Shown here: piece by piece, positions 1 through 64,000 of the stretch | Layout of the letters: the number at the start of each line of letters is the position of its first letter | Position numbering within the stretch: position 1 is the stretch's first letter | Source: Nitrospirota bacterium | Lineage (GTDB): Bacteria > Nitrospirota > Thermodesulfovibrionia > Thermodesulfovibrionales > SM23-35 | DNA: 64,000 nucleotides | Direction of reading: 5' to 3' | Assembly: GCA_013388455.1 (NCBI GenBank) | Contig: JACAFF010000028.1 | Coordinates: forward strand, 1 to 64,000 | Position numbers and translations under genes: made by a program | The notes under the pieces: model-generated | What the model was told of the DNA's origin: nothing | The model's database searches: none | Seen by the model: the letters and a program-made list of their open reading frames with translations, nothing else

Positions 1-123
1 AAGGCAAATCCTGAAGATTCAGAAGTACATTCACTTCTACAAAAATGTAATGATATTATTGGGAAAGAAAAGAAATTAGTTAGCATAATTCAACACAGAG
101 ATGCTGAATCGAGTTCAGCATGA
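1..123 (+). CDS. C-terminal end of an unrecognised protein (partial)
   Basis: An open frame enters from the left edge and runs 40 codons to a TGA at 121-123. The visible tail is polar and lysine-rich (it includes NDIIGKEKKLVSIIQHRD) and shows no domain I recognise. The last eight residues and the stop are encoded inside a REP-like inverted repeat (101-121), so the original C-terminus may have been altered when that repeat inserted. The product cannot be named from this fragment. Confidence 0.35.
   Translation, partial: KANPEDSEVHSLLQKCNDIIGKEKKLVSIIQHRDAESSSA
101..121. repeat. REP-like short inverted repeat
   Basis: The arms ATGCTGAA (101-108) and TTCAGCAT (114-121) are perfect reverse complements around the 5-base spacer TCGAG. 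Hairpins of this form, ending in GTTCAGCATGAC, are common dispersed repeats in bacterial genomes. No second copy was seen in this window. Confidence 0.55.
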
Positions 124-144
124 CACGTTTTATACACCCCTGCA

Positions 145-162
145 CCCCTCTTAATAGAGGGG
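145..162. other. Small GC-rich hairpin
   Basis: CCCCTCT (145-151) pairs with AGAGGGG (156-162) around a TAAT loop. No T-run follows on either strand, so it is not a convincing intrinsic terminator. The rest of 124-288 shows no gene. Confidence 0.35.
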
Positions 163-288
163 AATTAAACGGAGCAAGAGATAAAGGGTTGAATTATAAC
201 GATTTAAAGTGAAAAATATTTGAAAAAAAAGAGGTGGTGAGGTCTTTTCCACACTCCCGGATTACATTTTTATGCAATCCTATCTATT

Positions 289-620
289 ATGGATAAATCT
301 CCGATGAAGCAATTACTCTCTATCGAAAACGAAGCAAGGCGGCGGGCATTGTTTGTCGCTCTTTTGAGTAAAGAGATGATGCTTCGCGGGCTGAAAAGCG
401 AACGAATATCATAGCCATCGCTCCGAGGCTGGAAGTGCGCGTCATACTCTATGCTGCAAAATATTGGAATGACAGCGATAGTTTGATGTGGGCGAGGGTT
501 CTGTTTGAGATACTCAAAAAAATCGCGGGTGGGGATATAACATATCTTAAAGGAAGGGCAGAGAAAGAAAATATTGCAGACCTTTTGTCACTGCTTCTTC
601 TGAATGGAGATAACAGGTAA
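289..620 (+). pseudogene. Decayed nucleotidyltransferase-like gene (N- and C-terminal fragments)
   Basis: Two short frames read as the ends of one gene whose middle is gone. The first (289-414, 41 codons) contains RRRALFVALLSKEMMLRG, which resembles the start of stand-alone nucleotidyltransferase/DUF6036-type proteins, just before the usual GG-S motif; it then stops. The second (435-620) contains an AAKYWNDSDSLMWARVL stretch and DITYLKGRAEKENI, resembling the C-terminus of the same kind of protein. The catalytic GG...DxD part is absent. Base composition is visibly more GC-rich than the neighbours, consistent with acquired DNA. The family assignment rests on remembered resemblance and is weak; that the locus is broken is clearer. 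Confidence 0.35.
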
Positions 621-917
621 TGCGCCTGGACTATGAAAATCTAAAGCAGATTGCCCTTGAAGCACGTGTTGAGCTTACGCTGAGCAAGTAAGATTGATCC
701 GGGCAGGCAGCGTATTCGGAGGAAACGCCGGAATGCGGAAAAAAAGGCTCTTCTCTATCGCATGGCACTTGACCGCATTGAAAGATATCCGCCAGGGAGA
801 GACAAAGAGGGTAGGGTCGTGCTGCCATATTTTATATTGACAGATTAATGGTTGAAAACTGGTGTTAATCTTGCCTCTCTTTTCTGGGATGAAGGGGATG
901 TTGAAAAAGCATTTTAA
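620..917 (+). pseudogene. Decayed small conserved gene (one frameshift and one nonsense codon)
   Basis: The ATG at 620 overlaps the TAA of the preceding fragment (TAATG), the coupling expected of a two-gene unit. The first frame (MRLDYENLKQIALEARVELTLSK) stops at 689-691. A +1 shift continues with a basic stretch (IDPGRQRIRRKRRNAEKK) and then ALLYRMALDRIERYPPGRD, running 51 codons to an in-frame TAA at 846-848. The same frame continues with WLKTGVNLASLFWDEGDVEKAF and a TAA at 915-917. I read this as one roughly 97-residue gene with two lesions. The function is unknown; it was probably the partner of the decayed nucleotidyltransferase-like gene just upstream. Confidence 0.4.
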
Positions 918-935
918 CCCAAATAAATCCATCGA

Positions 936-987
936 TTGACAGGTATTTATTAAGAATATATAATTAACAATATCGTTAATTATATAT
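936..987 (+). promoter_or_regulatory. Sigma-70 promoter overlapped by a 13-bp inverted-repeat operator
   Basis: TTGACA (936-941), a 17-base spacer and TATAAT (959-964) form a perfect consensus promoter, with transcription predicted near 970 and the abiEi ATG at 995. A perfect 13-bp inverted repeat (956-968 and 975-987, 6-base spacer) covers the -10 box and start site. AbiEi-family antitoxins are known to bind inverted repeats in their own promoter and repress it, so this is the likely autoregulatory operator. The repeat is AT-rich, which raises the chance of coincidence, but the spacing is ideal. Confidence 0.7.
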
Positions 988-994
988 ATTTATT

Positions 995-1582
995 ATGAAA
1001 TACACTGAACTCAGAAAACTGAAAAGCAAACTATTTTTTACCTTAGAGGACTTGCAGGATTTACTGAATATAAAGAAAGAGTCGGCAAGGGTTTTGTCCA
1101 CACGATATACCAAAAAAGGGATTTTTATAAGATTGAAAAAGAACTTTTATGTGCTTAGAGATGCATGGGAAGTATTTTCAAATGAAGACTTTCTGAAGCT
1201 CTCAAATCTTCTGCAGGTGCCATCTTATGTCTCCTTCACAACAGCGCTTTCATTTTACGAAATTACTACACAGTTACAAAGAAATTTCTTTGAGAGTGTT
1301 TCCGTAAAACGCTCTATCAGATTAAACATAAATGGCACTGTCTTTAATTATTATAAAATTCAAAAAAAGTATTTCTTTAGTTTTATGAAAGAGAGAAATA
1401 TATTTATTGCTACAAAGGAAAAAGCATTTATAGATTCAGTATATCTTTATTCATTTGGAAAATATAAAATGGATTTCAGTGCGATTGACATTGCCAGACT
1501 GGATAAGAAAAAGATTAAAGAGCTTTCAGTGGTATATCCTGAAAAGACCAGAGGAATTATAAAGCAATTATGCAAGATTTAG
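995..1582 (+). CDS. abiEi: AbiEi-type antitoxin (type IV toxin-antitoxin)
   Basis: Predicted antitoxin and transcriptional autorepressor of an AbiE system. The 195-residue length is usual for the family. The N-terminal part (about 1-60) reads as a winged helix (EDLQDLLNIKKESARVLSTR, then KKGIFIRLKKNFYVL), and the C-terminal part carries the AbiEi pattern VSFTTALSFYEI followed later by IATKEKAFIDSVYL. It overlaps the toxin start by 13 bases, as expected for an operon. It lacks a clear Shine-Dalgarno, so the leader is short and weakly initiated. AbiE systems act as phage-defence or plasmid-maintenance modules; which applies here cannot be told from sequence. Confidence 0.8.
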   Translation: MKYTELRKLKSKLFFTLEDLQDLLNIKKESARVLSTRYTKKGIFIRLKKNFYVLRDAWEVFSNEDFLKLSNLLQVPSYVSFTTALSFYEITTQLQRNFFESVSVKRSIRLNINGTVFNYYKIQKKYFFSFMKERNIFIATKEKAFIDSVYLYSFGKYKMDFSAIDIARLDKKKIKELSVVYPEKTRGIIKQLCKI

Positions 1583-2256
1583 TAAAGCAGGAACAGTTTG
1601 AACTGGAGGTTCTCGACAGGCTGAACAGCAGGAAATTTCTAAATCATCTCGTATTTGGTGGTGGAACAATGCTGCGGCTCTGCTTTGGCTTGAACCGATT
1701 TTCTGTAGACCTTGATTTTTGGATTATTAAAGATATTGATATAACCAGACTTTTTAAAGAACTGAAAGAATATCTTACTGCGTTTTACACTTTGAAGGAC
1801 TCTGCCAATAAATTCCATAGCTTATTGTTTGAGGTAAAATCAGAAGATTATCCGAGAAGCTTGAAGATAGAGATTAGAAAAGAAAAAAAGAAGATCAAAA
1901 CAGAAAATGCGATTGCTTATAGCAGGCATGGAAATATACAGGTCTTTCTCAGGGTGGCCTCTCTAAAAGAAATGATGAGGGCAAAGATAGAGGCTTTTAT
2001 TCAAAGAAGAGAGATAAGGGACGCCTTTGATATGGAATTCTTATTGAAAAAAGGAATTGAAATAGATGCATCTCCTCAAACACTGAAAAAAATAATCAAA
2101 ATTATTGATTCTCTTACTAAAAAAGACTACACAGTAAAGCTTGGCTCTTTACTGGAAGAGACAGAAAGAAAGTACTATATAACCGAGAACTTTAAGATTT
2201 TAAAATCAGCAATAAAAGAGCAGATTTTACAATCAGAAAGATTAAAAGCGCTCTAA
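1570..2256 (+). CDS. abiEii: AbiEii-type nucleotidyltransferase toxin
   Basis: A 228-residue DNA polymerase beta-like nucleotidyltransferase toxin. The signature is intact: GGGT at 30-33, then NRFSVDLDF with R43, S45 and the metal-binding pair D47 and D49. A C-terminal helix carries the family pattern KIEAFIQRREIRDAFDMEFL. Family members transfer nucleotides to tRNA or other targets and are neutralised by AbiEi without direct complex formation (type IV); the substrate here is unknown. It is encoded directly after and overlapping abiEi. All catalytic residues I can check are present, so the system looks functional. Confidence 0.82.
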   Translation: MQDLVKQEQFELEVLDRLNSRKFLNHLVFGGGTMLRLCFGLNRFSVDLDFWIIKDIDITRLFKELKEYLTAFYTLKDSANKFHSLLFEVKSEDYPRSLKIEIRKEKKKIKTENAIAYSRHGNIQVFLRVASLKEMMRAKIEAFIQRREIRDAFDMEFLLKKGIEIDASPQTLKKIIKIIDSLTKKDYTVKLGSLLEETERKYYITENFKILKSAIKEQILQSERLKAL

Positions 2257-2286
2257 ATATAATAATTCATGGTTAAATAAAAAAAT

Positions 2287-3528
2287 ATGAATTTATCGTT
2301 GAATGTTTTAGGTAAAAGGATATTAAAAGACAAATATAATTCCATTATATTCAAAAAGAGTAGAGGAAGAGAATTATATCTTGTAGGTGGATATATTCGT
2401 GATATATTTAGAGGAATATATTCTAATGACAGAGATTTCATAGTTGATAAAGAAATAGATAAATTTGTTGAAGAATTAAATAAGATTTTTCATGGAACGA
2501 TTATTAGTTTCAAAAAAGGTAACCTTAAAAGAATTGTTTTAAAAAATGGAACAACATTTGACTTTTCGAAACCTCAGGGCACATTACATGAAGATCTATC
2601 AAAAAGAGATTTTACAATCAATTCTATTGCATGGTCACCATTAATGGGAATTATAGATCCTTATAATGGTTTAAATGACATAGGAAAAAGGATAATAAAA
2701 TGCATATCAATTGAAAATTTAAACTCCGATCCTCTAAGGATTATCAGGGCTTACAGATTTGCAGCAGAGCTAAACGGTTCTATTGAAACAAATACCAGGA
2801 ATGCCCTGAAGTTATTGAATAGTAGCATAAATACACTCTCATCTGAAAGAATTACTTTAGAAGTTTTCAATTTATTAAACTCAGAGCATGCAGCAAAATA
2901 TCTTGAAATGGCATTTTATGATAGTGTCCTAAGAAAAGTTTTCTACAATTCTTATAAAACCTTACAAAATAATCTTAGAGTAATATATAAACTTGAAAGA
3001 ACTATTAAAAGCAGTATTCCTAATAATCTTAAAGCATTACTTAATAAAACATTTTCACAAAATTTATCTTACAAGGGTTTACTATGCCTTGAGATTCTCA
3101 TGCGAAATATAAGAATATCTAAAAGTAATTGTTATTTATTAAAATTAAGTAATCATATAAAAAAGAGAATTGAACTTTTTCAAAGAGGGGATACCGTATA
3201 TAAAAATAAAGATATTAATTTACAAAAAAAGTTATTTGATATTTTTAACAACGCAAAAGCTGCATCAATTGACTTAATAATCATCGAAAGAAAGTTTGAT
3301 TTGCTTAATGATTACAGGAGATACTTAAGAATAAATAAGAAAAGTGTTTTAAAAACAAATGAAATAATAAATATCTGTGATATTCATCAAGGTAAGATGC
3401 TTGGTTATATAATCAAAGAACTTAGAAGGGCTGAATTCGAGAGAAGAGTAAAAAATAGAAATATGGCTATTACTTATGTTAAAAATATTAAAGATAATAT
3501 TTTACATAATATATCTTATCAGACATAA
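2287..3528 (+). CDS. cca: CCA-adding enzyme / poly(A) polymerase family tRNA nucleotidyltransferase
   Basis: A class II tRNA nucleotidyltransferase that adds or repairs the 3' CCA of tRNAs. The 413-residue protein has the LVGGYIRD motif (32-39), the metal-binding pair D48 and D50 in NDRDF, KRDFTINSIA (about 107-116) and DPLRIIRAYRFAAEL (about 148-162), in the right order. The C-terminal half is a lysine-rich helical region without an HD domain. A CCA-adding enzyme is needed here, since the tRNA-Pro gene in this window lacks an encoded CCA. Whether it adds all three nucleotides or only some cannot be decided by eye. Confidence 0.88.
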   Translation: MNLSLNVLGKRILKDKYNSIIFKKSRGRELYLVGGYIRDIFRGIYSNDRDFIVDKEIDKFVEELNKIFHGTIISFKKGNLKRIVLKNGTTFDFSKPQGTLHEDLSKRDFTINSIAWSPLMGIIDPYNGLNDIGKRIIKCISIENLNSDPLRIIRAYRFAAELNGSIETNTRNALKLLNSSINTLSSERITLEVFNLLNSEHAAKYLEMAFYDSVLRKVFYNSYKTLQNNLRVIYKLERTIKSSIPNNLKALLNKTFSQNLSYKGLLCLEILMRNIRISKSNCYLLKLSNHIKKRIELFQRGDTVYKNKDINLQKKLFDIFNNAKAASIDLIIIERKFDLLNDYRRYLRINKKSVLKTNEIINICDIHQGKMLGYIIKELRRAEFERRVKNRNMAITYVKNIKDNILHNISYQT

Positions 3529-3548
3529 CAATTAAACATAAATTGTTA
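3526..3548 (+). terminator. Weak hairpin after cca
   Basis: TAACAATT (3526-3533, starting at the cca stop codon) pairs with AATTGTTA (3541-3548), and a T-rich stretch follows a few bases later. The stem is AT-only and the T-run is interrupted, so termination would be weak. Confidence 0.25.
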
Positions 3549-3667
3549 GTAAGTTGTTATTATTTTTGTTCAAAAAGAGGTTCTTTCCTACAATAAAGCT
3601 GACTTAAACATCTTTGACTATCATTTAGGCATCTAAAAAAATAAATTAATTCAGTATGTTAAATAAT

Positions 3668-4897
3668 TTATAGTGGATTTCCTATTAATGTATTATTTTC
3701 TACTCCTATAATTCGCACAGTGACAAGAGATTTTTTGTTATAAGCATTTGTGAAAATATTTACCTTCAAGTAATTACTTGAAGTTCCTATAAACGAACCA
3801 TCATAGCATTTGTCTTCTATAATGATATCAAGGCAATTATCAATCATAGATTCCATATAACTCTGTTTTTTGCTGATATTTATAGCATTAATTTCTTTAG
3901 CCCTTTCTTTTTTTGTGTAAACAGGTATTTGATCAGGCATTGAATATGAAATTGTCTTAGGCCTTTGTGAAAATGTAAATATATGTAGATATGAGAAAGG
4001 CAACGAACGAATCACATTTTTTGTATTATTAAATTCATTTACTCCCTCACCAGGAAAACCAACAATAATATCACTTCCGATTGAAACATTAGGTACTTTA
4101 TTATAAATATCCTCAATAATTCTTGTATATTTATTGATTGTATAATTTCTTCTCATTAATTTTAATATTTTATCATCACCACTTTGTAATGGTATATGAA
4201 TATGGTTACAAATTCGAGATTCATTTAAAAGTTCAATAATTTCTTTATCAATTTCATTTGGTTCTAATGAACTTAATCTGAATCTTTTTATTTTTGTATT
4301 ATTCAAAAGAAACTTTATAAGATGTGATAGCTTTTTTTGCGGTTTAAAGTCTTTACCGTATAAACCAAGATTAATACCAGTAATAACTATTTCATTAAAT
4401 CCTTCTTCTTGAAGTTCCAAAACCTGATTTAAAACATTTTGAAAATTAAGACTTTTTGATTGCCCTCTAGCATGTGGTATTACACAATAAGCACAAGAAT
4501 AATTACAACCATCTTGAACCTTAACATAAGGCCTTGATCGAAGATTATAATTGAAAGTATTAGTTTTATTATTATTATTTAACATATTAATAATATTATA
4601 TTTATTATTATTTTCGACAATAATTATCGAATCATCAATTTGTTTAACTTCTTCAGGATTCAATTGTGAGTAACAACCTGTTACAATAACTTTTGCTCCA
4701 GTTTTGACACATTTTCTGATAATTTGTCTTGATTGATAATCGCTTTTTGAGGTTACAGAGCAAGTATTGATAATACAAAAATCTGGTCTGTCATATATAG
4801 TTACAGGTATGAACCCATTTTTTACAAGATTTCCTTCAATAAAAACACTTTCTGATTGATTTACTTTACACCCGAGGGTTAAAATAGAAAATTTCAT
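3668..4897 (-). CDS. mtaB: tRNA t6A37 methylthiotransferase MtaB
   Basis: A radical-SAM methylthiotransferase converting t6A to ms2t6A at position 37 of ANN-decoding tRNAs. The UPF0004 domain supplies the auxiliary cluster Cys C10, C46 and C75, and the radical-SAM CxxxCxxC is C131, C135 and C138 (GCNYSCAYC). The start LTLGCKVNQ and the PHARGQSKS segment separate MtaB from MiaB. The length is 409 residues, slightly short with a brief TRAM-like tail. Its start overlaps the miaB stop by four bases (ATGA), so the two tRNA methylthiotransferases form one operon. Confidence 0.88.
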   Translation of the reverse strand: MKFSILTLGCKVNQSESVFIEGNLVKNGFIPVTIYDRPDFCIINTCSVTSKSDYQSRQIIRKCVKTGAKVIVTGCYSQLNPEEVKQIDDSIIIVENNNKYNIINMLNNNNKTNTFNYNLRSRPYVKVQDGCNYSCAYCVIPHARGQSKSLNFQNVLNQVLELQEEGFNEIVITGINLGLYGKDFKPQKKLSHLIKFLLNNTKIKRFRLSSLEPNEIDKEIIELLNESRICNHIHIPLQSGDDKILKLMRRNYTINKYTRIIEDIYNKVPNVSIGSDIIVGFPGEGVNEFNNTKNVIRSLPFSYLHIFTFSQRPKTISYSMPDQIPVYTKKERAKEINAINISKKQSYMESMIDNCLDIIIEDKCYDGSFIGTSSNYLKVNIFTNAYNKKSLVTVRIIGVENNTLIGNPL

Positions 4898-6189
4898 ATA
4901 GAGACGGGCTCTCCATCTAATGAATGTTTTTTACCTTTAGTTATTTTCACTGTTATTAATTTTCCCTCTTTTAATGTTATTTTTTGAATATTAACTATTT
5001 TATTGGTACGTGTTCTTCCTGTAAGTTTGTTATCATCTGTCTTACTATGACCTTCAATAAGTATTTCGTGGAAAGTGCCCTCGAGTGATCTATTAATTTT
5101 TAAAGTTATTTCGTCCTGAACACTCAATATCTCAGTAAGCCGCTCAGATTTTATTTCTTCAGGAACTTGCTCTTCCATCTGCGCAGCTTTTGTTAGTGGT
5201 CTCCGAGAAAACTTGAAAGCATATATTCCATCAAACTCTATTTCTTTAAGTGCATTTATTGTTTGCAAATGATCTTTTTCAGTTTCACCGGGAAAACCTG
5301 TGATAATGTCAGATGTAATTGCAATTCCAGGAATCTGTTTCCTGAGTTTAATAATTTTTTCTATATAATCACTATATGCATATCCTCTATTCATTTGTTT
5401 CAGTATTTTGCTTGAACCTGATTGCATTGGCAAATGAATATGCTCGCAAACTTTTGGTAATTGTGATATTGAATTTATAAGTTCATCTGAAAGATCTTTC
5501 GGGTGGGAAGTAACAAAACGTATTCTCTCGATTCCATCTATTGCATTAAGCTTTGTTAATAGTTCAGGAAAACTCACTTCGCTCTTGTAAGAATTAACAT
5601 TTTGACCGAGAAGTGTAATTTCTTTATAACCTTTTTCAGCAAGCTCTGTTGCCTCATATACTATATTTTCATATGGTCTTGAACGTTCTCTACCTCTTGT
5701 GTAAGGCACGATACAGTAACTGCAAAAATTATTGCATCCATACATTATCGTAATCCATGCCCTTATTCTGCTCTCTCTCTCTTTTGGAAGGTCTATTATT
5801 GCTATTTCAGAATTATCATCTATAGCAATTTTGCTAAATTTATATTCTATTAAATCTTTTAATAGATGAATATTCTGTGGTCCTAAAATAAAATCGACAT
5901 GAGATGCTTTTTTGAATATGTTTTTACCATCCTGTTGTGAAATACACCCAGCAACTGCTATCTGTAACGATGGTTTTCTTTTTTTGTGAGATTTCAATCT
6001 GCCAAGTTCACTATAAAATTTTTGCTCGGCTTTTTGCCTGATACTGCAAGTATTAAATATAATTAGGTCTGCAACTTTTGGATTATCTGTCCTGATATAT
6101 CCTTCTTCTTTAAGAATACCAAGTATTTTTTCAGAATCATGAAAATTCATCTGGCATCCGAAAGTGCGTATATAAACACTCTTAGACAT
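4894..6189 (-). CDS. miaB: tRNA i6A37 methylthiotransferase MiaB
   Basis: Radical-SAM enzyme making ms2i6A37 in tRNAs reading UNN codons. It has the diagnostic N-terminus RTFGCQMNFHDSE, auxiliary cluster Cys C12, C48 and C82, radical-SAM C152, C156 and C159 (GCNNFCSYC), the YTRGRERSRP segment and a C-terminal TRAM domain (about 365-431). Its 431-residue length is normal. It is the first gene of a two-gene operon with mtaB and is divergent from secA across a 113-base gap. The substrate needs MiaA, which is not in this window. Confidence 0.92.
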   Translation of the reverse strand: MSKSVYIRTFGCQMNFHDSEKILGILKEEGYIRTDNPKVADLIIFNTCSIRQKAEQKFYSELGRLKSHKKRKPSLQIAVAGCISQQDGKNIFKKASHVDFILGPQNIHLLKDLIEYKFSKIAIDDNSEIAIIDLPKERESRIRAWITIMYGCNNFCSYCIVPYTRGRERSRPYENIVYEATELAEKGYKEITLLGQNVNSYKSEVSFPELLTKLNAIDGIERIRFVTSHPKDLSDELINSISQLPKVCEHIHLPMQSGSSKILKQMNRGYAYSDYIEKIIKLRKQIPGIAITSDIITGFPGETEKDHLQTINALKEIEFDGIYAFKFSRRPLTKAAQMEEQVPEEIKSERLTEILSVQDEITLKINRSLEGTFHEILIEGHSKTDDNKLTGRTRTNKIVNIQKITLKEGKLITVKITKGKKHSLDGEPVSI

Positions 6190-6302
6190 AGTTTAAATTT
6201 ACCATGCATTATCTTTAGGTAGCAAGGTTGTAGTATTTATAACATAGTTAAGATATGAACTGTTCTTGAAATCTTATTCTTCTTAATTCTATTATATATA
6301 AC

Positions 6303-8975
6303 ATGTTTGGAACATTACTAAACAAGGTTTTTGGAACAAAAAATGAGCGCGAACTGAAACGTCTATGGCCTATTGTAGAACAAGTTAACAGTCTGGAAGC
6401 AACAGTTAAGAACCTCACAGATATCCAGCTCAGAGACAATACCGAAAAATTCAGAAAAAGACTCGAATCTGGTGAATCACTGGATGATATCCTTCCAGAG
6501 GCTTTTGCAACAGTTCGAGAGGCATCAAGACGAAAGCTTCAAATGAGGCACTTTGATGTGCAGATACTTGGTGGTATTGTTCTACACGAAGGCAAAATTG
6601 CTGAAATGAAAACTGGAGAGGGAAAAACTCTTGTGGCTACCCTACCCGTCTATCTGAATGCCCTGGAAAACAAAGGTGTTCATGTTGTAACTGTAAATGA
6701 TTATCTTGCTAAAAGAGATACCCAATGGATGGGACCTGTTTATCATTTTCTTGGTTTATCAATCGGTGTTATTCAACATGATAGTTCTTTTTTGTTTGAC
6801 CCTTCTTACTTTTCAAATGACAAGCGATTCGATTTTCTTAGGCCATGCACAAGAAAAGAGGCTTATTCAGCAGATATCACATACGGCACAAACAACGAAT
6901 TTGGCTTTGATTACCTAAGGGATAATATGAAATATGACCTTTCGGAATATTGTCAAAGAGAATTAAATTATGCGATTGTTGATGAGGTTGATAGTATACT
7001 TATTGATGAAGCAAGAACACCTCTGATTATATCCGGACCTTCAGAAGAATCAACTGATAAATATTATAGAATTGATAAGATCATACCAAAGCTTAAAAAA
7101 GATGTTGATTATACTATTGATGAAAAAGCACGAACAGCGATTCTAACAGACGAAGGAAATATAAAAATTGAGAAAATGCTCGGAGTAGGTAATCTCTATG
7201 ACCCATCTAATATTGAACTTGTTCATCATATTTTACAGGCTTTAAAAGCACACACGTTATTCAAAAGGGATGTTGATTATGTCATCAAAGATGGAGAGAT
7301 TATCATAGTAGACGAATTTACAGGAAGACTTATGCCTGGAAGACGATGGTCTGATGGACTTCATCAAGCAATTGAGGCAAAAGAAGGTGTAAAAATCGAA
7401 AGTGAAAACCAGACGCTTGCAACAATAACTTTTCAGAACTACTTTAGAATGTATAACAAACTGGCAGGCATGACTGGTACCGCTGATACCGAAGCAGAAG
7501 AATTTGCCAAAATATATAATCTTGAAGTAATTGTAATCCCAACGAATAAACCAATGATACGCATAGATCATCCAGATCTCATTTATAAAACTGAAAAAGG
7601 TAAATTTAATGCTGTCCTTAAAGAGATTGAAGAACTTCACAAGAAAGGGCAGCCAATCCTTGTGGGAACAATTTCTATCGAGAAGTCAGAAATATTAAGT
7701 CATTTTCTTAAAAAAAGAGGAATACCACATTCTGTTTTAAACGCAAAATATCATGAAAGAGAAGCCGAGATTATTGCCCAGGCTGGGAGAAGCGGTTCTG
7801 TTACTATTGCAACAAATATGGCTGGACGAGGAACAGATATTATCCTTGGTGGTAATCCTGAAGGACTAACGAGGGAATTATTGAAAGATAAAAAAGATTA
7901 TACTGAAGATGATTGGAAAGCCTCATTTATAAAAGCAGAGGAACTTTGTATAAAAGACAGAGAAAAAGTGGTTTCTCTTGGAGGACTTCATATAATCGGT
8001 ACAGAACGTCATGAAGCAAGAAGAATAGATAATCAGCTCAGAGGACGTTCAGGAAGACAGGGAGACCCTGGTTCTTCGAGATTTTATCTTTCACTTCAAG
8101 ACGATCTTATGCGAATTTTTGGGTCAGACAAAATTTCAGGCCTTATGGATAAACTCGGCATGGATGAAGATATGCCGATAGAAAACAAGATGGTTACAAA
8201 AGCTATCGAAAACGCACAGAAACGTGTTGAGGCGCACAATTTTGATATTAGAAAACATCTCATAGAATATGATGATGTAATGAATAAACAGAGAACAGAA
8301 ATATATTCTTTCAGGAAGGATATTCTCCAGAGTTCAAACCTCAAGGAACGTTTATTCAACATGGCAGAGAGTATTGTTGAAGAGTTGCTGGATATTTACT
8401 GTCCAGAAGAAAAACACATCGATGATTGGGACTGGAAAGGACTCAAAGATGCTGTTTATAGTATATTTGCATTTATTATTGATATTGAAAATGCAGATAG
8501 AGAAAATCTCAGGGAATCACTTATTGCTGAGATAAAAAGTTTCTACGACAAAAAAGAATCAGAGATAGGCAGTGATGTTGTGAGATATCTCGAAAGAGTC
8601 ATTATGCTACAGGTTATCGATACCCAGTGGAAAGACCATCTACTTGCCATGGATCATTTAAAGGAAGGCATTGGTCTTAGAGGCTATGGACAACGAGACC
8701 CTTTAGTTGAATACAAGAAAGAAGCTTTTGATTTATTTGCAGATATGACATCAAGAATTTCTACAGAAATCCTCTCACGTCTCTTTAAAATACAGGTTCA
8801 AAAAAGGGAAACAATAAAAAAAGAACCCGTGCGGCAGTTGCGATTAAGCTATAACAGGGGTGAAGGATCTTCAGGGGTTCAAACTGTTAAACGAGGGAGA
8901 AAGATCGGGAGAAACGATCCTTGCCCTTGTGGTAGTGGAAAAAAATACAAAAAATGTTGTGGAATAAATGCCTAA
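6303..8975 (+). CDS. secA: Preprotein translocase ATPase SecA
   Basis: Motor ATPase that drives unfolded preproteins through SecYEG. The 890-residue protein has Walker A TGEGKT (104-109), the [19 protein letters not shown] Walker B segment, the preprotein cross-linking domain, an [10 protein letters not shown] motif in the second nucleotide-binding fold, the helical wing/scaffold, and a C-terminal zinc module ([13 protein letters not shown]) typical of SecB- or ribosome-interacting SecA. Its stop overlaps the start of the next gene by 8 bases, indicating co-transcription with the GGDEF protein. Nothing unusual was seen. Confidence 0.97.
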
Positions 8976-10362
8976 AATATTTTTAATTGGAAATATTGCA
9001 CTCAGAGATGATATTGATGATGCACTCTCAACATCTGGCTTTTTTGTAACAAAGATAGAAAATTTTGATAAGGCATTATCCGTAAATTACAATGAAACAG
9101 ATCTGCTAATTATAGATAAAAAACAATCCAGAGAGCCTTCACTCAGAAAACTTATTAAGATAACAAAGAATATACCCAAAATTATAATTTCAGAAAATCT
9201 CTCAACAAAAGGTTTTGGTTTCTGGCTCAAAGAACCTTTTACATATCCATTGTTTTCACCAGGTATTAAAGAAATTAAACATTTTATTGACAGGCTATTG
9301 CGAGAAAAAAAGACTTTTTTTGATAATACCAAATTAAAAAATGAACTATCTCTTGCACAACGTGAAATTAATTTTTATGAAGATGTAAGTAAAACACTCA
9401 CATCTTCTCTTGATTTAGGCAATAGCCTTAAGAAAGTAATGGAAAGAATCAAAGATATGACCAAAGCAGAAGCTTGGTCAATACTTCTGATAGATCAGGA
9501 GACCGGTGATCTTGTATTTGAAAAGATGGAGAGCAAAAAAGCAAAAGTGATACGTAAATTCAGATTAAAAATAGGAGAAGGTATTGCAGGATGGGTTGCT
9601 CAGGAAGGAATCCCTCTTATTGTTCCAGATGTTACAAAAGATAAACGATTTTTTGGTGAGATAGATAAAGCTATACACTTCAAAACAAAATCTCTATTAT
9701 GTGTGCCTATAAAAAGTCAAAATCAGGTAATAGGCGTTCTTGAACTTGTAAATAAGAAAACAGGAAATCCTTTTAAAAAAGATGACCTTGATTTGGTGAT
9801 AAGAATAATTGATCAATTAGCAATAGCCATCGAAAGGACTTCGCTATATCAAAGGATGAAAGAACTTGCTATAACGGATGATTTAACAAAGCTCTTCAAT
9901 ACTCGATATCTGAACAGAACAATAGAAGTTGAGATTCAACGTGCAAGCAGATATAATACTTCTGTATCCTTGATATTCATGGACATCGATTATTTTAAGA
10001 ATGTCAATGACCGTCATGGACATCTAATAGGTAGTAAGATTCTTGTTGAAATGGCACAGCTTCTTTTAAAAAGTTTACGAACAGTGGATATCGTTGCAAG
10101 ATATGGTGGAGATGAATTTGTTATTGTGTTACCCCAGACATCTCCTGATGCTGCAGCTCAAATTGCTGAAAGAATGAGAAAGGCCATTGAAGATTATACT
10201 TTTCTAAAGAAGGAAGGTTACTTGCTTAAATTAACTGCAAGTTTCGGGGTTGCTTCATATCCAGAAAGTGCAAAAACGAAGGAGGATCTTATAAGACTTG
10301 CTGATGAAGCAATGTATAGAGTTAAATATCATACAAGGAATGCAGTTTATGCTATAGTATAA
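8968..10362 (+). CDS. GAF-GGDEF diguanylate cyclase with a degenerate receiver-like N-terminus
   Basis: Predicted to make cyclic di-GMP. Residues 1-115 look like a receiver fold (LLIID near 53-57) but lack the acidic pair after the first strand, so phosphorylation is doubtful. A GAF domain spans about 130-290, and the GGDEF domain about 305-464 has an intact GGDEF at 380-384. R371-T-V-D374 lies exactly five residues upstream, matching the RxxD inhibitory site, so product inhibition is expected. It is translationally coupled to secA by an 8-base overlap. The GAF ligand is unknown. Confidence 0.85.
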
Positions 10363-10366
10363 AATC

Positions 10367-11470
10367 ATGGCATTATTTAATTACGCAACTAAAGAAATTA
10401 CCATTAAAATAGTTTATTATGGCCCTGGACTAAGTGGTAAGACTACAAATCTTCAATATCTGCACTCTATTCTCAATCCAGAAACAAGAGGAAAACTTTT
10501 ATCTCTTGCTACCGAAGCTGACAGAACTCTTTTCTTCGATTTTCTTCCGATAGAATTAGGTAAAATTAAAGATTTTTCTATACGTTTTCAACTCTACACC
10601 GTGCCAGGACAGGTTAGGTATAATGCAACAAGAAAACTTGTTCTGAAAGGTGCTGATGCTGTAGTTTTTGTTGCAGATTCACAGCGAGAGATGAAAGAAC
10701 AGAATATCGAAAGTTTAAAAAATATGATGGAGAATCTTATTGCAAATAATATTAACCCTGAAGAAATCCCGATTCTCATGCAATACAACAAACGTGATTT
10801 ACCTAACATTTTATCTATCGATGAATTGAATAAAGATCTTAATAATGATGGACGATATGAGTATAGAGAATCTGTTGCAATAAACGGGAAAGGTGTTGAA
10901 GATACCTTCCAATATATTACTAAGCTTGTTATTAAAAATATTGCACAACGACACAATATAGATCTCAAAGTTAAAGAAAAAGTTGAAGAACCTGTTATTG
11001 AAGGAAAGATTTCTGAAGATACTTCTATGGTTGAACCCATCTATGAAGAACCTGTGGAAGCTGCTTCCATAATTGATACAATAGAGGAATCCCCTGTTAC
11101 AGAAAAAAAGATTACTGATGAAATAATCGTCGAAAGCAGAACACAACCAATCGATCAGGCGTTAGAAGAAAGTGGAAAAACAAAGGAAGTAGTTATTAAA
11201 GAGATCAGAGAAGTTCCTGTTTTTTCAGATGAGAAACTAAACAAAATAACAGATGCCATTCAAGAAGTATTAAGGGAATTGAGAGAATTAAAGAGTATAA
11301 TATCTGCTGGACAGTCAGGTATGAATGATTTCAGGCAAATTATTTCTTCTACTGTTGCTGGATTCAATGAAATAAAAAAAGAACAGAAAGAAATCCTTGA
11401 AAGTCTAAAAAATATTAATAAGAATTTTGAAAATTTGAAAGAAAAGAAAAGCTGGTTTAAGTTTTTTTAA
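10367..11470 (+). CDS. MglA-like small GTPase with a long C-terminal coiled-coil extension
   Basis: A Ras-like GTPase of the bacterial MglA/gliding family. It has the P-loop GPGLSGKTT (19-27), the switch region YTVPGQVRYNATRK and the base-recognition NKRD (about 142-145), all within about residues 1-195. A Glu-rich linker (about 200-275) follows, then a coiled-coil tail (about 280-360) with heptad-like repeats ending in KKSWFKFF. MglA proteins set cell polarity and recruit response regulators or motility machines, and the tail may bind a partner. It starts four bases after the diguanylate cyclase, suggesting a shared polarity or signalling operon. Confidence 0.83.
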   Translation: MALFNYATKEITIKIVYYGPGLSGKTTNLQYLHSILNPETRGKLLSLATEADRTLFFDFLPIELGKIKDFSIRFQLYTVPGQVRYNATRKLVLKGADAVVFVADSQREMKEQNIESLKNMMENLIANNINPEEIPILMQYNKRDLPNILSIDELNKDLNNDGRYEYRESVAINGKGVEDTFQYITKLVIKNIAQRHNIDLKVKEKVEEPVIEGKISEDTSMVEPIYEEPVEAASIIDTIEESPVTEKKITDEIIVESRTQPIDQALEESGKTKEVVIKEIREVPVFSDEKLNKITDAIQEVLRELRELKSIISAGQSGMNDFRQIISSTVAGFNEIKKEQKEILESLKNINKNFENLKEKKSWFKFF

Positions 11471-11473
11471 ACT

Positions 11474-12955
11474 TCATACATGTTGCAATGTTCGAATGAG
11501 TGCTTCAGCCTTTTTAAGTGTTTCATGATATTCTCGTTCTGGATCTGAATCTGCAACTATTCCAGCTCCAACCTGGACATAAACTGTTTCTCCTTTTATG
11601 ACAAAGGTTCTTATAATAATATTTAAGTCCATATTTCCTGTAAAACTAATATACCCCAGCGAGCCGGTATAAGGACCTCTCTTAACAGGTTCAAGTTCAT
11701 CAATGATCTCCATACATCTTACTTTTGGAACTCCTGTTATAGTGCCACCCGGAAAAGCCGCTCTGATAACATCAAAACAGTCTTTATCTGGTGAAAGTCT
11801 ACCATTTATATTTGAAACAATATGAATAACGTGTGAATAATCCTCGGTAATCATAAGTTCATCTACTCTTACCGTACCATAATCTGAAACTCTACCAATA
11901 TCATTCCTTTCAAGGTCTATTAACATTATATGTTCAGCTCTTTCTTTTTCATTTAAAATAAGTTCCTCACGCATAAACTCATCCTCGCCGGTATCCCTTC
12001 CACGTGGTCTTGTGCCAGCAATAGGTCTTGTATCTATATTTCGATCTTTTACCCTTAGCAGTCTTTCGGGTGAAGAACTTACTATCTTATAATTACCGAA
12101 ATCAACGAATGCAGCAAAAGGTGAAGGATTTATAGACCTTAGAACTTTATAAATGTTCCATGGCTTTTTATCTTTGATACAAGCTGAGACTCTTTGTGAA
12201 AGATTAGCCTGAAAAATATCTCCTGCAGCAATATAATTTTTTGCATGTTTTACGATGTCCATATATTGATATTTTTTCATTTCATAAACAATTTCAATTA
12301 TCTGTTTCGATTTTTGAAAAAAATCATCGTAATTATCTGAATTGTTCTCTAACCTTTTCTTTATATTTGAAATTATGCATGAAGCTTCATCATACTTTTC
12401 ATCCCAGCTTATTCCATTTATTTCATGATTTTCCAATGATTCTCTAACACCTGGACATACTATAATCCAGCATTTTTTTAATACATGATCAAAAGCAATT
12501 AGCTTATCAATAATAAACATATGAGCATCGGGTAGATTAGTATCATCTTTTGAATTTGAAGGCAATTTTTCGATATATTGCACAAAATCATAACTTATAA
12601 TTCCTGCGAAGCCTCCTTGAAATGGCGGAAGATTTTCAAAACTCTTTTGACGGTAATAGTTCATAATGGTCTTCATCAATGCAAGAGGTTTCCTAGTTTG
12701 AATAATCTTTTTAGATAAAGATTCAATCTCTGCTATACCATTCTTTATTTTGAATATCATGCATGGCTCAAAACCTATAAAAGAATATCGTGCAATCTTT
12801 TCATGACCTTTAACACTCTCAAAAATAAAACTATTACTGGATATTATACGTTCATAGATAGAATAAGGAGGTAAAAAAGGTATGCTCTCATATAACGGTG
12901 GAATACTTCCATATTTAATAAGTTCGATAAACTTTTTTTTTGAAGGCAAAATCAT
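11474..12955 (-). CDS. trpE: Anthranilate / aminodeoxychorismate synthase component I
   Basis: A chorismate-binding enzyme of 493 residues with the full C-terminal signature: GDIFQANLSQR, SSSPERLL, HIMLIDLERNDIGRV, FPGGTITGVPKVRCMEI and QVGAGIVADSDPE. The key motif reads PIAGT; TrpE enzymes carry Ala here, whereas classical PabB carries Lys (PIKGT) as the catalytic nucleophile, which favours anthranilate synthase. It is not next to trpG or other trp genes, and some Ala-type enzymes serve folate synthesis, so PabB remains possible. Its start codon abuts recO, placing it last in the aspC-era-recO run. Confidence 0.8.
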   Translation of the reverse strand: MILPSKKKFIELIKYGSIPPLYESIPFLPPYSIYERIISSNSFIFESVKGHEKIARYSFIGFEPCMIFKIKNGIAEIESLSKKIIQTRKPLALMKTIMNYYRQKSFENLPPFQGGFAGIISYDFVQYIEKLPSNSKDDTNLPDAHMFIIDKLIAFDHVLKKCWIIVCPGVRESLENHEINGISWDEKYDEASCIISNIKKRLENNSDNYDDFFQKSKQIIEIVYEMKKYQYMDIVKHAKNYIAAGDIFQANLSQRVSACIKDKKPWNIYKVLRSINPSPFAAFVDFGNYKIVSSSPERLLRVKDRNIDTRPIAGTRPRGRDTGEDEFMREELILNEKERAEHIMLIDLERNDIGRVSDYGTVRVDELMITEDYSHVIHIVSNINGRLSPDKDCFDVIRAAFPGGTITGVPKVRCMEIIDELEPVKRGPYTGSLGYISFTGNMDLNIIIRTFVIKGETVYVQVGAGIVADSDPEREYHETLKKAEALIRTLQHV

Positions 12956-13729
12956 TTAAAAAGATTTGATGAATTCTATTGTTTTAAGTGGCTTAGAAAG
13001 AATATATTTTATATGGATATTTAATATTTCAGATAGTTCTGAAAGAATTTTTTCTGTAGGTTTTATACGATTTATCTTTTCTGTATCCCATGTGAGCAGA
13101 TCTGAATAAAGCATTAAGACCGATGGAGATATCTCGAATGAAGATTCGAATGCTTTTGCGCATTCATTACAGATAATCGTTCCCTGCGAAACATAAAAAT
13201 TACGTCCTGACTTCCCACACCTTCCACAAACATCAAACCTGGGTGCAAAACCAGCTAACTTGAGAAATTTGACCTTGTAATTTGTTATTAGTAAGTTGTT
13301 ATTAACGGGTATCCCCTTGCGATTCTGATTATTTGAAAATAAAAAAATGTTATTTTCCATATCATACAGGGTAGTAAGAAGCAGATAGAATATATTCTTA
13401 TTTGAGTCTCTTTCAGGTATAAACTGTAGTGTTATTTCTATTATTTCTGATATTTTAAGAAATACATTAAGAGTAACCCGTATTGTGTGGAATGAGTTTA
13501 TAATATCAGATTGAGTCAATCTTGGTAATGCTGAATCTTCTTTTCCCCAGAATGATATTTTTGAATAAGTTAGAGGCTCAAGACTGCTTCCAAATTTACT
13601 ATGTATCTTACGAGGACTTTTAGCGAATAATTTAATAATTCCAAAATCAGGTGTTAGATAAGTAACAATAAGATCAGCCTCTCCATATGGAAAAGTTTTT
13701 AAAACAATCCCTACAGTTCTATGTAACAT
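12956..13729 (-). CDS. recO: DNA repair protein RecO
   Basis: Recombination mediator that loads RecA with RecR. The N-terminal OB-fold begins LHRTVGIVLKTFPYGEADLIVTYLT and continues GIIKLFAKSPRK. A C-terminal zinc module has CGRCG and ICNEC. I chose the ATG at 13729, overlapping the upstream stop (TAATG), because the conserved OB-fold starts there; the longer frame to 13774 only adds non-conserved sequence overlapping the nuclease gene. The length is 257 residues, normal for RecO. Confidence 0.85.
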   Translation of the reverse strand: MLHRTVGIVLKTFPYGEADLIVTYLTPDFGIIKLFAKSPRKIHSKFGSSLEPLTYSKISFWGKEDSALPRLTQSDIINSFHTIRVTLNVFLKISEIIEITLQFIPERDSNKNIFYLLLTTLYDMENNIFLFSNNQNRKGIPVNNNLLITNYKVKFLKLAGFAPRFDVCGRCGKSGRNFYVSQGTIICNECAKAFESSFEISPSVLMLYSDLLTWDTEKINRIKPTEKILSELSEILNIHIKYILSKPLKTIEFIKSF

Positions 13730-14181
13730 TACATGATATTTCCAAAATCCTCGGGCTTCAGATTCTTCAACCACTCTTCAAGTTCATCTGAACTCTTCTT
13801 TTCCATTACTCGTTCTTCTACAAATATTGGAGCATTTAATCTCAGTGCTATTGCGATTGCATCACTTGGTCTTGAATCAATAAAGTTGTCTTTAGTACCA
13901 TCATTTATACATAGTAAGGCATAATAGGTGTTGTCAAGAATCTCTGTAACAATAATTCTTATTAACCGGAAATGAAAAGATTCTATAATATTTTTGATAA
14001 GATCATGCGTTAATGGCCGTGGAGTTTCAACTTTGCCTAATGCAAGAGCTATAGAATCTGCCTCTGGTTTTCCTATCCATATTGGTAAAGTACCATTGCC
14101 ATCAATTTCCTTAAGGAGTAATATATACATATTACTCCTTGGATCAAACAACATGCCTTCAACTTTCATCTGTATTAACAT
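13729..14181 (-). CDS. Bifunctional nuclease family protein (DUF151/BFN)
   Basis: A 150-residue BFN-domain protein. Seen: the typical opening MKVEGMLFDPRSNMYILLL, the LPIWIGKPEADSIALAL segment and the DSRPSDAIAIALRLNAPIFV core, then an acidic C-terminal tail. Plant homologues have nuclease activity on DNA and RNA; bacterial members are widespread and poorly studied, so the function here is inferred from the fold only. The gene lies two bases after era and overlaps recO by one base. Confidence 0.85.
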   Translation of the reverse strand: MLIQMKVEGMLFDPRSNMYILLLKEIDGNGTLPIWIGKPEADSIALALGKVETPRPLTHDLIKNIIESFHFRLIRIIVTEILDNTYYALLCINDGTKDNFIDSRPSDAIAIALRLNAPIFVEERVMEKKSSDELEEWLKNLKPEDFGNIM

Positions 14182-14183
14182 TT

Positions 14184-15101
14184 TTATATATAACCTAATT
14201 CTTTTAAGAAGTGTCTGTTATCTCTCCAATTCTTCTTTACTTTTACCCATAGCTCAAGAAAAATTCTTGTATTTAAAAAAGCTTCTATGTTTTTTCTTGC
14301 AGCAGTCCCTATAGATTTTAACATATTACCCTTCTTTCCTATTATAATAGCTTTCTGGCTTTCTCTTTCAACATATATATTACCTTTAATGACTATGATT
14401 CTATCATCCTTTTCTTTCCATTCAGTAATCATAACAGCAACAGAATGCGGTAGCTCTTCCTCGGTCATTTTCATAATTTTTTCTCTTATTATTTCAGATA
14501 CCATAAATTTCTCTAATTGATCAGTTATAAGGTCATCAGGATAATATTTAGGGCCTCTGGGTAAATAATTGCAAATTTTTTCTATAAGTATATCAATACC
14601 ATCAGATTTCAAAGCAGATACCGGGATAATTTCACTGAAATTATAGAGTTTGTTGAATTTCTCTATTATGGGTAGCAGGTCTGTTTTTTTTATTAAGTCT
14701 ATTTTATTAATTAAAAGGAAAGTTGGAGATTTCACGTTTTTTAATAAATCAATGATAATCATATCATTTTTTTCAATTTTTCCACATTCAACCATGAGAA
14801 GTATTAAATCTACAGACCTTAAAGCATCTATTGCTGTTTTGACCATTGTTTCTCCAAGGCCATGTCGTGGTCGGTGAATACCAGGGGTATCTATAAAAAT
14901 GATCTGAGCATGGGGTAGTGTCTTGATACCTATAATTTTGTTTCTTGTTGTTTGGGGTTTTGGTGTAACAATAGCAATCTTTTCTCCTAAGATTGAATTA
15001 AATATAGTAGATTTTCCAACATTCGGACGACCTATAATCGAAACATAGCCCGAACGATAAACTTCTGAATCTTGGTTTATTTTTGTTTTACCAGTTATCA
15101 A
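14184..15101 (-). CDS. era: Ribosome assembly GTPase Era
   Basis: An essential GTPase that binds the 3' end of 16S rRNA during 30S maturation. G1 GRPNVGKST (24-32), the PKPQTTRNKI switch, G3 DTPGIH and G4 NKID are present, and a C-terminal KH domain includes the GKKGNMLKSIG loop (about 255-270). The 305-residue length is normal. Its start overlaps the aminotransferase stop by four bases. Confidence 0.95.
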   Translation of the reverse strand: MITGKTKINQDSEVYRSGYVSIIGRPNVGKSTIFNSILGEKIAIVTPKPQTTRNKIIGIKTLPHAQIIFIDTPGIHRPRHGLGETMVKTAIDALRSVDLILLMVECGKIEKNDMIIIDLLKNVKSPTFLLINKIDLIKKTDLLPIIEKFNKLYNFSEIIPVSALKSDGIDILIEKICNYLPRGPKYYPDDLITDQLEKFMVSEIIREKIMKMTEEELPHSVAVMITEWKEKDDRIIVIKGNIYVERESQKAIIIGKKGNMLKSIGTAARKNIEAFLNTRIFLELWVKVKKNWRDNRHFLKELGYI

Positions 15102-16288
15102 GTAAATCTCTTCAATGCCTCTCTAATCCTATCGACTCCTTTCTTTAACTCATGAATGGAGGTTGCATAAGAAAGTCTTATATAATCATCTTCTCCAAAA
15201 GCCCCTCCAGGGACCAAAGCAACGTTCGCATTGTCAAGAAGGTATAAAGCAAGATCTGACGAAGAAGATATCTTAAAATTATCTGTTGATTTTCCGTATA
15301 ACTTTGAGGTATTCGGAAAAGCATAAAATGCACCATTTGGAGTCTTACAGTTGATAAACGGAATAGAATTCAATTCATGCATAAGAAATTTTCTTCTTTT
15401 ATCGAATTCCTGAAGCATGGTTACTATGAAATCCTGTGGGCCAGTGAGAGCTTCAACAGCAGCCTTCTGAGCTATAGATGTTGGATTTGATGTGGACTGG
15501 CTCTGAATATTAGTCATTGCCTTTATAATATCTTTTGGCCCTGCTGCATAACCTATTCTCCACCCTGTCATAGCATATGATTTTGAAAGACCATTGACTA
15601 CTATAGTCTTATCCTTTATCTCCTTACTTAATGAAGCGATACTGATATGCTTTGCACCATCATACAGCAGTTTTTCATAAATTTCATCGGAAATAATATA
15701 AATATTGTGTTTTAGAGATACCTCAGCAATCTGTTCGAGATTTTTTTTATCGTATGTAAGTCCTGTAGGGTTTGAAGGGGAATTCAGTATTAAAGCCTTT
15801 GTTTTTTTTGTAATTTTAGATTCTATTGCTTCGGACTTAATCATAAAGGAATCAGATTCATATGTTTGTATGAAAACAGGAGTTGCATCATTCAAAATAA
15901 CCTGTTCAGGATAAGATACCCAGTATGGTGATGGAATTAAAACCTCATCTCCAGGATTAAATAAAGCCTGTGCAATATTATATAGACTATGTTTTGCTCC
16001 ACAAGAAACAATTATTTCTTCTCGTGAATAATCAAGCCCATTATCTTTTTTAAACTTTGAGATAATAGCATCTTTGAGAATATCGATACCCCCAACAGGA
16101 GTATATTTTGTAAAACCATCTCTGATAGCCTTTATAGCAGCTTCTTTAATATTTTCAGGGGTATCAAAATCTGGTTCCCCTACTCCAAAATTGACAACAT
16201 CAATCCCCCTCTCTTTCAATTCTTTCGCTTTTGCATCTATAGAAAGTGTTGGAGAGGGTTTGATTTTATTTGCTCTAATAGAAATCAT
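15098..16288 (-). CDS. aspC: Pyridoxal-phosphate aspartate aminotransferase (class I)
   Basis: A fold-type I aminotransferase of 396 residues, probably aspartate (or aspartate/prephenate) specific. The PLP Lys lies in NGLSKSYAMTGWRIGYAAG, the cofactor-binding Asn in NSPSNPTG and the substrate-carboxylate Arg in DDYIRLSYA, with the N-terminal GVGEPDFDTP typical of subgroup I-gamma. The start overlaps the ferritin-like gene stop by four bases. Exact substrate range cannot be read by eye. Confidence 0.87.
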   Translation of the reverse strand: MISIRANKIKPSPTLSIDAKAKELKERGIDVVNFGVGEPDFDTPENIKEAAIKAIRDGFTKYTPVGGIDILKDAIISKFKKDNGLDYSREEIIVSCGAKHSLYNIAQALFNPGDEVLIPSPYWVSYPEQVILNDATPVFIQTYESDSFMIKSEAIESKITKKTKALILNSPSNPTGLTYDKKNLEQIAEVSLKHNIYIISDEIYEKLLYDGAKHISIASLSKEIKDKTIVVNGLSKSYAMTGWRIGYAAGPKDIIKAMTNIQSQSTSNPTSIAQKAAVEALTGPQDFIVTMLQEFDKRRKFLMHELNSIPFINCKTPNGAFYAFPNTSKLYGKSTDNFKISSSSDLALYLLDNANVALVPGGAFGEDDYIRLSYATSIHELKKGVDRIREALKRFT

Positions 16289-17142
16289 TTTTTAGTGGCA
16301 AAGTCTTTTAATTCTTCAGCTTGATACTTCTCCTGTTGAATAGCAAGATCAATATTAATAATCAATCCTCCATGTTTTTGTAATTCAGTGTCGTTTTTCA
16401 TTTTCAAGTGACGTGAATAAGCCGTAGCAACATCTTTTGCAGCTTTTTTCATCGCTTGTGTAATGTTTTTTGTAATATCAATCTTTCCTGGTTTGAAGAT
16501 CGGTGGTACTCCATTTCCTGCAATATCTTCTGCTATATGAGCAAGCTGTTTCATTTTTTCCATAGCCTGATCCATAAGCTGCCAGCCGATTATACCTTTT
16601 TTTTGAAATACCCATGAATATCTAATATGTTGCAACATTTCGTTATATTTTCTTGTTACTTCTTTCTGCAACATATCAATAAATTCTCTCGGCATTTCCA
16701 TTTCTCCACCTGGGACACCTTCAGCTTCTTCTGGTTTGAGTTTTCCGAGAATCCTCTGGAATTTTCTTGCGTGAATAGCAGATTCCCACGCTTCTCTTTG
16801 TAGAACACGTTTAATATGAGGTTCATTTACCATTTCGGCTTCGCTATTATAGTGGGGTATTAATTTTTCTTCATATTCAACATATGATTTGAATATAGTA
16901 GCTCTGTTTGTAGGATCATACGGATATGGAGCTGGTTTAAAGTCAGGTTCGCCACCTAACTGGCATATAATCATACCCAGCCAATGCATATGCCACATTT
17001 CTTCTCTTGATCTTGAGATGAGATTAGCTCCTAAAGGGGTATCTTCTCCTTCAAGCCATCCATGAACAAGGTAACGGATAATTGCTGCATGCTCGTCAGC
17101 AAGATCTCTATTCAGCATTTTGATCAGTTCATTTTTTTTCAT
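16285..17142 (-). CDS. Duplicated ferritin-like (four-helix-bundle) protein
   Basis: The 285-residue protein looks like two ferritin-like bundles. The first (about 1-130) has E18 in DEHAAIIRY, EEMWHMH with an ExxH pair, a helix with EYEEKL and a fourth with EAWESAIHARKF, so it could bind a di-iron centre. The second (about 155-285) repeats the helix pattern (RKYNEMLQHIRYSW and EKMKQLAHIAEDI) but fewer of the acidic and His ligands line up. It may therefore be a one-site enzyme or oxidative-stress protein rather than an iron-storage cage. A good ribosome site (AAGGAGA) precedes the ATG. It heads the aspC-era operon, which is an unusual neighbour. Confidence 0.7.
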   Translation of the reverse strand: MKKNELIKMLNRDLADEHAAIIRYLVHGWLEGEDTPLGANLISRSREEMWHMHWLGMIICQLGGEPDFKPAPYPYDPTNRATIFKSYVEYEEKLIPHYNSEAEMVNEPHIKRVLQREAWESAIHARKFQRILGKLKPEEAEGVPGGEMEMPREFIDMLQKEVTRKYNEMLQHIRYSWVFQKKGIIGWQLMDQAMEKMKQLAHIAEDIAGNGVPPIFKPGKIDITKNITQAMKKAAKDVATAYSRHLKMKNDTELQKHGGLIINIDLAIQQEKYQAEELKDFATKK

Positions 17143-17212
17143 AATATTCTCCTTTTTGATGGTTATATAAAAGTAATAGTTTTCACTCTGAATTAAGTTT
17201 ATAAAAAACTAT

Positions 17213-17226
17213 TAAGATTAATCTTA
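17213..17226. promoter_or_regulatory. 14-bp palindrome in a divergent promoter region
   Basis: TAAGATTAATCTTA is a perfect palindrome between the divergent ferritin-like gene and the Clp1-type kinase gene. It is placed where a dimeric regulator could control one or both. The region is AT-rich, so chance is possible, and no regulator is assigned. Confidence 0.25.
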
Positions 17227-17273
17227 TGTTAATAAAATTAAGTTAGTCAAGAGCTATAATGATATAATTCAAT

Positions 17274-18119
17274 ATGAAAATTATTCCTGAAGTTAAATGG
17301 AAAAATCTTATTGAAGATTTAAACAATATCAGAGGCGTATCTATGATAATCGGAGCGACAGATTCTGGCAAATCTTCTCTTTTAAAGTATCTTCTAAAAG
17401 AACTTTTAAGAAAAAACTTAGTGACTTCTGTTATAGATTCAGATGTTGGGCAATCATCACTGGGACTTCCTGGAACAGTATCTATGAGGATATTTTATAA
17501 TGAACATGATTTTGATAAATTTACTTTTGAAAAAATGTCCTTTGTTGGAACTATTAATCCAGCAATGAATATGTCCACCATAATATCTATAACAAGTAAA
17601 ATGACAAAAATATGCAAAGAAAATTCGGATTTTGTGCTAATAGATACTTCAGGACTTATATCAGGAGAGATTGGGAAAAACTTGAAAATACTTAAAATAA
17701 AATCTATACAGCCTGAACATATCATAGCTTTACAGAGAGAAAACGAATTAGAAAACATACTAAATTTTGTTGAAAATATTTATGTTCACAGGATACCTGT
17801 TTCATGCATGGTTAAAATTAGAAGCAGAGAAGAAAGAATATTGTATAGAAAGATAAAATTAAAAGATTATTTTAGTAACTCTAAACTCAACAATTTTATA
17901 GTTTCGAAAAACAGTATTATTTGTTACTATAAAAAAAATTCTTTCATACCAAAATATGCGGATTGTTTACAGGGAAAACTCATAGGTTTAAATTATAATG
18001 ATGAGACAAAGGCATTAGGTATTGTAGATGAAATAGACGATGGTTCAATAATCTTTACTTCTCCAATTGATTCATTGAAAAATATAAATAAGATTATCTT
18101 TGGAGATATGAAAATCTGA
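17274..18119 (+). CDS. Clp1/Grc3-type P-loop polynucleotide kinase-like protein
   Basis: The 281-residue protein has Walker A GATDSGKSS (27-35), the Clp1-family signature SDVGQSSLGLPG (about 57-68) and a LIDTSGLISG Walker B-like segment (about 122-131). In eukaryotes and archaea this family phosphorylates the 5' hydroxyl of RNA or DNA; bacterial members are sparse and uncharacterised. The usual Clp1 C-terminal domain is reduced here to a short variable region (about 195-281) containing KLIGLNYNDETKALGIVDEI. The gene starts a plus-strand unit with an exported beta-propeller and a large exported peptidase, which gives no hint of the RNA substrate. Confidence 0.7.
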   Translation: MKIIPEVKWKNLIEDLNNIRGVSMIIGATDSGKSSLLKYLLKELLRKNLVTSVIDSDVGQSSLGLPGTVSMRIFYNEHDFDKFTFEKMSFVGTINPAMNMSTIISITSKMTKICKENSDFVLIDTSGLISGEIGKNLKILKIKSIQPEHIIALQRENELENILNFVENIYVHRIPVSCMVKIRSREERILYRKIKLKDYFSNSKLNNFIVSKNSIICYYKKNSFIPKYADCLQGKLIGLNYNDETKALGIVDEIDDGSIIFTSPIDSLKNINKIIFGDMKI

Positions 18120-18140
18120 TATTATTCTGTTAGTGATATT

Positions 18141-19205
18141 ATGAAAAAATTTTATTTTTTGTTGATTATATTAACAATTAATATTTTCTTGAAAGGATCA
18201 ACTTTTGCATTTGATGATTTGCAATCAAAAGAATACCATATGAAAAATGTTACCCAGCTTACTTTTGATGGAGATAATGGAGAGGCTTATTTCAGTTGGG
18301 ATGGTATGAAACTAATCTATCAGTCGAACCGTAATAATTATCAATGCGATAAAATCTGGATAATGAATATTGATGGGTCAGGAAAACAGATGGTTAGTCC
18401 TGACCATGGAGCACATACGTGTTCGTTTTTCTTTCCAGATAATAACAGAATAATTTTTGCCTCAACCAGTCATATTCCCGAGGATTGTCCTCCAAAACCT
18501 ATTGTTCCTGATATTTCAGGTCATGTTTGGCCTCTGTATCCATATGATATTTTCGTAGCGAACATTGATGGAACAGAAATTAAAAAAATAACAGATAATC
18601 CTGAATATGATGCAGAACCTATTATTTCCTCAGATGGCAAACATATAGTATTTGGTTCAAAAAGAAATTTTGATTTCAACATATATATTATGAATGCTGA
18701 TGGCTCGAATGTTAGGCGCCTGACAGATAGAATCGGTTATGACGGAGGACCATGGTTTTCTCCTGATGGGAAAAAAATAGTATGGCGTGCGTGGTATCCT
18801 GAAACAAAAGAGGAAAGGACAATGTGGAAGAAATGCATGGAGAATAATTATATTATACCCCTACCCCTTGACCTTTGGATAATGGACAGTGATGGATCAA
18901 ATAAAAAATTAATATTGAAAAACGGAGCAACAAATTTTGCACCTTCATGGCATCCAGACGGGAAACGAATTATCTTTTCAAGTAATATGGATGATTGGCT
19001 TGAGGATACAAAGAGATTCGGTCATAATTTTGAACTATATCTAATAAACATTGATGGTACCGGACTCGAAAGAATTACTTATAACTCTGTTTTTGATGGA
19101 TTTCCGATGTTCTCAAATGATGGGAAAAAACTGGTTTTCTGTTCAAACAGAAATCCTCTTAAACCTCGCTCAACTGATGTTTTTATCTCTGACTGGATAG
19201 ATTAA
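18141..19205 (+). CDS. Exported TolB-like beta-propeller (PD40 repeats)
   Basis: A signal peptide (hydrophobic 4-22, cleavage near TFA-FDD) is followed by about six PD40/WD40-like blades with the recurring pattern ..DGK.I.F.S: SWDGMKLIYQS, SSDGKHIVFGS, SPDGKKIVWRA, HPDGKRIIFSS and SNDGKKLVFCS. Length 354 residues. TolB-type propellers bind proteins or cell-wall ligands in the periplasm, but no Pal or Tol genes are nearby, so it is not TolB proper. It ends 5 bases before the large peptidase gene, and the two are probably co-expressed exported partners. Confidence 0.8.
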   Translation: MKKFYFLLIILTINIFLKGSTFAFDDLQSKEYHMKNVTQLTFDGDNGEAYFSWDGMKLIYQSNRNNYQCDKIWIMNIDGSGKQMVSPDHGAHTCSFFFPDNNRIIFASTSHIPEDCPPKPIVPDISGHVWPLYPYDIFVANIDGTEIKKITDNPEYDAEPIISSDGKHIVFGSKRNFDFNIYIMNADGSNVRRLTDRIGYDGGPWFSPDGKKIVWRAWYPETKEERTMWKKCMENNYIIPLPLDLWIMDSDGSNKKLILKNGATNFAPSWHPDGKRIIFSSNMDDWLEDTKRFGHNFELYLINIDGTGLERITYNSVFDGFPMFSNDGKKLVFCSNRNPLKPRSTDVFISDWID

Positions 19206-19210
19206 AATAA

Positions 19211-22200
19211 ATGAAATCTCATCGTTTTATATTTGGTTTTATATTATTATTGCTTATTATTCATTTAACTATAAATATTTCATATTCAAATGATATAACA
19301 AAAATTCACCATGACCTTAATGTTCGTCTGTATCCCGAAGAAAATCGTCTTGCAGTCATAGATACAATAACCATACAAGAAGGTTTTCAAAGGGAATTTT
19401 ATTTTGATCTGCACAGCGGACTTATTGTATCTTCAAGAACCCCTGGAGTCTTAATTGTTAAGTTCAGTAATCCTCGTAATGAAATTATTTTTACAACATA
19501 TAAAGTAAAATTACCTTCTGACATAAAGAATTTTACACTCGAATATAATGGGATAATAAATCATGAGATAGAGCCTTATGGAAAGGAACAGGCAAGGGGT
19601 TTTAAAATGACCCCTGGCATTATATCAGAAGAAGGAGTATATCTCGCTGGAAGCTCTTTCTGGTATCCTAATTTTGAAAAAGAGGTTATTACATTCAATC
19701 TTCATATCTGGCTTCCAAAGGATTGGGATGCAATAAGTCAGGGAGACAGAGTTTTATATAAGAAAGATAATGACGGTACACTTGTGCAATGGGACTCAAA
19801 TGAAACACAGGATGAGATATTTCTGATTGCAGGAAAATTTATTGAGTATACCAAAAAAGAAGATAATAAGTTAGCAATGGTCTATTTACGCTCTCCTGAT
19901 AAAGAACTCGCTGAGAAATACTTAAATGCCACTATTAAATACATAAACATGTACGAACAGCTTATAGGGCCATATCCTTATAAGAAATTTGCTCTTGTAG
20001 AAAATTTCTGGGAAACAGGACTGGGTATGCCATCATTCACTTTACTCGGCCAGAAGATTATCCGGTTTCCGTTCATAATTAATTCTTCATATCCTCATGA
20101 GATTCTTCATAATTGGTGGGGTAACGGTGTTTACCCTGATTATACGAAAGGTAACTGGTCTGAAGGTATTACCGCATATCTTTCAGATCATCTTATAAAG
20201 GAACTGGAGGGGAATGCTGTAGAATATCGACAGACAACGCTCCAGAAATATACAGATTATATTCTCAAGGGACGTGATTTCTCCCTAAAGGATTTTCGAG
20301 TAAGACACAATTCATCAACAGAAGCTATTGGGTATGGGAAATCACTCATGTTTTTCCATATGCTCCGAATGAAACTCGGAAATAAAATGTTTATAGATAG
20401 TCTTAAAAAATTTTATCGAGATAACCTTTTCAAAATTGCATCTTTTAATGATTTAAAAATTAGCTTTGAAAAAGTATCTCAACAAAATCTTGATAAGGAA
20501 TTCGATCAGTGGATTAGCAGAACAGGGGCTCCTGAGATAAGAATAAAGAATGTAACTGTAACTCAGGACAAAGATGTCTATATTCTTAACGGAACCATAG
20601 AACAAATACAAACTGGTGAAGCCTATGTATTAGATATACCTGTTGCAGTATCAATGGAAGGGAAAGAATATGCCTATCAATCTTTACTTAGAATGAATAA
20701 AAAGATTATTGAATTTACTCTTAGATTACCTTCAAGACCATTGCGAATTGATATTGATCCTGAATATGATGTTTTTAGAAGACTTAATAGAAATGAGATA
20801 CCACCTGCTATATCACAGGCTTTAGGAGCTAAAAAAATGCTTGTTCTGATTCCTTCTTCTGCTGATGAAACATTAAAAGAAAAATATTTAATGTTAGCTA
20901 ACCATCTTAAAGAATCAGGACCGGATGTGGTAGATATAAAGTTCGATCACGAGATAAAAGAAATTCCCACTGAATATGCTGTAGCAGTTCTGGGTTGGGA
21001 GAACCGTTTTCTTAATGATGTTACTAACAATTTATCATTATACAAAGTCAATTTTGATAGTTCTGGTGTTAATATAGATAATAAATTTATAACAATAAAG
21101 GGTAATTCCTTCGTTTTTGCTTCAAGAAACATCAAAAATCCAGATATACCATTAATTTTAGTTGCTTCTGACAATTATAGAGCATTAGACGGAATCAGCA
21201 GAAAGCTTCCTCATTATCATAAATATAGCTATCTTGTCTTCGAAGGAGATGAGCCTGTTAATATCCTAAAAGGACGCTGGCCTGTTTTCAACTCTCCCAT
21301 GACATTATTCATACCAAATAAAGACGGAAAAACCTTTATGGTAGATAGAGGAAAGTTATCTCAAAGAGAACCCCTTATATCTATACCATATATTTTCTCT
21401 AAAGAAAAAATGATGGATACCATTAAATTTCTTTCAAGTAGACAACTCATGGGTAGGGGTTTAGGCTCAAAAGAACTTGATATGGCAGCAAATTTTATAT
21501 CCGATAAATTTAGAGAAGCTGGTCTTCAACCTGGAGGAGATCAGGAAAATAGTTACTTTCAGACGTGGGAAGATAAAGAATACAAGATGATGATGAAAAA
21601 TGTCATAGGTATCATCCCTGGAGAAGATAAAACCTATAAAGAGGAAAGTGTTGTAATTGGTGCTCATTATGACCATCTGGGCATTGGCTGGCCTGATGTA
21701 AGAGAAGATAATAAAGGGAAAATACATCCTGGTGCTGACGATAATGCAAGTGGAATTGCTGTTCTAATAGAACTTGCAACAGTTCTTAAAAAACAATTGC
21801 ATCCAGATCGTTCAATTATTTTTGTAGCATTTACAGGTGAGGAATCAGGGAAAAAGGGTTCAAAATATTATATAGAGAATCAAAAAAGATTACCTATTAG
21901 TAAATGTATTGCTATGATTAATATCGATACAGTCGGACGTCTCGAAAAAAGAAAACTTTTAGCACTTGGTGCTTATTCAGCAAAGGAATGGCCTCATATT
22001 TTAAAAGGTGCAGGTTTTGTTACAGGAGTAGAAATAGATACTATATATGAAGAACTCGATGCAAGTGATCAGGTCAGTTTCCATAATGCAGGAGTGCCTG
22101 CTATACAGTTTTTTACAGGACCTCATTCAGATTACCATCGTCCTACAGATACAGCAGATAAAATAGATTCAGATGGACTTTTAAAAGTAGCTTCAGTAGT

Positions 22201-22558
22201 TAAAGAAATAATTGAATATCTCTCAAAGTCTGATAGATATATCACAGCAAATCTTAAGCCTTCTGACAAAAGTGTTAATTATTCTCAAAATGTTAGAAAA
22301 GTTCATTTCGGAGTTGTTCCTGACTTTTCTTTTAAAGGTGAAGGTGTTAGAGTCTCAGATATAATTCCTGATTCGCCAGCATCCTCAGGTGGTTTGTCGA
22401 ATGGAGATATTATAGTCAATATAAATGAACACAATATAAAATGTCTTAAAGATTTTTCTGAAGTTCTTAAGTTGTTTAAACCAGGAGATAATGTTTCAAT
22501 CACATTTTTGCGTGATGGGAAAACAATTAATATCCAGACGGAGTTAACAGCAAGATAG
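19211..22558 (+). CDS. Exported tripartite peptidase: M1-like, M28 and PDZ domains
   Basis: An 1115-residue secreted protein with a signal peptide (hydrophobic about 6-24). Residues about 30-520 form an M1-type metallopeptidase: H296-E-I-L-H300 with the third zinc ligand E318 exactly 18 residues later. The classical GAMEN exopeptidase motif is replaced by a diverged ENFWETGLGMPS. Residues about 535-700 form a linker domain I do not recognise. Residues about 740-990 are an M28 peptidase with H819-Y-D821, D843-D844, E877-E878 and a final HSDYHRPTDT His. Residues about 1020-1115 are a PDZ domain (VRVSDIIPDSPASSGGLSNGDII). Both active sites look intact. It probably degrades peptides in the periplasm or outside the cell. 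Confidence 0.82.
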   Translation: MKSHRFIFGFILLLLIIHLTINISYSNDITKIHHDLNVRLYPEENRLAVIDTITIQEGFQREFYFDLHSGLIVSSRTPGVLIVKFSNPRNEIIFTTYKVKLPSDIKNFTLEYNGIINHEIEPYGKEQARGFKMTPGIISEEGVYLAGSSFWYPNFEKEVITFNLHIWLPKDWDAISQGDRVLYKKDNDGTLVQWDSNETQDEIFLIAGKFIEYTKKEDNKLAMVYLRSPDKELAEKYLNATIKYINMYEQLIGPYPYKKFALVENFWETGLGMPSFTLLGQKIIRFPFIINSSYPHEILHNWWGNGVYPDYTKGNWSEGITAYLSDHLIKELEGNAVEYRQTTLQKYTDYILKGRDFSLKDFRVRHNSSTEAIGYGKSLMFFHMLRMKLGNKMFIDSLKKFYRDNLFKIASFNDLKISFEKVSQQNLDKEFDQWISRTGAPEIRIKNVTVTQDKDVYILNGTIEQIQTGEAYVLDIPVAVSMEGKEYAYQSLLRMNKKIIEFTLRLPSRPLRIDIDPEYDVFRRLNRNEIPPAISQALGAKKMLVLIPSSADETLKEKYLMLANHLKESGPDVVDIKFDHEIKEIPTEYAVAVLGWENRFLNDVTNNLSLYKVNFDSSGVNIDNKFITIKGNSFVFASRNIKNPDIPLILVASDNYRALDGISRKLPHYHKYSYLVFEGDEPVNILKGRWPVFNSPMTLFIPNKDGKTFMVDRGKLSQREPLISIPYIFSKEKMMDTIKFLSSRQLMGRGLGSKELDMAANFISDKFREAGLQPGGDQENSYFQTWEDKEYKMMMKNVIGIIPGEDKTYKEESVVIGAHYDHLGIGWPDVREDNKGKIHPGADDNASGIAVLIELATVLKKQLHPDRSIIFVAFTGEESGKKGSKYYIENQKRLPISKCIAMINIDTVGRLEKRKLLALGAYSAKEWPHILKGAGFVTGVEIDTIYEELDASDQVSFHNAGVPAIQFFTGPHSDYHRPTDTADKIDSDGLLKVASVVKEIIEYLSKSDRYITANLKPSDKSVNYSQNVRKVHFGVVPDFSFKGEGVRVSDIIPDSPASSGGLSNGDIIVNINEHNIKCLKDFSEVLKLFKPGDNVSITFLRDGKTINIQTELTAR

Positions 22559-22586
22559 TTTAATAATGTTACAGTCATTAAAATTT

Positions 22587-22877
22587 CTATTGATTATTAG
22601 ACTTTGAATCAACATCAGATATTTTCATAAAAGACTCTTTATACAATAAATATAGTGCCTCACTTAATAAAAGGTCAGGATATTTTATAGTTGCAATGAT
22701 TGCATCTTCGAGTGGATAATCAACAAAATGTTCCTCTGAATAAACAATTCTTATGAATCTTCTTTTAAGAAGGAAACAACGTTTTTTATTCCCATTTTTA
22801 TCAATAATAGGAATAATAATATGCTCGAGATCCTCCTCGAGTTTATATCTTTCAATTAATTCTCGAATTTCTTCCAA
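22587..22877 (-). CDS. Hypothetical protein, 96 residues
   Basis: An open frame with a TTG start and no strong ribosome site. The product is charged with a mixed alpha/beta pattern (LEHIIIPIIDKNGNKKRCFLLKRRFIRIVY, then DYPLEDAIIATIKYPDLLLSEAL). No domain or signal peptide is recognised. It sits alone between two plus-strand genes. Residue composition and codon use look like real coding sequence, but homologues are needed to be sure. Confidence 0.5.
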   Translation of the reverse strand: MEEIRELIERYKLEEDLEHIIIPIIDKNGNKKRCFLLKRRFIRIVYSEEHFVDYPLEDAIIATIKYPDLLLSEALYLLYKESFMKISDVDSKSNNQ

Positions 22878-23008
22878 AGGTTATGTATAACTTTATTCGG
22901 ATTACAAACATTTTATCATATCTTGTTTAAGTTAAATCAAATGCTATCTGTTATTGACCTATTATTGTTTAATAGATACAATATTTATAAAAATCAAGGT
23001 AATTTAAA

Positions 23009-23731
23009 CTGAAAACCGCAGGGATAATTATAATTGGAGACGAAATTCTATCAGGAAAAGTGCAGGACTACAATGCCTTCTTCATGGCAAAAGAACTCTG
23101 GGCACATGGAGTCCAACTTTGCCGTATCTCAATAATACCGGATATCATTGATGAAATAGCTGATGAAGTTAAAAAATATTCGGATAGATTTGATTATGTA
23201 TTTACATCAGGTGGAATTGGTCCTACTCACGATGATGTTACGATTGAGGGAATATCTAAGGCTTTTAATGTTAAAATAGTTACTGATCCTACTTTATATG
23301 AAATTCTTTTAAGCAAACTTGGAAATCTATCTCAAGAACAATTAAAAATGGCAGAAATTCCTGAAGGGGCTGAACTTATTACTGAAGACAATCTCTCATT
23401 TCCTCTAATCAAGTTTAAAAATATTTTTATTTTACCAGGGATCCCAGAGTTGCTGAGAAAGAAATTTTTTGCGTTAGAGAAAATCTTTAATGAACCACAA
23501 ATATTTCTAAAAAAAATTTATATTCAGGAATCGGAATCTGCTATCGCTCCACTATTAAAGGATGTTCTGAAAAAAATTGAAAATATTAAGATTGGTTCTT
23601 ATCCGATTATGAATATACGTGATTACAATGTGATTGTAACAATTGAATCATCAGATGAAACCTTTCTGAAAAGGGCGGTTGATAACTTAATCGAAAATCT
23701 ACCAAAAGAAAAAATATTTAAAGTGGAATAA
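23009..23731 (+). CDS. cinA: CinA N-terminal (MoaB/Mog-like molybdopterin-binding) domain protein, apparent CTG start
   Basis: A stand-alone competence/damage-inducible CinA N-terminal domain. The family opening (MxTAxIIxIGDEILSGKVxDxN) is fully present, but its first residues lie upstream of the first ATG, GTG or TTG (GTG at 23060). The in-frame stop at 23000-23002 leaves only CTG at 23009, preceded by AAGGT, as a sensible start, giving 240 residues. TSGGIGPTHDDVT and the LPGIPELLRKKF segment are intact. The C-terminal nicotinamide-nucleotide amidase domain of full CinA is absent, as in many bacteria. The function may be ADP-ribose/COG1058-type pyrophosphatase activity; this is uncertain. 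Confidence 0.82.
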   Translation: MKTAGIIIIGDEILSGKVQDYNAFFMAKELWAHGVQLCRISIIPDIIDEIADEVKKYSDRFDYVFTSGGIGPTHDDVTIEGISKAFNVKIVTDPTLYEILLSKLGNLSQEQLKMAEIPEGAELITEDNLSFPLIKFKNIFILPGIPELLRKKFFALEKIFNEPQIFLKKIYIQESESAIAPLLKDVLKKIENIKIGSYPIMNIRDYNVIVTIESSDETFLKRAVDNLIENLPKEKIFKVE

Positions 23732-23751
23732 AGAGATGAAGACTTCTTATA

Positions 23752-24780
23752 CTAATTCAAAGATTCTCCCCTGAGTTGTCCGCACGCTGCAAAAATATCC
23801 TGTCCCCTGCTTTCCCGGATTAATGTCCTGATATTACAATCCATAAGTATTTTCTGAAATTCTAATATTCTATTATATGGTGGTCTTTTAAGATTACTTG
23901 AATCAGTCTGATTATAGGGAATAAGATTTACCTTGCAATATAATCCCTTCAAAAGTTCGACAAGCCTGAAAGCATCCTCTGATGAGTCGTTTTTATTATT
24001 AATCATTACGTATTCAAACGTTATTTTTCTGCCGAATCTATAACAATAATTTCTGCATGTCTTTATAAGTGAAATAAGAGGGTATTTTTTATTAACAGGC
24101 ATAAGCTCGCTTCTTGTTTCGTTTGTTGTTGCATTAAGAGAAACCGCAAGATTAACTTCAGGAGATATTTCAGCAAACCGATTAATTTTTGGAACTATTC
24201 CAGATGTTGAGACTGTAATCTTTCTTTTTGAAATTCCAATGAAATTAACTATTCTACGGATAGATTCGATTACTTCGTTAAAATTTAGGAATGGTTCTCC
24301 TGTTCCCATAAATACGATATTCGTAATTTTTTTTGGATTTATTAGCTTATTAACAGAGATTATCTGGTCGACTATTTCGAAAGCTTTTAAGTTTCTTACA
24401 AAACCTTTCTGCCCAGTGAGACAGAATATACAGCCCATACCACAGCCTACCTGTGATGATATGCAAAGGGTCAAACGTTTTTTCTCTGGTATCAAGACAC
24501 TTTCAATCGTATGACCATCTTCTAAAGAAAAAAGAAATTTCTCTGTTCCATCACATGATTTTATTCGCTTAAGCAATAAAAGGTTACTAATATATGAAAT
24601 ATTATTAAGAATATCCCTGAGTTCATAAGAAAACTCTGTTATTTTATTTATTTCATGATCATATTTTTTATAAATCCGGTTAATAAGCTGAACACCTCGA
24701 TAACGAGGCAAACCCAAATCTTTTACAAAGCTAAAAATTTCTTCTTCATTAAGTGTTTTTAGATTTAATTTTTTTTGCAT
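23752..24780 (-). CDS. rlmN: 23S rRNA (A2503-C2)-methyltransferase RlmN
   Basis: A radical-SAM enzyme methylating A2503 of 23S rRNA (and A37 of some tRNAs). The 342-residue protein has CxxxCxxC at C113, C117 and C120 (GCGMGCIFC), GTGEPFLN, and the methyl-carrying Cys in AACGQL (C333). It is convergent with cinA across 20 bases. Confidence 0.93.
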   Translation of the reverse strand: MQKKLNLKTLNEEEIFSFVKDLGLPRYRGVQLINRIYKKYDHEINKITEFSYELRDILNNISYISNLLLLKRIKSCDGTEKFLFSLEDGHTIESVLIPEKKRLTLCISSQVGCGMGCIFCLTGQKGFVRNLKAFEIVDQIISVNKLINPKKITNIVFMGTGEPFLNFNEVIESIRRIVNFIGISKRKITVSTSGIVPKINRFAEISPEVNLAVSLNATTNETRSELMPVNKKYPLISLIKTCRNYCYRFGRKITFEYVMINNKNDSSEDAFRLVELLKGLYCKVNLIPYNQTDSSNLKRPPYNRILEFQKILMDCNIRTLIRESRGQDIFAACGQLRGESLN

Positions 24781-25017
24781 AAAAATATTATAAAAAACAA
24801 TAAGTAGAAATTATATTTTAACATTATACAATCCTCTTAAGTAATTCAAAAGTAATTCAAAGAATTTAACAACAAAGCATACAATATAATAATTTAATTA
24901 AATATCTAAATTATACAATGTATTATGTTATATATTTTAAGTTAAGCTTTAAGATTAAATCTAAAAATATAAATTTATTTAACATATATTTCTAACTTTA
25001 TTTTATATTATATCAAT
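24781..25017. other. AT-rich intergenic region with an 11-bp tandem duplication
   Basis: These 237 bases separate divergent rlmN and the YkgJ-like gene. A tandem pair of AGTAATTCAAA (24840-24850, 24851-24861) is visible; otherwise the region is very AT-rich with many TATAAT-like words, none with a clear -35. It presumably holds both promoters. Confidence 0.35.
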
Positions 25018-25479
25018 ATGGATAATAGAAACTATTCTGATAACTCTCCTGAAGAAAATTTTGATATCTCCGAAGAAGAAAAGGCCTATATCAAAAAAAT
25101 GCTTGAACGTCTTCTTGAGTTAGGATTTGCAGCTGTTTATGGTGATGAAGATAATTCAGAGGAACCTGTTATTTTTGACCATGAAGATAGAAAACATATT
25201 TGTAAAGCTGTCTGTTGTAGCTTTATTTTTGCCCTTACAAAAAAAGAGGTTGAAAAGGGGATAATAAAATGGAACCCAAAACGTCCTTATTTTATCGCAC
25301 ATGATGAAGATGGGTACTGTCCACACTTAAACAGACAGAATCTTTTATGTGAAATATGGAATGACAGACCAGAGAGATGCCGTAAATATGATTGCAGAAA
25401 AGACCCAAATGTATGGTTAGATTGGGATAAAAAAATAATAAATGCTGAAGTATTCAGCCATCTTCCACAAAAAACTTAG
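25018..25479 (+). CDS. YkgJ-family zinc/iron-chelating Cys-cluster protein
   Basis: The 153-residue protein has the family Cys set C62, C66, C67, C101, C111, C121 and C126 (HICKAVCC ... YCPHL ... CEIW ... ERCRKYDC). The family is predicted to bind a metal or iron-sulfur cluster through CxxxCC; some members assist methylation or maturation of partner proteins, but the bacterial role is not established. An acidic N-terminal 60 residues precedes the cluster. It is convergent with the small Cys-rich gene downstream. Confidence 0.75.
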   Translation: MDNRNYSDNSPEENFDISEEEKAYIKKMLERLLELGFAAVYGDEDNSEEPVIFDHEDRKHICKAVCCSFIFALTKKEVEKGIIKWNPKRPYFIAHDEDGYCPHLNRQNLLCEIWNDRPERCRKYDCRKDPNVWLDWDKKIINAEVFSHLPQKT

Positions 25480-25504
25480 ATATTTTCGGGTTAATTATTT
25501 ATTC

Positions 25505-25744
25505 TTATTTCTTGTTTTTCATCAACCTTTCATATTTTTCTATACCAATACATTCTTTTGCTGCAGGACACCACTCAATACAAGTGGGTTTCATCTGTCG
25601 CGATATTTTCCTGCCGCAATTCTTACATAGCATTTCGACCTCATCTGACCATATTTCGTTTATAGTATCACACCAGAAACACTTTATTTCTTCAGGATAT
25701 GGTGTTCTTATTTCTCTACTACCCGGGCAACTCTCTTTTAACAT
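25505..25744 (-). CDS. Small Cys-rich zinc-ribbon-like protein
   Basis: A 79-residue protein with paired cysteines: CPGS at 6-7, KCFWC, LCKNCGRKISRQ and PTCIEWCPAAKECIG. I recognise this CPGS...IRTP..E...C..C...C..CG...C..WC..AKEC arrangement as a conserved small protein of anaerobes, sometimes found as a tail of HD phosphohydrolases; its function is unknown. Seven or more Cys suggest a zinc or iron-sulfur site. Confidence 0.7.
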   Translation of the reverse strand: MLKESCPGSREIRTPYPEEIKCFWCDTINEIWSDEVEMLCKNCGRKISRQMKPTCIEWCPAAKECIGIEKYERLMKNKK

Positions 25745-25785
25745 ATTTCTATCATAAGATTTTTTGTTAAATTAATCTATATATT

Positions 25786-28161
25786 ATGAATACACAAAAT
25801 AAATTATTCTTTATTATTCTCCTCTGTTCATGTTCAACACTTGCATATGAAATAACACTTACAAGAATATTTTCAATCTCTCTTTGGTATCACTTTGCAT
25901 TTATGATCATAAGCATTGCAATGTTAGGGATAGGTGCAAGCGGAACATTTCTCTCTATCTTTCCGAAACTAAGAGATGTATCTCTGCTTGGCATCTACTG
26001 TCTGTCTCTCGGAGCAGGAATATCTATCAGCTACATTTTATCTAATCAAATACCTTTTGATCCTGTAAAGCTTGCATGGTCTAATACACAGATATTATAT
26101 ATAGGGTTTTATTATATTACTATCTCAATACCCTTTTTTATAACTGGTTTAATTATTTCTCAATCCCTTTCTTTATATAGCCAGAAGTCAGGTTTAATAT
26201 ACAGTGCAGATCTTATTGGTGCTGGTCTCGGAGCAGTAGGAATTCTTTCTCTTATGTCTTTTACAGCACCTGAGAACAGTGTTTTTGTTCTTTCTTCAAT
26301 TGCGTTGATTTCGACATTTTTTTGTGGATCGAAAAAATTAATAACTATCTCCATCATTCTTATAGGACTAAATATTTCATTAATCATTTTTAATCCTTCA
26401 TTTATGAATATCAGAATTTCTCCATATAAAGGTTTACAAACTGCGCTCAGATATCCAGGTGCAGAACATTTAAAAACATATATTAGCTTTTTTTCAAGAA
26501 TAGATACATTTATAAGTCCTGCTTCGCGCTTTGCACCAGGCTTAAGTTTCAACTATCTTGAAGATCTACCAAAACAGATTGGTTTTTCCATAGACGGAGG
26601 TAATATCAATTCAATTACAGATGTTAGAGATAAATCTTCTCTCAAATTTCTTCAATATCTGCCATCTGCTCTTCCATATGAGACAAGTAAAAAAGGCAAT
26701 GTTTTAATTATTGATTCTGGAGGAAGCATTCAATCTCTTATTGCAGATTATTATGGATTTTCTAACATATATAAGACTGAACGCAATCCACTTCTTATTG
26801 AGATTCTACAAACAGATTATAATGAATTTACCGGTGGCTTATATTCTGAAAATACAAGAACTGGCCTTGCAAGGTCATGGTTAAGGAATACCAATATAAA
26901 ATTCGACGTTATTGATATCCCTTTGATGAGTATTATACCATCGGCTACATTCGGTATTTCAGAAGACTATGGTTTTACTGTAGAGGCATTCAAAGAATAT
27001 ATCAGTCATCTTAAGCCAGAAGGTTTACTTAGCATAAACCTTTTTATCATTCCTCCTTCAAGAATTGAACTTAGGATATTGGATACATCAATAACTGCTT
27101 TAAGTGAAAATGGTATAAAGGATATTGAAAATCATATAGCAACAGTTCGCAGTTGGGATACCATATGTATCTTGATAAAGAAATCTAAATTTTCTTCAGA
27201 TGATATAAAAAAAATCAAGGTATTTACAAAAAAACTTGGATTTGATCTGATTTATTATCCGGGAATTAAAAAAGAAGAGACCAATATCAATATCAGAATG
27301 CTATCTAATGAATATTACACATTGTTCAAAAATCTCATCGATATAAAGACAAGAGACGATTTTTTAAATAATTATTTATTTGATGTCAAGGCTGTGAGGG
27401 ATGACAATCCATTCTTTTACTATTATCTCAAAATCAGATACATAAAAGATATTTACAGGATTATGGGTGAAAAATGGCAGTATTTTATTGAAGAAGGATA
27501 CATTCTTTTAGCAATTTTTATTCAGGTCTTTTTTATGAGTATCATATTTATATTCCTTCCAGTTATAAAATTACTTAAGTCAAGGGATGAAATTATCAAT
27601 AGACATTTTTATATCTTGCCATACTTTGCCTTTATAGCGATCGGATTTATGTTTATAGAGATTACATTCGTTCAGAAAATGATTCTACCTTTAGAAAACC
27701 CTTCTTATGCAATGGCTACCGTAATTGTTTCAATCCTGATTTGTTCAGGAATTGGAAGTCTACTGAGTTACAGGTTTAAAAATCTTCAGAGCACATTCAT
27801 TTGTCTCATCATTACATTTCTTATTATTTATTACAGCATTTTTTTACCTATATTTTTAGAATTTATTCTACCGTATACATTATCCGTTAAAGTTATTATG
27901 GCATTCTTCATTATTATGCCTATAGGATTTTTTATGGGTATACCGTTTCCAAACGGTTTAAAAATAGCTGGTGAGAGAAATATATCTTTAATTCCTCTGG
28001 CATGGGCAATAAATGGCTGCCTGTCTGTCTTTGCACCAATTCTTACAATAATGATTGCAATTGAATTCGGATTCAAACGAGTATTCTGGATTGGTGCTTT
28101 ATTTTATTTTTTAGCGTTTTTGTGCCTCTCCAACCATAGGAACAAAAGAAACAGAACCTAA
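25786..28161 (+). CDS. Membrane-embedded spermidine-synthase-like (aminopropyltransferase-fold) protein
   Basis: A 791-residue polytopic protein. N-terminal membrane helices cover about 1-215 (opening [24 protein letters not shown]), a central soluble Rossmann-like region spans about 230-560, and further helices lie at about 570-790 with the family [10 protein letters not shown] segment. The normal nucleotide glycine motif is degenerate ([12 protein letters not shown]), so methyl- or aminopropyltransfer is uncertain. The family is common in Deltaproteobacteria and Nitrospirota and has no settled function. Its last 51 bases overlap the end of the convergent pcm gene. Confidence 0.75.
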
Positions 28162-28818
28162 TTGTTCAACATCTATAGAACCTTTTTTCTTCGTCATAAG
28201 TGTAAGAGTCTGAAAATAAACGGTGCTACCCAGAGGGACAATAAGTCTTCCACCGTCTTTTAATTGTTTGATTAAAGGAGTTGGGATATGATTAACAGCC
28301 GCTGTTATGATAATCGAGTCGAATGGTGCGTATTCTTCCCATCCAAAATATCCGTCAGCGTATTTAACTTTTACATTATTATAGCTGAGAGTTTTCAGTT
28401 TTTTTGTTGCATTTTCAGCTAAGATTTTTCTTATCTCGATAGTATAGACTTCCCTAACAATTTCTGATAGAACGGCAGCCTGATATCCTGAACCAGTCCC
28501 TATTTCAAGGACTCTATCAGACGGTTTCAATTTAAGTGCCTCTGTCATCAAAGCAACGACGTATGGCTGAGATATAGTCTGCCCTTCTTCAATAGGAAGA
28601 GGATGATCAGCATATGCCTGATTCATTAGACTTTTATCCACAAAAAGATGTCGAGGAATTTTACTCATAACTTCAAGCACTTTCTTGTCTTTAATTCCTC
28701 TTGCCTTAATATCGTGTTCTACCATGGCTTTTCTTTTTGAAGCGAATGGATCAGAAGCAGAAAGTACTGTTGGCAAAGATAATAAAAATAATATAATTAT
28801 AATAATTTTTTGTATCAT
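28111..28818 (-). CDS. pcm: Exported protein-L-isoaspartate O-methyltransferase
   Basis: Repairs isoaspartyl residues using S-adenosylmethionine. The fold is complete: [31 protein letters not shown] (SAM-binding motif I), YTIEIR, and a C-terminal FVPMVGE. Unlike the cytosolic enzyme it carries an N-terminal hydrophobic signal (residues 2-20, cleavage near LSA-SD) before about 30 extra residues, so it is probably periplasmic or membrane-anchored. It lies 28 bases downstream of the DUF1573 gene on the same strand. Its last 51 bases overlap the convergent membrane-protein gene. How SAM would reach an exported enzyme is unclear. Confidence 0.85.
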
Positions 28819-28846
28819 TAGATTTTTGAATAATGGATGTTATTTA

Positions 28847-29224
28847 CTACCTTACCTCATTAATAAATGCCTTTAACTCGAGTTTAACAAATGGTATTTT
28901 CGGGTCATTTGAAAAAACTTTTACACTTTTTGAGATATAACCCTTTCTTCCCCTTATGTCTATCTTTGCTTTGATCTTTCCTTTTTCTCCTGGTTTTATA
29001 TGGCTCGAACTAGCCATAGCTGCTGTGCAACCTCATTTGGTAAGAAGTTTTTCTATCCTCAGATCCTGATCTCCAGCATTTTTGAATTCAAACGTGTGTT
29101 CTATTTCATCACCTGGAGTTATTTTACCAAAGTCATAGATTTCTTCATCAAACACAATAGAAGGCTGAGAATATGAAATTACAGGGTACAGCAATAGAAT
29201 AGCCAGTATAAATATTTTTTTCAT
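28847..29224 (-). CDS. Exported DUF1573 protein with in-frame TGA: candidate selenoprotein
   Basis: The frame starts at the ATG at 29224 with a signal peptide (MKKIFILAILLLYPVISYS), followed by the DUF1573 Ig-like strands DFGKITPGDEIEHTFEFKN and NAGDQDLRIEKLLTK. It meets TGA at 29033-29035 (codon 64), then continues in the same frame with GCTAAMASSSHIKPGEKG, YISKSVKVFSNDPK and LELKAF to TAG at 28847. In the family this position is the first Cys of a conserved CGCT motif, so the TGA replaces exactly that Cys. A SECIS-like hairpin follows the TGA. Read through, the product is 125 residues with selenocysteine at 64. A plain nonsense mutation is the alternative. Probably co-transcribed with pcm. 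Confidence 0.7.
28992..29032 (-). promoter_or_regulatory. SECIS-like stem-loop directly after the TGA of the DUF1573 gene
   Basis: In the minus-strand mRNA, UAUGGCU (29018-29012) and AGCCAUA (29005-28999) form a perfect 7-bp stem closed by the loop AGUUCG. The apical loop begins 21 bases after the UGA and carries G at its second position followed by U, as in the fdhF loop. GGUU (29032-29029) and AACC (28995-28992) can close a lower stem right after the UGA. Spacing, stem length and loop composition fit the bacterial SECIS pattern as I know it. SelB binding cannot be tested here. Confidence 0.6.
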
Positions 29225-29379
29225 AAATTATGTTACTACATTATTTCTAAAAAAAGGAATTTTATAATATCAATTTCAGCCAATCACATTTTGGAAGCGT
29301 CTTCAATACCGTTATACTTATTGTGTATATTTTAGAGTGTCTGAATTTACTATGTGTGTTATATTAATAAGTTAAACAA

Positions 29380-31899
29380 ATGCAAGAATTTCTTTTTATA
29401 AAGGGTGCAAGAGAACACAATCTTAAAAATATTAACCTGTCAATACCAAGAGATAAAATTACCGTTGTAACAGGGCCTTCGGGTTCGGGAAAATCTTCAC
29501 TTGCTATTGATACTATATATGCAGAAGGGCAAAGACGATATGTCGAAAGTCTCTCAGCATATGCAAGACAGTTTATCGAGCAAATACGAAAACCTGATGT
29601 TGATTATATAGAAGGACTCTCTCCTTCTATCTCAATAGACCAGAAAACCGTTCATAAAAGTCCACGATCCACTGTTGGCACTATCACTAAAATTTATGAT
29701 TATATGCGTGTTCTATATGCGAAAATTGGACGTCAGTATTGCTATAACTGTGGATCTCCTATATCAAAACAAGATTCTCAGGATATTATGAACTCAGTCA
29801 TTTCTCTTCCTCTTGGAAGCAAGATACAAATTCTTGCTCCTATAGTAAAAGATCGAAAAGGTGAATATAAAAAAGAGCTTCAGGAAATGAGAAGAGAGGG
29901 TTTTATAAGGGCAAGAATAGACGGTGAAATGATGGATCTTACACAGGATATTTCTTTGAATAAATACAAGAGACATAATATAGATATTGTGATTGACAGA
30001 ATTATCATTAAACCCGGCATAGAGCGTGAGACTAAAGAAGCAATCGAAATAGCCCTCAGATACTCAGACATAGTTATTATCAATTTTCTTTCAGAAAAAA
30101 AGGATATTATCTTTTCCAAAACATCAGTTTGTGCAAAATGTGGAATTAGTTATCCAGAGATAACTCCTTTATTTTTCTCTTTTAACAGCAAACAGGGTGC
30201 CTGTCAGAGATGCAATGGTCTTGGTTTTGAAAACATTTATGAAGATACTGATAATATTGATGATTTTAAAATATGCAAACTCTGTAATGGTTTAAGATTA
30301 AGAAAAGAATCTTTAGGGATAAAGATACAAGATAAAAGCATAAGCGAATTTGCAGCAATGTCTGTTGATAATGCTCTACTATTTATTAACAATTTAGACC
30401 TTTCTGAAAGGGAGCAAATCATAGCATCCAGAATTATAAGAGAGGTAAGAGACAGACTTAATTTCTTAATACAAGTCGGCCTTGGCTATCTGACACTTGA
30501 CAGAGTTTCTCTTACACTTTCAGGTGGAGAAGCTCAGAGAATCAGGCTTGCAACACAACTCGGCTCTTCTCTTACTGGTGTTCTTTATATCCTTGACGAA
30601 CCGAGCATAGGAATGCATCCACGGGATTGTATGAAACTTCTTAATACTCTATCATCTATGCGTGATGCAGGCAATACAGTTATAATTGTAGAACATGATG
30701 AAGAAACTATAAGATATGCTGATTATATTATTGATATGGGTCCTGGTGCTGGTGTCAGAGGTGGTTGGGTAGTAGCAACAGGTTCTGTCCAGGAAATTGA
30801 AAAAAATGAAAAATCTCTGACCGGAAAATATCTCAGCGGAAAATTATCTATAGAGCTACCTTTAAGAAGAAGACAACCAAATGATTATATTTACATTAAA
30901 GGTGCTCAAGAATTCAACCTTAAGAATATTAATGCCAAAATACCTCTCGGGATTTTTACCTGCGTGACAGGGGTATCAGGTTCTGGCAAAAGCACTCTTG
31001 TCATTGAGATACTGTATAAAGCTTTATGTAAAGAATTATATGGCAGTAGAGAACGTCCTGGAAAATATAAAGAAATCAGCGGTATCGATAAAATTTCTGG
31101 TATCATAAATGTCGATCAATCACCTCTCGGAAGGACTACGAGGTCTAACCCTGCTACCTACATAGGAGCCTTTTCTTTCATCAGGGACCTCTTCGCTAAT
31201 GTTCCCGAGTCAAAAGTCAGAGGATATTCAGCCTCCCGCTTCAGTTTTAATCTTTCAGGCGGACGATGTGAATCATGTAGTGGTGATGGATTGATAAAGG
31301 TTAAAATGCATTTCCTCCCCGATGTTTACATTCCCTGTGATACATGTAAAGGAAAAAGATACAATAAAGAAACCCTCGATATCCGCTATAAAGAAAAAAA
31401 TATTGCAGAAGTTCTTGACATGACTGTATCAGAAGCAATTAATTTCTTTTCAGCTATTCCTTATATACGTCAAAAACTCGAAGTGCTCGAAGATGTAGGA
31501 CTTGGTTACTTGCAACTCGGACAGCCAGCTTCTACCCTCTCAGGAGGTGAAGCTCAGAGGTTGAAACTATCAAGAGAATTATCGAAGAGAACAAAAGGTA
31601 ACACTCTATATATTCTTGACGAACCTACCACAGGGTTACATTTCACAGATATCCAGAAACTTTTGAATGTTCTTAATAGTCTTGTCGATTCTGGAAATAC
31701 AGTTGTTGTCATAGAGCATAATCTTGATGTTATTAAATCGTCAGACTATGTTATTGACCTTGGTCCTGAAGGTGGAGAAGAAGGTGGTATGATTGTAGCT
31801 GAAGGCACACCTGAGGAAATTATTCAGAATCCTGTTTCCTATACTGGAAGATTTCTGAAAGACAAAATCTCATCTCTCGGCATTATCAAAGTAGCATAA
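29380..31899 (+). CDS. uvrA: Excinuclease ABC subunit A
   Basis: The damage-sensing ATPase of nucleotide excision repair. It has two ABC modules: Walker [10 protein letters not shown] (32-40) and a second GVSGSGKST (about 530), with [12 protein letters not shown] and [12 protein letters not shown] signatures and DEPSIGMHP and DEPTTGLHF segments. Zinc modules are CAKCG...CQRC and CESC...CDTC. At 839 residues it is about 100 shorter than the E. coli protein, mainly in spacer regions, but no catalytic part is missing. Confidence 0.96.
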
Positions 31900-31918
31900 A
31901 AAATAAACTAAAAATAAA

Positions 31919-32598
31919 AACTTTTAATTTCGATTGGATTTTCATAAAAATATAAAGCCTCATGATACTGAAATAAAAAAGAACCTTCTATTGGTGAATT
32001 ACCGAGATATAGTAATTGACAAAAAAAATCAACTTTTTTCTTGAGAAAAAAACATGAGCATAGACCTTGGTGGAATTGCAAAAGGATATGCTGCTGATAA
32101 AGCTGTTGATATATTAAAAAATAATGGAATACAGGCCGGAATCGTAGCTGTTGCTGGTGATATAAAGGTGTTCGGGCACAAACCTGATGGCAGGGCATGG
32201 AAAATCGGTATAAAAAACCCAGAAGCGATACCTCTAAAGTAAGAATCGATACGAATAGACTGTTAGATGATATTATGGCAACACTTGATATGAGCAACAT
32301 GTCAATATCTACCTCAGGAGATTATGAGCGATTTTTTATAATGAATGGAAGACGCTACCATCATATTCTCTTTCCCCGAACAGGATTACCTGCTAATGGA
32401 TGTCAAAGCGTCAGTATTATAGGCGAGGAAAGCGCCTTAACTGATGCTCTTGCAACAGGGGTATTTATTCTTGGTTCTGAAAAAGGTATACAATTTATGA
32501 AAGAACACGGATTTGAAGGCATTATTGTAGACAGTAATGGCAAAATACATTCTACACCCAACTTCAGAGGTAAACTTGAATTTACGAAAGTTCCTTAA
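31919..32598 (+). pseudogene. apbE: Broken ApbE (FAD:protein FMN transferase)
   Basis: A remnant of ApbE, which attaches FMN covalently to Thr of exported flavoproteins. Three lesions are visible. The N-terminal half including the signal peptide is missing (recognisable sequence starts near 31928). An in-frame TGA sits at 32042-32044 between the NYRDIVIDKKNQ and MSIDLGGIAKGYAADKA segments. A frameshift near 32215-32245 moves the frame from AWKIGIKNPE to ATLDMSNMSISTSGDYERF. The remainder (RYHHILFPRTGLPANGCQSV and on to TKVP) is well conserved, so inactivation looks recent. The TGA here has no conserved Cys context and is treated as nonsense. Confidence 0.8.
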
Positions 32599-32887
32599 GA
32601 TAGCAACATTCGCTGATAAAATACTATTTATCACACTCATAATTCTTTTTTTATCTGGGATTTTATATATAAACAAGCTCTTTAATCATGCAAATTATGC
32701 AAAGATTGAGGTAGATGGTAAACTTGAGTACATTTTAATCGAAAATCAGAACGAAAATAAAAACAACATCGATATTGTCCCTTTTATATTATTAGTTGGC
32801 ACATTAACAGGCATGTTCAATGGAATTTTGTCGGAATACATATTACAAAGCTTGAAAAATTATGAAGAAAAGAGTAAAAATAGCTAA
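32576..32887 (+). CDS. Small two-helix membrane protein after the apbE remnant
   Basis: I place the start at TTG 32576, inside the apbE remnant, because AGAGG lies five bases upstream. The 103-residue product has two membrane segments (LFITLIILFLSGILYI and VPFILLVGTLTGMFNGIL) joined by KIEVDGKLEYILIENQNENKNN. The N-terminal part resembles the NusG-II-type proteins that usually sit beside apbE; the C-terminal part does not match that domain. It may be a truncated or rearranged accessory of the lost ApbE system. Confidence 0.5.
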   Translation: MNLRKFLKIATFADKILFITLIILFLSGILYINKLFNHANYAKIEVDGKLEYILIENQNENKNNIDIVPFILLVGTLTGMFNGILSEYILQSLKNYEEKSKNS

Positions 32888-32924
32888 AATCTATTTACTT
32901 TAAGCCTTTAAAATTCTGTGTTTA

Positions 32925-33110
32925 ATGAGAATTATATGTCCCATATGCAAAAACAAAACAACCTGGGAAGAAAATCCCTGGAGACCATTTTGTTCAGAGA
33001 GATGTAAACTTATTGATCTTGGTAAATGGGTTACAGAGGAATATAAAATACAAGGGAATGAATCCGATAATACGGAAAATATTACTGAACAGAATGAACA
33101 CAGATTTTAG
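32925..33110 (+). CDS. yacG: DNA gyrase inhibitor YacG (zinc-binding)
   Basis: A 61-residue protein with the YacG zinc motif CPICKNKT then PFCSERCKLIDLGKWV, followed by a polar tail. YacG binds GyrB and blocks DNA binding in E. coli. The four Cys ligands (CxxC and CxxxC) are present. Confidence 0.85.
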   Translation: MRIICPICKNKTTWEENPWRPFCSERCKLIDLGKWVTEEYKIQGNESDNTENITEQNEHRF

Positions 33111-33153
33111 ATAATTATGATATGATATCTTAAAATTTTTTGTTATCTAATAT

Positions 33154-33180
33154 AAACTGAGTGCTAAAAGCACTCAGTTT
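33154..33180 (+). other. Perfect 11-bp hairpin in the dapB leader
   Basis: AAACTGAGTGC (33154-33164) and GCACTCAGTTT (33170-33180) pair perfectly around TAAAA, ending directly before the AGAAGGGGGG ribosome site of dapB. No T-run follows on the plus strand, so simple termination of yacG is not convincing. It could be a leader element modulating dapB translation, or an mRNA-stabilising end. Confidence 0.45.
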
Positions 33181-33196
33181 AGAAGGGGGGGCAATA

Positions 33197-34000
33197 ATGA
33201 TTAAGATAGCGGTTGCTGGTGCGGCAGGAAGAATGGGTAGCAGGATTACTGCTCTTTCAAAAGAATATAAAGATTTACAGCTAATAGGTGCGTTTGAGAG
33301 AAAAGGGCAAAAGGATGTTGGCAAAGATATAGGAATAATTACAGGCATAGGTGAAACTGGAATTAAGCTGACCGATAACCTTGAATCAATTATTAAAAAT
33401 ACTGATGTTGTTATATCTTTTACTACTGTAGAGGCTTCTATTGAACATTTGCGTATTGCATCCTCTAATAATAAGGCCATAGTAATTGGAACAACTGGCT
33501 TTACAAAAGAAGACCTGAAAAAAGTATCCACACTTACAAAAAAAATACCGTGTGTAATGGCTTCAAATATGAGCATGGGAGTAAATCTTCTTTTAAAAGT
33601 ATTGCAGGATATTGCCCGCGTTCTTGGTGATGGCTATGATGTTGAAATAATAGAGGCTCACCACAGGATGAAAAAAGATGCACCAAGTGGTACGGCTCTA
33701 AAAATGGCACAGGTGATTGCAGAGGCCTTAAAGAGAAAGTTTGATGATGTTGCAGTTTATGCGAGAAAAGGCTTAATTGGCGAAAGAACATCTAAGGAGA
33801 TTGGTATACAGGTAATTCGTGCAGGTGATATAGTCGGAGAACATACAGTCATTTTCGGTGGTCTTGGTGAAAGAATTGAGGTTACTCATAAAGTATCAAG
33901 CCGTGATACTTTTGCTCGTGGTGCTTTACGCGCAGCCATGTGGGTGTATAAAAAACCGGCTGGTTTATATGACATGCAGGATGTGCTGGGGCTGAAATAG
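33197..34000 (+). CDS. dapB: 4-Hydroxy-tetrahydrodipicolinate reductase DapB
   Basis: The NAD(P)H reductase in the diaminopimelate/lysine pathway. It has the Rossmann GAAGRMG (8-14), GTTGF, SNMSMGVN, and the catalytic EAHHRMKKDAPSGTALK segment. The start at 33197 is chosen because the conserved N-terminus begins there after a strong G-rich ribosome site; the frame upstream runs through the hairpin. The 267-residue length is normal. No other lysine genes are in the window. Confidence 0.93.
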   Translation: MIKIAVAGAAGRMGSRITALSKEYKDLQLIGAFERKGQKDVGKDIGIITGIGETGIKLTDNLESIIKNTDVVISFTTVEASIEHLRIASSNNKAIVIGTTGFTKEDLKKVSTLTKKIPCVMASNMSMGVNLLLKVLQDIARVLGDGYDVEIIEAHHRMKKDAPSGTALKMAQVIAEALKRKFDDVAVYARKGLIGERTSKEIGIQVIRAGDIVGEHTVIFGGLGERIEVTHKVSSRDTFARGALRAAMWVYKKPAGLYDMQDVLGLK

Positions 34001-34009
34001 TTATCGTTT

Positions 34010-34372
34010 TTAATAAATGGAGCGCACCCTACCCGTTCTTTTATCGATAATGATTAAATCGATTAGTGTGCCTTTGTGATTAATAATTTCTGCTTCAAAA
34101 AAATAATGTCTTTCTCTTATTTTCCCTATTCTTGCTTTCTTGTTCTGAATAAAAAAATTATCAAGTATCTGCTTAGCTTCAACAGGAGTGCGGACTTCTC
34201 TTTTTGCACCATACCAGCCCCACTTTTGTCCCCTACCATAATTTCCATACATCGGCTGACATTCTACTGCTGCTTCATTTCCTGATTTCATGGGTTGGGC
34301 AAAAGATAAATCAGCAAAGATTATTATACTTGCCGTTATTATAATGAATAATGCTATAATTTTTTGCTTCAT
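34010..34372 (-). CDS. Exported hypothetical protein with a PepSY-like C-terminus
   Basis: A 120-residue protein with a clear signal peptide (hydrophobic 5-22, cleavage near SFA-QP), a Gly/Tyr/Trp-rich linker (QPMYGNYGRGQKWGWYG) and a C-terminal alpha/beta unit (AKQILDNFFIQ...IGKIRERHYFFEAEIINHKG...IDKRTGRVRSIY) resembling half a PepSY domain. It is encoded beside a Spy-like periplasmic protein and a two-component system, suggesting an envelope role. Confidence 0.65.
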   Translation of the reverse strand: MKQKIIALFIIITASIIIFADLSFAQPMKSGNEAAVECQPMYGNYGRGQKWGWYGAKREVRTPVEAKQILDNFFIQNKKARIGKIRERHYFFEAEIINHKGTLIDLIIIDKRTGRVRSIY

Positions 34373-34464
34373 ATCTTATATACTATTATATTCTTTTTTA
34401 ATACAGAATAAAATAATGATAAACTATATGTGCTTCTGTCATTTTATTTATAAATGAGGTTTTT

Positions 34465-34491
34465 AGAGGGGGGAGTAATACCCCCCCTTCT
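34465..34491 (-). terminator. GC-rich hairpin after the Spy-like gene
   Basis: AGAGGGGGG (34465-34473) can pair with CCCCCCCTTCT (34481-34491), with one G-T or a bulge near the base, immediately downstream of the minus-strand stop at 34493. There is no long T-run on the minus strand, so it may act as a 3' stabilising hairpin rather than an intrinsic terminator. Confidence 0.4.
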
Positions 34492-34492
34492 A

Positions 34493-34897
34493 TTACCTTC
34501 CGATTGGGCATGGTGCACATCTTTCTGCAGCAAAACCTCGACCTGACATTCTACCATAGCCCATTCTTCCACCTTTTCGTGCTGGCAATCCAATTTCATC
34601 GGCTTTCTTCTGAATCTTTATTCTGATATCAACGATCTCTTTCTCTAAAGTAGCTATACGTTCTCTATCTGGATTTTCCTTTCCATATTCCTGTTGTATT
34701 TCAAGCCTCTTTATCATCAATTCATCTCTTAAAGGTAAAGTCTCTTTCTGAAATTCCTTAACTGTTTCTATATCTACGTTAGAGAATCGATTTAACCCAT
34801 AACCTTTACCAGGAAACTGTGCATATACGACAGAAACAAGAAGAATTCCTGCAATCAAAATCAGTCCGATAATTAATCCTTTTTTCACTCTCCTCAC
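34493..34897 (-). CDS. Spy/ZraP-like periplasmic heavy-metal or stress protein
   Basis: A 134-residue exported protein with a hydrophobic signal (8-25, cleavage near VYA-QF), then a helical LTxxQ-like core (VKEFQKETLPLRDELMIKRLEIQQEYG and ERIATLEKEIVDIRIKIQKKADEIG) characteristic of the Spy/CpxP/ZraP superfamily. A Gly/Arg-rich tail ends in RCAPCPIGR, whose CxxC may bind metal. It lies 61 bases downstream of the sensor kinase end on the plus map but upstream in transcription order is separate. Zinc or envelope-stress regulation by the neighbouring two-component pair is likely by analogy with ZraPSR and CpxPRA. Confidence 0.7.
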   Translation of the reverse strand: MRRVKKGLIIGLILIAGILLVSVVYAQFPGKGYGLNRFSNVDIETVKEFQKETLPLRDELMIKRLEIQQEYGKENPDRERIATLEKEIVDIRIKIQKKADEIGLPARKGGRMGYGRMSGRGFAAERCAPCPIGR

Positions 34898-34958
34898 CTC
34901 CTTTATTCTGTATCTTGTTTACAGAATAACATCACATTATGAAGGTGTTTCGAAGGAA

Positions 34959-36341
34959 TTATGAATAATTTGTGAAAATAGGTATATATACACTAAATAT
35001 CGCTCCTTTGCCATATTCACTTTGAACCTCGATTCTTCCGCCATGTGCTTCAACAAGCTCCTTTGTAATAGTCAGCCCGAGGCCAAGCCCTCCCTCAGAA
35101 GCCTTATAAAATCGCTCGAATATGAAGGGTAAATCTTCCTGTTTAATTCCTTTGCCTGTATCAAAAACCTTAAGAAAAATCTCAGATTCATTCCTGCCAG
35201 CCTGAACCTTCACAACTCCTCCTTTTTCAGTTGCCCTTAAAGAATTGCTAAGAAGATTTATCACAATTTGACTGAATTTGTCAGGATTTGCATTAATTGT
35301 CAGTGAAGCATCACATTCAAGGATTAATTCTACACCCTTATCCATAAATATTTTTTTAAAACGCTCTATTATTCCTGTAAGAAATTGCTTGAGATTAAAC
35401 CATTGCTTTTTCAAGTCAAGAATACTTGCCTCCGCCCTCGCTAATTCTTCAATTCCTTCGATAATATTTTTCAAGCGTTTTGTTTCCTCATGTAAAGAGA
35501 GAAGTCTTTCTTTATCTACAGGTATCAGTCCATCTATCATACCTTCAAGCTCTCCCTGAATAGATGTAAGGGGCGTGCGAAGTTCATGGGCAATATTTGA
35601 TGTAAGTTTCTTTCTCAGTTCCTGCTGGATCTCAAGACTTTTAGCCATCTTGTTGAATGTTATTGAGAGATTGCTTAATTCATCATTTCCCGAGACAATT
35701 ACTCTACTCTTTATATTCCCTTCACTAATATCATGAGCAGCAGAAGTGAGTCTCTTAATAGGAATTATGAGTCTGTGTGAAAAAATAAGGCTTACTATAA
35801 GTGACATTCCTCCTAAAACAAAGAGCGAACCAATTAAAAATCTGTTTGTCCTCTCAACGAAAATTGTTTCTTTTAAATGTTTCTCCCGTGGTAACAAAGC
35901 TCTTACCTCAAGATTGCCTATATGTTCGCCTCCTAAAAATAGTGGAAAGACTGAAAAATTCTCTTTCTCCTGCATATCAGCCATTTCAGAAAAAGCTGAA
36001 ATAGCCTGAATTCTTCTCTTCATCAGAGGTGTTAGTGATTCTAATGCGCTTTTAGCACTCATGATTTCATTATTGTTCATATCATGTATCTTGATCTCAT
36101 ATCCAAGCAACAACGCCCATATTGTGTTTTCCTTAAGTGCAGTCAGATTCCAGCCTGAGTATTGCTCATATGACCCTTCAAGAACAGCCATCATCCTATA
36201 GATTCTATCTAACCTTTCACCCTCAAGATACTCAGAGAAATCCTTTATAATGAGTTCACGCAAAATAAATGCTGCAGAGAGTGAAACCATAGATACACAG
36301 AGCAGGAGGATAAGAAACTTAACCCAGAGACTTTTTAACAT
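34959..36341 (-). CDS. HAMP sensor histidine kinase (envelope sensor)
   Basis: A membrane kinase partner of the adjacent OmpR-type regulator. I use the ATG at 36341 (460 residues) because membrane helix 1 begins right after it (LWVKFLILLLCVSMVSLSAAF); ATGs at 36353 and 36374 are alternatives. A periplasmic domain spans about 30-165, helix 2 about 168-189, and HAMP about 190-243. The phospho-accepting His is H252 in NIAHELRTPLTS, and the ATPase has NLLSNSLRA, DTGKGI and GLGLGLTI. Its start overlaps the regulator gene, so the two are translationally coupled. The signal sensed is unknown. Confidence 0.87.
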   Translation of the reverse strand: MLKSLWVKFLILLLCVSMVSLSAAFILRELIIKDFSEYLEGERLDRIYRMMAVLEGSYEQYSGWNLTALKENTIWALLLGYEIKIHDMNNNEIMSAKSALESLTPLMKRRIQAISAFSEMADMQEKENFSVFPLFLGGEHIGNLEVRALLPREKHLKETIFVERTNRFLIGSLFVLGGMSLIVSLIFSHRLIIPIKRLTSAAHDISEGNIKSRVIVSGNDELSNLSITFNKMAKSLEIQQELRKKLTSNIAHELRTPLTSIQGELEGMIDGLIPVDKERLLSLHEETKRLKNIIEGIEELARAEASILDLKKQWFNLKQFLTGIIERFKKIFMDKGVELILECDASLTINANPDKFSQIVINLLSNSLRATEKGGVVKVQAGRNESEIFLKVFDTGKGIKQEDLPFIFERFYKASEGGLGLGLTITKELVEAHGGRIEVQSEYGKGAIFSVYIPIFTNYS

Positions 36342-37035
36342 CAACTTTCCCATTAAATTTATATCCAACACCATAAACTGTATGAATAAACGATGGGTTT
36401 TTAGGGTTCTCTTCTATCTTTTGCCTTATATTCTTTATATGTGCATCAATGCTTCTTTCATAGCCTTCAAACTGATATCCAAGTGCACTTTCTACAAGTT
36501 CGCTTCTCGTAAAAACTTTCCCAGGATAAGCTGCGAGCACTGAAATAATCTTGAACTCTGTTGGTGTCAGATCTACAGCAATTCCGTTCTTTTTTATCTC
36601 ATATTTACTTGTATCGATAATTAAAAGTCCCTTATTAAAACTCATAAGGCCTGTTGCAGAAAGATCTTCTCTTCTTACTCTCTTTAGCACGGCCTTAACC
36701 CTTGCTACCAACTCTCTTGGACTGAATGGTTTTACAATATAATCATCAGCACCAAGTGCAAATCCTGCAACCCTTTCCTCTTCAGAAGATTTTGCTGTAA
36801 GCATAATAATTGGGAAATCACCAATTTCCTTTAGTTCTTGACACAAAACCTCTCCACTCGTATCAGGAAGCATAAGATCGAGAATTACAAGCAAAGGGCT
36901 TTCCTTGTATACAAAGTCAATTGCATCCTTACCTTTTTCTGTAAAAACTACTTTAAATCCTTCGTTTTCAAGGTAAACTTTAACAATTTTTGCAATCTTT
37001 TTATCATCTTCAACAACAAGTATTGGATGTGCCAT
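36319..37035 (-). CDS. OmpR-family response regulator
   Basis: A 238-residue two-domain regulator. The receiver has the acidic pair E9-D10/D11, phospho-acceptor D53 in LLVILDLMLPD, the T of IMLTAKS and the K of YIVKPF. The C-terminal winged helix (about 130-230) has the RSIDAHIKNIRQKIEENP recognition region and GVGYKF. It is first in an operon with the sensor kinase and likely controls the Spy-like gene downstream. Confidence 0.9.
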   Translation of the reverse strand: MAHPILVVEDDKKIAKIVKVYLENEGFKVVFTEKGKDAIDFVYKESPLLVILDLMLPDTSGEVLCQELKEIGDFPIIMLTAKSSEEERVAGFALGADDYIVKPFSPRELVARVKAVLKRVRREDLSATGLMSFNKGLLIIDTSKYEIKKNGIAVDLTPTEFKIISVLAAYPGKVFTRSELVESALGYQFEGYERSIDAHIKNIRQKIEENPKNPSFIHTVYGVGYKFNGKVDVKKSLG

Positions 37036-37245
37036 ATTCTAAATATACCATATGCTTTTATACTTTATTAAATTATTATTGACAGCATTTTTGGGATTAA
37101 TTGACCCTATGATATATTTAGAGGTTTTTGATATACTGTTTATTACAGTTCTGTTTTAATCAATAGTAAATTACCTTTTAACTTTATATTATTTTGTGAT
37201 ACTATATTTTCCGCTTGATTCTTTATTTTGAATAAAGTCTCTACT

Positions 37246-37333
37246 GCCGGAGTGGCGGAATTGGTAGACGCAAGGGACTTAAAATCCCTCGTTCCAAAAG
37301 AACGTGCCGGTTCGAGTCCGGCCTCCGGCACCA
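37246..37333 (+). tRNA. tRNA-Leu (anticodon TAA), CCA encoded
   Basis: The acceptor GCCGGAG pairs with CTCCGGC. The D-arm has the TGGTAGAC pattern, the anticodon loop CTTAAAA gives anticodon TAA, a class II long variable arm (CGTTCCAAAAGAACG) is present, and the T-arm reads GCCGGTTCGAGTCCGGC. Discriminator A (37330) is followed by an encoded CCA at 37331-37333. Confidence 0.96.
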
Positions 37334-37537
37334 CTTATTATATAAATAACAAGCGGATGGTCCTTGCACCCCTCTCGATCCTCCTTAACCAAGGCCAGAC
37401 TACTAAAGCTAAGCACCAAGACCACAAACCAAAAGATGATTGTTTTATTGCTGTCCTTTGGTGTTAAAATAGTAATGTTTCGTCGGAGGTTTCTAAAACT
37501 TAGCTCCGGCACAAAGAATATTAAGTTTTTGAACAAT

Positions 37538-38608
37538 ATGCAACATCATACATCATATGTAATACTGAAAAAAGAAAGATTTGATGATTTTATATCCAGT
37601 CTTTCAAGAATGCAGAAATTGGTTGCACCTGTTGCAAAGGGGTTTAACAATTATTCGTTTGAAGAAGTTCATTCTGCAAAAAATATTGCATTAAAGTATA
37701 TCCCGACTATTCTTCCTGCAAAAAAATTTTTTATGCCTCAGCGAGAAACACTCCTTGAATACAGGGTTTCTAAACATGTAAAGGCTGAGGCTGTTGTTGA
37801 ATATGAAAAAATGACTATCTTCGGACTTCACACCTGTGACCTTGCAGGTATACAATGCCTTAACATGGTGTTTTCAGAACGTCCCAAAGATTACAATTAT
37901 CTAACCCGTAAAAATAAAATAACTTTGATAGGGTTAGAGTGTAATGAATATTGTGATGAGTATGCAAGCTGCCATCTTGTAAATGCTAGCTTTCCGAGTG
38001 GTGGATATGACCTCTTCTTCACTGATCTGGGTGATTATTTTATTGTTCATGTTAATACCCTGACAGGAGAAAGGATCTTAGATATAACTAATTGTTTTGA
38101 AAAGTCGAGTGAAGCCAACCTGAATGAACTTTATCGAATGCGTGAGAAAAAAAGAAAAATATTTTCAAACGAAATTCCAATAAAGAGCAGACACATACCT
38201 GAACTCTTTGATAGATCTTTCAGATCCCTTGTATGGAAAGAACTTGACGAAAGATGTCTCGCTTGCGGAAACTGCACAAATGTCTGTCCTACTTGTTACT
38301 GTTTCGATATAAAAGAAGAAGTAGATCTGAGCCTTATGCATGGTATAAGGTATCGCGTCTGGGATTCATGCCAGCTTGAGCCGTTTGCCAAAATATCAGG
38401 AGGTATAAATTTCAGAAAAGAAAGATCTGCGCGACAAAGACACAGGTACTACCGAAAATTTAGATATCCGATTGATAAATTTTCGCGTTTCTTCTGCACT
38501 GGATGTGGTAGATGCACAAGGACATGTATGGCGGGGATCAGCCTAAAAGAAACGCTGAATGAACTTTTAAAGGAGAGTGAAGACAGATTATGGAGAAGGT
38601 GGCTCTAA
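37538..38608 (+). CDS. hydB: Group 3b hydrogenase / sulfhydrogenase beta subunit (4Fe-4S)
   Basis: Electron-transfer subunit of a soluble NAD(P)-linked NiFe hydrogenase. I start at the ATG at 37538, where homology-like sequence begins; the frame upstream is non-conserved. Two ferredoxin-type clusters are visible near the C-terminus: C240, C243, C246, C250 (CLACGNCTNVC) and C320, C323, C326, C330 (CTGCGRCTRTC), typical of the HydB/AsrA family. It is first of four overlapping genes in the order B-G-D-A, as in Pyrococcus hydrogenase I. Length 356 residues. Confidence 0.87.
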   Translation: MQHHTSYVILKKERFDDFISSLSRMQKLVAPVAKGFNNYSFEEVHSAKNIALKYIPTILPAKKFFMPQRETLLEYRVSKHVKAEAVVEYEKMTIFGLHTCDLAGIQCLNMVFSERPKDYNYLTRKNKITLIGLECNEYCDEYASCHLVNASFPSGGYDLFFTDLGDYFIVHVNTLTGERILDITNCFEKSSEANLNELYRMREKKRKIFSNEIPIKSRHIPELFDRSFRSLVWKELDERCLACGNCTNVCPTCYCFDIKEEVDLSLMHGIRYRVWDSCQLEPFAKISGGINFRKERSARQRHRYYRKFRYPIDKFSRFFCTGCGRCTRTCMAGISLKETLNELLKESEDRLWRRWL

Positions 38609-39426
38609 AAGACTCCAGCTATCAGTTAAAGAGGGCAAAAATACTCAATATAAAAAAACTGACAGACAAAGAAAAATTTTTTGAAATAGCACTTATGGAT
38701 AGAGACTATCTTGACCATGAGCCAGGTCAGTTTATAATGATTTCTCTCCTCGGGATAGGAGAAGTTCCTATTTCTATATGCTCATCTCCTACAAGACGTG
38801 ATTCTTTTGATATATGTGTAAGGGCTGTAGGTAAGGTTACAAACAAACTACATAAATTAAAGACAGGGGATGAGGTAGGTATTAGAGGTCCTTATGGAAA
38901 AGGATTTCCAGTAAGAATCCTTGAAGGGAATGACCTGTTAATTATTGCTGGTGGTTTAGGGTTAGCACCATTACGTTCCCTGATTACATATGTCCTTGAT
39001 AATCGTCGTGATTTTGGGAAGGTGCATATTTTATTTGGATGTAAGGAACCTAAGGAGATACTATTCAGCGATGAAATGAAAAAATGGAGTGAACGAACAG
39101 ATTTACACTATGCATGTACGGTTGATCGTGCAGACCCTGAATGGGCTGGAAATGTTGGTGTAATTACCACTCTTATTCCTGGAGTTGATATTGAGCCATC
39201 TCGAACATTTGCTGCTGTTGTTGGGCCGCCTGTTATGTATAACTTTGTAATAAAGGAACTTTTGGCTAAAGGGATACCGGAGCGTCAAATTTTATTGTCT
39301 TTTGAACGTCATATGAAATGCGGAAATGGAAAATGTGGTCGCTGTCAGATTCAAAATCTCTATTGTTGTCAGGATGGACCTGTCTTCAATTATGAAAAGA
39401 TCAAATATCTGAGTGAGGCTTTTTGA
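38590..39426 (+). CDS. hydG: Group 3b hydrogenase / sulfhydrogenase gamma subunit (FAD, NAD(P)H)
   Basis: A diaphorase subunit passing electrons between NAD(P)H and the hydrogenase. The ferredoxin-reductase FAD domain spans about 10-100 (GQFIMIS, PISICSSP), and the NAD(P) domain includes IIAGGLGLAPLRSL. A C-terminal 2Fe-2S site has C244, C249, C252 and C260 (MKCGNGKCGRCQ, YCCQDGPVF). Length 278 residues. It overlaps hydB by 19 bases. Confidence 0.88.
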   Translation: MEKVALKDSSYQLKRAKILNIKKLTDKEKFFEIALMDRDYLDHEPGQFIMISLLGIGEVPISICSSPTRRDSFDICVRAVGKVTNKLHKLKTGDEVGIRGPYGKGFPVRILEGNDLLIIAGGLGLAPLRSLITYVLDNRRDFGKVHILFGCKEPKEILFSDEMKKWSERTDLHYACTVDRADPEWAGNVGVITTLIPGVDIEPSRTFAAVVGPPVMYNFVIKELLAKGIPERQILLSFERHMKCGNGKCGRCQIQNLYCCQDGPVFNYEKIKYLSEAF

Positions 39427-39427
39427 C

Positions 39428-40168
39428 ATGAAGAAACCAAATGTTGCTTTTTATGATTTTGCCTGTTGTGAAGGATGTCAGCTTCAAGTCGCAAATATGG
39501 GTGAATCATTACTTGATCTTCTCGGTTCAATCAATATTGTTGAATGGAGAGAAGTCATGTCTGAAAAGTGGGACATGAAATTAGACATATCGATTATTGA
39601 AGGCAGTATTACAGATAAACATGCAATCAGCAGGTTAAAACGTATCCGAAAGAGATCAAAAATAGTTATAGCATATGGCTCCTGTGCCACAATTGGTGGC
39701 GTTAATGGAATGAAAAATAGTTTTGATATTGAAGAGATCAGGAAATATGTATATGGTGATAGTTATCAGTTTTTCCCAACTGAACCTACCAGGGCTATTC
39801 ACCAGATAGTAAAGGTTGACTATTTTGTAAATGGTTGCCCGGTATATATCCCTGAGTTTGTAACTGTCCTGAAGGCTGCCATGTTAAACATCCCTTACTA
39901 TGTGCCTGACTATGCTGTATGTGTTGAATGCAAGATGAATGAGAATGTCTGTATGTATGAAAGGGGTGTAACATGTCTTGGTCCTGTGACAAGGGCAGGA
40001 TGCAATTCGTGGTGCATTAATAATGGAAATATTTGCTATGGTTGCCGTGGTATGGTAAGCAATCCGAATATAAAAGGTTCACAGGAAGTAATCGCAAAAT
40101 ATGGCATATCCATTGACATGATTTTAAAGAAAATGAATATGTATAACAAATGTAGAGAGCTTGACTGA
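39428..40168 (+). CDS. hydD: Group 3b NiFe hydrogenase small (delta) subunit
   Basis: The iron-sulfur small subunit. It starts at the ATG at 39428, directly after the hydG stop. The proximal cluster motif is C14-EGC17, with GSCATIGG and NGCPVY, and two further clusters come from the Cys-rich C-terminus (CVECKMNENVCMYERGVTC, AGCNSWC, ICYGCRG). Length 246 residues. Transfers electrons between the NiFe site and the beta/gamma diaphorase. Confidence 0.9.
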   Translation: MKKPNVAFYDFACCEGCQLQVANMGESLLDLLGSINIVEWREVMSEKWDMKLDISIIEGSITDKHAISRLKRIRKRSKIVIAYGSCATIGGVNGMKNSFDIEEIRKYVYGDSYQFFPTEPTRAIHQIVKVDYFVNGCPVYIPEFVTVLKAAMLNIPYYVPDYAVCVECKMNENVCMYERGVTCLGPVTRAGCNSWCINNGNICYGCRGMVSNPNIKGSQEVIAKYGISIDMILKKMNMYNKCRELD

Positions 40169-40169
40169 A

Positions 40170-41498
40170 ATGGAGAAAAAAAATATCAATATAAATGTTG
40201 AATATATTACACGAGTTGAGGGCCATGGAAATATCGTAATTAATATGAAAGATGGATCTTTAGATAAATGTCGACTTGAGATAGTTGAGGCACCAAGATT
40301 TTTTGAAGGTATGTTACGTGGCCGTTCTGTTTTTGAGGCACAGCATATTACCAGTAGAATCTGCGGGATATGTGCCTGCGGTCATACACTTGCTTCGATA
40401 CAGGCTGCAGAGGATGCCCTCGGTATTACACCTACTGAGCAGACAACAAAACTGAGAAAACTTCTTCTTCACTATGAGATTCTCGACAGTCATATTTTAC
40501 ATATATACGTTCTTACGGCCCCTGATCTGCTCGGAGTAAAAAGCTTTGTTCCACTTATCAATAGCCATAATGAAGTTATCCGAAGGGCATTAAGAATGAA
40601 AAAAACCTGTAATGATGTCTGCGATATTCTTGTTGGCCGTCATGTTCATCCAATATCTGCAATAGTAGGAGGATTTACCAAGCTACCGAGAGAAAAAGAT
40701 ATAGATAAAATGCTCGAAATGCTTAAATCAATGAGACCTGATATGGATGCGACTTTAGAACTACTACAAACACTGAAATTCCCTGAATTTGAACGGGATA
40801 CAGAATATATAGGGCTGGTGAGTGATGATAACGAATATCCATTATTAACAGGTGATATTGGTTCTACCGATGGTATCAGAATTAACAAGAATGAATATTT
40901 AAAAATGACTAATGAATTTATTGTGCCATATTCTACAGCTAAACGTTCGAAACTTAACCGTGAGTCTTACGCAGTAGGTGCGCTTGCACGATTTAATTTA
41001 AATTTTAACAAGCTCCATCCAAAGGCGAAAGAAGCTGCTTTATCTCTTCAATTAAAGCCCAAATGCATCAATCCTTATCTTAATACCGTTGCTCAGTTAG
41101 TTGAATGTATTCATTGTCTTGAAGATGCGATATCAATTTTAGAAGATTTAAAAAATAATCCTCTAAACTATAATGAGGAAATAGTTGTCGGTTTAAATGA
41201 ACAGAAAAAAATTCCTTTAAAATCTGGTAATGGGGTCGGTGCGGTTGAAGTCCCGAGAGGTATACTGTTTCACAATTATCAAATAGATGAAAATGGGGTT
41301 ATCCAGAATGCTAATTGTGTTATTCCAACAAACCAGAACACAGGAAATATCGAATATGATATGATGAAATTAGTTCCAGAAATCCTTGATAAGAGTGAGG
41401 AAGAAATACGATTAGCTGTTGAAATGTTGGTTCGCTCCTATGATCCCTGTATTTCCTGTTCAGCCCATCTTCTAAATATTACCCTTTTAAATAAGTAA
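40170..41498 (+). CDS. hydA: Group 3b NiFe hydrogenase large (alpha) subunit
   Basis: The catalytic subunit. L1 motif ICGICACGH has Ni ligands C65 and C68; L2 motif DPCISCSAH has C427 and C430, both Cys (no selenocysteine). A nine-residue tail follows the final His, the usual position of the maturation cleavage. The opening ITRVEGHG is intact. I prefer the ATG at 40170 over TTG 40161, which overlaps the hydD stop. Length 442 residues. Group 3b enzymes use NAD(P)H and some also reduce polysulfide; no hyp maturation genes lie in the window. Confidence 0.92.
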   Translation: MEKKNININVEYITRVEGHGNIVINMKDGSLDKCRLEIVEAPRFFEGMLRGRSVFEAQHITSRICGICACGHTLASIQAAEDALGITPTEQTTKLRKLLLHYEILDSHILHIYVLTAPDLLGVKSFVPLINSHNEVIRRALRMKKTCNDVCDILVGRHVHPISAIVGGFTKLPREKDIDKMLEMLKSMRPDMDATLELLQTLKFPEFERDTEYIGLVSDDNEYPLLTGDIGSTDGIRINKNEYLKMTNEFIVPYSTAKRSKLNRESYAVGALARFNLNFNKLHPKAKEAALSLQLKPKCINPYLNTVAQLVECIHCLEDAISILEDLKNNPLNYNEEIVVGLNEQKKIPLKSGNGVGAVEVPRGILFHNYQIDENGVIQNANCVIPTNQNTGNIEYDMMKLVPEILDKSEEEIRLAVEMLVRSYDPCISCSAHLLNITLLNK

Positions 41499-41504
41499 AA
41501 TATT

Positions 41505-41693
41505 CTATTGCTTTGGTTTCTTGTTTGCTTTTTTTTTCAATGTATAAATGATAAAAATGGTTGCTGCAACAACGATGAGGCCTTTTCCGAGGAGTGCCAT
41601 TACCCCGAAACTTACCCTCGTTATAGTCTTTCCGAATAGAAGAATTAAGATAACAACGCCGATCAACAAAACAACTTTCTGATATTTATTCAT
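41505..41693 (-). CDS. Small two-helix membrane protein
   Basis: A 62-residue protein with two hydrophobic segments (VVLLIGVVILILLFG and GLIVVAATIFIIYTL) and a basic tail (KKKANKKPKQ). The family is not recognised. It is convergent with hydA six bases away and lies apart from the thiL-lon run. The hydrophobic pattern and composition support a real gene; function unknown. Confidence 0.55.
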   Translation of the reverse strand: MNKYQKVVLLIGVVILILLFGKTITRVSFGVMALLGKGLIVVAATIFIIYTLKKKANKKPKQ

Positions 41694-41813
41694 TTACTTT
41701 TACTCTCTCATAAATATAGCAATAACTTTGTTATGCCTTATACAGTTTTCCTCGATTTCAGTTTCTCATAATTTTAGCTTTTCAGATATATAATGACAAG
41801 TATTTTCAATATT

Positions 41814-42845
41814 TTATACAAAATGCTGATAACCCTCCCATGACAGAGTCTTTTTTCTGCCATAATTGTCTATTATTACCTTTTCTGATTTTGTTGTAAT
41901 TTCACCTATGTGGATTGCTTCAATATTTTTCTCAGAAGGTGCAGTAAATAATATTTCATAATCTTCTCCGCCTGATAACGCAAATTTCAGGGGATCCTTT
42001 TTTAAAAATAAGGCTACCTTTTGAAGCTCTGGAGACACTGGTATTTTTTCTAAATATATTCTGGCGCCTACCTTACTTTCTTTACAGATTCTTGATAAAT
42101 CGATCATTAGTCCGTCACTTATATCTATCATTGATGTTGCATTGTTTAAGAATTTTCTGGGAAATTTTACTACTGGCATAAGATGTCTAATAAATAAAGG
42201 TTCGACCGTCTCCCATGAAATGTTTTTAAATATTTTTCTGCATATTTCTTTCTGTTTCTTTATCTTTGAACGAATATGCAAAATCAGTGGCCTTTTAATT
42301 TTCTTTAAAAGTTCAAGTCCACAAGCTGAATCCCCTAAATTGCCTGTAACATATATTTTATCACCTACACTGGCACCTTTTCTGTTGATATGCTTAGTGC
42401 AATATCCTAAAATCGTTGCTGATAAACAAGCGGATTTAAAAACAGAAGAAATATCACCACCAATCAGCTTTGCTCTGTATAAATTTAGAGCTTTCTGAAT
42501 CCCCATAAAAAATTCATCAAAGAATTCTTTTTTTGTATCTTTCCTTAATGCAATATTTAAGAGAACAAAAGAAGGTTGTCCGCCCATTGCATAGATGTCA
42601 CTGATGTTAACAGATATTAATTTGAAACCAAGCTGAAAAGGGGTCATAAAACGAAGATCGAAATGAATTCCTTCTATCATCATATCAGTTGTTACTAAAA
42701 GATTTTTTTTGAGGGGTTTCAGAACAGATGCATCGTCACCTATACCAACTAATATGTCTCTTGATCTCTTAGCAAAATTTCTTTTTATCTGCTCTAATAG
42801 TTTAAGTTCTCCAACTTCAGAGAGTTTTATATGGCGAGGGGACAT
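41814..42845 (-). CDS. thiL: Thiamine-monophosphate kinase
   Basis: Phosphorylates thiamine phosphate to thiamine diphosphate. The 343-residue protein has GIGDDASVL, TTDMMIEGIHFD, VNISDIYAMGG, ISPP-like IGGDISS, TGNLGDSACGLELL and SGGEDYEILF. It follows lon by three bases, so the two are co-transcribed. No TPP riboswitch was seen upstream. Confidence 0.92.
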   Translation of the reverse strand: MSPRHIKLSEVGELKLLEQIKRNFAKRSRDILVGIGDDASVLKPLKKNLLVTTDMMIEGIHFDLRFMTPFQLGFKLISVNISDIYAMGGQPSFVLLNIALRKDTKKEFFDEFFMGIQKALNLYRAKLIGGDISSVFKSACLSATILGYCTKHINRKGASVGDKIYVTGNLGDSACGLELLKKIKRPLILHIRSKIKKQKEICRKIFKNISWETVEPLFIRHLMPVVKFPRKFLNNATSMIDISDGLMIDLSRICKESKVGARIYLEKIPVSPELQKVALFLKKDPLKFALSGGEDYEILFTAPSEKNIEAIHIGEITTKSEKVIIDNYGRKKTLSWEGYQHFV

Positions 42846-42848
42846 TGC

Positions 42849-45239
42849 TCATTTTTTTCTTTTTCGAGACTTTCTTCCATCTATTCTCTTAAGTGCAATT
42901 TTTATAACATCATCCATTGTTTCAGCAAGAATAAACTCCATATCCTTTTTTATATATTTTGGGATATCCTCAAGATCTTTTTTATTCCGTTTAGGAATTA
43001 TAACCTTATTGATTCCCATTCTCTTTGCTGCGAGAGCCTTTTCCTTCAAACCTCCAATCGGTAAAACTCTTCCTCTTAAAGTAACTTCTCCTGTCATTGC
43101 AACATTTTTACTTACAGGTTTTCCAGTAAGTGCTGATGCAATTGCAGTTGCCATTGTAATACCGGCAGATGGACCATCTTTAGGTATAGCGCCAGCCGGT
43201 ACGTGTATATGGAGGTCAGTTTTAGAAAATATATCATCTTTAATTCCGAGAATCTTTGCTTTTGACCTTACATAGCTTAAAGCTGCTTGTGCTGATTCCT
43301 TCATCACGTCTCCAAGTTGTCCTGTCAGTGTTAGATTCCCCTTTCCTTTCATGGTCGTTGCCTCAACATAAATAATATCCCCTCCTGTTTCGGTCCATGC
43401 AAGTCCTGTTGCTACACCAATCTCATCTTTTTCCATTTCTTCTTCGGGAAGGAACTTAGGGATCCCGAGATATTTGTGAACATTCTGTGAAGAGATAACG
43501 AATGTCTTTTCTTTACCTTCAGCTATCTTCTTTGCCACTTTCCTACAAAGATTCGCAATTTCTCTCTCAAGGTTTCTGACACCTGCTTCTCTGGTATATT
43601 GTGAGATTATATTAAAAAGCCCGGAATCAGTAATTTTCAGAACCTTGTTGTTTAATCCATGTTCTTCAAGCTGTTTTGGGATAAGATAGTTCTTAGCAAT
43701 CCCGACTTTTTCTTCAGTTGTATAACCTGACAGATAGATTATCTCCATTCTGTCTCTTAATGGGCCTGGAATTGTATCAACAAGATTTCCGGTTGTTATG
43801 AACATCACATTTGACAAATCAAATGGAACTGCAAGATAATGGTCTGCAAAAGAATTGTTCTGTTCCGGGTCAAGTACTTCAAGAAGAGCTGATGAAGGGT
43901 CTCCTCTGAAGTCCATTCCTATTTTGTCAATTTCGTCAAGCATAAATACAGGGTTATTCGTTGCTGCTGTTTTTATGCCTTGTATTATACGGCCAGGAAG
44001 AGCGCCAACATACGTCCGCCTGTGTCCTCTTATCTCTGCTTCATCCCTGACACCTCCAAGCGACATTCTTACAAATTCCCTTCCAAGTGCTCTTGCAATA
44101 GATTTGCCGAGTGATGTTTTTCCTACACCTGGAGGACCAATAAAACAAAGAATGGGGCCTTTCATCTTTTCTTTTAACTTTCTGACGCTTAGATATTCCA
44201 GAATACGCTCTTTTACTTTCTCAAGGTCATAGTGATCTTCATTGAGTACTTTTTCAGCAGCTTTTATATCGAGATTATCAATCGTAGACTTTGACCACGG
44301 TAGTTCAACAAGCCAATCAAGATATGTCCTGACCGTAGCTGCTTCAGCACTGTCAGGATGCATTTTTTCAAGACGTTTTAATTGCTTCTCTGCTTCTTTC
44401 ATAACCTTTTCCGGCATCTTTGCTTCTTCAATTTTTTTCCTGAATTCCTTTATTTCTTCTGCTCTTTCATCAATATCACCGAGCTCCTTTTGAATTGCCT
44501 TAAGCTGCTCTCTTAAAAAATATTCCCTCTGTGTTTTATCAATCTCTCCTCTGGCCTCAGATTGAATTTTCTGTTGAACTGTAAGCAGTTCTGCTTCTCT
44601 TGCTAATATCTCGTTCACACGCTTGAGCCTCTGCACAGCATCTTCAATCTCAAGAATCTCTTGTGATTGTTCAGATTTTAAACCAAGATTGGAGGCAACA
44701 AGGTCTGCAAGTCTTCCAGGCTCATCAATATTCTCTATAATTCCTACAACATCAGGAAGTATTGACTTCCCAAGAGAAATAACCTTTTCTAATTGTTCTT
44801 TTATCATCCTAATTTGCGCTTCATCCTCAATGGTTAGTTTCTCTGGTTTCAAATCAATTACCTTCTCGATTCTTGCCTTAAAGAAAGGGTCAGTCTGTTC
44901 ATAATTTAATGCCCTTGCTTTACTTAAACCCTGAACAAGTATCTTAACCCTACCATCAGGGAGTTTCAGCATTCTCATAATAAGAGCAACTGTTCCCATA
45001 GAATAGAGATCATCAGGAGTTGGATTTTCGATGTTCAGATCCTTTTGAGTAATTAGCAATACCATTCTGTTAGTGCTTAGAGCATATTCTATAGCTTTTA
45101 TGGACATATCTCTGCCAACAAAAAGTGGCAGTATCATATAAGGAAAAACTACTATATCCCTTACTGGAAGAACTGGTAAAGTATCAGGTATTTCTATTTC
45201 CTTTTCATTCTTCTGTTCCATGTCAATAACGTCTGCCAT
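42849..45239 (-). CDS. lon: ATP-dependent protease La (Lon)
   Basis: A 796-residue AAA+ protease degrading misfolded and regulatory proteins. The N-terminal substrate domain (about 20-215), coiled coil and AAA module (Walker A G368-T375, GPPGVGKT; sensor regions [16 protein letters not shown]) are in order. The protease domain has the catalytic dyad S691 (PKDGPSAG) and K734 (GGLKEKAL). No lesions. No obvious heat-shock inverted repeat (CIRCE) was seen upstream. Confidence 0.96.
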
Positions 45240-45461
45240 TTTTACTCCTTTATTTATAATATAATATTAACATAATACATCAGTGTAATACCGAATTCAA
45301 GAAACACCTTGAAAATAATTTATATTTAAATTATATTTTTATTGGTAAGTCTTAAAAATAATAATTTATTTTTTCTGGTTAATTATATTATTTGCACAGT
45401 ATATCTTTTTTAAACTTATTCTCTGGATATTAAGTTTGAAATTTGAAAGGAGGTGACATTA

Positions 45462-45857
45462 GTGAAGAAATTAACTTTTGTCTTAACAATTCTTATGGCT
45501 ATTGCATTTATTGGAAGTGCGATGGCAGTCTTGCCTGGGAAATCCATTGAATTTGCAGGCGGTGAAGCTGGCAAAGTTATATTCAAAGGTGATACACATG
45601 GTGCAAAACAGGGAATGAAATGTAATGATTGCCATCCAAAACCCTGGGCAACGAAAAAAGGTTCTTTTAAAATGACAAAAGAAGATCATGGTAAGACTGA
45701 TTACTGTGGTAAATGCCATGATGGCCAGAAGGCATTTTCACAATCAACAGAGGCAGATTGCGGAAAGTGTCATATGAAAGCTGAAGAAGCACCGGCATCA
45801 GAAGAAAAACCAATATCAGAAGAAAAACCAGCACCAGCAGTCGAAGAAAAGAAATAA
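45462..45857 (+). CDS. Exported triheme c7-type cytochrome
   Basis: A periplasmic electron carrier. The start is GTG 45462: AAAGGAGGT lies seven bases upstream, and the earlier GTG at 45453 is part of that ribosome site. A signal peptide spans the hydrophobic residues 5-22. Three heme sites CNDCH, CGKCH and CGKCH are in the c7 triheme layout, with GQKAF between hemes 2 and 3. Only two further His (GDTHG, KEDHG) are visible, so one heme may lack bis-His ligation. The C-terminus is a Pro/Glu/Lys-rich repeat tail (EEKPxxEEKP) not needed for heme binding. Length 131 residues. Confidence 0.83.
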   Translation: MKKLTFVLTILMAIAFIGSAMAVLPGKSIEFAGGEAGKVIFKGDTHGAKQGMKCNDCHPKPWATKKGSFKMTKEDHGKTDYCGKCHDGQKAFSQSTEADCGKCHMKAEEAPASEEKPISEEKPAPAVEEKK

Positions 45858-45860
45858 ATA

Positions 45861-45890
45861 AAAAGGGGTATAGTATTCTATACCCCTTTT
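45861..45890 (+). terminator. Strong rho-independent terminator between convergent genes
   Basis: AAAAGGGGTATAG (45861-45873) pairs perfectly with CTATACCCCTTTT (45878-45890) around TATT. The A-rich 5' arm and T-rich 3' arm make it work on both strands, ending the cytochrome gene and probably ilvE. Confidence 0.85.
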
Positions 45891-45933
45891 AACCTCACAT
45901 CAAATTATCATATAAAATAAAGTGTTGATTATA

Positions 45934-46848
45934 TTAAATCCTTGTTAACCAGGATTCATATTTATTATTTTTTCCCTTAACTATTTCAAAAAATATTGAC
46001 TGGAGTTTTTTTGTTATTTCTCCTGGTTTTCCACTTCCGATAACCCTGCCATCAGCTTCTTTAATTGGAGTAACCTCAGCAGCAGTGCCAGTTAAAAAAG
46101 CCTCATCCGCAATATAAAGCTCATCGCGGGTAAATCTTTCTTCAATTGTTTCTATACCGATGTCTTTAGCAATCCTGATGATACTATTCCTTGTTACGCC
46201 TTCAAGTATTGAAGTAAGAGGAGTGGTTTTTAGATTACCATTCCTGATAATAAAAATATTTTCACCGCTTCCTTCTGATATGTATCCTTCTGTATCAAGA
46301 AGCAGGGCCTCGTCATATCCACACATAATAGCTTCTTTTTTAGCAAGTTGTGAATTGACATAATATCCGCAAATCTTTCCCCTTGACATATTGGAATTTA
46401 CATGGTTTCTTATAAAAGAAGATATCTTTATTCTTATTCCTTCGTTAAGCCCCTTTTCTCCAAGGTATGTTCCCCATGGCCAAACAGCAATCATTAAATT
46501 AACAGGATTTTCCTTGGGATATAGTCCCATAGCGCCATATCCTATGTATACTAATGGCCTTATATAACATTCTTTTATTTTGTTTATTTTTACCGTCTTG
46601 ATTATCGCTTCTTTAATCTCTTTTTTAGAATATGGAATATCAATTATAAAAATATGTGCGGAATCATAAAGCCTGTCAATATGTTCATCAAGTCTGAAAA
46701 TTGCAGGTCCATTCTGTGTCTCATAACACCTGATTCCTTCAAAAACACCAAGTCCATAGTGAAGGGTGTGTGTGAGAATATGCACTTTAGCATTATCCCA
46801 GTTTACAAATTTCCCATCCATCCATATCTTTTTGGTCTTTAAAATCAT
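45934..46848 (-). CDS. ilvE: Branched-chain amino acid aminotransferase
   Basis: A fold-type IV PLP aminotransferase for Leu, Ile and Val. I choose the ATG at 46848 (304 residues, normal length); the frame extends to a TTG at 46887 with non-conserved residues. Seen: [51 protein letters not shown] and [11 protein letters not shown]. The PLP Lys is in the NSQLAKKEA region. It lies alone between the cytochrome and argS. Confidence 0.9.
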
Positions 46849-46898
46849 AAGGCTATATTTATACCAAGATGTTACAAGTAATGTCAATTATCAATTTT

Positions 46899-48542
46899 TT
46901 ACATTTTTTCAGGAGCACTTACTCCGAGTATCTCAAGACCATCCCGAAGAACAATCCTTATAGCTTCACATAATGCAAGCCTTGCCCTGCTCAATTTAAT
47001 ATCATTCCCGATTATTCTATATTTGTTGTAATATGGGTGAAAAATTCCTGCGAGTTCCTGCAGAAAAAATGTGATCCTATGTGGCTCACGTGCATTAACA
47101 GCACCTTCAAAAACCATCTTATATGTGAGAAGTTTTTTAATAATCTTTAGTTCTTCAGATGTTGTTAAAAAACCTAATGTTGCATCATTGAGATTTTCAA
47201 CATTAATGCCATTTTCTATTGCATAATTAAAAATACTATTTATCCTTGCATTTGCATACTGCACATAAAATACAGGATTTTCTGATGATTGAGTTTTTGC
47301 AACATCGAGATCAAAATCAAGATGACTATCAGGACGTCTTGTGAGGAATATAAACTTAGTTATATCTGGGCCGACTTCATCTATTACTTCACGTAACGTA
47401 ACAAATTCCCCTGCCCTCTTTGACATCTGAACCGGTTTTCCTCCTCTCATAAGATTAACCATCTGAACTATCAAAACTTTTAATTTCTCTTTTGGATATC
47501 CGAGAGCTTCTATTACAGCCTCTATTCTTGGAATATACCCATGATGATCAGCACCCCATATGTCTATAAGCTCATCAAAACGCTTCTCTATTTTCTTTCT
47601 GTGGTATGCAATGTCTGATGTAAAATAAGTATATTCACCATCCTTTTTAATAATAACCCTGTCTTTATCATCGCCGAATAGTGTTGCCCTAAACCATGTA
47701 GCTCCATCCTTTTCATAAATAAATCCTTTATCTCTTAGATCCTCAATAGCATTTTTTACTTCACCACTATCAAAGAGTTGCCTTTCACTCTGCCAGGTAT
47801 CAAAGCTTATCCCGAACTCTTTCAAGTCATCTTTTATTCCTGACAGTATCTTGCGATATGAAAAATCGATGAAGAAATCTGAAACTTCTTGAAAATCTTT
47901 TTGATTATGCTCTTTTCCTTTTTCTCTTATTATCTCCTTTGCAATATCTTCAATATATCCACCTTTATATCCGTCTTCAGGAAACTGATAATCATTTCCC
48001 AATAATTGTTGATACCTTGCAAAAACTGACAGACCGAGGAGTTTTACCTGTTTCCCAGCATCGTTTATATAGTATTCGCGTTCAATGTTGAAACCTGCTG
48101 CTTTTAAAAGATTTGCAAGAGCTTGACCTACAGCACCTCCTCTTCCATGTCCAAGATGTAAAGGACCTGTAGGATTAGCACTTATAAATTCTATCTGAAT
48201 CTTTCTGTCTTTCCCGATATTTTCTCTCAGAAACTTACTCTTATATAAAATCAATTTTTTTAATTCTGCAAAAAGATATTCCATAGAGAATGTAAAATTT
48301 ATAAAACCTGGTCCTGCAATATCTATTTTTTTAAAAAAAGAGTTATCGCCTATATTAGACACAATATCCTCTGCTATTTTTCGAGGATGTTTTTTTAATT
48401 GCCTCGATAGTGACATTGCAACTGTTGTCGCAATGTCACCCATTGAATCATTTGGTGGTACTTCAACCTCAATTGTAGGTATTGGATCAACACCGAGTGA
48501 ATGCAGTGAAGTCTTGATAATATCTATAACATCCTTTTTCAT
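46899..48542 (-). CDS. argS: Arginyl-tRNA synthetase
   Basis: A class I synthetase of 547 residues. The HIGH-like motif PLHLGHGRGG, the KMSKS-equivalent VQMSKRAGEF, YVQYANARI and the C-terminal anticodon-binding domain (ending LGVSAPEKM) are present. The start overlaps the YvlD-like gene stop by four bases. Confidence 0.95.
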   Translation of the reverse strand: MKKDVIDIIKTSLHSLGVDPIPTIEVEVPPNDSMGDIATTVAMSLSRQLKKHPRKIAEDIVSNIGDNSFFKKIDIAGPGFINFTFSMEYLFAELKKLILYKSKFLRENIGKDRKIQIEFISANPTGPLHLGHGRGGAVGQALANLLKAAGFNIEREYYINDAGKQVKLLGLSVFARYQQLLGNDYQFPEDGYKGGYIEDIAKEIIREKGKEHNQKDFQEVSDFFIDFSYRKILSGIKDDLKEFGISFDTWQSERQLFDSGEVKNAIEDLRDKGFIYEKDGATWFRATLFGDDKDRVIIKKDGEYTYFTSDIAYHRKKIEKRFDELIDIWGADHHGYIPRIEAVIEALGYPKEKLKVLIVQMVNLMRGGKPVQMSKRAGEFVTLREVIDEVGPDITKFIFLTRRPDSHLDFDLDVAKTQSSENPVFYVQYANARINSIFNYAIENGINVENLNDATLGFLTTSEELKIIKKLLTYKMVFEGAVNAREPHRITFFLQELAGIFHPYYNKYRIIGNDIKLSRARLALCEAIRIVLRDGLEILGVSAPEKM

Positions 48543-48919
48543 TGTCTATAGTATCTAATCTTTTTTAGTCCCGTAATCCAAGAAAGCAACATGCTTACAA
48601 TACTTACAATTAATGCTCCTTTAAAAGCAGGCCCAAAACCATTAATTTCAAACCCGAGTTTAAAGGGGATTGAGAGTTGAGCAGTAATCGTAAGCATCAG
48701 GGTATTGACGATGAGAGTAAAAAGTCCAAGGGTAAAAATAATCAGAGGAATTGTGAAAAGAGTAATTAACGGCTTTATAAATGTATTAACAATACCAAAA
48801 ATTGCACCAATAATAATCATTTTCCACCATTCTCCTGTAAAGGTTATACCATCAATAAGCCTTACTGCTACAGCAATAGAAAAGGCATTTATCATTATTT
48901 TCAATATTAAATAGGCCAC
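48539..48919 (-). CDS. Phage-holin-like four-TM membrane protein (YvlD/PF04020 type)
   Basis: A 126-residue membrane protein with four hydrophobic segments and the family pattern GAIFGIVNTFIKPLITLFTIPLIIFTLGLFTLIVNTLML. The family is widespread in bacteria; despite its name it is a normal chromosomal membrane protein of unknown role. It is translationally coupled to argS. Confidence 0.8.
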   Translation of the reverse strand: MAYLILKIMINAFSIAVAVRLIDGITFTGEWWKMIIIGAIFGIVNTFIKPLITLFTIPLIIFTLGLFTLIVNTLMLTITAQLSIPFKLGFEINGFGPAFKGALIVSIVSMLLSWITGLKKIRYYRQ

Positions 48920-49019
48920 ATAATATTTTACCCTCGATTATATATTTTTTGTTGAAATTTTGAACAAATGCTATAATAAGCAAAATTGTTCATCAATTAC
49001 TAACAAGGGTAAATCGTAT

Positions 49020-50762
49020 ATGAGATCATTAAGGATTGCTCTTGCTCAGATTAATCCGACAGTCGGCGATTTTGAAGCCAATATCTTTAAAATTGTTCAA
49101 TATATTGAGAAAGCTATTAAATTAAGAGCTGACATTATAGCTTTCCCTGAACTTTCTATAAGTGGTTATCCTCCTGAAGATCTTCTTTTAAAGCCGCAAT
49201 TTATCAATGATAACCTGAATGCCTTGAAAACTATCCAGAAAAGCACAACAAATATAACTGCTATTGTAGGTTTTATTGACAAAAGAGATGATATTTTCAA
49301 TGCTGCAGCAATAATTTATAACAAAAAAATTATAGATGTATATCACAAAATGTATCTGCCAAATTATGGTGTCTTTGATGAATATCGATATTTTCAGGCA
49401 GGCACAAGATGCCCTATATATCAGTTGGGTAACACATGGATTGGGGTGAATATATGTGAAGATATATGGTATCCAGAAGGACCTTCAAGAATTCAATCTC
49501 TTGCAGGTGCTGAAGTCATCATCAATATCAATGCTTCACCATATCGTATAGGCAAAGGAAAATTCAGGGAAACAATGTTAGCAACTCGTGCAACAGATAA
49601 CATTGTTATAATCGCATATTTAAATATAGTCGGCGGGCAGGACGAACTGATTTTCGACGGACATAGCATGATAATTGATCAGAATGGCAAGGTAATTGCA
49701 CGTGGGAAACAATTTAAAGAAGATCTCATTATTGCTGACATTGATCTTGAAGGAATCATAATGAAAAGATTACATGCTCCATTGAGACGACAAGAAATAT
49801 CAAAACTCAATAAAGGATCATTAGAAAAGATCCAGATTTTTACTGAAAAGAAAACTCCTATGAAAAGAAAATATATAAGCAAACCGTCCTTAAAATGTAA
49901 ACCGGTTTTTGAACCCTTGGAAGAAATCTATAATGCTCTTGTACTCGGTACACATGATTATATTAAGAAGAATGATTTTAAGGGGGTTGTAGTAGGTTTG
50001 AGTGGCGGAATTGATTCTTCGCTTGTCGCAACAATTGCTGTAGAGGCTATCGGTAAACATAAAGTGTATGGTATTTTCATGCCTTCTCCTTATACATCAA
50101 AAATAAGCAGAGAAGATGCATATGAACTTGCAGAGAATATTGGAATAAAATTGATAGAAGTACCTATTCACAATATATTTCAGAGTTATTTAAATACATT
50201 AAAAAAAGAATTCTGTGGATTAGCAATGGATAAAACTGAAGAAAATATTCAGGCAAGGATTCGTGGCAATATCCTTATGTCATTTTCGAACAAATTTGGC
50301 TGGCTGGTTTTGACGACAGGAAATAAATCGGAGATGAGCGTCGGTTATGCAACCCTTTACGGAGATATGGCTGGTGGTTTTGCTGTACTTAAAGACGTAC
50401 CGAAAACTTTAGTTTATGAACTCAGCAAATGGAAAAACAAGAAATCACGAAAGATATTGATACCAGAGAGAGTTTTAACAAAAGAGCCTTCTGCTGAACT
50501 TAAGCCCGGGCAGAAAGATAGCGATACACTTCCTCCTTATCCGATACTTGATAACATAATTAAGGCTTATGTTGAAGAAGATAAAAGCTTTGAAGAGATC
50601 GCATCTCTTGGTTTAGATATTAATTTGATATGTAATGTAATCACAATGATTGATAAGAGCGAATATAAGAGAAGACAGTCACCTCCCGGAATCAAAATTA
50701 CAGAGAGAGCATTCGGAAGAGATAGGCGTTTTCCTATAACAAATAAATACAGGGGGTACTAA
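49020..50762 (+). CDS. nadE: Glutamine-dependent NAD+ synthetase
   Basis: Makes NAD+ from nicotinate adenine dinucleotide using glutamine. The nitrilase-type glutaminase domain has E44 ([10 protein letters not shown]), the Lys of [10 protein letters not shown] and the Cys of [11 protein letters not shown]; the synthetase domain has [11 protein letters not shown] and [12 protein letters not shown] start at the ATG at 49020, where the conserved N-terminus begins, rather than 20 codons upstream. Length 580 residues. With nadC downstream, this run supplies two NAD-biosynthesis steps. Confidence 0.93.
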
Positions 50763-50766
50763 TAAC

Positions 50767-50958
50767 ATGGAAATTAAAGAAGAGTTTAGAGTTTGTCCGA
50801 ATTGTTCTTACACAAAAGGCTTCCATGTTTTTTTTAAAAAAACGAAAACTAAAACAAAAATTGGATTAATATGCCCTCAATGTGGAACTTCTTATGACAT
50901 TGGATGGATGATATCTGGTATAAAGAATCTTAAACCAGAAAAAGGAGTTGAATACTAA
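50767..50958 (+). CDS. Small zinc-ribbon protein
   Basis: A 63-residue protein with two CxxC pairs (VCPNCSYTKGFHVFF and LICPQCGTSYDIGW), typical of a rubredoxin-like zinc ribbon. It is tucked between nadE and the membrane-anchored 86-residue gene, with overlapping stop and start. Function unknown. Confidence 0.65.
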   Translation: MEIKEEFRVCPNCSYTKGFHVFFKKTKTKTKIGLICPQCGTSYDIGWMISGIKNLKPEKGVEY

Positions 50959-51218
50959 TGAAAAAAACTATTTTAACAGTTGGTGTTTTCTTTTTCTTTG
51001 TTATTATATTTTTAGTTGGAATAACATGTTCTGAAAGTTCAAAAAATTTTCAGTATAAAACACAACCAGAAATTCAGCAGATAAAAGTAAATAAACCTGT
51101 GAAGATCAAACTGAAGCGTTCAGTCGAAGGAAAATACTCATGGGATCTATCTGGAGATAGTGTGGATGAAGTTGTCAAAGCAGATAAACGATTAAAGAAA
51201 CTTTTGAAGATAGAGTGA
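50958..51218 (+). CDS. Small membrane-anchored or exported protein
   Basis: An 86-residue protein with a hydrophobic N-terminus (7-23), a Cys at 28 in a sequence that only weakly resembles a lipobox, and a soluble C-terminal half (KPVKIKLKRSVEGKYSWDLSGDSVDEVVKADKRLKKLL). It overlaps both neighbours by one to four bases, so it belongs to the nadE-rsmI operon. Function unknown. Confidence 0.6.
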   Translation: MKKTILTVGVFFFFVIIFLVGITCSESSKNFQYKTQPEIQQIKVNKPVKIKLKRSVEGKYSWDLSGDSVDEVVKADKRLKKLLKIE

Positions 51219-52042
51219 TAGGCACTCTTTATATAGTTTCTACGCCAATAGGTAATCTCGAGGATATTACCTTGAGAGCTATAAGGATACTCAAAGAGGT
51301 TGATATAATAGCAGCAGAAGATACCCGTAATTCATTAAAATTACTCAACCATTATGGTATTTCCAAACCAATGATAAGTTATTGGGGTGCAAAGGAAAAG
51401 ATCAAAGCGCATGAGATAATAAGCAGACTGCGTTCAGGTCAATCAGTAGCTCTTATATCAGATGCAGGAACCCCTGGTATATCAGATCCTGGTGCTATTG
51501 TTATAAAAAAAGCAATAGAAGAAAAAATACCTTTAACAGTAATACCAGGACCTACATCTTTCGTCGCTGCTCTGTCATTATCTGGACTATCTACAGAACA
51601 GTTTACTTTTATTGGCTTTCTTCCTTCAAATAAAAGTCAGCGATTGAAAGCTTTGAAAAATTTATGCTTCGAAACCAGAACTCTCATATTCTATGAAGCA
51701 CCTCATAGAGTCTTTGAGACACTTATTGACATGGATAAAATATTTTCTGAAAGAAGAGCAGCGATTATTAAAGAAATATCAAAAATTCATGAGGAAGTTT
51801 TTAGAGGTTTCATACATGAATTACTCCCCTTATTTGAACATTCGAAGATATACGGTGAGTATATAATCATAGTTGAAGGAAGAAGTTCTATAAAATATAT
51901 TTTACCAGAGGATGCTCTATCTGAAGTACACTCCCTTATGAAGAAAGGTTTAAGCAGGAAAGAAGCTGTACAAAGGATTGCAGAACAATATAATATAAGT
52001 AAAAAAGAGCTTTATAATAAAAGCCTTTATTATATTACTTGA
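51215..52042 (+). CDS. rsmI: 16S rRNA (C1402-2'-O)-methyltransferase RsmI
   Basis: A SAM-dependent tetrapyrrole-methylase-fold enzyme. The 275-residue protein starts at a GTG overlapping the previous stop. Seen: YIVSTPIGNLEDITLRAI, AAEDTRNS, SDAGTPGISDPG, VIPGPTSFVAALSLSG, and YEAPHRVFETL. It methylates C1402 in the 16S decoding centre. Confidence 0.93.
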   Translation: MIGTLYIVSTPIGNLEDITLRAIRILKEVDIIAAEDTRNSLKLLNHYGISKPMISYWGAKEKIKAHEIISRLRSGQSVALISDAGTPGISDPGAIVIKKAIEEKIPLTVIPGPTSFVAALSLSGLSTEQFTFIGFLPSNKSQRLKALKNLCFETRTLIFYEAPHRVFETLIDMDKIFSERRAAIIKEISKIHEEVFRGFIHELLPLFEHSKIYGEYIIIVEGRSSIKYILPEDALSEVHSLMKKGLSRKEAVQRIAEQYNISKKELYNKSLYYIT

Positions 52043-52100
52043 CTTTTTCATAACTTAACAATAAAATTCTTCAAGATATATAAAAATAATGAGGTGACCA

Positions 52101-53060
52101 TTGGCACATAAACTTTTTCTTGCAGATGACAGTATTACGATTCAGAAAGTAGTAGAGCTAATACTTGCTGAAGAAGGATTCGATATTAAGACTGCAAATA
52201 CTGGAGAAGAGGCATTGACTGCTATCCCTACATACATGCCTGATATAATACTTGCAGATATCGAAATGCCAAAAATAAACGGTTATCAGCTATGTGAAAA
52301 AATTAAGGAAAATCCAATTACAAGTAATATTCCAGTAATACTACTTGCAGGAGCATTTGAACCTATAAATGAAGAAATGGTAAAGCAGGTACGTGCTGAT
52401 GACTTTATTGTAAAACCTTTTGAATCACAGGAGCTAATCAATAAAATAAACTCTGCTTTATCATTAAAAGCTATTGAAGGAGAAAGAAAATTCGAAGAAC
52501 TTAAAGAAGAAGGCAAAGAAGAATTAGCTGAGGTCATCCATGAAGATGATTTATGGTCATTTGAGCAGATTTCTGAAGAGACTGAAGCAAAAGTCTTGGC
52601 AACAGAATCAGAAGAAACTGAAGAAGCTATTTCAGAAGCATACCTTGAAGTAGCAGAAGAGATTCCTTTAGAAGTTCCATCTATTGAAGAAGAAATCAAA
52701 ACCCAAGAAATTGAATCTGCAAAAGTTGTTAGCGGTATTCCAGCAGCAGAAATTCCCACTAAAGATGAACTGATTAAGATCTTTAAGGATTCGGTTCATG
52801 AACGCATAGATGAATTAATCTCCTCTGTTAATTTAAAGGAATTAATCAATACCTCTCTCATGCCTGTCTTGAGAGATTCAGTCGAAAAGATACTTTGGGA
52901 AGTTGCACCTGACCTTGTTGAGAGAATGCTTAAAGAAATGTTAAAAGGTTCACTTGAGTCCCTTACAAAAGAGGTTGAAAAGGTGATATGGGAGACTGTA
53001 CCTGATCTTGCTGAGACTTTGATTTCAAAGGAAATAGAGAGGATTAGGTCGGAATTTTAG
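52101..53060 (+). CDS. CheY-like receiver with a helical C-terminal output tail
   Basis: TTG start with GAGGTG eight bases upstream. A receiver domain (about 3-122) has D9-D10, phospho-acceptor in ILADIEMP (about D53) and K in FIVKPF. A Glu-rich linker (about 130-215) follows, then a C-terminal part (about 225-319) with two similar 35-residue units: LRDSVEKILWEVAPDLVERML and TKEVEKVIWETVPDLAETLI. I do not recognise this tail as a DNA-binding or enzymatic domain; it resembles the tails of polarity or motility response regulators. Length 319 residues. It could be the partner of the MglA-like GTPase encoded at 10367. Confidence 0.65.
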   Translation: MAHKLFLADDSITIQKVVELILAEEGFDIKTANTGEEALTAIPTYMPDIILADIEMPKINGYQLCEKIKENPITSNIPVILLAGAFEPINEEMVKQVRADDFIVKPFESQELINKINSALSLKAIEGERKFEELKEEGKEELAEVIHEDDLWSFEQISEETEAKVLATESEETEEAISEAYLEVAEEIPLEVPSIEEEIKTQEIESAKVVSGIPAAEIPTKDELIKIFKDSVHERIDELISSVNLKELINTSLMPVLRDSVEKILWEVAPDLVERMLKEMLKGSLESLTKEVEKVIWETVPDLAETLISKEIERIRSEF

Positions 53061-55759
53061 AAAAAAGCTTCAATCCACAGGGTATCGAAGTAAAATGGTA
53101 TGAATATTGGATGAAAAAGGGGTTTTTTTCCCCTGAATCGATTCCAGTAGGTCCTTATTATTCATTAGTAATCCCCCCTCCCAATGTTACTGGCTCTCTT
53201 CATATGGGCCATGCTCTTAATACAGTACTGCAGGATATTCTCTCACGCTGGAAGCGTATGTCAGGATATAAGGTTCTCTGGTTGCCAGGCACTGACCATG
53301 CAGGCATTGCAACCCAGAATGTTGTTGAAAAACAACTAGCATCTGAAGGCCTTGACAGGCATAAACTTGGACGCGAAGATTTTATAAAGAGGGTCTGGCA
53401 ATGGAAATTTGAATATGGAGGACGAATTATTCACCAGCTTAAAAGACTGGGGGCCTCATGCGACTGGGGTAGAGAAAGATTTACACTTGATGAAGGATTA
53501 TCGAGTGCTGTAAGAGAGGTTTTTATAAAACTCTATGAAGATGGACTTATATATAGAGATAACAGGTTAGTTCAATGGTGTCCACGTTGTCACACTGCAC
53601 TTTCAGATTTAGAAGTTGAATACGAAGAATTGGATGGGAAACTAACATATATAAGATATCCGCTTTCAGATAACAGCAGCAAATATATAACAGTAGCTAC
53701 CACAAGACCTGAGACTATGCTTGGTGACACTGCTGTTGCAGTAAATCCTGATGATGAAAGATACACTGAATTTATAGGAAAAACAGTAAGACTGCCTTTA
53801 ACAGAGCGTATAATTCCTATAATTGCTGATAAAGCAGTAGACCCTTCGTTTGGGACGGGTGCTGTTAAGGTAACCCCTGCTCATGATTTTAATGATGAAG
53901 CAATGGCAAAAAGGCAGAACCCTCCCCTGAAATTTATAACAGTTATTGGAGACGATGGATATATGACATCCCTTGCAGGGAAGAATTATGCAGGTCTTGA
54001 TAGGTACGAATGTAGGAGACTTGTTTTGAAAGATTTAAAGGAACTTAATCTAATTGAAAAAGAGGATCTACACAAATATGCATTAGGACATTGCTATCGT
54101 TGCAAGACAGTAACTGAACCACTATTAACCCAGCAGTGGTATGTCAATGTGCAATCTATGTCCAAGGAAGCCATCAGAGCTGTCAGAGATGGCAGAATTA
54201 AGATTATTCCTAAGATCTGGGAGAACACATATTTTTCATGGATGGAGAACATCAGAGACTGGTGTATCTCACGTCAGATATGGTGGGGACATCGAATACC
54301 TGTGTGGTATTGTAATGAAATGAAAAGTCATGAATGCAGAATGCGAAAAGGTATTATTGTTTCAAAAAAGGAACCAGAGATATGTCCTTATTGTAATTCT
54401 GACAAACTTATACAAGATGAAGACGTCCTTGATACGTGGTTTTCATCTGCACTCTGGCCATTTTCAACATTAGGTTGGCCTGATAATACCGACGACCTGA
54501 AAAACTTCTATCCTACAAGTGTTCTTGTAACTGCGTTTGATATTTTATTCTTCTGGGTCGCAAGAATGATAATGATGGGACTCAAATTCATGCATGATGT
54601 GCCATTCAAAGATGTATATATCCATGCCCTTATAAGAGATATGAAAGGGCATAAGATGTCAAAATCTAAAGGAAATGTTATCGATCCATTAATAATGATG
54701 GATAAATATGGAACAGATGCTTTCAGGTTCACACTTGCAGCCTTTGCTGCACAGGGCCGTGATATCAAATTCTCAGAAGACAGGGTTGAGGGATACCGTC
54801 ATTTTGTAAATAAGATCTGGAATGCAGCAAGGTTCATAACCATGAATACCGAAACTCAGAATGTTTCATCTAAAATCTATATGTCCCTTCCAGGAAGATG
54901 GATATTAAGTAGACTTTCAACTACAGTTGACCAGATAAATAATGCTCTTAACGAATACCGTTTCAACGACGCCGCAAGTAGTATATATCAATTTCTATGG
55001 CACGAATTTTGTGATTGGTATATTGAGATGGCTAAAATCGACCTTCAGGATACTAAATATGAAAGTGGAGCACGATGGTGCCTTCTTCATACTTTTGAAA
55101 CATCTTTAAGATTACTACATCCTTTCATGCCTTTCGTTACTGAAGAGTTATGGCAGAAAATAAAGGATTTAAAAATAAAAATTATGAACCAATATTCAAT
55201 TGTAAGCGAAGAAAAACTAAAGGAAAGTATAATGATATCAGATTTTCCTAAATCAGTTCATAAGGATTATGATGCAGAAAAAGAAATGTTTTATCTAATT
55301 GATGCTGTTACTGGAATTAGAACAATAAGGGGTGAATTGAATATTACACCATCTCTTAAAATCAATGTATCTATAAAAACACTCATTACCGAAGCAGAAA
55401 AATTATTAAATGAAAACATTCAGTATCTCTTATGGCTTTCAAGGGCAAAAGAAATAAAAATAGGTATGAATGTAAAGAAACCATCCCATTCAGCTACTTC
55501 TGTTAAAAACTCTATGGAAATATATATTCCTCTTAAAGGCTTATTGAATATTACAACTGAACTCGATAGACTCAATAAAGATGAGGCAAAAATCGAAGAA
55601 TCATTATCTATTTTGAATAAGAAATTATTTAATGAAGACTTTATTAAAAAGGCTCCAAAAGAGATTGTTGAAAAGGAAAAGGCAAAATATGAAGAACTAA
55701 TTAATATTAAAGAGAGGATATTAAAAAGTAAAAAAATACTTAAAGAGGCGGAGGACTAA
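53054..55759 (+). CDS. valS: Valyl-tRNA synthetase, apparent ATT start
   Basis: A class I synthetase. The HIGH motif is in NVTGSLHMGHAL and KMSKS in GHKMSKSKGN; the editing domain (TTRPETMLGDTAVAV, GTGAVKVTPAHD), anticodon-binding domain and C-terminal coiled coil are present. The conserved N-terminal stretch (FNPQGIEVKWYEYW) lies upstream of the first ATG at 53111, in a frame whose preceding stop is 53045-53047. ATT at 53054, with AGG five bases upstream, is the best start, giving 901 residues; starting at 53111 would drop that segment and has no ribosome site. It overlaps the end of the response-regulator gene. Confidence 0.88.
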   Translation: MLEKSFNPQGIEVKWYEYWMKKGFFSPESIPVGPYYSLVIPPPNVTGSLHMGHALNTVLQDILSRWKRMSGYKVLWLPGTDHAGIATQNVVEKQLASEGLDRHKLGREDFIKRVWQWKFEYGGRIIHQLKRLGASCDWGRERFTLDEGLSSAVREVFIKLYEDGLIYRDNRLVQWCPRCHTALSDLEVEYEELDGKLTYIRYPLSDNSSKYITVATTRPETMLGDTAVAVNPDDERYTEFIGKTVRLPLTERIIPIIADKAVDPSFGTGAVKVTPAHDFNDEAMAKRQNPPLKFITVIGDDGYMTSLAGKNYAGLDRYECRRLVLKDLKELNLIEKEDLHKYALGHCYRCKTVTEPLLTQQWYVNVQSMSKEAIRAVRDGRIKIIPKIWENTYFSWMENIRDWCISRQIWWGHRIPVWYCNEMKSHECRMRKGIIVSKKEPEICPYCNSDKLIQDEDVLDTWFSSALWPFSTLGWPDNTDDLKNFYPTSVLVTAFDILFFWVARMIMMGLKFMHDVPFKDVYIHALIRDMKGHKMSKSKGNVIDPLIMMDKYGTDAFRFTLAAFAAQGRDIKFSEDRVEGYRHFVNKIWNAARFITMNTETQNVSSKIYMSLPGRWILSRLSTTVDQINNALNEYRFNDAASSIYQFLWHEFCDWYIEMAKIDLQDTKYESGARWCLLHTFETSLRLLHPFMPFVTEELWQKIKDLKIKIMNQYSIVSEEKLKESIMISDFPKSVHKDYDAEKEMFYLIDAVTGIRTIRGELNITPSLKINVSIKTLITEAEKLLNENIQYLLWLSRAKEIKIGMNVKKPSHSATSVKNSMEIYIPLKGLLNITTELDRLNKDEAKIEESLSILNKKLFNEDFIKKAPKEIVEKEKAKYEELINIKERILKSKKILKEAED

Positions 55760-55760
55760 A

Positions 55761-56249
55761 ATGGCTAATAAGCAGAAAGATAAGATACAAAAAAGCGACC
55801 TGGAATTCATTGAAGGTGAGTTTATTAATATAAAACAGAGTACTATAAGGGCTGTTGAAGGGGGACACATAGAACTTCAGCAGGTTGGAGCTTTAAGTAT
55901 TGATGGCGAAAAAATAGATATCACTCAGGGTGCCTCAGGATTACTCAGAGGAAACGAGATAAATCTGAATCAAAGTATTAGTGCAATAACTGCCGGCAAC
56001 CATGTTTCTGTAAATTACTCACTAACACCCCTTTCTATCTCTAGAGAAGATGTATCTGTAAGTAGATCAGCTATTGGATGTTTAGCTGCAAAGAATATAA
56101 AATCAGAAAATACTTCTGCCTTTCTGGTTATTTCTAACAAAATAGAAGGTGATATAACAACAGTGCTCGACTGGCGCTCTGCTCTTGCACTTGGTGCTGT
56201 ATTAGGAGGAGTTTGGGGTCTTTTTTCTCTGCTATTAAAAAGGAAATAG
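55761..56249 (+). CDS. Repeat protein with a C-terminal membrane anchor
   Basis: A 162-residue protein. About 10-135 consist of short strand-like repeats of the form ..I.L.Q.....I.G..I.I.Q.....L.G..I.L.Q (IELQQVGALSIDGEKIDITQ; LLRGNEINLNQSISAI), suggesting a small beta-helix or beta-solenoid as in bactofilins or polymer-forming proteins. A C-terminal hydrophobic helix (about 144-158) and RK tail would anchor it. It fits tightly between valS and nadC. Function unknown; it could be an assembly protein at the membrane. Confidence 0.6.
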   Translation: MANKQKDKIQKSDLEFIEGEFINIKQSTIRAVEGGHIELQQVGALSIDGEKIDITQGASGLLRGNEINLNQSISAITAGNHVSVNYSLTPLSISREDVSVSRSAIGCLAAKNIKSENTSAFLVISNKIEGDITTVLDWRSALALGAVLGGVWGLFSLLLKRK

Positions 56250-56250
56250 A

Positions 56251-57084
56251 GTGGATATTCCTCCAAGTGTAATAAATATCATTCATACTGCTCTTGAAGA
56301 AGATATAGGAACCGGAGATATCACAACAACCCTTCTGATACCTGAAGAAAATCACTCAATAGCAACCTTTAAGGGAAAAGAAGATTTCATTTTAGCAGGT
56401 ATACCTTTTTGTAGAGAAGTCTTTCGGTTACTTGATCCTTCAATAATATTTACAGCGGTTCTTTCAGAAGGTACTCAGGTTCATAAAGGTGAAATAATCG
56501 CAAAGGTTTCTGGAAAGACAAGTACAATTTTAAAAGGGGAAAGGGTAAGTCTGAATATTTTACAAAGGCTTTCTGGAATAGCAACTCTGACGCGCATGTT
56601 CCATAACAAGATTAAAGGTACTAAGGCTAAAATACTCGATACAAGAAAGACAACCCCATGTCTCCGATTTATGGAGAAGTATGCAGTAAGAATCGGAGGA
56701 GGCAATAACCACAGGTTTGGACTATTTGATGGTATTCTTATTAAAGATAACCACATAAATGCCGTTGGTGGTATCAAAGAAGCTGTCATGCGAGCAAAAG
56801 AACATTATCATCTTATTAAGATTGAGGTAGAAGTTCAGAAACTTGAAGAACTCGTTGAGGCAATTGAAGCAGGAGCAGACGTGATTATGCTTGATAATAT
56901 GCCCCTTTCCAATATAAAAGAAGCTGTAAAGATTTCTAATGGTAGGGTTTTACTTGAAGCTTCAGGGAATATCAATCTTGAGAATATAAGAGAAGTCGCT
57001 GAGGCCGGTGTTGATTTTATCTCTATAGGTGCACTTACTCATTCTGCTAAAGCAGTTGACATCAGCTTGAAAATAAGTGAATAG
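56251..57084 (+). CDS. nadC: Nicotinate-nucleotide pyrophosphorylase (quinolinate phosphoribosyltransferase)
   Basis: Converts quinolinate and PRPP to nicotinate mononucleotide in NAD synthesis. A GTG start lies two bases after the previous gene. Seen: EDIGTGDITT, ERVSLNILQRLSGIAT, DTRKTTPCLR, RIGGGNNHRFGLFDGILIKDNH and IMLDNM. Length 277 residues. Completes the NAD-related pair with nadE. Confidence 0.93.
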   Translation: MDIPPSVINIIHTALEEDIGTGDITTTLLIPEENHSIATFKGKEDFILAGIPFCREVFRLLDPSIIFTAVLSEGTQVHKGEIIAKVSGKTSTILKGERVSLNILQRLSGIATLTRMFHNKIKGTKAKILDTRKTTPCLRFMEKYAVRIGGGNNHRFGLFDGILIKDNHINAVGGIKEAVMRAKEHYHLIKIEVEVQKLEELVEAIEAGADVIMLDNMPLSNIKEAVKISNGRVLLEASGNINLENIREVAEAGVDFISIGALTHSAKAVDISLKISE

Positions 57085-57123
57085 TTTGCTATTTTTATTT
57101 TAAAATAAAAAAGGAGGAAGATA

Positions 57124-57315
57124 ATGACACTCAAAGAAGTCAAAGGGATTGCAAAATCTAAAGGCATAAAAGTAGTTGGTAATATGAAAAAAGAAAATAT
57201 TATACGTGCTATACAGAGAGCAGAAGGAAATTTTGACTGTTTTGGCACAGCGAAAAACGGTATTTGCGATCAGGTAAATTGCCTCTGGATGGAAGACTGT
57301 TTAAAATTAAAATAG
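57124..57315 (+). CDS. Small SAP/Rho-N-like protein with four C-terminal cysteines
   Basis: A 63-residue protein with a strong ribosome site (AAGGAGG) upstream. Residues 1-35 (LKEVKGIAKSKGIKVVGNMKKENIIRAIQ) resemble the Rho N-terminal or SAP helix-extended-loop-helix used in nucleic-acid contact. The C-terminal FDCFGTA...CDQVNCLWMEDC has four Cys that could bind metal. I recall this combination as a conserved small protein in anaerobes; function unknown. Confidence 0.75.
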   Translation: MTLKEVKGIAKSKGIKVVGNMKKENIIRAIQRAEGNFDCFGTAKNGICDQVNCLWMEDCLKLK

Positions 57316-57320
57316 CTGAT

Positions 57321-57923
57321 TTATTTATTGCTTTTTCTCATATGCCAGATAATATAAACTGCTATAACTAATACTGAACATATTATGATATAGACACTGC
57401 ATTGCCTGCTCGCTTGAAATATTTTATCTTTATTATTACCAACAAAATAGCCAATGTATGCGAGAATGCATACCCATATCCCCGCGCCTGTTGCAGTATA
57501 AAAGCAGAATTTTTTAAGATTCATTCTGGCAAGTCCTGCTGGAAATGAAATATAATGTCTTACACCAAGTATAAGACGACCTATGAATGTGCTTATGTTA
57601 CCATGTCTAAGAAAAAAATCTTCTCCTTTTTTGAACCGGTTCTCTGAAATCAAAAAATATTTTCCATATCTTAGTATAAAAGGTCTTCCAAGAAATACAG
57701 CAATAGCATAATTAAAAAGGGCACCGAGAAGACTTCCGGCTGTTCCAGAAGCTATAACACCAATCCAGCTCATTTGATTCTGTGAGATCAGATAACCAGC
57801 AGGTGGTATTACGAGCTCAGAAGGAAGAGGGATAAACGTACTTTCTACAAACATTAAAAAAATAATGCCTAGATAACCCATTGTTCCAATAGTCTCAATT
57901 AACCAGTTAAGAAATGTATTCAT
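57321..57923 (-). CDS. DedA-family membrane protein
   Basis: A 200-residue multi-pass membrane protein with the DedA signature FVESTFIPLPSE, GSLLGALFNYAIAVFLGR, FIGRLILGVRHYISFPAGLARM and C-terminal helices. DedA proteins act as lipid (undecaprenyl phosphate or phospholipid) flippases or proton-coupled transporters in bacteria. Convergent with the SAP-like gene. Confidence 0.9.
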   Translation of the reverse strand: MNTFLNWLIETIGTMGYLGIIFLMFVESTFIPLPSELVIPPAGYLISQNQMSWIGVIASGTAGSLLGALFNYAIAVFLGRPFILRYGKYFLISENRFKKGEDFFLRHGNISTFIGRLILGVRHYISFPAGLARMNLKKFCFYTATGAGIWVCILAYIGYFVGNNKDKIFQASRQCSVYIIICSVLVIAVYIIWHMRKSNK

Positions 57924-57942
57924 TTATCCTCATTTTTATTAG

Positions 57943-58016
57943 TCGGGGCGAGCAGATTTGAACTGCCGACCACTCACACCCCAAGCGAGTGCGCTACCAG
58001 GCTGCGCTACGCCCCG
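57943..58016 (-). tRNA. tRNA-Pro (anticodon GGG), CCA not encoded
   Basis: On the minus strand the acceptor CGGGGCG (58016-58010) pairs with CGCCCCG; the anticodon arm CTCGC-TTGGGGT-GTGAG gives anticodon GGG; the T-loop TTCAAAT is normal. The discriminator A at 57943 is not followed by CCA, so CCA must be added enzymatically. Confidence 0.93.
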
Positions 58017-58028
58017 ATTGTCTATTAA

Positions 58029-58418
58029 TTACTGAAGCTGGGTTAGAATATCCCTGATCCTTTTTTTGATATGCTCTATTACCAGGGCAGGCTGACGAAC
58101 ATCCTTTTTCTGTAAATCCTTTTCTGTATTTTTTTCGACAGCTACTGAACTAATTCCAAGTTTTTTTCTTACACCCTCTATCGTATAACGCTCTTGGTAT
58201 AAAAGCCTTTTAATAGTAAGCAACATCTCCACATCTTTTTTCACATATACACGTTGACCTGATTTGCTTTTTCGAGGTTTTAAAAATGGAAATTCTGTTT
58301 CCCAATATCTAAGAACGTAGGCTTCAACTCCAACTATCTTGCTTACTTCTCCTATTTTATAAAAAAGCTTATCGGGGAAGTAAGTATATTCTTTTTTTTC
58401 TACTGCAGATTTAAGCAT
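58029..58418 (-). CDS. MerR-family transcription regulator
   Basis: A 129-residue regulator with the MerR winged helix-turn-helix: [39 protein letters not shown], then [27 protein letters not shown]. The short C-terminus has no metal or ligand motif, as in the CarA/LitR-lacking housekeeping MerR that commonly sits beside ihfA. It overlaps ihfA by eight bases. Confidence 0.9.
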
Positions 58419-58695
58419 TCTCTTTTCCCATAGAAGCTTTAAGCTGGTTACTTGCTCGGAAAGTAATAACCCTTCTTGGACTTATTTCGAGATCTTCACC
58501 TGTCTTGGGATTTCTTCCTCTGCGTGCCATCTTTTTACGGACGTTGAAAGTTCCAAATCCTGAAATTTTTATAGACTCTCCTTCAATAAATGCCTGTTTC
58601 ATCGTATCAAAAAGGATTTCAATAATATCCTGTGCTTCTTTTTTAGAAAGACCAATCTTTTCAAATATTTTTTCTACCAGATCTGCCTTTGTCAT
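58411..58695 (-). CDS. ihfA: Integration host factor alpha subunit / HU-like protein
   Basis: A DNA-bending histone-like protein of 94 residues with the family core [36 protein letters not shown] and the DNA-intercalating Pro in GRNPKTG. The opening [21 protein letters not shown] and adjacency to a MerR gene favour IHF alpha over HU. No IHF beta gene is in the window. Confidence 0.9.
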
Positions 58696-58781
58696 TCCAT
58701 ATCCACCATGATTTTTTTAATTATATTAATGACATATGAACTTGTCAAGAAGAATTTGGTTTATACATTTTAATAAACTTA

Positions 58782-59348
58782 TTATTGATTCATCTTTTTT
58801 CTTACATAATATATTCTCTGTAATACAGTAAAATGAGTTAGTATTAGCATTATCCATAAAATAGGCACAATCCATCCGGTCAGTGTTGCAAAAATTAGCA
58901 ATATAATCCTTTCAGGACGTTCCATAATTCCTGTGTGGCATGATTCCCCAAGACCTTCTGCACGCGCACGTGCATAGCTGATTAAGAATGCGCCTATCAA
59001 TGTCCCAAGACTGATAAATGCACCTTCATTGTCGCCCTTCCCTGCAAGATACCATGCAATAGAAAGAAATAAAAAAGCATCAGAATATCTATCAAGGACA
59101 GAGTCAAGGAATGCACCAAATCTTGAGGTCCTTCCCTTTATACGGGCAACCATGCCATCAAGCATGTCAAAAATACCACCAATAAGAATCAAAATACCAC
59201 CTATCTTTATATTCCGATGAATAATAACTGCAGCAAGTGATGTTATAAGAAAACCTATAATAGTAAGAACATTTGGACTAAGTGGTATATATTTCAGGAT
59301 AGGTCTGAGAGGTGTATCAAAAAAATGGCCAAGCCTTGCACTAAGCAT
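58782..59348 (-). CDS. CDP-alcohol phosphatidyltransferase, probable phosphatidylinositol-phosphate synthase
   Basis: A 188-residue membrane enzyme with the full metal-binding signature D61-x2-D64-G-x2-A68-R69-x8-G78-x3-D82-x3-D86 and six membrane helices. The family joins CDP-diacylglycerol to an alcohol. It directly follows an inositol-phosphate synthase gene (same strand, start abutting), which points to inositol phosphate as acceptor, giving phosphatidylinositol phosphate. Phosphatidylglycerol-phosphate synthase is the alternative by motif alone. Confidence 0.82.
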   Translation of the reverse strand: MLSARLGHFFDTPLRPILKYIPLSPNVLTIIGFLITSLAAVIIHRNIKIGGILILIGGIFDMLDGMVARIKGRTSRFGAFLDSVLDRYSDAFLFLSIAWYLAGKGDNEGAFISLGTLIGAFLISYARARAEGLGESCHTGIMERPERIILLIFATLTGWIVPILWIMLILTHFTVLQRIYYVRKKMNQ

Positions 59349-60452
59349 TTACCTCTCTATTTTCCCGTTTATGAAAGCTTCCACCATATCTCTTGCTTTA
59401 TCATCAGGGAACTGGGTAATGGGATGTTTCATAAAATATGCTGAAGGAGATATAAGGACACCTCCTATACCTCTGTCTCTTGCAATCTTGCAACAACGGA
59501 TTGCATCTATAACGACTCCGCCGCTATTAGGCGAGTCTTCAACAGAGAGACGTAATTCTGCATGAATCGGTATATTACCAAATATTCTTCCTTCCATTCT
59601 TAAAAAACAGACCTTGTTGTCATGAAGCCAGGGTATATAATCGGAAGGTCCAATATGAATATGTTCATTCTGAAGAGGAATCTGAAGTTGTGACTGAACA
59701 GCCTCTGTCTTAGAAATCTTTTTCGATATCAATCGGTGCCTGTTCAGCATGTTAAGGAAATCTGTATTACCACCAACATTTAATTGATATGTATTATCAA
59801 GTTTAACCCCTCTATCTTCAAAAAGCTTTGTAAGGGTTCGGTGTATAATTGTTGCGCCTATCTGACTCTTAATGTCATCTCCAATAATTGGTATGTTCTT
59901 TTTCTCAAAACGCTTGATCCATTCCTTGCTCGATGCTATAAAAACAGGAATGCAATTTATAAAGCTCACACCTGCTTTCAGGCAGGCCTCGGCATAAAAA
60001 GCTGTAGCTTTTTCAGAGCCAACAGGTAAGTAATTTAGAAGAATATCTGCTCCACTCTTTTTTAGAACTTTTACAACATCAACAGCTCTTTTTTTTGCAA
60101 CAATAAAGCGCCTGTTTTCTGGATATTCTTCCATATGAACAGATACACCATCTAATACCTGTCCCATCATAACCTTTACCGGAAAATCAGGTATATTTCG
60201 TGTAATTGTTTTTGTGCAATTTGGTTGTGCGAAAATGGCTTCAGCGAGTGGTTTATCGACTTTCCTCTTGTCAATATCAAATGCAGCTACAAAAATTATA
60301 TCTTCAGGGCTATAACCGCCAAGATTATAATGCATTAGACCGAGCGAGCTGTCTGAATGATGTTCTCCAAGAGACTTATAATATTCAACACCCTGAATCA
60401 AAGAACTTGCACAATTTCCAACTCCAGCAATTGCAACTCTAATTTTTCCCAT
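59349..60452 (-). CDS. ino1: Myo-inositol-1(3)-phosphate synthase
   Basis: Converts glucose 6-phosphate to inositol phosphate with NAD+. The 367-residue length is the short archaeal/bacterial form. Seen: GVGNCASSLIQGVEYY, AAFDIDKRKVDKPLAEAI, LLNYLPVGSEKATAFYAEACL, IPIIGDDIKSQIGATI, and LNVGGNTDFLNM. GAGGA lies nine bases before the ATG. It sits one base from the CDP-alcohol transferase gene and two bases after a DNA-binding gene, forming a three-gene unit. Confidence 0.92.
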   Translation of the reverse strand: MGKIRVAIAGVGNCASSLIQGVEYYKSLGEHHSDSSLGLMHYNLGGYSPEDIIFVAAFDIDKRKVDKPLAEAIFAQPNCTKTITRNIPDFPVKVMMGQVLDGVSVHMEEYPENRRFIVAKKRAVDVVKVLKKSGADILLNYLPVGSEKATAFYAEACLKAGVSFINCIPVFIASSKEWIKRFEKKNIPIIGDDIKSQIGATIIHRTLTKLFEDRGVKLDNTYQLNVGGNTDFLNMLNRHRLISKKISKTEAVQSQLQIPLQNEHIHIGPSDYIPWLHDNKVCFLRMEGRIFGNIPIHAELRLSVEDSPNSGGVVIDAIRCCKIARDRGIGGVLISPSAYFMKHPITQFPDDKARDMVEAFINGKIER

Positions 60453-60454
60453 TG

Positions 60455-60871
60455 TTATCTTGTCCTCTTTTGTATTCTTTTATATAAAAGCATAATTAGA
60501 TCTTCAAGTTTTATATTGAATTCTTTTAAAAGACTATCCATTGTATCTTCGCAATATAGTAAGAATCTTTTCCAGATTCTCTGAACAGTATCTTTATCAA
60601 GATTTGAAGCTGTAGCTGCTTCCCTGTAACTCATTCCTTCAAGCAGATAAAATATTACTTCTTTTATTTTTGTTTCTTTTGTATGAAAGCCAAAAAATAA
60701 AGTGCTTCTTCTCTCCGAAAACTTGAAATTACAGGTTTTACATTTCAAAAGTTTCCTTCTATTTTTCCCATAAGTATCATAGATAACAATATTACCGAGT
60801 CCCTTTTTTCCATAATCAAGGCACGTTTCATTAGGACAGAAAAAATCCTCTAATTTTATAGAAATCTCCAT
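60455..60871 (-). CDS. Zinc-ribbon/helix-turn-helix protein resembling the N-terminus of IS1-type transposases
   Basis: A 138-residue protein with zinc ribbon CPNETC...CKTC followed by FKFSERRSTLFFGFHTKETK and a helix-turn-helix region (YLLEGMSYREAATASNLDKDTVQRIWKRF). This is the InsA-like DNA-binding part of IS1-family transposases; the DDE catalytic domain is absent and no inverted repeats or target duplication were seen. It ends two bases before ino1, so it is either a truncated element or a domesticated regulator of the inositol genes. Confidence 0.65.
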   Translation of the reverse strand: MEISIKLEDFFCPNETCLDYGKKGLGNIVIYDTYGKNRRKLLKCKTCNFKFSERRSTLFFGFHTKETKIKEVIFYLLEGMSYREAATASNLDKDTVQRIWKRFLLYCEDTMDSLLKEFNIKLEDLIMLLYKRIQKRTR

Positions 60872-60940
60872 GAAAAGTATATATCAGAAGCTTTAATGAA
60901 TGTCAAGTAATTTTTCAATAAAGTGGGGACATATTTTCAG

Positions 60941-62014
60941 TTATTGCATCAACTTGATCCCGAGCTTATCATAAAGGAGCTTAAAGTCAATATTTTCAGC
61001 AACCAGTCTCATGCCACGATTTACTTTTGCTACATCTCTAAGACGTATACGTACTGATAGTTTCTCTAATTTTTTAGCAATACTATATGTATCTTCACGT
61101 ACTACGACAATAGGTATATCTTTCTGTTCTGCTTTGGCTATAATGATTTCACTTGGATATAATTCTCCAGTTAGAACAAGACATACAGAGCCTGACTCTA
61201 TGGCTGATAGTTGGATATCAGCTCTATCTCCACCAACTATAACTGCATAATTCCTTGTCTTTTTGAAATACTCTATTGCTTTATCAACCTGCATAGCTCC
61301 AATTAAAAAATGCTCTACGCGATTGCCGAGCTTTTCGTGGCAACATAAAACTTTTCCTCCAAGGATTTCATTTAATTCCTCTACTGTAACCGATCCAACC
61401 ACTGAATCATATGGAAGGGTTCCAAGAATATCAATCCCTTTTCTTCTTAAAAAAGGTAATGCATATTCCTCTGCGCTCTGCTTCAACTCTGGTGTCACTC
61501 TGTTTAGTATAACTCCGAGAAGTCTTTTTCCGAGGTCTTTCTGAGCCTGAAGTATATAATCAACAATGTATTCACCTTCATATTTAACCACCACAATAAC
61601 TTTTGCATTCAAACGTTTTATTATCTTCAATCCCTGAACACCAAGGTAACTGCCGGTATATATACTTCCATATCCTCCGATTATCATGATATCTTTGTTT
61701 TTTATTAGTAAATTATATGATTTTACTATTTTTGTTAGAAGACCTTTCACATCCCTTAAATAACTATTAACAGCGAGTTCCTGAGTTAAAACTACAGGAC
61801 ATATTTCGGATAAAGGGTCTTTTAATTCAAGTGCCCTGTAAATACGCCATGCATCATTATCAGTAAGAATATTGTTAATCTTTACAGGCAGTATGCCTAC
61901 TGGCTTTATATATCCAACCCTGAATCCATCTTTAATAAATTTGCTACCAATTCCCATGGATACAAGACTTTTACCAGTATATCCTCCTGTAGAACCGATA
62001 TATAAAGAAACCAT
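60941..62014 (-). CDS. BioD-like P-loop plus DRTGG-domain protein (phosphotransacetylase N-terminal type)
   Basis: A 357-residue protein. An N-terminal dethiobiotin-synthetase-like P-loop domain (about 1-210) has GSTGGYTGKSLVSMGIG and VGYIKPVG; a DRTGG domain (about 215-320) and a tail follow. This arrangement is the N-terminal part of long phosphate acetyltransferases without the catalytic Pta domain. It starts two bases after the ADP-forming acetyl-CoA synthetase gene ends, so a regulatory or assembly role in acetyl-CoA metabolism is likely, but the biochemistry is unknown. Confidence 0.8.
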   Translation of the reverse strand: MVSLYIGSTGGYTGKSLVSMGIGSKFIKDGFRVGYIKPVGILPVKINNILTDNDAWRIYRALELKDPLSEICPVVLTQELAVNSYLRDVKGLLTKIVKSYNLLIKNKDIMIIGGYGSIYTGSYLGVQGLKIIKRLNAKVIVVVKYEGEYIVDYILQAQKDLGKRLLGVILNRVTPELKQSAEEYALPFLRRKGIDILGTLPYDSVVGSVTVEELNEILGGKVLCCHEKLGNRVEHFLIGAMQVDKAIEYFKKTRNYAVIVGGDRADIQLSAIESGSVCLVLTGELYPSEIIIAKAEQKDIPIVVVREDTYSIAKKLEKLSVRIRLRDVAKVNRGMRLVAENIDFKLLYDKLGIKLMQ

Positions 62015-62015
62015 G

Positions 62016-63998
62016 TCAATTACCTCCTATGGTAAAACGTGCATCAATTGCTATTATACCTTCTCCACGCTTTTTGACCAGTAAAGGATTTATATCAGCC
62101 TCTACGATCTCTGGAAAATCAATAGCCATCTGTGATAAAAGTAATAAAGCATTTTCTATTGCCTCTATGTCTGCTTCTGATTCTCCTCGAACTCCTCTTA
62201 ATAGTGGAAAGGTTTTTGTTTCTCGCACCATTTCATGGACATCCTCTTTGCTCAGAGGTGCAATCCTGAATGAGATGTCTTTCATAACCTCAACATAAAT
62301 TCCACCAAGTCCGAACATAACCATATGTCCAAATTGAGGATCTTTTGTAATTCCTGCTATAACTTCTTTACCACCGATAATCATTTCTTGAATCATAACA
62401 CCATATATATGTGCAGTTGGCATTATATTCCTCAAATGTGTAGTTATATCAAAAAAAGCATTTTCGACTTCTTTTTTGCTGTTTAAATTTACCTTTACTC
62501 CACCGATATCGCTTTTATGGATTATTTGTGGTGAAACAATCTTCATAACTACAGGATATCCTATCCCCTTTGCAGCAGCAACAGCCTCTTCTGATGTTCT
62601 TGCAAATAAACCTTTAGGTTGAGAAAATCCATAAGCATTCAATACATCATGAACTTCAGAATCTGTTAGTCTCTCACGATTTTCGCCTCTGACCTTATTG
62701 AAAATATGTTTAGCTTTTTCTTTGAATCCGCTGAATTCTTGAAAAGTCTTTTCTTTCTTCTTTATCCAGACATTATAATGGTACATTGCATGAAATGTAG
62801 CAACAGCATCTTCAGGATAATTGTAGTTAGGTACATTATATTTTGTAAGAATTTTGTTTGCTTGTTCAGTAGTCTTTTTCCCCATAAATGATGTAAGAAT
62901 CGGCCTGTCAATCAGCCGTGTTATATTCACAATTGACATTGCCGTATCTTGCACATTTACAACAGCCGTTGGTGTCAGGAGCACTATAAGCCCGTTAATC
63001 CTTTCATCTTTCAATACAGTATTGATCGCTTTATCGTATCTGTCAGCACCAGAATCTCCCAGGATATCGATAGGATTGTAAAATGATGCAACAGGTGGCA
63101 GAAAAGTTCTCAGTTCATCAACTAATTCTTTGTGGAGGGGTATAAGCTGAAGGCCTGCTTTGTCGCATGCATCTGCTGCAAGAATCCCTGGCCCACCTGA
63201 ATTTGTTATAATTGCAACATTCGGCCCTCTTGGTAAAGGTTGATTTGCAAAGGCTATTGCATAATTGAAAAGTTCATTTATAGTATGTGCCCTGATAATT
63301 CCACTCTGTTTGAAAGCTGCATCAAAAGCAGCTTCACGTCCTGCAAGTGCCCCTGTATGTGACGATGCTGCCTTTGCACCTGAACTTGTTATACCTGCTT
63401 TCAGTATTATCAAAGGTTTTTTTCGTGTTACCTGACTTGCTACCTCCATAAACTTTCTACCGTCACTTACACCTTCAATATATCCAATAATTACTTTTGT
63501 GTTCTCATCTTCAGCCAGAGCTAACATTATATCCGTATCTGTTATATCTGCCTTGTTTCCCATACTTATAAATTTTGAAAACCCTATTTCATCTGGTAAA
63601 GCTCGATCAAGCACAGCAAGGCATAGTGCCCCAGATTGTGAAAAAAAGCCTATATTTCCCTTTTCAGGCATACCTGCAGCAAAAGAAGCGTTCACTCTTG
63701 AGTGGCAATCTATTAATCCCAGACAATTTGGTCCTATAAATCGGACTCCTGATTTTTCTGCTGTTCTTATTAATTCCTGTTCAAGTTTATTACCCTCCAG
63801 TCCACTTTCTCTGAAACCTGCTGTAATAATAATTGCAGAATCAATCTTTTTCTTCCCGCACTGTTCGATAACTTCTAAAACATTTTTTGCTGGCACTACT
63901 ATTATTGCAAGATCAATATTTTCAGGAACATCAATAATTGTAGGAAATGTCTTCTTTCCTAAAATTTCTGAAGCGCCAGGGTTAATTGGATAAACCTT
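62016..63998 (-). CDS. ADP-forming acetate-CoA ligase, fused alpha and beta subunits (partial, 5' end outside window)
   Basis: An enzyme forming acetate and ATP from acetyl-CoA, ADP and phosphate, used for energy by anaerobes. The visible 660 residues begin inside the CoA-binding domain (VYPINPGASEILGKKTFPTI), continue with the succinyl-CoA-ligase-like domain (FIGPNCLGL, SQSGALCLAVLD, active-site SSHTGALAG) and end with the ATP-grasp domain (YPVVMKIVSPQIIHKSDIGGVKVNL, GKEVIAGITKDPQFGHMVMFGLGGIYVEV). An open frame continues past 64000; the first in-window ATG at 63896 is not the start. Co-transcribed with the DRTGG protein. Confidence 0.9.
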   Translation of the reverse strand, partial: KVYPINPGASEILGKKTFPTIIDVPENIDLAIIVVPAKNVLEVIEQCGKKKIDSAIIITAGFRESGLEGNKLEQELIRTAEKSGVRFIGPNCLGLIDCHSRVNASFAAGMPEKGNIGFFSQSGALCLAVLDRALPDEIGFSKFISMGNKADITDTDIMLALAEDENTKVIIGYIEGVSDGRKFMEVASQVTRKKPLIILKAGITSSGAKAASSHTGALAGREAAFDAAFKQSGIIRAHTINELFNYAIAFANQPLPRGPNVAIITNSGGPGILAADACDKAGLQLIPLHKELVDELRTFLPPVASFYNPIDILGDSGADRYDKAINTVLKDERINGLIVLLTPTAVVNVQDTAMSIVNITRLIDRPILTSFMGKKTTEQANKILTKYNVPNYNYPEDAVATFHAMYHYNVWIKKKEKTFQEFSGFKEKAKHIFNKVRGENRERLTDSEVHDVLNAYGFSQPKGLFARTSEEAVAAAKGIGYPVVMKIVSPQIIHKSDIGGVKVNLNSKKEVENAFFDITTHLRNIMPTAHIYGVMIQEMIIGGKEVIAGITKDPQFGHMVMFGLGGIYVEVMKDISFRIAPLSKEDVHEMVRETKTFPLLRGVRGESEADIEAIENALLLLSQMAIDFPEIVEADINPLLVKKRGEGIIAIDARFTIGGN

Positions 63999-64000
63999 TC

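Follow-up and report, generated by a model that had tools for sequence, protein, structure and literature searches.

Selenoprotein gene and genomic context

Analysis of the window, which is the whole stretch of 64,000 nucleotides studied here, led to a gene on the minus strand that starts with ATG at 29224, is interrupted by one in-frame TGA at codon 64 (29035..29033) and ends with a terminal TAG at 28849..28847. The gene, the two elements inside it that are discussed below and the gene that follows it were annotated as listed here.

28847..29224, minus strand: predicted DUF1573 / OS_HP2-type selenoprotein gene, 125 residues with the TGA read as Sec, signal-peptide-like N-terminus (readthrough translation; PF07610; NF041425)
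29033..29035, minus strand: in-frame TGA, predicted Sec64 of a U-G-C-T motif, invariant in 30 aligned homologues; Cys in Bacteroidota and in those Nitrospirota lineages that lack the Sec machinery
28999..29018, minus strand: predicted bacterial SECIS hairpin of 7 bp with the apical loop AGUUCG at 29011..29006, starting 14 nt 3' of the TGA (RNAalifold, covariation, leave-out model)
28111..28818, minus strand: pcm, protein-L-isoaspartate O-methyltransferase, signal-peptide-like N-terminus (NF001453, 264.5 bits, NCBIfam)

A preliminary description of the locus had reported a 125-codon frame with a start, a single TGA and a final TAG, flanked on both sides of the TGA by DUF1573-like sequence, and had placed the TGA at the first Cys of the CGCT motif of that family. 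Each of these points was confirmed, and the strand (minus), which had been left unstated, is added here. The readthrough product of 125 residues is MKKIFILAILLLYPVISYSQPSIVFDEEIYDFG...LLTK-U-GCTAAMASSSHIKPGEKG...FINEVR, followed by TAG. Both of its halves fall within a single Pfam DUF1573 domain (PF07610, residues 23-118, E-value = 1.2e-25), which scores 89.8 bits against a gathering score of 26.1, and at the genome level the DUF1573 match runs across one TGA with 82 bits. Alignment showed that the TGA codon stands for the first Cys of the CGCT motif. The protein thus presents UGCT at residues 64-67, with the UxC motif at the family position, behind a signal-peptide-like N-terminus, in agreement with the exported U-x-C motif that had been proposed. 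Annotation with the standard code cuts the window protein at residue 63, and such proteins are therefore easily missed.

A gap of 28 bp separates the selenoprotein gene from pcm, which follows on the same strand and is probably its operon partner; in 8 of the 21 sources compared, the window included, a pcm gene occurs in the vicinity. Its own signal-peptide-like N-terminus (28111-28818, minus strand) suggests an exported isoaspartate methyltransferase. Elsewhere in the window, adjoining uvrA, a gene at 32054-32598 (plus strand) is split into two overlapping frames of 62 and 133 aa. Clustered relatives show a single frame of 342-370 aa at this place, apparently ApbE-like by eye, which suggests that the split gene is a pseudogene or carries a frameshift.

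Recurrence of the TGA among relatives

A match to the protein was found in 64 of the 101 relatives searched, and by row count an in-frame TGA lies inside the match in 59 of the 64, the source genome included. At the scale of the phylum 100 of 296 genomes matched, and the in-frame TGA was present in further Nitrospirota families. It is invariant across the 30 loci that were extracted and aligned, and the same codon occupies the same site in independent genomes whose proteins share 45-67% identity. Relatives without the TGA carry Cys (CGCT in six genomes of family f26; CGC in families f20, f21 and f22), and CGCT is likewise found at the Sec site in all 22 Bacteroidota homologues that cover it. 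The Bacteroidota proteins share the domain and differ by having Cys for Sec. Concerning mobile elements, no relative was found in the viral contigs searched, and the matches listed in the plasmid search were putative Cys-type homologues from Bacteroidota and the like, with less than 40% identity. A selection test on the sequence after the TGA, which had been suggested together with the homologue alignment as a check of the proposal, gave across 377 pairs a median pN/pS of 0.44 upstream of the TGA (mature part) and 0.42 downstream, and the downstream part therefore behaves as translated sequence.

These data bear on two simpler accounts of the codon. The TGA could have been made by a sequencing or assembly error, a thought that the draft state of the genome (44 contigs) invites, but the identical codon at the identical site in independent genomes of 45-67% protein identity leaves this practically without probability, and its recurrence across relatives and the phylum refutes it. 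The TGA could also be a genuine stop, as the standard code would have it, with the locus being a pseudogene or encoding a fragment of 63 residues and the downstream frame being a relic. However, the TGA is shared by dozens of species from several families, the downstream codons are as constrained as the upstream ones, Cys occupies the site where the TGA is absent, and a conserved hairpin comes after the TGA, so a genuine stop is highly improbable.

Two of the aligned loci deviate in their own way. The locus L030 (genome G019) has UGY in place of UGC, and the resolving Cys is therefore not absolutely required, while in L028 (genome G014) another in-frame TGA stands in the place of Gly51, which is invariant elsewhere.

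The SECIS hairpin

The stem of 7 bp with a 6-base loop, proposed at a distance of 14 bases after the TGA, was right in coordinates and distances. Its arms pair 29018..29012 with 29005..28999 (minus strand) and close the 6-nt loop AGUUCG; the spacing from the TGA to the loop is 21 nt, and a G is present in the apical loop. RNAalifold, applied to 30 homologues, returned exactly this 7-bp stem and 6-nt loop unprompted. In five of the seven stem pairs both sides change with pairing kept. Pairing amounts to 88.7% (80.9 ± 1.1% in shuffles) and there are 22 double-change cells (8.5 ± 2.0 in shuffles); for pairing, double-change cells and covariation score alike, none of the 500 shuffles reached the observed value. 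Sliding the 3' arm along lowered the pairing to 16-47%. Hardly any variation was seen in the apical loop AGUUC, with AGT as the first loop serine codon in 29 of 30 sequences. Part of the covariation alters amino acids, as Val at residue 71 occurs only where residue 74 is Asp, Asn or Thr. In addition, a SECIS model built from 26 other sequences, the window's own being excluded, scored 72.1 bits at the hairpin, the sole place that it matched in the window; this leave-out model also contains coding conservation and is thus supportive rather than an independent test of structure. Judged by this comparative evidence, the hairpin is a genuine SECIS element.

Selenocysteine machinery and decoding of the TGA

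The genome that harbors the window holds the Sec machinery, and all four components that the preliminary description had suggested searching for were present. These are tRNA-Sec (73.2 bits; called SeC by ARAGORN), SelB (364 bits), SelA (622 bits) and SelD (379 bits; its own frame contains a single TGA close to the N-terminus). The genes selC, selA and selB are no more than 12 kb apart on one contig (C5). SelD selenoproteins carry their Sec near the N-terminus.

Across relatives, SelB was over the cut-off in 50 of 53 genomes with the TGA and in 4 of 18 without it (Fisher p = 7e-9, which is indicative, the species being related). SelB scored above the cut-off in none of the families f20, f22 and f26, and tRNA-Sec at the strict threshold was absent from all ten genomes of these families that were tested. 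The remaining three TGA genomes, in which a full SelB was not detected (G002, G012 and G137), all have tRNA-Sec. Neither SelA nor SelB was detected in G002, which has two tRNA-Sec genes, or in G137, while G012 has selA as fragments only and no detected SelB; assembly gaps are the likely reason in all three. Mapped on a tree of 60 rows, the Sec/Cys label needs two changes, compared with about 15 in shuffles. Exchange of Sec and Cys thus appears to follow the presence of the Sec machinery across Nitrospirota, which seems to be a new observation. In the Cys forms of family f26 the first loop serine is still AGT in six of six and the second is TCC in four, with the stem gone; these raw Ser codon counts suggest a fossil SECIS and with it a replacement of Sec by Cys. 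Five genomes (G004, G007, G011, G013 and G018) have two or more SelB matches each above the cut-off.

Cys at the site in homologues would also fit a tRNA that gives Cys at UGA, one of several other ways of decoding the codon, along with a reassigned code and readthrough by a near-cognate tRNA. Such decoding is very unlikely in view of the covarying SECIS 3' of the TGA, of the Cys forms occurring mostly in genomes without tRNA-Sec and SelB, and of the genome's own SelD with its in-frame TGA near the N-terminus. Frames with a single internal TGA are also few in the window: the scan gave ten with sizeable flanks, the selenoprotein frame included, and the others look by eye like antisense or non-coding frames, or neighboring genes joined at a normal stop. 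TGA is therefore not apparently reassigned globally.

We thus consider it almost certain, on comparative sequence evidence, that codon 64 of the window protein is decoded as selenocysteine. The TGA would be read by the SelB, tRNA-Sec, SelA and SelD system of the genome, with the SECIS hairpin beginning 14 nt downstream directing the insertion. The selenocysteine insertion proposed for this locus is in this way borne out by the machinery, the recurrent TGA and the covarying SECIS. None of the findings named in advance as speaking against it (missing machinery, homologues lacking Cys at the site, an error or decay) was encountered.

Relation to the known DUF1573 selenoproteins

The preliminary description had implied that DUF1573 is novel as a selenoprotein family, which does not hold. 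OS_HP2 (pfam07610, UxC) is included in the GOS selenoproteome table of 2008 (PMC2398784), and DUF1573 with the motif UGC is listed as a selenoprotein in two reviews from 2022 and 2026 (PMC9312934, PMC13188914), the former of which credits it to the Olavius symbiont study. NCBIfam also holds NF041425, the 'OS_HP2 family (seleno)protein'. DUF1573/OS_HP2 is hence an established selenoprotein family, first catalogued in 2007-2008, and its mechanism of Sec insertion is the standard one. The window protein has in common with the catalogued members (symbiotic deltaproteobacterium of Olavius algarvensis, 2007; GOS metagenome, 2008) the domain, the Sec position, the UGC (UxC) motif and SECIS-dependent bacterial Sec. 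It differs in coming from a different phylum and in its score with NF041425, which covers nearly the full profile length (85.5 bits, E-value = 2.5e-24) and does not reach the curated cut-off of 100; by NCBI's rule, therefore, the sequence is that of a relative of the OS_HP2_seleno subfamily and not of a member. NF041425 matched 27 of 27 aligned Nitrospirota members, with the window protein below the cut-off.

Seemingly new are the wide occurrence of the family in Nitrospirota, its fusion to cytochrome c or SCO1/SenC, the UxxC variant and the Sec/Cys exchange that tracks the machinery. In some Nitrospirota relatives, unlike the DUF1573/OS_HP2 proteins of the reviews as far as these are available, the domain is fused to cytochrome c, SCO1/SenC or CarboxypepD_reg, and UxxC motifs occur; no mention of fusions was found in the accessible review text, whose tables give UGC, in a search that mostly covered literature outside subscription and in which DUF1573 was named by three papers. 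The literature search for Nitrospirota selenoproteins returned nothing relevant. A poorly known selenoprotein family is in this way extended to a further phylum, with strong comparative proof from SECIS covariation and from a Sec/Cys exchange that follows the Sec machinery.

Fold, fusions and putative function

The AlphaFold model (pLDDT 91.1) has an Ig-like PapD/ASH/HYDIN fold, in which U64-G-C66 sits in a turn between strands 55-62 and 66-70. The best solved structural match is 2qsv (Z 14.2, rmsd 2.7 over 104 residues). With this and other HYDIN/ASH/PapD-like Ig domains (2e6j, 6fvi) the beta-sandwich fold alone is shared; the CGC motif is absent from 2qsv, the only solved sequence relative, which accordingly gives no functional clue.

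Functional leads come from the fusions. Cytochrome c is attached C-terminally to both Sec and Cys forms of DUF1573 (L048 by Pfam; L096-L101, L127 and L128 by CxxCH motifs), SCO1/SenC is fused in L130 and L132, and CarboxypepD_reg in L131, L133 and L134. The proteins L130-L134 have the motif U-x-x-C (URAC, UKAC, URRC, URLC) rather than U-G-C, and L134 contains two Sec domains, the second with UKRAT. AGTTCG is retained 3' of the TGA in L131, L133 and L134. The cytochrome c and SCO1/SenC fusions and the U-x-x-C forms speak for a function in redox or metal chemistry in the periplasm, and for the U-G-C site of the window protein such a role appears reasonably likely from motif and fusions.

After export and removal of the signal peptide, the protein would fold into an Ig-like beta-sandwich presenting Sec64-Gly-Cys66 in a loop between two strands, where Sec64 and Cys66 may be joined reversibly in a selenenylsulfide or hold a metal ion. 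Electron transfer is indicated by the cytochrome c fusions, and we tentatively prefer redox chemistry to metal binding, as something that could well be the case. That the selenoprotein uses U-G-C mainly as a metal site (copper, mercury or zinc) and not as a redox couple is a possibility to be taken seriously, since the SO_0444 family of Cu/Zn efflux proteins is listed with UxC and relatives fuse DUF1573 to SCO1/SenC, a copper-chaperone family. The domain might serve periplasmic thiol/selenol electron transfer. Since DUF1573 is joined to cytochrome c and to SCO1/SenC in relatives, our preferred guess is that it is connected with c-type cytochromes or with the assembly of copper sites. More speculatively, and with some doubt, the Nitrospirota set of DUF1573 selenoproteins may couple a periplasmic selenol to c-type haem, through the cytochrome c fusions, and also to copper-site assembly of the SCO1/SenC kind. 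Among this set would be a UxxC form new to description and a protein in which both of two Sec domains have a SECIS-like hairpin of their own, and the window protein would be the stand-alone version of the electron-transfer module. In the two-domain protein, L134, the hairpin TCTGCC-AGTTC-GGCAGA was observed behind each of the two Sec domains.
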